In this document: positions 1 through 22,533 of the stretch, in pieces
How positions within the stretch are numbered: position 1 is the first letter of the stretch
Layout: each line of letters opens with the position of its first letter
Virus record (IMG/VR): IMGVR_UViG_3300031801_000025
Location: 1-22,533 of that record
Length of the DNA stretch: 22,533 nucleotides
Strand: one strand, 5' to 3'
From: a virus
Made by a program: the position numbers and the translations under genes
The notes under the pieces: model-generated
Databases searched by the model: none
Seen by the model: only the letters and a program-made list of their open reading frames with translations
Told to the model about the DNA's origin: nothing

Positions 1-1
1 T

Positions 2-1405
2 TCGGCAACTGTTCACTTCCCTATTTGGCACCAAGAAATAGAAGATATTATAGTTTTAAAAAATAATAAAGGTACGGAAGATAACAGAGTTAGAAAATTA
101 GATTATTCTATACAATTATCTAAATTATTTTATGAAAGATTTATTAATGAAGAAGAAATAACATTATTCTCACCACACGAAGTACCTGAACTTTATGAGG
201 TATGGGGAACACCAAAATTTGATGATATGTATTTAAAAACAGAAAGAAAAACAAGTATACATAAAAGAAAAATATCAGCACAAAAATTATTCTTTGACAT
301 ATTAAAAGAAAGAGCAGAAACAGGCAGAATTTATATTATGAATATAGACCATTGTAATACTCACTCATCATTTAAAGATATAGTGACTATGAGTAACCTA
401 TGCCAAGAGATCACACTTCCAACCACTCCTATCCAACATATAGATGGTCCAGGAGAGATTGCACTATGTATTCTATCAGCAATCAATGTAGGTAAGATCA
501 ACGATCCAGATGATCTGGAAGAACTATGCGATCTTACAGTAAGAGCATTAGAAGAAATGATAGATCATCAAAAATATCCAGTAAAGGCCGCTGAAATATC
601 TACCAAACAAAGACGATCATTAGGTGTTGGTTATATTGGCCTTGCACATTATCTAGCAAAAACTGGACACAAATATGAAGACAAAGGTGCTTGGAGAGAA
701 GTAGATAAATTAACAGAGGCTTTTCAATTTTACTTATTACAAGCAAGTAATGAACTTGCAAAAGAAAAAGGTAAGTGTGAATTATTTCATAGAACAAAAT
801 ACGCAGATGGAATATTACCAATAGATACTTACAAAAAAGAAGTTGATGAAATTGTAAATCGTAAACTATCAATGAAATGGGACAAATTACGAGCAGATAT
901 TAAAGAATTTGGGCTGCGACATAGTACATTATCAGCCCAAATGCCTTCCGAGTCTTCTAGTGTGGTTTCAAATGCTACAAACGGCATTGAACCACCTAGA
1001 GACCACTTATCAATTAAGAAGTCTAAAAAAGGTACATTAAAACAAATAGTACCTGAATATAATAAATTAAAGAATTTTTATACGTTATTATGGGATATGC
1101 CTAGTAATGAAGGATATATAAACATTGTCGCAGTAATGCAAAAGTACTTTGACCAAGCTATATCAGGTAACTGGTCTTATAATCCAGATCATTTTGAAGA
1201 TAATCAAGTACCTGTTTCAGTAATGGTAGAAGATTTATTAAATACATATAAGTATGGTTGGAAAACATCATACTACCAAAACACATACGATAGTAAAAGA
1301 GATATAGAAGAACCTAAACACTCTATAGATTACGATACACCTATCACACCTGAAGAACCTAAAGAGGAAACCAAAGAGGAAGATTGTGATAGTTGCAATA
1401 TTTAA
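2..1405 (+). CDS. nrdA: Ribonucleoside-diphosphate reductase class Ia, large (alpha) subunit, 5'-truncated by window edge
   Basis: Reduces ribonucleoside diphosphates to deoxy forms for phage DNA synthesis, in the cytoplasm with NrdB. The reading frame is open from base 2, so about 290 N-terminal residues (judging from E. coli NrdA, 761 aa) lie outside; 467 residues remain. Visible signatures: SNLCQEI with the thiyl-radical Cys (codon 401-403), GEIALC with the redox Cys partner, PSESSSVVSNATNGIEPPR, the radical-relay tyrosine pair in KTSYYQNTYD (codons 1271-1276), and a C-terminal CDSC tail that would pass electrons from glutaredoxin. The tail cysteines are spaced C-x2-C rather than C-x4-C as in E. 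coli. nrdB follows after 17 bases. An internal ATG at 227 is not the start, because homology continues upstream of it. Confidence 0.97.
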   Translation, partial: SATVHFPIWHQEIEDIIVLKNNKGTEDNRVRKLDYSIQLSKLFYERFINEEEITLFSPHEVPELYEVWGTPKFDDMYLKTERKTSIHKRKISAQKLFFDILKERAETGRIYIMNIDHCNTHSSFKDIVTMSNLCQEITLPTTPIQHIDGPGEIALCILSAINVGKINDPDDLEELCDLTVRALEEMIDHQKYPVKAAEISTKQRRSLGVGYIGLAHYLAKTGHKYEDKGAWREVDKLTEAFQFYLLQASNELAKEKGKCELFHRTKYADGILPIDTYKKEVDEIVNRKLSMKWDKLRADIKEFGLRHSTLSAQMPSESSSVVSNATNGIEPPRDHLSIKKSKKGTLKQIVPEYNKLKNFYTLLWDMPSNEGYINIVAVMQKYFDQAISGNWSYNPDHFEDNQVPVSVMVEDLLNTYKYGWKTSYYQNTYDSKRDIEEPKHSIDYDTPITPEEPKEETKEEDCDSCNI

Positions 1406-1422
1406 TATAATAAATAAATTTT

Positions 1423-2526
1423 ATGAGTAAAACAGTTTTTAATAAAACAAAAGGAATAGATACAACAAAACAGTTAATGTTTTTTGGACCCGATTTGTCT
1501 GTACAAAGATATGATAATATGAAATATCCTATATTTGACAAGTTATGCCAACAACAACTTGGTTATTTTTGGAGACCTGAAGAAATATCTTTACAGAAAG
1601 ATAGAAATGATTACTTGGATTTATCTGAAGGACAAAAGTTTATATTTACATCTAATTTAAAGTATCAAACTATGTTAGATAGTGTACAAGGTAGAGGACC
1701 TTGTCTAGCATTTTTACCTTTAGTATCAATACCAGAATTAGAAAGTTGTATAATTACTTGGGATTTCATGGAAACAATACACTCACGATCTTATACATAC
1801 ATCATTAAAAATTTATATTCAAATCCAAGTGAAGTATTTGATACGATAATAGAAAACAAGAAAATAGAAGAACGAGCAGCTAATGTCACTAAAACCTATG
1901 ATGAATTAATTGATATGGGTCATAGATGGCATTTGAATCCAGATAAAGTTGATATGTATGAATTAAAGAAAAGATTATATCTGGCTATGATTTCGGTAAA
2001 TATACTAGAGGGTTTAAGATTTTATGTATCATTTGCTTGCAGTTTTGCATTTGGTGAACTTAAAAAATTAGAAGGTTCTGCTAAAATTATATCCTTTATT
2101 GCAAGGGATGAAAGTCAACACTTAGCAATGTCACAAAAAATTATTAACAATTGGACAGATTACGAGAACGATAAAGAAATGTTAAAAGTAATCAAAGATT
2201 GTGATAAAGAAGTTTATAAAATGTACGATGACGCAGTACATGATGAGAAACGTTGGGCAACATACCTATTCAGTAAAGGGTCTATGATTGGTTTATCAGA
2301 AAAGTTATTACACCAATTTATAGAATACATGGCTAATAGACGTATGAAAGCTATAGGTTTAATTCCTTCTTACGATCAAAAACAAAACTCACTACCGTGG
2401 GTTGAACATTGGTTAAACAGTAGATCAAATCAAAATGCACCACAAGAAACTGAAATTGAATCTTATGTAGTTGGTGGAATAAAACAAGACGTTACCAAAA
2501 ATCAATTTAAAAAATTTAAGTTATAA
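1423..2526 (+). CDS. nrdB: Ribonucleoside-diphosphate reductase class Ia, small (beta) subunit
   Basis: Carries the di-iron centre and tyrosyl radical that activate NrdA. 367 aa, close to the usual 375. All metal ligands are present: D86, E117 and H120 (in WDFMETIHSRSY), E196 (NILEGLRFY), E230 and H233 (ARDESQH), with radical tyrosine Y124. The spacing matches E. coli D84/E115/H118/Y122 and E204/E238/H241. The extreme C-terminus differs from E. coli and ends in a lysine/phenylalanine-rich tail that would bind NrdA. It lies 17 bases after nrdA. There is no convincing Shine-Dalgarno sequence; the stretch before the ATG is almost pure A/T. The next small gene starts on the last base of its stop codon. 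Confidence 0.97.
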   Translation: MSKTVFNKTKGIDTTKQLMFFGPDLSVQRYDNMKYPIFDKLCQQQLGYFWRPEEISLQKDRNDYLDLSEGQKFIFTSNLKYQTMLDSVQGRGPCLAFLPLVSIPELESCIITWDFMETIHSRSYTYIIKNLYSNPSEVFDTIIENKKIEERAANVTKTYDELIDMGHRWHLNPDKVDMYELKKRLYLAMISVNILEGLRFYVSFACSFAFGELKKLEGSAKIISFIARDESQHLAMSQKIINNWTDYENDKEMLKVIKDCDKEVYKMYDDAVHDEKRWATYLFSKGSMIGLSEKLLHQFIEYMANRRMKAIGLIPSYDQKQNSLPWVEHWLNSRSNQNAPQETEIESYVVGGIKQDVTKNQFKKFKL

Positions 2527-2693
2527 TGGAAAGAGTTTCAAAACATTGTTCTAATTGTCAGACTAAATATACCGTAGAATGGGATGAGGAGAAAAACGAT
2601 TTAGCAGCTCTTACTTGTCCTTTCTGTGGATATGAGGTTGAACAGGAAGACAATGATATACCAGAAGAAGCAGAACACGAAAGTTGGGATTGA
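2526..2693 (+). CDS. Small four-cysteine (zinc-ribbon-like) protein
   Basis: 55 aa, starting at an ATG that shares its A with the nrdB stop codon. Two CxxC knuckles (C8/C11 in CSNC and C31/C34 in CPFC) separated by 19 residues form a classic zinc-ribbon arrangement; the C-terminal third is strongly acidic. Many phages carry such tiny ribbons, probably as nucleic-acid or protein-binding adaptors, but no specific function can be assigned. The 3' end overlaps the start of the RuvC-like gene in another frame by about 40 bases, which suggests coupled translation in the nrd operon. Confidence 0.75.
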   Translation: MERVSKHCSNCQTKYTVEWDEEKNDLAALTCPFCGYEVEQEDNDIPEEAEHESWD

Positions 2694-3210
2694 TTACTCT
2701 TTAACGAGTCCAGCTGTTTGTATAAATGATGGTAAATTAAATTTTTATTATCTGACCACCAAAAAGAAATGGCAAGGTCAACAAAGTGAGAATATAATTG
2801 GTTATGAACATAAAGCATGGACTGATCCTATTGAAAGATTCAAAAATATATCAGATTTTGTATTTGATATACTCACTCCCATACATACTCCTACAGTTAT
2901 CTATATTGAAGGCTACTCGTTTGGTTCTAAAGGTCAAGGTATTTTTCAAATTGCTGAAAATTGTGGAATCCTCAAATTTAGATTACAAGACAAAGGCTAT
3001 AGTTACGATACAGTTGTACCGAGCGTTGTTAAGAAAGGCGCAACAGGAAAGGGAAACGCAGACAAAGATATGATGTATGAATCCTTTCTAAAAGAAACCA
3101 AAATAGATTTAAAACAAATATTAGACACTGAAAAGTGTGGTAACCCTTTATCTGATATTGTAGATAGTTATTATATACAAAAGGTTGGCCATGAAAATAA
3201 AAGTCGTTAG
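2653..3210 (+). CDS. RuvC-like Holliday junction resolvase / RNase H-fold nuclease
   Basis: Probably cuts branched DNA during recombination-dependent replication or packaging. 185 aa from the ATG at 2653, which has AGGAAG just upstream; in-frame upstream starts (ATG 2632, GTG 2626) are possible. RNase H-fold acidic residues can be seen in order: GIDYSLTSPA (strand 1 Asp, D14), IYIEGYSFGSKG (Glu), and NPLSDIVDSYYI near the end, which looks like the paired C-terminal Asp motif of RuvC. A basic GKGNADKD segment lies between. T4 itself uses endonuclease VII (gp49) for this job, so a RuvC-type enzyme would replace or complement it. It overlaps both neighbouring genes. The family call rests on motif order only. 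Confidence 0.7.
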   Translation: MIYQKKQNTKVGIDYSLTSPAVCINDGKLNFYYLTTKKKWQGQQSENIIGYEHKAWTDPIERFKNISDFVFDILTPIHTPTVIYIEGYSFGSKGQGIFQIAENCGILKFRLQDKGYSYDTVVPSVVKKGATGKGNADKDMMYESFLKETKIDLKQILDTEKCGNPLSDIVDSYYIQKVGHENKSR

Positions 3211-3862
3211 TACATGGAACAATTATCTCTACAAACAATATGCCCGAAGATTCAAAAAAACGTATAAGTGGCCATTTGAATTAGAAATATACAATGAAGA
3301 TATTGATATGTATGATAAAATACCAGAACTTAAAAAATTTGTAGACAGAAACAAAGTAAGTATGCCTGTAAGTTTTCTTAAAGACGCAGTAAGATTTTCT
3401 TATAAAGTATATGCATATACACAATCAATTTTAGAAAGTAAAGATTACGATAGCATTATGTATATAGACGCCGATAGTGTGTTCTATAAAAAGATTGATG
3501 TAAATTGGATTAAAAAACATTTACATAGAGACGAGTGTATGTTAACTTATCTTAACAGACCAACTTATAGTGAGTGTGGTTTTATATATTTTAATATGAA
3601 ACATGCTTTTATAAAACAGTTTGCTTCAGATATGAGAAAGATGTATGATAAAGATTTACTTTTTAAAGAAGAACAACAACATGATTCATGGATATTTGAT
3701 GTAGTTAGAAAGAGATTTGAGGACAAATACGGTGTAATTAACCACGATATTGGCGACGGAAGAGTAGGTCATGTTCAAGCTAGATCAATTTTAGGTAAAG
3801 TATATGACCATACTAAAGGAATAAGAAAGATAAAAGGTAAAAGTAAAGAATCTAGATTATGA
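3191..3862 (+). CDS. Glycosyltransferase-like protein, GT-A fold (DxD motif)
   Basis: 223 aa, first gene of the glycan block. The ATG at 3191 with AAGG six bases upstream is preferred over a TTG two codons earlier. The N-terminal beta strand (KIKVVSTWNNYLY) and the hydrophobic strand ending in MYIDADSVFY carry a DAD triad, the metal and nucleotide-sugar site of GT-A enzymes. A later segment (ECGFIYFNM) resembles the acceptor-side strand of GT8-like enzymes, and a C-terminal GHVQ may provide a metal-binding His. It starts inside the end of the RuvC-like gene and overlaps the next gene by four bases (ATGA). Donor and acceptor are unknown. Confidence 0.65.
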   Translation: MKIKVVSTWNNYLYKQYARRFKKTYKWPFELEIYNEDIDMYDKIPELKKFVDRNKVSMPVSFLKDAVRFSYKVYAYTQSILESKDYDSIMYIDADSVFYKKIDVNWIKKHLHRDECMLTYLNRPTYSECGFIYFNMKHAFIKQFASDMRKMYDKDLLFKEEQQHDSWIFDVVRKRFEDKYGVINHDIGDGRVGHVQARSILGKVYDHTKGIRKIKGKSKESRL

Positions 3863-4548
3863 TTAATATTGTACCAACTCCTTGTAATGTTTTTATAGGA
3901 TATGATTATGGTGAGCCAATAGCATACCACATATTATCTGAAAGTATTAGATCACATGCTAGTGGACCTGTAAGTATAACTCCATTAAGTTTAAATAATT
4001 TACCAGAATTTAAAAGAGCAAAAGAATCCAATCAATCAACAGACTTTGCATTTAGCAGATTTTTAGTACCTTATCTATCAAAATATAAGGGCTGGTCAAT
4101 CTATATGGATTGTGATATGATGTTTAGATCAGATATTTACGATTTATATGGTCATGCTACATACAAATATTCTGTTATGTGTTGTAAACATGATTATATA
4201 CCTAAACAAGATGTAAAATTTAGAGCTGCAAAAAATCTAACATTTACTAAAAAGAACTGGTCTAGTGTAATGTTATTTCATAATTCACAATGTACAGCAC
4301 TAACACCTGAATATGTTAACAAGGCAAGTGGTTTAGAACTACACCAATTCAAATGGTTAGAAAGAGAACATATGATAGGTGATATACCTTTAGAGTGGAA
4401 TTGGTTAGTAAATGAATATAATTATAATTCAGACGCAAAAAATGTCCATTGGACATTAGGTGGTCCTTGGTATAAAGATTATGAGAATCAAGATTATGCA
4501 GATGAATGGTTTCATTTATACGATCAAACAGTAAAGGTTAGATTATGA
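3859..4548 (+). CDS. Glycosyltransferase, GT8-like (GT-A fold, DxD motif)
   Basis: 229 aa. Near the N-terminus, VFIGYDYGEPIAYHILSESI is typical of GT8/capsular-type transferases, in which this strand binds the nucleotide. It is followed by FAFSRFLVPYL and the IYMDCDMMF strand with the DCD metal-binding triad. The C-terminal part contains HWTLGGPWYKDY, corresponding to the HxxGxxKPW-type motif of GT8 enzymes. This makes it the best-defined transferase of the block. It overlaps both neighbours by four bases (ATGA), so it is translated as part of one coupled operon. Substrate unknown; cytoplasmic, with no membrane span. Confidence 0.8.
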   Translation: MINIVPTPCNVFIGYDYGEPIAYHILSESIRSHASGPVSITPLSLNNLPEFKRAKESNQSTDFAFSRFLVPYLSKYKGWSIYMDCDMMFRSDIYDLYGHATYKYSVMCCKHDYIPKQDVKFRAAKNLTFTKKNWSSVMLFHNSQCTALTPEYVNKASGLELHQFKWLEREHMIGDIPLEWNWLVNEYNYNSDAKNVHWTLGGPWYKDYENQDYADEWFHLYDQTVKVRL

Positions 4549-5453
4549 TTATAGGTATCAAAGGTGCATTTAACACCAAGGCTGGTTTTGTTTTCCCTAC
4601 GCATAAAGATTTTAAACTTATAGAATATAAAGATAGAGATAAACATAAAGCAGACGCATATATTCAATCAAATATATTAGGTAGAATGAAGATAATAAAC
4701 TCTGATATGTACAGATATATTTTAGAACAAAAGAAACCTATATTAGTTGTAGAACAGGCAACCTTTAGACAGAATTTAAATATAGATAAACCAGATTATT
4801 ATTATAGAGTAGGTAGAGATTGTTATACTTACAATAAAGGTCATTTTAATAATAAGAATTGTAAACCAGGTAGATGGTTGAAGATACAGAAAGAACAAAA
4901 CATTGAGATAAAACCTTGGAAGAAAAATGGTGATTATATTTTATTACTATTACAAAATCCTATGGACACCAGTTTAAATGATCTAGTAAGTAGAAATAGT
5001 GACTATGATAATTGGGTAAAAGATATTATAATAAAAATTTCAAAATATACTGCTGAAGACATTATGGTTAGATTACACCCTAGATTTCCTTTAAGATATA
5101 ACCTACGATCTTTATTAAATTTAAAAGTAAGAAACAATATAATTTTTAGTAAACATGTTGGTGATGATTTTAATAAATCTAGTAGTAAAGACTTATATAA
5201 AGACCTAGATCATGCTAGAGTTGCAATATCATATTCAAGTAATGCATTAGTAGAAACAGTTTGTGCTGGTATACCTACTATCACATTATCAAAAACATCA
5301 CATGCTTGGCCAGTGTCTTTTCATAATATAGATGTGTTAGAGGAAACAGTAATGCCAGAGAAAGATAGAACACAATGGTTATATGACATGGCCTATACAC
5401 AATGGAAAATGAGTGAGATAAATAGTGGCGAGGTACATAAAAGGTTATTATGA
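4545..5453 (+). CDS. GT-B-like glycosyltransferase, capsule/Kdo-transferase type
   Basis: 302 aa. The C-terminal half has the features of capsule-polysaccharide-type GT-B transferases: a strand-turn segment MVRLHPRFP, then DLDHARVAISYSS, NALVETVCAGIPTIT and AWPVS. In that group such a motif, a small-residue loop followed by an [AE]GxPxxx segment, holds the donor nucleotide. The N-terminal half (GAFNTKAGF, then a segment ending in VVEQATFRQN) looks like the acceptor domain. It is clearly related to the next gene, which carries the same C-terminal motif order. It is coupled to both neighbours by ATGA overlaps. Function is inferred from motif layout and context; donor sugar unknown. Confidence 0.6.
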   Translation: MIIGIKGAFNTKAGFVFPTHKDFKLIEYKDRDKHKADAYIQSNILGRMKIINSDMYRYILEQKKPILVVEQATFRQNLNIDKPDYYYRVGRDCYTYNKGHFNNKNCKPGRWLKIQKEQNIEIKPWKKNGDYILLLLQNPMDTSLNDLVSRNSDYDNWVKDIIIKISKYTAEDIMVRLHPRFPLRYNLRSLLNLKVRNNIIFSKHVGDDFNKSSSKDLYKDLDHARVAISYSSNALVETVCAGIPTITLSKTSHAWPVSFHNIDVLEETVMPEKDRTQWLYDMAYTQWKMSEINSGEVHKRLL

Positions 5454-6280
5454 TTTTTACACATAAAATGGATAAAATTGATTGTTTATCCCACGAAATT
5501 TGGCCTGCTTTGGAAAAGGGCTGGCCAGCAACAAGTTTAGACCAACATTTTTTTTGGGGTTTAGGTGGCGATAACGTATCAAAGATTGAACAACTTGAAA
5601 AACATGGACAAGAGTGGTACTATGTTGATGTTGGTTATTTAACTCAACCAATTACAAGATACCCTATCCCTAAAATACACGATTACGATAAAACTTACTT
5701 TAGAATTGTAAAAGGTAAAATACACACATTAGAAGGATCAAAAAAAGGTGGTGGTAATAGATTAAAAGAATTAGAAAAAAAAGGTCTACCATCTAAATTT
5801 GAAAATTGGAAAGGTGGTGAAGGAGACCATATACTAATATGTCCTTCCTCTGAAACGGTAACGTACAAACATAATAATCTGAATCAAGCAGGTTGGGTAG
5901 ATAGAGCAATTTCACAAATAAAAAAATTAACAAATAGAGATATAAGAATTAGATATAAACCTAGACCTGGTAATGAGTGGTGGGGAAAAGATATAAAAGA
6001 AGATTTAGATGATTGCCATTGTTTAATTACCAATATGAGTTTATCAGCTATTGACTCAATATTAGAAGGTGTGCCTGTTGTGTGTGATGGTAGAAACGTT
6101 GCATGGCCAGTATCTACAAGATTTATTCAATTTATAAATGATCCATTAAAACCTACAAAAGCTAATGTAAATGAGTGGATGAAATTATTGGCAAACAACC
6201 AATTTACAATAGAAGAAATGAAAAATGGAACTGCCTATAAAGTTTTATCTAAACAACCAAATAAGGTATTTACAGTATGA
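5450..6280 (+). CDS. GT-B-like glycosyltransferase, diverged paralogue of the preceding gene
   Basis: 276 aa. Aligns by eye with the preceding protein over its C-terminal half: RYKPRPG versus RLHPRFP, DLDDCHCLITNMS versus DLDHARVAISYSS, SILEGVPVVC versus TVCAGIPTIT, AWPVS in both, and a final NNQFTIEEMKNG versus YTQWKMSEINSG. This points to an old tandem duplication, or to two subfamily members recruited together. The N-terminal halves differ, which suggests different acceptors. ATGA overlaps connect it to both neighbours. No membrane span or signal peptide. Function inferred. Confidence 0.6.
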   Translation: MIFTHKMDKIDCLSHEIWPALEKGWPATSLDQHFFWGLGGDNVSKIEQLEKHGQEWYYVDVGYLTQPITRYPIPKIHDYDKTYFRIVKGKIHTLEGSKKGGGNRLKELEKKGLPSKFENWKGGEGDHILICPSSETVTYKHNNLNQAGWVDRAISQIKKLTNRDIRIRYKPRPGNEWWGKDIKEDLDDCHCLITNMSLSAIDSILEGVPVVCDGRNVAWPVSTRFIQFINDPLKPTKANVNEWMKLLANNQFTIEEMKNGTAYKVLSKQPNKVFTV

Positions 6281-7008
6281 AAAATATAATGTTAGTAAGT
6301 GGTTGTAGTTGGTCAGCTAATGATTTAATTTCTACTTTTCATCCTGAATTGGAATGTAATTGGCCTAAATGGCCAGAACTAGTTGCTAAGGAATTGAATA
6401 TGGATTTAGTTAACTTGTCAGCTTCAGGTGCAGGTAATGAAAAAATTTATAGTAGTATATCAGATTACTTAACTAATTTTAGTACAAGAGTAGGTTTAGT
6501 AGTGGCTGCCTGGTCACAAGGTCATAGACGTGATTGGTCAGAAACCATTCACAAGAAACAGGTATGGAGAAATGATTGGTTTGACATAAAAGGTGATCTT
6601 GATTATCATGTTTTAAAATCTATAAGATTACAATTTGCATATCAAAATTTATGTAGACATCTTAATGTACCGTATGTACAATTTCAAATGATCTCCTTAT
6701 GGAGATCACACATAAAACAAAAATATCAAGGTAAAATTGATGATAAACTTTTAAATGCAAAAGCAGATTACTTTAAAGCTTTAATACAATCAACAGGTTA
6801 TTATAATAGAATGAATAACAACTTTCTAGGTTGGCCTGGTGATGTAATTACTAACAAGTATTATGACCAAGAAAAATCATGGACATTGCGTTATTGTTTA
6901 GATATTAAACATAGAATATCTGATTTAGATAGACACCCTAACAAAATAGGTCAAGAGAAATTAGCAGAGGAGTTTTTAAAGAGATATAAAAAATTTAAAG
7001 ATGGTTAA
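6277..7008 (+). CDS. SGNH/GDSL-type hydrolase-like protein
   Basis: 243 aa. The N-terminal strand MLVSGCSWS (nucleophile candidate S11), a following block NLSASGAGNEKI (conserved Gly/Asn) and a C-terminal DRHPNKIG (D218 and H220 in a DxxH-like arrangement) together match the SGNH esterase catalytic blocks. Between glycosyltransferases such an enzyme commonly adds or removes O-acetyl groups on sugars, but it could also be a non-catalytic relative. The first motif is GCS rather than GDS, as seen in several phage members. Its start overlaps the upstream stop (ATGA), and its end overlaps the following transferase by eight bases. No signal peptide, so it is predicted to act in the cytoplasm. Confidence 0.65.
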   Translation: MKNIMLVSGCSWSANDLISTFHPELECNWPKWPELVAKELNMDLVNLSASGAGNEKIYSSISDYLTNFSTRVGLVVAAWSQGHRRDWSETIHKKQVWRNDWFDIKGDLDYHVLKSIRLQFAYQNLCRHLNVPYVQFQMISLWRSHIKQKYQGKIDDKLLNAKADYFKALIQSTGYYNRMNNNFLGWPGDVITNKYYDQEKSWTLRYCLDIKHRISDLDRHPNKIGQEKLAEEFLKRYKKFKDG

Positions 7009-7669
7009 TATAGTATGTGTATATTGGGGAAACAAATATAGTATAGACTATGTAAACAAACTATACAGTATGGTAAAAAGGAACCTTTCTATGCCATTTA
7101 AGTTTATTTGTTATACGAACCACCCTTCACTAAAAATAATTGACGATATAGAGACAAGAAAATTACCATTTAACCAATATGATGGTTGGTGGAATAAATT
7201 AACTCTCTTTAGCCATGAGGCCGACCTACAAGGTAATTGTTTATACTTTGATTTAGATGTAGTGATATTAGATAACATAGACGATATGGCATTATTTGGT
7301 AAAGACGATACCTTTGGTATCATAAACGATTTTAATCCTAACAGTAAAGCTTTCAATTCAAGTATAATGAAATTCAATAATATCACAGCTGAACATATAT
7401 GGAAATCATTTAAGAACGATGAAACCAGTATGAGTAGAAACCAAGGCGATCAACAGGTGATTAGCTTAATTATGCACGAATCACCACATTTAAAAATTAT
7501 GCCAGACGATTGGACTTTCTCATACAAGTGGTACGATAGAGAGGCCCCCAGAATAGAGAAATCGCAGTGGACATTTGACCAGAAACCGAATGCCAAAGTA
7601 TGTGTGTTTCATGGCCAACCAAACCCACACGAATCAACGAAGAAATGGGTACAAGATAACTGGAAATAG
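7001..7669 (+). CDS. Glycosyltransferase-like protein, GT-A fold (DxD motif)
   Basis: 222 aa, last gene of the glycan block. The N-terminal strand MVNIVCVYWGN and the FKFICYTNHP segment precede LYFDLDVVILDNID, where DLD is the metal/nucleotide-sugar triad. YDGWWNKLTLF and NQGDQQVIS segments, and the C-terminal VCVFHGQPNPH with a likely metal-binding His, match a phage/bacterial GT-A family seen in marine myoviruses. It overlaps the SGNH gene by eight bases. The 3' end is followed by about 90 A-rich bases and the 7724 promoter, so transcription of the block probably ends or restarts here. Substrate unknown. Confidence 0.7.
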   Translation: MVNIVCVYWGNKYSIDYVNKLYSMVKRNLSMPFKFICYTNHPSLKIIDDIETRKLPFNQYDGWWNKLTLFSHEADLQGNCLYFDLDVVILDNIDDMALFGKDDTFGIINDFNPNSKAFNSSIMKFNNITAEHIWKSFKNDETSMSRNQGDQQVISLIMHESPHLKIMPDDWTFSYKWYDREAPRIEKSQWTFDQKPNAKVCVFHGQPNPHESTKKWVQDNWK

Positions 7670-7723
7670 AACAAAACCAGAACAAATACAAGTAAATACT
7701 AGTAAAAAAAGTAAAAAAAGTGC

Positions 7724-7751
7724 TTGACTTTCTCGCCAGGACTGATAGGAT
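7724..7751 (+). promoter_or_regulatory. Sigma70-like promoter with extended -10
   Basis: TTGACT at 7724-7729, a 16-base spacer, then TAGGAT at 7746-7751 preceded by TGA (extended -10, TGn). The predicted transcription start is near 7757-7759, just at an ATG. It opens the run of small genes after the glycosyltransferase block. Experimental support is absent. Confidence 0.55.
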
Positions 7752-7757
7752 AGTAGT

Positions 7758-7943
7758 ATGAATTTCACAATAAAGGCGACCGGAAACTTTGGGCTTTCTA
7801 GAAATGTTTTAGTTTTCCCTTTATGTGGTTTTCAGAGTAAAAACAACGAAAGGAACGAAAGCCCACTTAAAAAAACTAGTTGCCAAACGTCAAATAGTAT
7901 GATAGGATTAACCAATAATAACAAAGGATACACTAATGAGTAA
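7758..7943 (+). CDS. Possible small leader ORF (doubtful)
   Basis: 61 codons starting at the predicted transcript start of the 7724 promoter, with no room for a ribosome binding site, so it would have to be leaderless. The composition is Ser/Asn/Lys-rich, with no recognisable domain. Its end overlaps the next gene by eight bases. Because the same stretch contains a long-range inverted repeat and less AT-rich codons than its neighbours, an untranslated leader is at least as likely as a gene. Confidence 0.25.
   Translation: MNFTIKATGNFGLSRNVLVFPLCGFQSKNNERNESPLKKTSCQTSNSMIGLTNNNKGYTNE
7790..7865 (+). other. Inverted repeat in a structured 5' leader
   Basis: TGGGCTTTC (7790-7798) is perfectly complementary to GAAAGCCCA (7857-7865). 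Shorter complementary segments inside (GTTTT/AAAAC and CTTT/AAAG) could extend the fold. The element lies between the 7724 promoter and the first well-supported gene at 7936, leaving about 70 bases before its AAAGGA ribosome binding site. It could be a regulatory leader RNA; the fold has not been computed. Confidence 0.4.
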
Positions 7944-8211
7944 AGTAAAACAATGGGCTACAGACACAGCAGAAAGCAATGTAGATAAAATACTTGCAAA
8001 ATTCAAAGCTGGTGTTTACAATTCAACAGTTGCAAAAAATTTAATATTAAATGCAGGAAATATCAATTTAATCGGTATTGATGAATATAATATTGATGAA
8101 GTTATAGACGATTTTAAAAATGACACTAACATATTTTGTTATGTTGACGCAATTTCAGGAAAAGTAATTGCAGATTACACTAAAAACGGAGGTACTAAAA
8201 TTGAATACTAA
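7936..8211 (+). CDS. Conserved-looking small protein of unknown function
   Basis: 91 aa, cytoplasmic, no recognised motif. It begins MSKVKQWATDTAESNVDKI, an N-terminal style often seen for small proteins of T4-like marine phages. AAAGGA eight bases before the ATG supports the start. It has a mixed alpha/beta composition, with a hydrophobic centre (NAGNINLIGIDEYNI). It is the first well-supported gene after the 7724 promoter and leader, and its 3' end overlaps the next gene's start at TTG 8201. No function can be assigned. Confidence 0.75.
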   Translation: MSKVKQWATDTAESNVDKILAKFKAGVYNSTVAKNLILNAGNINLIGIDEYNIDEVIDDFKNDTNIFCYVDAISGKVIADYTKNGGTKIEY

Positions 8212-8680
8212 ACCAGATAAATTTGTTAATAGCGATCCAGCTATATTTGTTGAAGGGAAATCTTTAAGTGATGTTGTTAACGGTACAACTTTTAACGTAT
8301 GTTATTTAAGAGAATATATGGATTCAGAACAAGAAGGTGATTATTTCTATGCATATGAAACTGTATATAGAAATGTACCTAATAAGTTTAAGAAATACTT
8401 TAATGATAATATGAAATTAAAGATTGTTAAATTTTTAGATTGGAATTATAAAGAAACAGCTTCTAATTTTGCTAAAACAACTAAAGTACAGTTGATTAGT
8501 CAAAAGAAATATTACCAAACATATGAAGATGTATTTGGTGAAACAGCTAGAGGTAATAAAGATTTATTTAATGATTATGGTCAAGCATATGCCAGACAAT
8601 CATTAAGAAAGGATTATAATCCTAAACTTACTAAAAGTAAGATCAAAAATACAAAATATGCATGGAGAAAGGTACAATAA
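8201..8680 (+). CDS. Unknown protein with TTG start
   Basis: 159 aa. The start is chosen at TTG 8201, because CGGAGGT (8187-8193), one of the best ribosome binding sites in the window, sits exactly seven bases upstream. An in-frame TTG at 8168 has no such site. The protein is rich in Tyr, Lys and Asn, with aromatic clusters (GDYFYAYETVY, KKYYQTYEDVFG) and a basic C-terminus. There is no signal peptide or membrane span and I recognise no family. It overlaps the upstream gene by 11 bases and the next by one base (TAATG). Confidence 0.75.
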   Translation: MNTKPDKFVNSDPAIFVEGKSLSDVVNGTTFNVCYLREYMDSEQEGDYFYAYETVYRNVPNKFKKYFNDNMKLKIVKFLDWNYKETASNFAKTTKVQLISQKKYYQTYEDVFGETARGNKDLFNDYGQAYARQSLRKDYNPKLTKSKIKNTKYAWRKVQ

Positions 8681-9174
8681 TGAGTAAACATGATATAACA
8701 GACCAATTTATTGGTCAAGACGATATAGGTAAAAACCTATACAGAAAAAAAACTTACTATACATTATGCATAGAGCAAGATGTATTAGCGAAAAACCAAG
8801 ATGAGGCAGATACATTGCTTTCAGACGCAGGTATTAACTATTCAAACATAGGTAAAGACTTAGCAGAAGAAAAAGGCGGTGTTGAAACACATATGGTAGA
8901 CGCCAACTATACAGATTCAGCTAAAACTGAATATGTTGCTAAAGTAGTTTATGACGATTATGATGGTTTAGAAAATGCCAAAGAAAATGGCGATGTTGAA
9001 CTAGACACATATGCTTTAGAAACCGATGTCATTAATGACAAAGGCGAAGTTGTTGAAAAAGAAAAAGAAATGGATCCATTAGGCGATTTAGAAAAAGTTG
9101 TTTATGGAACTAAAGAAGAATCTGATGTTGATGTTTCAAATAATTTAGAAGCAGAAAGTCAGTTAGGTAAATAG
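8680..9174 (+). CDS. Acidic protein of unknown function
   Basis: 164 aa from ATG 8680, which shares a base with the upstream stop and has GGAGAAAGG seven bases before it; an upstream ATG at 8662 is less likely. An N-terminal globular-looking half (YYTLCIEQDVLAKNQDEAD) is followed by a highly acidic, low-complexity C-terminus rich in Glu, Asp and Val. Such acidic tails occur in DNA mimics and chaperone-like phage proteins, but nothing in the sequence decides this. The stop overlaps a GTG start of the next gene. Confidence 0.7.
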   Translation: MSKHDITDQFIGQDDIGKNLYRKKTYYTLCIEQDVLAKNQDEADTLLSDAGINYSNIGKDLAEEKGGVETHMVDANYTDSAKTEYVAKVVYDDYDGLENAKENGDVELDTYALETDVINDKGEVVEKEKEMDPLGDLEKVVYGTKEESDVDVSNNLEAESQLGK

Positions 9175-9434
9175 TGAAAACTGTAAACGTTGAACTAAAA
9201 AAGACAACTGTATTAGAGGCATATAATCAAGTGAAACTATTGAGTGATTTGGATTTTCCTAATTTTCAAAAAGGTGAACCACTTCATAATTTAATTATGG
9301 AAATTAAAAGAGATATAAAAAAACAAAATAAACAACCACCTGTTTGGTTACAATTTTTAGAGTTTTGGCCAATGACAATAGTTGTGCCAACGATGTTAAT
9401 TCTAATATTGACAGCGAATATTTGGCAATGGTAA
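9174..9434 (+). CDS. Small protein with C-terminal membrane span
   Basis: 86 aa with a GTG start on the last base of the upstream stop. The first 60 residues are soluble and charged (KRDIKKQNKQPP at the end), and residues about 62-84 form one hydrophobic helix rich in Leu, Ile and Val ending in NIWQW. It is probably a tail-anchored inner-membrane protein with its N-terminal domain in the cytoplasm. The next gene overlaps its last bases. Function unknown. Confidence 0.6.
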   Translation: MKTVNVELKKTTVLEAYNQVKLLSDLDFPNFQKGEPLHNLIMEIKRDIKKQNKQPPVWLQFLEFWPMTIVVPTMLILILTANIWQW

Positions 9435-9748
9435 AGAAAGAGGATATGAAATATAACGAAGATAAAATTATAAAAGAAATAACAGATTACATTAAATCAA
9501 CATATGGTCAACATTATGTATCTAACGCTACAGGTGACGAAGGTTTTCAGGTACAAGATTTGTTAAGATCAGTAGGTATTGATAAAGATTTTTGCCAAGC
9601 AAATGCCATTAAATATCTTGCTAGATTTGGTAAGAAAAATGGTAGAAATAGAAAAGATTTATTAAAAGCTATACATTATGTAATATTATTAATGAGTAGT
9701 GAAGACGCAACAGCACCAACTGTTTCATATGACAAGGGGGCCTTATAA
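9428..9748 (+). CDS. DUF3310-like protein
   Basis: 106 aa from ATG 9428 (ATG 9446, after AAAGAGG, is a possible alternative; a longer start at 9344 would lie deep inside the upstream gene). The segment FCQANAIKYLARFGKKNGR with the following DLLKAIHYVILL matches the hallmark of the phage DUF3310 family (nAIKYLxRxGKK...DLxKAxxYL), sometimes annotated as nucleotide-kinase-related although the activity is unproven. The preceding GFQVQDLLRSVGIDKD also fits the family's upstream helix. Cytoplasmic. The ending DKGAL is encoded by AAGGGGGCCTTA, which serves as ribosome binding site for the next gene. Confidence 0.7.
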   Translation: MVKKEDMKYNEDKIIKEITDYIKSTYGQHYVSNATGDEGFQVQDLLRSVGIDKDFCQANAIKYLARFGKKNGRNRKDLLKAIHYVILLMSSEDATAPTVSYDKGAL

Positions 9749-9939
9749 TGGCAACAAGTCACGATTTAGATAGACCACTTGCAGACCTAAAAGAGATTAA
9801 GAAGAGTCTACCAGAGAATATAGTATTTAAACCAACACATAAGCTGATTGATGAGAAGATAGGCGAATATCAAAAAGACATTGAGGCAGTTGAAGAATAT
9901 ATTAGACAAAATGTTGATGGCGAACTAACTGATTTTTAA
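9748..9939 (+). CDS. Small helical protein of unknown function
   Basis: 63 aa, with a start overlapping the upstream stop (TAATG) and a strong AAGGGGG before it. The sequence is charged and mostly helical in appearance (KLIDEKIGEYQKDIEAVEEYI), likely a short coiled coil. No motif, no membrane span. It sits in a run of one-domain small genes typical of the early region of T4-like phages. Confidence 0.6.
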   Translation: MATSHDLDRPLADLKEIKKSLPENIVFKPTHKLIDEKIGEYQKDIEAVEEYIRQNVDGELTDF

Positions 9940-9951
9940 TAAGAGTAAAAT

Positions 9952-10176
9952 ATGAAAGCGAAAAAACAAATGAAGTGTTGTATATGCGAAATAGAAATTG
10001 ATAATGGTATGGATTACCATAATCCAACACCACTTGGAAAAGATGTATGTTGTACCTATTGTAATATAACTAAAGTGTTACCGGCAAGACTTAAAAATCT
10101 TGGAAATAGACTAGATAAAGTGCAACCACAAGTTGCGAAACAGCTAGTATTACCTTTTGGAGAGGGGGTACTCTAG
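9952..10176 (+). CDS. Small zinc-ribbon-like protein
   Basis: 74 aa. CCIC (C9/C12) and CCTYC (C34/C37) form two CxxC knuckles with 21 residues between, fitting a zinc ribbon; additional adjacent Cys residues could support an alternative metal geometry. The basic helix after the second knuckle (ARLKNLGNRLDK) could contact nucleic acid. Its end encodes GEGVL through GAGAGGGGGTACTC, which doubles as a strong ribosome binding site for whatever starts at 10178. Target unknown. Confidence 0.7.
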   Translation: MKAKKQMKCCICEIEIDNGMDYHNPTPLGKDVCCTYCNITKVLPARLKNLGNRLDKVQPQVAKQLVLPFGEGVL

Positions 10177-10177
10177 T

Positions 10178-10330
10178 ATGCAGACAGCGAGAAAAAGCGT
10201 TCCTGGCGCATCCTGGCGCTTTCCAGGAGTGAAAAAACAAGTAAACAAAGGGTTTCCTGTAGGGTTGCCATTTATAAGGGTTTATGATAGCCTAATGAGA
10301 ATAAACAATATAACGGAAGGATTACAATGA
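10178..10330 (+). CDS. Possible small ORF over a GC-richer structured element
   Basis: 50 codons from ATG 10178, with AGAGGGGG nine bases upstream, ending in an ATGA overlap with the next gene, which is the usual coupling in this phage. The predicted peptide is basic (MQTARKSVPGASWRF...). However, its codons (GCG, GGC, CGC, TCC) are unlike those of neighbouring genes, and it spans tandem and inverted repeats and a possible promoter. It may therefore be an untranslated regulatory segment, or a recently acquired or dual-function element. Confidence 0.4.
   Translation: MQTARKSVPGASWRFPGVKKQVNKGFPVGLPFIRVYDSLMRINNITEGLQ
10194..10228 (+). repeat. Tandem 10-base repeat with competing hairpins
   Basis: TCCTGGCGCA (10201-10210) is followed directly by TCCTGGCGCT (10211-10220). 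Hairpin 1 pairs AAAGCG (10194-10199) with CGCTTT (10217-10222). Hairpin 2 pairs TCCTGG (10211-10216) with CCAGGA (10223-10228), with CGCTTT as its six-base loop; TCCTGG at 10201-10206 could also pair with CCAGGA. The two hairpins exclude each other, and hairpin 2 covers an AGGAG. No T-run follows, so this is not a simple intrinsic terminator. Confidence 0.5.
10265..10293 (+). promoter_or_regulatory. Weak sigma70-like promoter candidate
   Basis: TTGCCA (10265-10270), a 17-base spacer and TAGCCT (10288-10293), preceded by TGA as an extended -10 in the same TGATAG arrangement as the 7724 promoter. The transcript would start near 10300 and reach the GGAAGGA ribosome binding site of the gene at 10327. 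The match is poor, so the call depends on the similarity to 7724. Confidence 0.3.
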
Positions 10331-10713
10331 GTTTTAGATACGATAAAGAGAATTTATACAAAGAATTTGCAGACGCAAAGAAAAAAGATGTTGCTTTGTC
10401 CAAATTAAAAGACCAAGACGCCAAAGAAAACGATTATTTCACAAATAGAGTTAAATTTTGTGTAGATCATAAAGAACTAAAAATATCAAAACCACATTAT
10501 TATGAACATGTTAATGTTAACTTTGATAATTTAGAGATAGCTTATAGATCAACAAATCCTAGAGACCATTTTTATAAAACGGTTTTTGGAATGACTTATG
10601 CAGAAAAAATGGGACAAGAAAAAAGAGAACATGAAGCTACAGACCTTGGAGAATCTAAATCAGGATTGACAACTACGAAGAAAAAAGAAGAAATTCAAAG
10701 AGAGTGGTACTAG
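10327..10713 (+). CDS. Unknown charged protein
   Basis: 128 aa with GGAAGGA ahead of its ATG. Very rich in Lys, Glu and Asp. The middle contains FCVDHKELKISKPHYYEHV, and the C-terminal third (QEKREHEATDLGES...) is likely disordered. No signal peptide, membrane span or recognised motif. It is the first gene after the 10178-10330 element, and its stop overlaps a GTG start of a tiny membrane protein. Function unknown. Confidence 0.65.
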   Translation: MSFRYDKENLYKEFADAKKKDVALSKLKDQDAKENDYFTNRVKFCVDHKELKISKPHYYEHVNVNFDNLEIAYRSTNPRDHFYKTVFGMTYAEKMGQEKREHEATDLGESKSGLTTTKKKEEIQREWY

Positions 10714-10844
10714 TGAAAAGAAAAAGAAATAAATTAGAAAGAAAATTAGATGAGTATAATCACATAATGGAATTAATTAGAACTATACTTCCAATTGTGT
10801 TGTTAATAATGCAAACCATAATTTTAATAAAAGTGTTTAACTAA
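10713..10844 (+). CDS. Tiny single-span membrane protein
   Basis: 43 aa from a GTG that overlaps the upstream stop. A strongly basic N-terminus (KRKRNKLERKL) followed by one hydrophobic helix, about residues 23-42 (IRTILPIVLLIMQTIILIKV), predicts an inner-membrane protein with its N-terminus in the cytoplasm. It opens the exported/membrane protein run. Tiny single-span phage proteins are often superinfection-exclusion or holin-type factors, but nothing specific supports that here. Confidence 0.5.
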   Translation: MKRKRNKLERKLDEYNHIMELIRTILPIVLLIMQTIILIKVFN

Positions 10845-10884
10845 TTATATGAGAACAAATATAATAACTAACAAAGGAGAGAGC

Positions 10885-11139
10885 ATGAGAACAATGATGA
10901 TGTTAATGACCATAATTGGTTTAATGACAGCAACTATGGCAAAAAGTGATGAGAACACTAAAGTGACACTAAAAGAATTTGGTAAGTCAGTTTCAGAGGT
11001 TCCAATGAAGATTGGTAATCACTTGTCTATGGAAATTGAAAAAACTAAAAAGTTCCAAAAAGAAAATTGGGCTAAGGGTAAAATTCAATTAGCTAAAACA
11101 ATAGACCAAATAAAAGGATTGTTTAATATAAAACAGTAA
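10885..11139 (+). CDS. Small exported protein with signal peptide
   Basis: 84 aa from ATG 10885, chosen because AAAGGAGAG precedes it; an in-frame ATG at 10849 lacks a site and would spoil the signal peptide. Residues 1-19 (MRTMMMLMTIIGLMTATMA) look like a Sec signal with cleavage after TMA. The mature part is basic/amphipathic and helical (FGKSVSEVPMKIGNHLSMEIEK). It would be periplasmic in a Gram-negative host. It overlaps the following lipoprotein gene by one base (TAATG). Function unknown. Confidence 0.65.
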   Translation: MRTMMMLMTIIGLMTATMAKSDENTKVTLKEFGKSVSEVPMKIGNHLSMEIEKTKKFQKENWAKGKIQLAKTIDQIKGLFNIKQ

Positions 11140-11618
11140 TGATTAGAAATATACTAATATTATTAATCGGTTTAGCACTTACAAATTGTGCTTCTACAAA
11201 TAGATCACAAGTAGGAGCAGTTTTAGGTGCTACAACAACCACTGGTGCATGTCTTGAAATGGGAGTAAGTGATCCCTATGTTGTCGCTGGTTGTACTTTA
11301 GTTGGTGCATTTGCCGGTGCAGAAATTATGTATAATTCAGACTACGATGTACACAATGCTGTATTCGTAGATCATTTAAACAATGGTATTAATGGTTCTT
11401 CATATACTAATTGGTATAATAGTAAAACAGGAAATTCAGGCATAATTAAAATTACACGATCTTATATGGAAGGACCGTTTAAGTGTAAAGAATATGACGC
11501 TACAGTAGACATAACAAATAGATGGCCATTAATTGGTATAGGCGGTGTTAATAGAGAAGTTATATTTGGTACTGCTTGTCAATTACCAGATGGACGTTGG
11601 GTGGAGTTAAAACAATGA
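11139..11618 (+). CDS. Lipoprotein resembling the 17 kDa surface antigen family
   Basis: 159 aa. Signal MIRNILILLIGLALTNC with lipobox LTNC (acylated Cys17), then a Gly/Ala-rich stretch (GAVLGATTTTGACLE...VGAFAGAEIM) like the glycine-zipper segment of rickettsial-type 17 kDa surface antigens. The C-terminus FKCKEYDATVDI... and GTACQLPDGRWVEL matches that family's CREYxxTVxI...GTACRxPDGxW ending. This is an outer-membrane lipoprotein family typical of alphaproteobacteria, probably acquired from a host and expressed by the phage to modify the envelope. It overlaps both neighbouring genes by a few bases. Role unknown; surface or receptor masking is a guess. Confidence 0.75.
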   Translation: MIRNILILLIGLALTNCASTNRSQVGAVLGATTTTGACLEMGVSDPYVVAGCTLVGAFAGAEIMYNSDYDVHNAVFVDHLNNGINGSSYTNWYNSKTGNSGIIKITRSYMEGPFKCKEYDATVDITNRWPLIGIGGVNREVIFGTACQLPDGRWVELKQ

Positions 11619-11803
11619 TACATAAAGTAAGTGAACTATGTAAAAAGATTAATGGTATAAAAGCCATTAGTGATAGATTATATAAAATAAAATATAATAA
11701 AACAAAGTCACCAGAGCGTGACGCTGAAGTTGACAATATGATAGTAGATATACAATCACAATGTAAACTTGTAGCAAGTGATAAAGGAAATTATGGCGAA
11801 TAA
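11615..11803 (+). CDS. Small soluble protein of unknown function
   Basis: 62 aa from ATG 11615 (ATGA overlap with the lipoprotein stop). Charged and helical, with three Cys residues not in a metal motif pattern. No signal peptide, so it is a cytoplasmic protein in the middle of an exported cluster. An upstream in-frame start at 11576 lies inside the lipoprotein and has no ribosome binding site. Overlaps the next gene by 11 bases. Confidence 0.55.
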   Translation: MIHKVSELCKKINGIKAISDRLYKIKYNKTKSPERDAEVDNMIVDIQSQCKLVASDKGNYGE

Positions 11804-11960
11804 TACAACAATACAAAATCTTAAAAAAAGAAAAGATGAAATAAAGGACGAAATGGAATTTTCAGGTGAAACAAATACTTTAAATGACGAACTTTATGAA
11901 ATTAATGATACATTAACAAAGTTAGGATCAAATGACGAAACAACTAGACATATTAGCTAA
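11793..11960 (+). CDS. Small coiled-coil protein
   Basis: 55 aa from ATG 11793, with AAAGGAAA ahead. Nearly all helix-forming charged residues (NLKKRKDEIKDEMEF, LNDELYEINDTLTKL), with heptad-like spacing of Leu/Ile, suggest a short coiled coil. It overlaps the preceding gene by 11 bases and the next by about 29. No further clue to function. Confidence 0.55.
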   Translation: MANNTTIQNLKKRKDEIKDEMEFSGETNTLNDELYEINDTLTKLGSNDETTRHIS

Positions 11961-12084
11961 GTGTGTAATAATAGCAATGTTAGTTTGGTTAACTATATCA
12001 GTTAACAAAATAAACAAAAAAGTATTTCCAGATCCAAATATAATGATTCCTTTAGTACAAAAATTAGATTGGAGCAGAAATTAA
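11932..12084 (+). CDS. Small single-span membrane protein
   Basis: 50 aa from ATG 11932, preceded by TTAGGA six bases upstream. Residues about 5-25 (LDILAKCVIIAMLVWLTISV) are a hydrophobic N-terminal helix with little positive charge before it; a basic segment (NKINKKV) follows, and the tail contains PDPNIMIPLVQKLDW. Likely inner-membrane anchored. Starts inside the preceding gene in another frame. Function unknown. Confidence 0.5.
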   Translation: MTKQLDILAKCVIIAMLVWLTISVNKINKKVFPDPNIMIPLVQKLDWSRN

Positions 12085-12090
12085 TAAAAA

Positions 12091-12201
12091 ATGATAGAAA
12101 TATTTGAAATATTTTGGTCAGCACCTATAGAATTAAGAACTATAATCCTTGCAGGTATAGTTATGGGTGGTTATTTTATGTACAAGGAGAGAAATGAATA
12201 A
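12091..12201 (+). CDS. Tiny single-span membrane protein
   Basis: 36 aa from ATG 12091. Begins MIEIFEIFWSAPIEL and has one short hydrophobic helix (TIILAGIVMGGYFMY) near the C-terminus, ending in charged KERNE. Its stop overlaps the ATG of the next exported protein (12194), whose AAGGAGAG ribosome binding site is inside this gene. The start has no obvious binding site, only an A-run, so translation may depend on coupling. Function unknown. Confidence 0.45.
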   Translation: MIEIFEIFWSAPIELRTIILAGIVMGGYFMYKERNE

Positions 12202-12715
12202 AAAAGATTTTTTAATGGCCACAATTATTACCTTTTCTATATTGATGTTAATGGATGTTGCAAAATCAGATGTTGAAGGAGTGACAGCTGATTTAACAGG
12301 CAATGTTTTACCAATATCAGAGGTAAAATTAATATCATCTACAGAAGTATCATCTACAGTAGAAAAAACTATTGAAGTATTAGAGAAGATTGAACAAGTT
12401 GAAAAAGAAAAAGGTAAGGTTTATTACGATAAGATCACGACAATTGAACCAAAAAATGCCGCCGATCAATATTGTTATGTAAAAATTATTATCAAGCAAC
12501 AAGGCAATAATATAATAAAAGAAGAAACCCTTGAATGTGCTGATGGTAGGAAGAAAGTAGACGGTCCTAGTTATTGGGAACTGTTTGCTCAGTTTTACTA
12601 TAGAGACGTTGCAACACCAGAGTATTGCCGTTGGTATAGTAGAAAAAATCATGTTTTTAAGTCGTTCGGAAAAACATGTTTAAATAAGGACGGTGAATGG
12701 AAGGTAAAACAATGA
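12194..12715 (+). CDS. Exported protein with Cys-containing C-terminal domain
   Basis: 173 aa from ATG 12194, with AAGGAGAG immediately upstream. Residues 1-25 (MNKKDFLMATIITFSILMLM...) form a Sec signal, with probable cleavage around DVAKSD. The C-terminal 60 residues contain YCRWYS and GKTCLNKDGEWKV, a layout like the CREY...GxACxxPDGxW ending of 17 kDa surface-antigen-type proteins, with four Cys that could form disulfides in the periplasm. A central helical segment (VEKTIEVLEKIEQVEKE) may be a coiled coil. No lipobox, so it is soluble or membrane-anchored. It could be functionally paired with the lipoprotein at 11139. Confidence 0.6.
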   Translation: MNKKDFLMATIITFSILMLMDVAKSDVEGVTADLTGNVLPISEVKLISSTEVSSTVEKTIEVLEKIEQVEKEKGKVYYDKITTIEPKNAADQYCYVKIIIKQQGNNIIKEETLECADGRKKVDGPSYWELFAQFYYRDVATPEYCRWYSRKNHVFKSFGKTCLNKDGEWKVKQ

Positions 12716-12852
12716 TTAAAAACTTAATCATTTTATCTCTCTTATTCGTAGTAATCACTGGAATTTCAGCTGGTGAGTTTTTGGACTATGTACAAATGGG
12801 ACTTGACAAATTAGGCGAAATGGTGTATTCTATTAAGAGTGAGGTAAATTAA
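12712..12852 (+). CDS. Small exported or membrane-anchored protein
   Basis: 46 aa from ATG 12712 (ATGA overlap with the upstream stop, AAGG before it). MIKNLIILSLLFVVITGISA is a hydrophobic signal/anchor that could be cleaved after ISA; the remaining 26 residues look like an amphipathic helix (GEFLDYVQMGLDKLGEMV). The promoter at 12803 lies inside its 3' end. Such short peptides can sit on the periplasmic face of the inner membrane. Function unknown. Confidence 0.5.
   Translation: MIKNLIILSLLFVVITGISAGEFLDYVQMGLDKLGEMVYSIKSEVN
12803..12831 (+). promoter_or_regulatory. Sigma70-like promoter
   Basis: Consensus TTGACA (12803-12808), 17-base spacer, TATTCT (12826-12831). The transcript would start near 12838, about 20 bases before the LPP20-like lipoprotein gene at 12858, and would also drive the glutaredoxin gene. 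It lies within the preceding small gene. Confidence 0.55.
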
Positions 12853-12857
12853 AATAT

Positions 12858-13478
12858 ATGATGAAAAGTAAAATGAAGATATTACTAGTAGGAATTATGT
12901 CAGTATTGCTGACCAATTGTGCTGGTAACTATAAGATAAAATCAGAAAAAGGCAAAGTGTTAAATCAAGTACCAAAATGGTACATGGCCGATTTTTCTGA
13001 ATCAAAAGCATGTGACACGCCAAGATTTGGTAAAGAAAAAGATAAAATGTGTATCTTTGGAGTTGGTACTGCTGTATCGCCAGACCTTAATCTAGCAATA
13101 GAAAAAGGTATGATGATTGCAAAAGCAGAGTTAGCCGACATTATCAAAGGCGAAATGAATAAGTCTAGCAAACAATTCATAACTGAACTAGGAAAGAATA
13201 ATAACAAGACAACTGTATCAGAGGTTGAGTCTACAATAGTAAACTTAATTAAAGAAACACCAGTTAGAGGTTATGAAATCTTTGCTAAAGATGTCACAAT
13301 GACTAAAAATGGATATTACAGAGCTTGGATTGGCTTAAGATTGCCAATGGGTGAATACAATAAAATGTATAATTTCACTATTTCAGAAGCTGTAGATTCT
13401 TATAACGTTAAGATGAAAGCAGACGTAGCTTACGAAAACTTAATGAAAGAATCCAATGAAGATAGTAATATACAGTAA
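12858..13478 (+). CDS. LPP20-family-like lipoprotein
   Basis: 206 aa. Starts at the first of two consecutive ATGs (12858, 12861). A hydrophobic signal ends in the lipobox LLTNC, with acylated Cys21. The mature protein has the features of LPP20-type lipoproteins: VPKWYM near the N-terminus, CIFGVGTAVSPDLNLAIEKG followed by AKAELADIIKGEM, and GYYRAWIGLRLPMGEYNKM near the end. These proteins are outer-membrane or surface lipoproteins of unknown molecular role in Gram-negative bacteria. Its 3' end overlaps glutaredoxin by 23 bases. Presence in a phage suggests host-envelope modification. Confidence 0.7.
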   Translation: MMKSKMKILLVGIMSVLLTNCAGNYKIKSEKGKVLNQVPKWYMADFSESKACDTPRFGKEKDKMCIFGVGTAVSPDLNLAIEKGMMIAKAELADIIKGEMNKSSKQFITELGKNNNKTTVSEVESTIVNLIKETPVRGYEIFAKDVTMTKNGYYRAWIGLRLPMGEYNKMYNFTISEAVDSYNVKMKADVAYENLMKESNEDSNIQ

Positions 13479-13725
13479 AAACAATTGTCACTTTTGTACC
13501 AAGGCCAAAGAACTTTTAACTAAGCTTGGCCTTGAATACACAGAAAAAAAGATGGAAGATTTTTCGTCTGTTGACGCTATGTTAAAGGACATTGGTAAAA
13601 AAGTAAAATCAATGCCACAGGTGAAGATAGACGAGCAATTAATTGGTGGTTATAACCAACTGTTAGAGTATTTTGTAGAAGAAGGTAAGATAAATTTCAA
13701 AGGTGATATACTGAACGACCTATAA
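13456..13725 (+). CDS. Glutaredoxin
   Basis: 89 aa with a single glutaredoxin domain. The redox motif is CHFC (residues 11-14, where CPYC is usual), then the cis-proline loop SMPQVKID and the glutathione-binding IGGYNQL near residues 64-70. It would supply electrons to the C-terminal cysteines of phage NrdA, like T4 NrdC. The Pro-to-His substitution in the motif should alter redox potential. The start lies 23 bases inside the upstream lipoprotein gene, and it is transcribed from 12803 or from further upstream. Separated from nrdAB by about 11 kb. Confidence 0.9.
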   Translation: MKIVIYSKNNCHFCTKAKELLTKLGLEYTEKKMEDFSSVDAMLKDIGKKVKSMPQVKIDEQLIGGYNQLLEYFVEEGKINFKGDILNDL

Positions 13726-13739
13726 AAGCGTGGGAAGAA

Positions 13740-13768
13740 TTGACAGTTAAATATACATTTTATAAAAT
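13740..13768 (+). promoter_or_regulatory. Sigma70-like promoter abutting a start codon
   Basis: TTGACA (13740-13745), 17-base spacer, TAAAAT (13763-13768). The -10 touches the ATG at 13769, so the expected transcript start (about 13775) would fall inside that gene. Either the promoter serves downstream genes (the HTH gene and RNase H), or TATAAA at 13761-13766 is the real -10 with a shorter spacer. The sequence match is good but the geometry is odd. Confidence 0.45.
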
Positions 13769-14269
13769 ATGAGCGATGACGATATTAAAAACATTATTCA
13801 ATTTCCTACAGATAAAATTGTAAGGCGTGTAGGTAAAGATCAACAAAGTAAAAAAATTCAAAACAAACTTAACGATCAATTAAAGAAACAGCAAACAAAA
13901 CAATATATTGAATCTGCTGTAGATGATATAGTTATGAAATTAATAAACAGTTTTCTAGATATGGCCATAAAAACAGATAAGATAACATTTACAAAAGACT
14001 TGGCTATGGTGGTAGACACATTAAGAGGTTTAATCTACAGAGATTTTGGAATGAAACATACCTCTCACTCTTTAACAGACAAATTGGTAGATATAAAACA
14101 ATTAAAGAATGGTCATAGATCAGCTAAAATTGATTATAGTAGGGTAGTAGAAGCAAAACCGGCAACACCAACTAGACCATTTAGTAAAGATATAAAAGAA
14201 GAAGTTGATGACCTATCAAATGGTGCCAACCAATTTTTTACAGATGAAACAGATAATGATAAAGATTAA
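13769..14269 (+). CDS. Conserved-looking protein of unknown function
   Basis: 166 aa, cytoplasmic. Begins MSDDDIKNIIQFPTDKIVRR, a style I associate with an unnamed family in T4-like cyanophages, but no function is known to me. A basic Gln/Lys-rich helix (KKIQNKLNDQLKKQQTKQ) is followed by a predicted helical core (DDIVMKLINSFLDMAI...LAMVVDTLRGLIYRDF) and an acidic tail. It has no ribosome binding site and overlaps the -10 of the 13740 promoter. It precedes the HTH and RNase H genes, suggesting a replication or expression-related context. Confidence 0.65.
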   Translation: MSDDDIKNIIQFPTDKIVRRVGKDQQSKKIQNKLNDQLKKQQTKQYIESAVDDIVMKLINSFLDMAIKTDKITFTKDLAMVVDTLRGLIYRDFGMKHTSHSLTDKLVDIKQLKNGHRSAKIDYSRVVEAKPATPTRPFSKDIKEEVDDLSNGANQFFTDETDNDKD

Positions 14270-14273
14270 CGGA

Positions 14274-14287
14274 ATTCCAACTGGAAT
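14274..14287 (+). promoter_or_regulatory. Operator-like dyad upstream of the HTH gene
   Basis: ATTCCA (14274-14279), two bases, TGGAAT (14282-14287): a perfect six-base dyad. A third half-site GGAAT at 14271-14275 overlaps it, making GGAATTCC. It lies about 50 bases before the start of the HTH protein, and TTGCAG follows at 14293. This is the position expected for an autoregulatory binding site; that role is inference. Confidence 0.35.
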
Positions 14288-14337
14288 CGCCTTTGCAGGT
14301 TGTAAAATAGTTAATAATAAAAAAGGAGACTTAAACA

Positions 14338-14634
14338 ATGTTTAAATCTATAAAGAAAGCTTTAGGTAGAGTCGGAAGACCTACTATGAGCAAAACTCAA
14401 AAGGTATTAAATCTTTTGAATAGAGGTGACTCTGTATCTTGGAAAATTTTAAGAAACAGATTTGACCTTCAATCGCCAAGAGCGATGATTGATAAATTAA
14501 GATCACAAGGCAATATGGTCTATATCAATAAGTCAGTAAAAGGTACTTCTTACAGAGTAGGTACACCAACAAAAGCTATTATAGCTGCTGGTATACAAGA
14601 AATGTATGGTACGCCTTTCGCTTACAAAAACTAA
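14338..14634 (+). CDS. Winged-helix/HTH-like DNA-binding protein
   Basis: 98 aa with AAAAGGAGA ahead of the ATG, one of the strongest ribosome binding sites here. A basic N-terminus (MFKSIKKALGRVGRP) is followed by TKQKV-like helices: SKTQKVLNLLNRGDSVSWK, ILRNRFDLQSPRAMIDKL (helix-turn-recognition helix), then a wing-like beta hairpin NMVYINKSVKGTSYRV. This matches small HTH proteins found in T4-like marine phages. It may be a transcription regulator or a DNA-binding accessory factor. A dyad lies upstream and a strong hairpin downstream. Confidence 0.7.
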   Translation: MFKSIKKALGRVGRPTMSKTQKVLNLLNRGDSVSWKILRNRFDLQSPRAMIDKLRSQGNMVYINKSVKGTSYRVGTPTKAIIAAGIQEMYGTPFAYKN

Positions 14635-14653
14635 TATACATAATAGTATATAA

Positions 14654-14679
14654 AATGGTGGCGAGAAATCGCCACTATT
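14654..14679 (+). other. GNRA-capped RNA hairpin in the intergenic gap
   Basis: GTGGCGA (14658-14664), loop GAAA (14665-14668), TCGCCAC (14669-14675) make seven perfect pairs. Flanking AATG/TATT extends the stem to 11 pairs with one G-U. A GNRA tetraloop on a GC-rich stem is very stable in this AT-rich sequence. No T-tract follows, so it fits an mRNA end-protector, processing site or protein-binding hairpin better than an intrinsic terminator. It separates the HTH gene from the coiled-coil/RNase H pair. Confidence 0.6.
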
Positions 14680-14697
14680 CAACTTAAACGGAGATTT

Positions 14698-14907
14698 ATG
14701 TCAACTAAAGTACAATTACAAAAACAAATAGAAACATTAGAAGATACAAACAAATGGTTTAAGAAACAAATTGAACCACACGATTGTGGTTGGATGCTTA
14801 CAACCATTGATGGTATAAAGTATAGAATAAAAATATTAAAGGGAAGATTAAGAGCAAAATTAAAAGGTAAATTGGTTAAAGAAAAACATTGGAGTGAATA
14901 TCTATAA
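14698..14907 (+). CDS. Small coiled-coil basic protein
   Basis: 69 aa, ribosome binding site ACGGAGA. The N-terminal helix (VQLQKQIETLEDTNKWFKKQ) looks like a coiled coil; a middle segment DCGWMLTTIDGIKYRIKILK and a basic end (RLRAKLKGKLVKEKHW) follow. It overlaps the RNase H gene by one base (TAATG), so the two are probably produced together. No recognised family; could be an accessory factor for the nuclease, which is a guess from position. Confidence 0.6.
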   Translation: MSTKVQLQKQIETLEDTNKWFKKQIEPHDCGWMLTTIDGIKYRIKILKGRLRAKLKGKLVKEKHWSEYL

Positions 14908-15758
14908 TGATACTAGTGGATTTAAATCAAGTATTAATATCTAACTTAATGGTTCAGACTAGAGGTAAGCCAGAAGTTAAACCTAATTTAGATATGGTGA
15001 GACAGATGGTTTTAAATTCATTGAGAGGTTTTAATATAAAATTTAGAGACGAGTATGGTAAAATGATATTATGTTCAGACGCTCCCAATCCTTGGCGTAG
15101 AGAAATATTTCCACTTTATAAACATAGTAGACGAAAAGGTAGAGTAGATTCAGATACAGATTGGGACAATATATTTGATATAATGTTGACTATTAAGAAT
15201 GAACTAATAGAAAACTTTCCATATATTGTTATGCATGTTGCCAAAGCAGAGGCAGATGATATTATTGCTTGTCTTATAAAATTGAGAGAAGAAGATAAGT
15301 ATTTGATAGTATCTGGTGACAAAGATTTTATCCAACTACACCATTATGGAGACGTTTACCAATTCAGTCCAATATTAAAAGGTTTTATTGGTGCAAACGA
15401 AGACCCTATACAATTCTTACATGAACAGATTATTAAGGGTGATAGATCAGACGGTGTACCAAACGTATTGAGTGCCGATGATATATTTTTAGATAAGGGA
15501 GTTAGGCAGAGACCTATTAATAAGAAAAGATTGGCTGAATTTACTGATATAGAAACATCATTAGACACAGAACCATCAATTAAGAAAAACTACCAACGGA
15601 ATAAGAGACTAATTGACTTGTCTCAAATACCAGAACACATAGAAAAAAGTATTATAAATACTTACAAGAATTATAAAGCTAAAGACAGGTCGCTCCTGTT
15701 AGATTACTTTATGAAAAATAAAATGAAGACATTGATTGAACAAGTTAATGACTTTTAA
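14907..15758 (+). CDS. rnh: RNase H, T4-type 5'-3' exonuclease (FEN-1 family)
   Basis: 283 aa; T4 Rnh is about 305. Removes RNA primers and flaps from lagging-strand fragments at the replication fork. FEN-family acidic residues are in order: D5 (ILVDLNQ), the E115/D117/D118 group (KAEADDIIACL), D138 and D140 (VSGDKDFIQL), and IKGDRSDGVPNV (D179/D182), the last being the helix-hairpin region that contacts DNA. The basic PLYKHSRRKGR segment corresponds to the arch. It starts on the stop of the preceding gene and is followed by a gene with its own GGAG site. Confidence 0.92.
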   Translation: MILVDLNQVLISNLMVQTRGKPEVKPNLDMVRQMVLNSLRGFNIKFRDEYGKMILCSDAPNPWRREIFPLYKHSRRKGRVDSDTDWDNIFDIMLTIKNELIENFPYIVMHVAKAEADDIIACLIKLREEDKYLIVSGDKDFIQLHHYGDVYQFSPILKGFIGANEDPIQFLHEQIIKGDRSDGVPNVLSADDIFLDKGVRQRPINKKRLAEFTDIETSLDTEPSIKKNYQRNKRLIDLSQIPEHIEKSIINTYKNYKAKDRSLLLDYFMKNKMKTLIEQVNDF

Positions 15759-15779
15759 CATATATATGGAGAATAAATT

Positions 15780-16307
15780 ATGGCAATAGCAAAAATAAAT
15801 CCATCATTAGCGGCGTCATCTAGAACAGCAGGTTCAGGAGAACCTACTGTACATGAGGTTTTTACGGAAATTAACAATGCTAAAGATAAACCAAAAAAGA
15901 TAGCAATCTTAAAACAACACAACAACCAAGCAATGAGAGCCTTGCTTAAGGCTGCATTTGATCCTAAAATAGAGTTTGATTTACCAAAAGGAAGACCTCC
16001 TTACATAGCAAATGAAGCTCCAGCAGGAACAGAACATACAAGTCTATTTTTCGCAAGTAAGAAACTATGGCACTTTGTTAAAGGTGCTGATCCAGAAACC
16101 AATAGAGTACATAAAGAAAAGATGTTCCTTGGTTTATTAGAATCTTTACACGAAAAGGACGCTGAGCTTATGATTGGTATCAAAGACAAGAACATCAACA
16201 ACATGTATAAAGGATTAACGGCTCAAATGGTCAAAGAGGCTTTTAACTGGTCGGATGAATTTGTACAACAGACAAAAAAGTCGATTCTTAACGAATTATT
16301 GACTTAA
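15780..16307 (+). CDS. Conserved T4-like phage protein of unknown function (possibly DUF6433)
   Basis: 175 aa with GGAG eight bases upstream. Features: TVHEVFTEINNAKDKPKKIAIL then RALLKAAFDPKIEFDLPKGRPPY, and a helical C-terminal part (GLLESLHEKDAELMIGIKDKN...GLTAQMVKEAFNW). I recognise this as a protein conserved across T4-like marine phages, and I believe it is the DUF6433 group, but I cannot confirm the number. The ...LHEKDAELMIGIKDK... helix resembles a motif of phage replication-associated unknowns. It ends the replication unit, just before the strong stem-loop at 16316. Confidence 0.7.
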   Translation: MAIAKINPSLAASSRTAGSGEPTVHEVFTEINNAKDKPKKIAILKQHNNQAMRALLKAAFDPKIEFDLPKGRPPYIANEAPAGTEHTSLFFASKKLWHFVKGADPETNRVHKEKMFLGLLESLHEKDAELMIGIKDKNINNMYKGLTAQMVKEAFNWSDEFVQQTKKSILNELLT

Positions 16308-16315
16308 ATCCTCAC

Positions 16316-16349
16316 TTTTTAAGGGTGCGACATACCGTACCCTTAAAAA
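16316..16349 (+). terminator. Strong stem-loop, probable transcription terminator
   Basis: TTTTTAAGGGT (16316-16326) pairs perfectly with ACCCTTAAAAA (16339-16349); GCG/CGT adds three inner pairs including one G-U, leaving a six-base loop. It follows the 15780 gene and precedes the 16387 promoter. The T-run is in the 5' arm, and a second CCCTT followed by ATTTT (16351-16359) gives an alternative stem with a T-rich tail, so it may terminate in either direction. Confidence 0.65.
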
Positions 16350-16386
16350 ACCCTTATTTTACACGCTTTTTAAATATATTTTTCGC

Positions 16387-16415
16387 TTGACTATTATAGC
16401 GGTTTGGTATATAAT
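16387..16415 (+). promoter_or_regulatory. Near-consensus sigma70 promoter
   Basis: TTGACT (16387-16392), 17-base spacer, perfect TATAAT (16410-16415): the best promoter in the window. The start is expected near 16422, giving a 24-base leader with AGAAAGG before the ATG at 16446. AATAAATA (16413-16420), a T4-like late motif, overlaps the -10. It drives the envelope/lysis module. Confidence 0.8.
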
Positions 16416-16445
16416 AAATATATAAAAAGAAAGGTATATTATATT

Positions 16446-16778
16446 ATGAAAAAGTTTTTAGCGACAATATTGATAATCTGTAGCACATTATGGTTCGGTT
16501 TATCAAGTATAGCAAAGGCAGATGACTACACTAACGCAGTTATTGGCCATGTTATATCAGAAACTATTAAAAACAGTGACATTGACAACAAGGCTATCCT
16601 AGAAAGTGAACTAGAAAGACTTGGACACCTTTATGCTTTGGAAATGATTTCAGTTATACAGAAACATTTGCCATACATTTTAGATTCTGTAATGACAGAA
16701 TTAAGATTAAAGGCTGACCACGAGTATAAGTGTAAATTATTGGAAGATACTAAAGCGCTTGATAAAGATTGTATATAA
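16446..16778 (+). CDS. Small exported (periplasmic) protein
   Basis: 110 aa from ATG 16446, preferred because the 16404 in-frame start lies before the predicted transcript start. MKKFLATILIICSTLWFGLSSIAKA-DD is a textbook Sec signal with cleavage after AKA (residue 25). The mature part is helical (ETIKNSDIDNKAILESELERLGHL...MISVIQKHLPYILDSVMTEL) with two Cys near the C-terminus that could form a disulfide. First gene after the strongest promoter in the window, so probably abundant. No family recognised. Confidence 0.75.
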   Translation: MKKFLATILIICSTLWFGLSSIAKADDYTNAVIGHVISETIKNSDIDNKAILESELERLGHLYALEMISVIQKHLPYILDSVMTELRLKADHEYKCKLLEDTKALDKDCI

Positions 16779-16808
16779 TGATTAACTTAAACAGAGGAAA
16801 AGAGTTGT

Positions 16809-17240
16809 ATGTTAAGAAAATCAGTAAAGTCAAAGATCACCAAAACTAAAAGGATCATTCAGATAGACCTTAAAAATCAAAGAAGAAAATATAAAACAAC
16901 TTACAATGATATTAAGAAATATTTTATTATGCTTAATGAACTAATTTTTGACAACAAGTTATCTCCGTTTAACAAGGTAATGATTAAACAGATCAGAGAT
17001 CACGAAAGAAAAGAAAAAATATACGGTCAAGTATTAACTTATGATTGGGCTAGACGTGGAACTAGAGAATATCAACTCCATATGAGACCTTACTACACTA
17101 ATAAAAAAGAATTTGCATGTACTTTGGCACACGAAATGGTACATTTATATCAGATGGTCAACGAAGGCGATACTGGTAACCATAACGCCTTGTTTTATAG
17201 TTACCGAACAAAATTAAATAGAATAGGATTGGATTTATAA
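16809..17240 (+). CDS. SprT-like zinc metalloprotease
   Basis: 143 aa. Zinc-binding HEMVH (residues 108-112) in FACTLAHEMVHLYQM, with a third ligand candidate H125 in TGNHNALFYSYRTKLNRIG; this is the HExxH...H layout of the SprT/Spartan family. The N-terminal basic region and the FIMLNELIFDNKL helix also match SprT-like proteins. In cells such proteases clear DNA-protein crosslinks. In the phage it may remove proteins from replicating DNA, or act on host proteins. It has an AGAGGAAAAGAG ribosome binding site and overlaps the next gene by one base (TAATG). No signal peptide, so cytoplasmic. Confidence 0.85.
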   Translation: MLRKSVKSKITKTKRIIQIDLKNQRRKYKTTYNDIKKYFIMLNELIFDNKLSPFNKVMIKQIRDHERKEKIYGQVLTYDWARRGTREYQLHMRPYYTNKKEFACTLAHEMVHLYQMVNEGDTGNHNALFYSYRTKLNRIGLDL

Positions 17241-17551
17241 TGAGTGAAATGACGAGAAGGAAAGTGAAAGAACTTGACCCTTACCTGAAAGGCAGAGTAG
17301 GTGAGGCGTTGATACAATTAGAACAATTGAAGAAACCATCAAATCTACCAGGTACAACAAAAACTTATTACACTGGTAATTGGGCTAAAGACGTGTATGA
17401 TAATTTTACAGATAAACAGGCAGCTGTTATATTTACTAAAGTTGCAAAAATGAAAGAAGGATTATCTTTATATCAATCCAAATTAGAATCATTTACAGAT
17501 GAAGAAGGAAAAGAATGGGTCGGATACGATTACATAGCGAGGAAACTATGA
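17240..17551 (+). CDS. Unknown protein coupled to the SprT-like protease
   Basis: 103 aa starting on the last base of the SprT stop. Contains GRVGEALIQLEQLKKPSNLPG and YYTGNWAKDVYDNFTDKQAAVIF, a mostly helical soluble protein with no signal or membrane span. Its 3' end overlaps the lysin start by four bases (ATGA), so it is translated between a protease and a wall hydrolase. No family recognised; a regulator or substrate adaptor would fit the position, but there is no direct evidence. Confidence 0.6.
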   Translation: MSEMTRRKVKELDPYLKGRVGEALIQLEQLKKPSNLPGTTKTYYTGNWAKDVYDNFTDKQAAVIFTKVAKMKEGLSLYQSKLESFTDEEGKEWVGYDYIARKL

Positions 17552-18120
17552 AAACAATAAAGACAATAGGAAGAACTTTAATGTTTGTAGTAATAGTTAT
17601 AGCTTGTGTATTTACTTTACACTTTTATAAGAAACAAGCAATGGCTGATGTGCCAATACAACCTAATTTTGAATATACAAACAATGAACAATTTTTACAA
17701 AATGTGAATCAATGTGTAGATTTTGTTTACTTTTATGACAGGACACTTGAAATGGTGGATTTAGATTTATTATTAGCTCAAGCGGCTCTAGAGTCGGGTT
17801 GGGGAAATAGTAGGTTTGCTAGAGTAGGTAAAAACCTATTTGGTATGAGAACCTATGATTTACAAGAACCACATATGTTGCCTTCAAACAGTCCTAAAAA
17901 ATGGGGAGTTAAGGTATACCAACACGAGTGTGATAGTGTTGCTCACTATATTAAAACTTTAAATAATCATACTTTATATGAAAAATATAGAGAACTATTG
18001 GCCACAGGTGCAGATAGTTTACTTTTGGTAGATACGCTTGAAGCATATGCTACTGATAAAGATTATTTTTGGAAAGTTAAAAGTATTATTAAAAAGATAA
18101 GAAAAGACTATAGGGACTAA
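17548..18120 (+). CDS. Membrane-anchored endo-beta-N-acetylglucosaminidase (Bax/FlgJ-like), candidate endolysin
   Basis: 190 aa from ATG 17548 (ATGA overlap with the upstream gene); a longer start at 17515 would put 11 polar residues before the anchor. Residues about 9-27 (RTLMFVVIVIACVFTLHFY) form an N-terminal span, then KKQAMAD looks like a possible signal peptidase site, so it is either a signal-anchor-release or a cleaved exported enzyme. The catalytic domain carries LLAQAALESGWGNSRFARV (E82 is the predicted acid) and NLFGMRTY, the hallmark of GH73/Bax glucosaminidases that cleave peptidoglycan glycan strands; KWGVKVYQHECDSVAHYI follows. Expected to act in the periplasm as the lysis enzyme or in local wall remodelling. 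T4 uses a different fold (gp e). Confidence 0.85.
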   Translation: MKTIKTIGRTLMFVVIVIACVFTLHFYKKQAMADVPIQPNFEYTNNEQFLQNVNQCVDFVYFYDRTLEMVDLDLLLAQAALESGWGNSRFARVGKNLFGMRTYDLQEPHMLPSNSPKKWGVKVYQHECDSVAHYIKTLNNHTLYEKYRELLATGADSLLLVDTLEAYATDKDYFWKVKSIIKKIRKDYRD

Positions 18121-18121
18121 T

Positions 18122-19051
18122 ATGTTCTTAATTTTATTAACATTTATAACAGCTATTTCTATATCTGTAATAGCCGCTGGTTATTCTATTGTAGGATTGG
18201 CAACTCTATTCGCAGGTGCTGTTGTACCTATTATTGCAATGGGTAGTGCTTTAGAAGTTGGTAAATTAGTGGCCGCTACTTGGCTATATCATAATTGGCG
18301 CTCAGATATACCTAGAATTTTAAAAACATATCTGTTTATAGCAATTATAGTATTAGTATTCATAACCTCTATGGGTATCTTTGGTTTCCTATCAAAGGCA
18401 CACCTAGATCAAGTTAAACCAATATCTGGTAATAATATTAAGATAGAATTATTAGATAAACGAATTAATCAACAAAATTTAATCGTAGTACGAGCAGAAA
18501 AACAATTAGAATTATTAGATAAGGCATTAGAAGTCTATATAGACAAAGAATATGTGACTCGTGGACTTAAAGAAAGAAAGGCACAAAAAGAAGAAAGAGA
18601 CCTTTTAAATGAGGCAATCTATAGTGCAAGTGATGAGATTGCAATTTTAATAACTGAAAAATCAGTTTTAGCATTAGAACAAGATAAGATAGAGGCCGAA
18701 GTAGGACCTATTAAATATATTGCTGAATTAATATATGGAGAACAGGCAAAAGACCATTTTGATGAGGCTGTTAGGTGGGTTATAGTAGTATTAATATTTG
18801 TATTTGATCCATTAGCAGTATTACTATTGATAGCGGCTAATATATCATTGAAACAAAGATCAATGAAAAAACAACTAACACTATCTGTAAAGAAAGAAAA
18901 TTTAGAAAGAAAAATAGCCAGATTGATAAGAAATAATAAGTATTTAAAACGTTATAGAAATGTGGTAAAAGACTATGACATGAGTCCAGATGAGATTAGG
19001 TTAAAGTTAAACCAAATAGTGAATTTAGATGATAAGAATAAAAATAATTAG
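18122..19051 (+). CDS. Multi-span coiled-coil membrane protein, recurrent in T4-like marine phages
   Basis: 309 aa. Hydrophobic segments at about 3-22, 26-55, 69-91 and 218-241; between 100 and 195 a long charged helical region (RAEKQLELLDKALEVYI..., DEIAILITEKSVLALEQDK) predicts a coiled coil. EVGPIKYIAELIYGE leads into the last span (RWVIVVLIFVFDPLAVLLL). The early segment MGSALEVGKLVAATWLYHNWR and ITSMGIFGFLSKAH recur in marine myovirus proteins as I remember them; the function is not known to me. With three N-terminal spans the coiled coil would face one side of the membrane. It follows the candidate lysin by one base and overlaps the next lipoprotein gene by 23 bases, a layout reminiscent of a spanin pair or holin partner. 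Confidence 0.7.
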   Translation: MFLILLTFITAISISVIAAGYSIVGLATLFAGAVVPIIAMGSALEVGKLVAATWLYHNWRSDIPRILKTYLFIAIIVLVFITSMGIFGFLSKAHLDQVKPISGNNIKIELLDKRINQQNLIVVRAEKQLELLDKALEVYIDKEYVTRGLKERKAQKEERDLLNEAIYSASDEIAILITEKSVLALEQDKIEAEVGPIKYIAELIYGEQAKDHFDEAVRWVIVVLIFVFDPLAVLLLIAANISLKQRSMKKQLTLSVKKENLERKIARLIRNNKYLKRYRNVVKDYDMSPDEIRLKLNQIVNLDDKNKNN

Positions 19052-19331
19052 TGTAATATTATTGCTCGTGGCATTGAATGGGTGTGGAACCCTACCAGCG
19101 TGGATTGGTACAAGTGCAGGTACATATGAAACGTATAAGACAATAACATTTACAAAAACAGGTGTAGACGTGGCTTTAGCGGCTAATGATATGCCTACAA
19201 CCAACGATGTTGCTTTATCAAAGATAACTGGTTACGATTGTAAAGTAAGTAGAATGTTAGATGAAGGATTACATGCGGTTTGCAAAGAAATAAAATATCA
19301 ATATCACCCGAGGCTTGACAAAGATAAGTAA
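19029..19331 (+). CDS. Small lipoprotein overlapping the membrane-protein gene
   Basis: 100 aa. Signal MIRIKIISVILLLVALNGC with lipobox ALNGC (acylated Cys19). The mature part GTLPAWIGTSAGTYETYKTITFTKTG, then ALAANDMPTTNDVALSKITGYDCKVSRMLDEG, with two Cys (GYDC, HAVC) that could form a disulfide, resembles small outer-membrane lipoproteins of proteobacteria. It starts 23 bases inside the preceding gene. As an outer-membrane partner to a coiled-coil inner-membrane protein it could act like an o-spanin, but it is larger than Rz1-type spanins and this is inference. Confidence 0.7.
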   Translation: MIRIKIISVILLLVALNGCGTLPAWIGTSAGTYETYKTITFTKTGVDVALAANDMPTTNDVALSKITGYDCKVSRMLDEGLHAVCKEIKYQYHPRLDKDK

Positions 19332-19343
19332 ATGAGGTATAGT
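19315..19343 (+). promoter_or_regulatory. Sigma70-like promoter
   Basis: TTGACA (19315-19320), 17-base spacer, TATAGT (19338-19343), lying over the stop of the lipoprotein gene and the start of the next. The expected transcript start is near 19349-19350, at the second of two ATGs (19347, 19350), which would give a leaderless message for a shorter form of the next protein. Strong match to consensus. Confidence 0.6.
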
Positions 19344-19535
19344 ATAATGATGGCACCGATAGATATAGAAAGAATAACTGAAGGAAAATACAAGGTTGAA
19401 AGACTTATAAACAATGCTGTTAGAGCTTGTAAAAACTCTACCGAAGATTGGGCTAAGACCTTTTGGCATGGTGTATTTGTTAAGTTGTGTAAAAAATATA
19501 ACAGAGAAGATTTGTATAATAAAAATTTACATTAA
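19332..19535 (+). CDS. Small soluble protein of unknown function
   Basis: 67 aa from ATG 19332; alternatives at 19347 and 19350 would fit the predicted start of the 19315 transcript, with DIERITEGKYKVERLINNAV following. Contains helical segments (NNAVRACKNSTEDWAKTFWHGVFVKL), no signal or membrane span, two Cys. Ends with an overlap (TAATG) to the next gene. No family recognised. The true start is uncertain because the promoter's -10 lies inside the longest version. Confidence 0.55.
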   Translation: MRYSIMMAPIDIERITEGKYKVERLINNAVRACKNSTEDWAKTFWHGVFVKLCKKYNREDLYNKNLH

Positions 19536-19723
19536 TGATTATTAAAATTGCAGTATTATTAAACTCTATTTGTATAATATTGATGTTGTTTATGTTATCA
19601 AAACAGTATGCTGATATGAGTACTTTATGGGATACTGTAATGGAAATAGATATTATGTTTAACGATATTATTGATAAAATTAAAAATGAAAGAGAAGGAG
19701 TTAAAATACTATGGGTAAAATAA
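19535..19723 (+). CDS. Small N-terminally anchored membrane protein
   Basis: 62 aa. Residues 2-22 (IIKIAVLLNSICIILMLFML) form one hydrophobic helix with few charges in front. The remainder (SKQYADMSTLWDTVMEIDIM and a charged end) looks helical. The overlap with the upstream stop (TAATG) suggests coupling, and its 3' end overlaps the next lipoprotein gene by 13 bases. An anchored periplasmic or cytoplasmic helix is likely; function unknown. Confidence 0.55.
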   Translation: MIIKIAVLLNSICIILMLFMLSKQYADMSTLWDTVMEIDIMFNDIIDKIKNEREGVKILWVK

Positions 19724-19893
19724 TGACGTTTTTATTATTACTTTTTGTAATTGCAGCCTGTTCTGGAAAAGAAATATCATTTGGTAAGAAATGTATGGAA
19801 AAAGATGACCATATAGTTTATTCTTACATATGGTTTACTGAAAAAGAACACCCAGCTGATACAGAAACTTGTAAAAAAATAGAGAAAAAGTAA
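19711..19893 (+). CDS. Very small lipoprotein
   Basis: 60 aa with AGAAGGAG ten bases before the ATG. Signal MGKIMTFLLLLFVIAAC with lipobox VIAAC (acylated Cys17). The mature part is 44 residues, with two further Cys (KKC, ETC) that could pair, and is charged. Such tiny lipoproteins in phages can be o-spanins or exclusion factors; here there is no adjacent i-spanin-like partner other than the small anchored protein just upstream, which overlaps it by 13 bases, so the two may work together. Confidence 0.65.
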   Translation: MGKIMTFLLLLFVIAACSGKEISFGKKCMEKDDHIVYSYIWFTEKEHPADTETCKKIEKK

Positions 19894-20076
19894 ATGCCAG
19901 GTAAAGGTAGATTAACAAAATCTACTACATTTAAATGGGATGGTAGAAGTAGAATAACTACCAAAAAATATAAGGATAATTATAATGAAATATTTGGTAG
20001 AAAAGGATCAGTTTTAAATACTGATAAAAGTTTTAAAAGTAAAGATTATACAAACAATAAAAAGGAAAGGAAATGA
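19894..20076 (+). CDS. Small basic protein of unknown function
   Basis: 60 aa starting immediately after the preceding stop. Strongly basic (Lys/Arg-rich) with GKGRLTKSTTFKWDGRSRITTKK then DNYNEIFGRKGSVLNT. No membrane span. The composition suits nucleic-acid binding, but no fold is recognisable. No clear ribosome binding site, so it may rely on translational coupling with the lipoprotein. Overlaps the next tiny gene by four bases (ATGA). Confidence 0.55.
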   Translation: MPGKGRLTKSTTFKWDGRSRITTKKYKDNYNEIFGRKGSVLNTDKSFKSKDYTNNKKERK

Positions 20077-20174
20077 TGGATTATTTAAAAGACGCTAAAA
20101 AATGGTTACTTGGTGAATTTCACGTACCAAGATATGCTCTTATATTATTAGCAATTATTGTGTTATGGATATAA
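20073..20174 (+). CDS. Tiny single-span membrane protein
   Basis: 33 aa from ATG 20073 (GGAAAGG before it, ATGA overlap with the upstream stop). An amphipathic front (MMDYLKDAKKWLLGEF) and a C-terminal hydrophobic helix (YALILLAIIVLWI) make a tail-anchored peptide. Its last bases overlap the start of the gene at 20165. Function unknown; size and shape resemble phage toxins or regulators of host membrane proteins. Confidence 0.5.
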   Translation: MMDYLKDAKKWLLGEFHVPRYALILLAIIVLWI

Positions 20175-20377
20175 AACAAAAGAGGCCTTATACACTAGAG
20201 GAAGAAAAGATTTTAAGAGAAGGACTATCAGACATTAAGGTAACATACGAAGATTTAGCAGAGGTTGAGATTGAGATTCCTTTTGTTGATTCAAAAATAC
20301 AAGATAAATTTAATGAAGATAAGAGAGATACAGAAAAAGATCCTTTCAAAGGGACTAGTATTGAGGGAAAAGATTAA
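20165..20377 (+). CDS. Small charged soluble protein
   Basis: 70 aa, start overlapping the preceding gene. Acidic and lysine-rich (KRPYTLEEEKILREGL..., DTEKDPFKGTS). EEEKILREGLSDIKVTYEDL could be a helix-turn type unit but not a recognisable DNA-binding motif. No membrane span. Function unknown. It immediately precedes the cold-shock gene, which has its own strong ribosome binding site. Confidence 0.5.
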   Translation: MDIKQKRPYTLEEEKILREGLSDIKVTYEDLAEVEIEIPFVDSKIQDKFNEDKRDTEKDPFKGTSIEGKD

Positions 20378-20398
20378 AGGAAAGGAGAAAAAAATAAG

Positions 20399-20602
20399 AT
20401 GAGTATAAAAGGAAAAGTTAAATGGTTTAATGTAACTAAAGGATATGGTTTCATTGAAAGAGAAGATAAAGAAAAAGATGTTTTTGTACATACTTCAGCA
20501 GTTAAAGACGCAGGTTTAGAACTAAATGAAGGTGACGCAATAACTTTTGAAATTACTGAAACCGAAAAAGGTAAATCAGCAATAAATTTACAAAAAAGTT
20601 AA
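20399..20602 (+). CDS. Cold-shock domain protein (CspA family)
   Basis: 67 aa, one cold-shock domain (OB fold), full length for the family. Nucleic-acid-binding RNP1 motif KGYGFI (residues 14-19) and RNP2 VFVH (28-31) are intact, within [20 protein letters not shown]. Binds single-stranded RNA/DNA and would keep phage transcripts unfolded or protect messages. AAAGGAGAAA upstream is one of the best ribosome binding sites in the window. Host-derived by family; also seen in other phages. Confidence 0.93.
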
Positions 20603-20624
20603 AGACATAAAGGAGCTACTTCAG

Positions 20625-20777
20625 GTGGTAAAAAAAGAAACAAGAGAAAAAATATACGAAAGAAATCCTGATACAGGAGTTATTCGTTGGAGATATACAG
20701 ATGAGTCGCCAGATAAATTTGGTTGGCCTAATTATGGAAGGATACTAAATGAAAAGAAAAAACAAAAAAATAAATAA
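20625..20777 (+). CDS. Small protein of unknown function, GTG start
   Basis: 50 aa from GTG 20625 with AAGGAG about nine bases upstream. Contains KIYERNPDTGVIRWRYTDESPDK and GWPNYGRILNEKKKQ: a compact beta-type sequence with four aromatic residues, no membrane span. It overlaps the next gene by 29 bases in another frame, which also explains the unusual poly-A end. No family recognised. Confidence 0.5.
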   Translation: MVKKETREKIYERNPDTGVIRWRYTDESPDKFGWPNYGRILNEKKKQKNK

Positions 20778-20973
20778 GGTTGTATGTGACTCTTGGCCAC
20801 ATCCACATTCATATGAAAGTCTATACGATTGTATAGTATCAGACCAAGTACCAGCTGAAGATATAGCATTTTACTTTGAAGATATGGGATTTAAAAAGTA
20901 TTACGATAATAGAAAGACAGGCGCTTTACATTCTGATGTAGTGCCAATTGGCACTTTTGGAAAGGCATTATAA
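20749..20973 (+). CDS. Small protein of unknown function
   Basis: 74 aa with GGAAGGA before the ATG. Basic N-terminus (MKRKNKKINK), then DSWPHPHSYESLYDCIVSDQVPAEDIAFYFED, a possible metal or protein-binding patch (His-Pro-His). No membrane span or known motif. Its C-terminal codons contain a perfect 16-base palindrome (20940-20955). Confidence 0.5.
   Translation: MKRKNKKINKVVCDSWPHPHSYESLYDCIVSDQVPAEDIAFYFEDMGFKKYYDNRKTGALHSDVVPIGTFGKAL
20940..20955 (+). repeat. Perfect 16-base palindrome
   Basis: AGTGCCAATTGGCACT, followed by TTTT. It is uncommonly long and GC-containing for this AT-rich sequence. It lies inside the 3' coding end of the 20749 gene, 20 bases before the next start. It could be a protein-binding site or a weak hairpin terminator, since T-rich sequence follows. 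Confidence 0.45.
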
Positions 20974-20974
20974 C

Positions 20975-21163
20975 ATGGAAGCAATAATAAAAAAAATAGG
21001 AATATGGCACTCTAAATTATTTAGCAAACTTTCTGAAAAAGCAAAGAACTCAAAGTTTTGGGCAATACTGTTAACATTAGCAATATTATATGAAATAGTA
21101 GAACACGTGGTATATCCAATATTAGTACCTTGGTTGTTATATTTAAATTTTTGGGCAGATTAG
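20975..21163 (+). CDS. Small membrane protein
   Basis: 62 aa from ATG 20975 (GGAAAGG nine bases before). N-terminal amphipathic basic helix (IKKIGIWHSKLFSKLSEKAK), then one or two hydrophobic helices (WAILLTLAILYEIVEHVVYPILVPWLLYL). Typical of a small inner-membrane phage protein. Predicted N-terminus in the cytoplasm. Function unknown. Confidence 0.6.
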   Translation: MEAIIKKIGIWHSKLFSKLSEKAKNSKFWAILLTLAILYEIVEHVVYPILVPWLLYLNFWAD

Positions 21164-21213
21164 TAGCATGATATATGAGGTTAGTGATTTATAAAAATAT
21201 AGGAGAGAATACA

Positions 21214-21303
21214 TTGGTACACGATTTTCCAGCAAGTCAATGGCCAGAAATAGAACAATTTTTAAAAGAAGAAGGAATAATTTGGTATGTCATTAGTTAT
21301 TAA
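21214..21303 (+). CDS. Very small protein with TTG start
   Basis: 29 aa. TTG 21214 is preceded by TAGGAGAG about six bases upstream, a strong ribosome binding site that nothing else here explains. The peptide is MVHDFPASQWPEIEQFLKEE with a short hydrophobic end. Too short for a domain. It shows a real translation signal but the product may be incidental. Confidence 0.4.
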   Translation: MVHDFPASQWPEIEQFLKEEGIIWYVISY

Positions 21304-21311
21304 AGTATTTT

Positions 21312-21521
21312 ATGCTTAGAAACATAACTTTATTCTTAATGTTATTAACAATTACAGTTGTGTTATTAAGTGGTTGTAGTACAAAAAATAAACACTATTG
21401 TACAGACGATGGATGTCCAGATTTTTATAAAGAGGAACCTGAACTGACTGCAATGGAGAAATTTTTTGATTGTTTAGGTGACAGTAGCAAGTGTAAAGAT
21501 ATAAAGAATAGTGATAACTGA
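21312..21521 (+). CDS. Small cysteine-rich lipoprotein
   Basis: 69 aa. Signal MLRNITLFLMLLTITVVLLSGC with lipobox LLSGC (acylated Cys22). The mature part has four more Cys (HYC, DGC, FDC, SKC) in TKNKHYCTDDGCPDF... and is acidic; these may form two disulfides in the periplasm or outer membrane. It overlaps the SufE-like gene by 11 bases. The fifth lipoprotein encoded in the window. Confidence 0.65.
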   Translation: MLRNITLFLMLLTITVVLLSGCSTKNKHYCTDDGCPDFYKEEPELTAMEKFFDCLGDSSKCKDIKNSDN

Positions 21522-21924
21522 AAGAATTAAAGAAGCTGGTGATAATCTAAAGATGTTAACAGGAATTGACCGAATACAATATTTAGTAGATAGAGCAAAA
21601 GACGTAGAGGCATTACCAGAAGTTGTTAAGACAGAAGAAAATAGAATACATGGTTGTGCTAGTAAATTATGGATTATTGGTGGAAAGAGAGAAGATAATA
21701 ACATGATGTATCAAGTAGATGGTGAGTCACACATAACTAGAGGTACTGCCAAAGTGGTAACTGAAATAGTTAATGGACAACCAGTAGAAGAAGTTGCCAA
21801 TCTTACAGTAGATAGTTTTGTTCCATTAGGCATAAGAGAATTACTTACTATGCAAAGACAAAATGGATTAGGTGAATTAATAAACAGAATTATAAGGATT
21901 GCTAATGCCAATTTACACGTTTAG
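21511..21924 (+). CDS. SufE-like cysteine desulfurase sulfur acceptor
   Basis: 137 aa with a GTG start overlapping the lipoprotein stop. SufE takes sulfur from the SufS desulfurase on a conserved Cys and passes it to the SufBCD scaffold for Fe-S cluster assembly. Here the key Cys49 sits in NRIHGCASKLWI, equivalent to the GCxSxxW loop around Cys51 of E. coli SufE. The flanking helices also match the family (RIQYLVDRAKDVEALPEVV at the start, VDSFVPLGIRELLTMQRQNG later), and total length is normal for SufE. The phage would boost the host Fe-S pathway. It overlaps the next gene by 20 bases. Confidence 0.88.
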   Translation: MITERIKEAGDNLKMLTGIDRIQYLVDRAKDVEALPEVVKTEENRIHGCASKLWIIGGKREDNNMMYQVDGESHITRGTAKVVTEIVNGQPVEEVANLTVDSFVPLGIRELLTMQRQNGLGELINRIIRIANANLHV

Positions 21925-22222
21925 AAATAAAAGAAATAAAAAAGAATTTACAGAAATGATGTCCATTGCAGAAATGGAGATTTATATGAAGAAAAATAAG
22001 CATATAACACAAGTACCACAGGTACTAAATATATCCGGTGGTGTAATGGGTGTTAACATGAAGAACGATGGTGGTTGGAAAGACAATCTATCACGTATAG
22101 CAGAGGCACACCCTACTAGTGCATTGGCAGATAGATATGGAAAAAGATCGGCAAAAGATATAGCAACAAAGAAAGTAATCAAAAAACACTTAGCAAGACA
22201 AAGTAAAAAAGGAGCAAAATAA
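21905..22222 (+). CDS. Cys-less FmdB-like conserved phage protein
   Basis: 105 aa from ATG 21905 (20 bases inside sufE). Begins MPIYTFRNKRNKKEFTEMMS; FmdB zinc-ribbon proteins begin MPIYEYxCxxCG, but the metal cysteines are absent here. The C-terminal part SRIAEAHPTSALADRYGKRSAKD recurs, as I remember it, in T4-like cyanophage proteins annotated as FmdB-like or hypothetical. No signal or span. Its position before the last gene suggests the beginning of a conserved phage module. Function unknown. Confidence 0.7.
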   Translation: MPIYTFRNKRNKKEFTEMMSIAEMEIYMKKNKHITQVPQVLNISGGVMGVNMKNDGGWKDNLSRIAEAHPTSALADRYGKRSAKDIATKKVIKKHLARQSKKGAK

Positions 22223-22223
22223 T

Positions 22224-22533
22224 ATGGCAAAAGATATACCAGATTATATGAGAGGCTTTGACCTAACGGATAATTGGGGAGTGACTCCAGTTTCATCAAT
22301 GCCTACACAGGACGTACCTGTTGTAGATACTACAGAAACTAATAAGGCTATTGAATCATCAACGTTAGAAATTTCAAAAGTTAAAGACGATGTTTCATCT
22401 ATAAAATCTATGATGAACGAAATTATGCAAATCGTGGCAGAGAAGGATACTATTACAAAAGAAATATCAGATGAATCAGTTAAAATTAAATTCAAAGATA
22501 TAGAGAAAATAGTATTGCCTTTTTTATATAATT
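22224..22533 (+). CDS. Unknown protein, 3' truncated by window edge
   Basis: The frame runs open to the end of the window; 103 codons are visible. AAAAAAGGAGC precedes the ATG. MAKDIPDYMRGFDLTDNWGV, then a Pro/Thr-rich linker and a helical region rich in Ile, Lys and Ser (KVKDDVSSIKSMMNEIMQIVAEKD) that looks like a coiled coil. The style matches an unnamed protein next to the FmdB-like gene in marine T4-like phages, as I recall. A virion-assembly role is possible but not shown. Confidence 0.65.
   Translation, partial: MAKDIPDYMRGFDLTDNWGVTPVSSMPTQDVPVVDTTETNKAIESSTLEISKVKDDVSSIKSMMNEIMQIVAEKDTITKEISDESVKIKFKDIEKIVLPFLYN

Follow-up and report, generated by a model that had tools for sequence, protein, structure and literature searches.

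The window analysed here, a 22,533-nt fragment of a pelagimyophage (a T4-like phage that infects SAR11), is closest among isolates to Mosig EXVC030M and carries a cassette in which 8 of the 10 genes between positions 10704 and 13478 encode envelope-directed products, i.e., lipoproteins, exported proteins or single-span membrane proteins. Five of these, SP84, LP159, SP173, SP46 and LP206, form the conserved operon core in IMG/VR contigs, where they are fixed and adjacent. Judged from sequence, the best explanation for this cassette would be an early outer-membrane remodelling complex, with the exclusion of competing phages as its likeliest benefit, a tentative reading to which we give a probability of roughly 0.4. 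The virus would thus probably alter the outer envelope of its host long before the cell bursts. SAR11 bacteria rank among the Earth's most abundant groups, and a fixed early operon acting on their outer membrane would offer a concrete candidate, open to testing, for the way in which SAR11 phages control superinfection.

Composition and conservation of the cassette

An earlier note on this DNA had described a dense run of envelope proteins within 2.8 kb, and this was confirmed; the cassette share of 8/10 compares with 15.5% in the genomes of the relatives Mosig and HTVC008M (binomial P = 1e-5, uncorrected for the choice of stretch). Envelope genes numbered 0 of 18 in the first part of the window versus 17 of 35 in the remainder (Fisher P = 1.5e-4). 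When gene order was shuffled within the window alone, the cluster was unexceptional (P = 0.27), because the entire second half of the window is envelope-rich.

The proposed make-up also held for two lipoproteins (LP159 and LP206), three tiny membrane proteins (TM46, TM50 and TM36) and two small soluble proteins (Table). Among the three proteins that had been assigned signal peptides, SP84 and SP173 were retained, with signals that fit by eye; a simple cleavage rule cut SP84 a few residues too soon and recognised in SP173 no more than a hydrophobic N-terminus. The third assignment was not retained: the cleavage site of SP46 is lost in relatives, where ‘SAGEF’ becomes ‘SPVEF’ or ‘SWEEF’, and SP46 is therefore better read as an uncleaved single-span membrane protein. 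The sequence evidence supports the reality of these genes, most of which evolve under purifying selection (dN/dS of 0.13–0.26 across the cassette, with the exception of the 55-aa gene at 0.5; for TM36 there were too few pairs for a value). A ribosome-binding site, AAAGGAGAG, precedes the ATG of SP84.

Table. Features of the operon and its promoter in the window, with their occurrence among homologous loci.
Feature	Position	Strand	Basis or character	Loci	dN/dS
Extended -10 sigma70-type (early) promoter	10265..10293	+	TTGCCA-N17-TAGCCT, TG ahead of -10; upstream of operon		
128-aa predicted soluble protein, first gene after promoter	10327..10713	+	ORF	40/40 covering window-type loci	
TM46, 46-aa single-span protein, optional	10704..10844	+	TM prediction	8/44	0.18
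SP84, 84-aa exported core protein	10885..11139	+	Signal ending ...TMA/KS (slash, cleavage site); mature part helical, charged	43/45	0.26
LP159, 159-aa core lipoprotein, predicted outer membrane	11139..11618	+	Lipobox LTNC17; hairpin of two helices plus a beta domain, 17 kDa surface antigen-like	46/46	
Small soluble 64-aa protein	11609..11803	+	Start at ~11615	34/49	0.19
Small soluble 55-aa coiled protein	11793..11960	+		34/51	0.5
TM50, 50-aa single-span protein, optional	11932..12084	+		19/51	0.19
TM36, 36-aa single-span protein, optional	12091..12201	+		5/54	
SP173, 173-aa exported core protein	12194..12715	+	Four invariant Cys; GPxYWxLFAQFYY motif	55/55	0.15
SP46, 46-aa bitopic core membrane protein	12712..12852	+	Amphipathic C-terminal helix; LP206 always directly downstream	58/58 window-type loci	0.15
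LP206, 206-aa core lipoprotein, predicted outer membrane	12858..13478	+	Lipobox LTNC21; LPP20 fold		0.13
Glutaredoxin, last gene of unit	13456..13725	+	Invariably adjacent in the two pelagiphage clades	60/60 and 22/22	

TM46, TM50 and TM36 are optional extras that have been gained or lost among loci. SP46 counterparts were found in 21/21 and 65/65 loci of the other two clades, and in each of the three clades LP206 follows immediately; both genes have counterparts in phages of the unrelated OM43 hosts, as they do in SAR11 phages. An LP206-type LPP20 lipoprotein is present in every cultured pelagimyophage and in Melnitz, and through the cluster lipoproteins of the LPP20 and 17-kDa-antigen-like kinds gain a conserved position in phages. 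The glutaredoxin that ends the unit is cytoplasmic and stands outside the envelope machinery, probably serving ribonucleotide reductase. No description of the operon was found in the literature searched.

The promoter pattern upstream of the 10327 gene recurred in 34 of 35 distinct homologous sequences, compared to 2.4% of random 100-mers. The late motif TATAAATA, which marks many structural genes, was found neither upstream of nor within the cassette, except at the 3' end of LP206 in the HTVC008M type. Since the promoter is of the early type and the late motif is missing upstream, the operon is probably expressed early in infection, a timing based on motifs only.

Predicted anchoring and folds of LP159 and LP206

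The lipobox was present in 54/54 LP159 homologues and in 152/153 LP206 homologues. Its Cys is invariant in both alignments and Asp never occurs at +2, and sorting to the outer membrane is therefore predicted for both proteins. In the window both carry Asn at -1, a relaxed lipobox, and this residue is Ala or Gly in Mosig LP206 and in the HTVC008M homologues. Structure models were built from the window sequence and IMG/VR loci only; the pLDDT values of the two models (70 and 62) indicate middling confidence.

The LP206 model shows the LPP20-lipoprotein fold. Lpp20 of H. pylori (HP1456, PDB 5ok8), likewise a lipoprotein, ranked first for this model (Foldseek probability 1.00; VIA-align Z 9.0 over 95 residues, rmsd 2.6), although the sequence is barely detected by the LPP20 profile (PF02169), which did not match LP206 of the window and matched 2 of 13 members (best E 0.0045) without reaching the curated cut-off. 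LP206 also differs from that family in its setting, a fixed phage operon in which a gene for a bitopic protein comes just ahead of it. Annotated LPP20 lipoproteins exist in Campylobacter phage CP8 and in uncultured phages. In bacterial genomes the sole match was phage-like DNA within an Opitutia MAG, in a scan that used two short peptide patterns only and says nothing on the absence of LP206 from bacteria.

LP159 shares a lipobox, two helices and a beta domain with the 17 kDa surface antigen family (PF16998) and SlyB (PDB 7ojf). The PF16998 profile matched 20/20 LP159 members (best E 2e-5) but below its curated cut-off, with LP159 of the window scoring 17.3 bits against 26.6; LP159 further differs in being phage-encoded and probably early, and its HTVC008M homologue is without the hairpin helices. 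Foldseek gave no clear match for the LP159 model. Its best structural rows in VIA-align included SlyB (46 residues aligned, Z 6.1) and TraT, an exclusion protein (PDB 9fs5; Z 5.7, a weak match confined to the helices, residues 12–66). It is possible that LP159 carries a SlyB/TraT-like helical hairpin, and this two-helix likeness could be a common arrangement. A profile comparison of LP159 with SP173 gave a probability of 8%, which does not establish a common ancestry of their C-termini.

Possible functions of the operon

The suggestion that these proteins form an envelope-remodelling or exclusion system stood in so far as the conserved core forms a single operon behind an early-type promoter and all of its products are directed to the envelope; no known exclusion or defence family, nor the Cor superinfection-exclusion profile, matched the cassette. 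PADLOC returned one weak and implausible match, to a CARF/HEPN model, and a defence system was rejected. PHROGs and NCBIfam returned no useful match to the cassette, PDB sequences searched with profiles yielded chance matches only, and the window held no Rfam or tRNA match.

From these features we infer localisation, complex formation and benefit as follows. An early phage operon would equip the infected cell with an envelope complex, in which LP159 and LP206 would receive their lipid and then move to the outer membrane. A short helical hairpin of LP159 may insert into that membrane, as SlyB and TraT do, and LP206 would contribute a periplasmic LPP20-type domain. SP46, encoded immediately ahead of LP206 in every clade, is likely the inner-membrane partner, and SP84 and SP173 (the latter probably disulfide-stabilised) would act as exported partners. 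Made early and retained through infection, the complex would probably change or stabilise the outer membrane, the likeliest benefit being that competing phages are blocked at adsorption or DNA entry. TraT of F-type plasmids (PMC11733297) is, as LP159 is predicted to be, an outer-membrane lipoprotein of a mobile element with membrane helices, and its entry exclusion parallels the benefit proposed here, although it acts on conjugation. A more specific version, in which the early operon encodes a trans-envelope exclusion machine made of oligomeric SlyB/TraT-like and LPP20 outer-membrane lipoproteins and a 38–48 aa inner-membrane anchor, and in which this machine shields infected SAR11 and OM43 cells against competing phages, is doubtful.

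The main rival to remodelling and exclusion is a lysis module, in which SP46 and LP206 would work together like a spanin pair, with LP159 and SP173 assisting in the disruption of the outer membrane once infection ends. As in two-component spanins, every clade has an inner-membrane bitopic gene just ahead of an outer-membrane lipoprotein gene, no further obvious spanin turned up, and in Melnitz-type phages an exported endolysin (cell-wall hydrolase) lies directly 3' of the cassette (64/65 loci). However, only ~25 residues of SP46 lie beyond the membrane, fewer than a normal periplasm-spanning coil requires, the LPP20 domain of LP206 is globular, and the cassette matched no spanin family. The early-type promoter and the missing upstream late motif also argue against lysis, as does a separate endolysin (glucosaminidase) operon with a late-type promoter downstream of the cassette, and we consider a lysis function somewhat unlikely.

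Alternatively, the cassette may preserve the integrity of the host outer membrane while a long infection runs its course, with SlyB-like guarding and no anti-phage role. This would be consistent with early expression and with the resemblance of the LP159 helices to SlyB, which has been described as an outer-membrane guard (PMC13067283); it is unlikely, however, as the similarity is at the level of the fold and of two helices only, and deletion of Lpp20 in H. pylori caused no barrier defect (PMC11756786). A role as an accessory of the published pelagimyophage curli-like csgF-csgG operon, aiding its outer-membrane pore, was rejected as highly improbable. Those envelope genes occur in the same phages and include the outer-membrane pore lipoprotein CsgG (PMC7029224, PMC9004378), but they are other genes at another place in the genome (7.6–8.9 kb in HTVC008M, versus 135.8–137.5 kb for the cassette), CsgG is unmatched in the cassette, and csgF in HTVC008M, unlike the cassette, has a late motif immediately ahead of it.

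The earlier note had also counted lipoproteins at 19029, 19711 and 21312 into a total of at least five. The lipoboxes hold at all three, making five plausible, but these three lie outside the operon and do not belong to one system with LP159 and LP206, so a many-part system that includes all five was not borne out. The lipoprotein at 19029 comes after a probable late lysis (endolysin) operon, and that at 21312 showed a weak match to the Cor profile (E 0.028).

Conservation of the cassette across phage clades

The record, a 22.5-kb virus fragment, is closest among annotated relatives to Pelagibacter phage Mosig EXVC030M and next closest to HTVC008M; these two phages are T4-like Kyanoviridae with SAR11 hosts. 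The cassette is flanked by a DUF3310 gene on one side and a glutaredoxin gene on the other, and the corresponding cluster lies directly ahead of the glutaredoxin gene in both Mosig and HTVC008M. A total of 8 of 10 genes at 10704–13478 encoded lipoproteins, exported or single-span proteins, relative to 15–16% genome-wide in Mosig and HTVC008M, which bears out the run of envelope proteins described in the earlier note. A simple signal and lipobox classifier found no envelope proteins in the first 10.7 kb of the window and many beyond; this classifier is crude (cleavage of the exported SP84 was placed early, and exported SP173 was scored as a hydrophobic N-terminus only), and comparative evidence is the stronger support for the envelope assignment.

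Both lipoproteins claimed for the run held up, as a lipobox was present in 54/54 homologues of LP159 and 152/153 of LP206. In alignments of each, the lipid-acceptor Cys was invariant, the remaining signal peptide was variable, and Asp never occurred at +2. Under the E. coli Lol rule, a +2 residue other than Asp directs outer-membrane sorting, which is thus predicted for LP159 and LP206. The claim of signal-peptide proteins needed amendment for SP46, whose cleavage site is lost in relatives; a single-span membrane protein is the better reading. Cassette genes had dN/dS values of 0.13–0.26, with 0.5 for a 55-aa gene (a 36-aa gene was left out).

IMG/VR was searched with LP206 from the window, HTVC008M and Methylophilales phage Melnitz (host, gammaproteobacterial OM43), yielding 259, 25 and 125 relatives, respectively, counted per query in lists that may share members. 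Gene presence was scored only on contigs spanning the position; because all contigs were retrieved via LP206, using the best 80 of 259 (window type) and of 125 (Melnitz type), close relatives are over-represented. Among the best 80 window-type relatives, SP84 was present in 43/45 loci, LP159 in 46/46, SP173 in 55/55, SP46 in 58/58 and glutaredoxin in 60/60; the tiny single-span TM46 (8/44), TM50 (19/51) and TM36 (5/54) are optional. HTVC008M-type loci carried LP159 (16/16), SP173 (18/18), a 38-aa SP46 counterpart (21/21) and glutaredoxin (22/22), and the best 80 Melnitz-type relatives carried exported gp74 (60/60) and a 45-aa SP46 counterpart (65/65). Within the collection of phage records, relatives of LP206 were confined to Mosig, two HTVC008M records and four strains of Melnitz. 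One contig binned into an Opitutia MAG (locus L196, 4655–5573) resembles T4-like phage DNA, with an SP84-like exported protein ahead of an LP206 relative.

Folds of the cassette proteins

The folds of the cassette components are already known; no description of the conserved operon with its early promoter was found in the open-licence papers searched. LP206 was modelled with a mean pLDDT of 70 (about 80–90 in the core). Both aligners ranked H. pylori Lpp20 first among PDB structures for this model, and proteins of other phages named LPP20 lipoprotein were among its top BFVD hits; on these grounds the modelled fold is assigned to LPP20, although the LPP20 sequence profile barely detected LP206.

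The 17 kDa surface antigen profile matched 20/20 LP159 members, all below the curated cut-off, and weakly matched 8/25 SP173 members; SP173 has four invariant cysteines and received no assignment to a solved fold. The LP159 model (pLDDT 62) showed a beta domain and two helices in addition to the signal helix. Its top VIA-align rows were a Dot/Icm outer-membrane-cap chain, SlyB and TraT, the latter two like the former aligned across helices only, at Z 5.7–7.0, a range in which a match may reflect a common arrangement.

Promoters and expression timing

Features of the window
Feature	Position	Setting	Evidence
Extended -10 sigma70-type promoter	10265–10293	just upstream of operon's first gene	TTG[AC]NN, spacer, TGNTANNNT
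Exported 110-aa protein	16446	unit 16316–19331, ahead of 19029	
SprT		unit 16316–19331, ahead of 19029	
Glucosaminidase endolysin, membrane-anchored		unit 16316–19331	PF01832 2e-17; PHROG endolysin 1e-17
Multi-span coiled protein		unit 16316–19331, ahead of 19029	
Lipoprotein	19029	after the four genes above, unit 16316–19331	

The extended -10 promoter was found ahead of the first gene in 34/35 distinct homologous sequences, compared to 2.4% of random 100-mers. The T4 late motif TATAAATA showed strong coding-strand bias in both isolates, Mosig and HTVC008M (27 vs 3 in one and 20 vs 1 in the other), with many copies a short distance upstream of structural genes in the isolate gene tables. This motif was absent within and upstream of the cassette in all three clades, except that most HTVC008M-type loci have one copy near the LP206 3' end, ahead of glutaredoxin; window-type loci have it next about 2.5 kb downstream of LP206. 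CTAAATA, a late-promoter variant of cyanophages, was absent from the cassette of either pelagiphage clade and present in some Melnitz-type loci. Since the extended -10 promoter is present and late motifs are missing, the cassette is probably expressed early, judging from motifs alone.

Two further extended -10 matches at 7724–7910, resembling the cassette promoter, lie ahead of small genes, which suggests an early region beginning near 7.7 kb. In HTVC008M (7549–8887), TATAAATA lies directly upstream of csgF, suggesting late expression of its curli-like csgF-csgG operon as a unit.

Candidate roles and probable lysis genes

As an envelope module the cassette is fixed, widespread and open to testing, and the function we give it is inferred. 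The early operon would place LP159 and LP206 in the outer membrane, export two partner proteins and add the tiny bitopic SP46 beside the LPP20 lipoprotein LP206; the products are most simply read as an envelope-modifying complex. SlyB guards outer-membrane proteins and the membrane during stress (PMC13067283) and TraT keeps a second plasmid from entering (PMC11733297), so protection and exclusion are both plausible roles. Envelope remodelling with exclusion is our leading, tentative reading (probability about 0.42), and pure envelope maintenance ranks third. Deletion of H. pylori Lpp20 left the outer-membrane barrier without defect (PMC11756786), a result that calls for caution.

A role of the cassette in lysis ranks second, as a less likely reading. 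Among the best 80 of 125 Melnitz-type relatives, an endolysin lay immediately downstream in 64/65 loci; in the window, a probable late lysis operon occupies 16316–19331, with a strong terminator-like stem-loop (16316–16349) upstream of the glucosaminidase unit and a late-type AATAAATA close to where this unit starts. None of the lipoproteins at 19029, 19711 and 21312 belongs to the cassette operon; for the latter two, homologues were found in 8 and 14 contigs, respectively.

The 69-aa lipoprotein at 21312–21521 weakly matched PHROG profiles for Cor superinfection exclusion (E 0.028) and an Rz-like spanin (E 0.073). At 19535–19893, a 62-aa single-span gene overlaps a 60-aa lipoprotein gene, a layout similar to that of spanins. 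Melnitz gp77 (L004 9540–10067) is an exported cell-wall hydrolase (PF07486 1e-21, PHROG endolysin 2e-22), an assignment at odds with the published statement that Melnitz, gp67 aside, is without lysin-like genes (PMC9004378).
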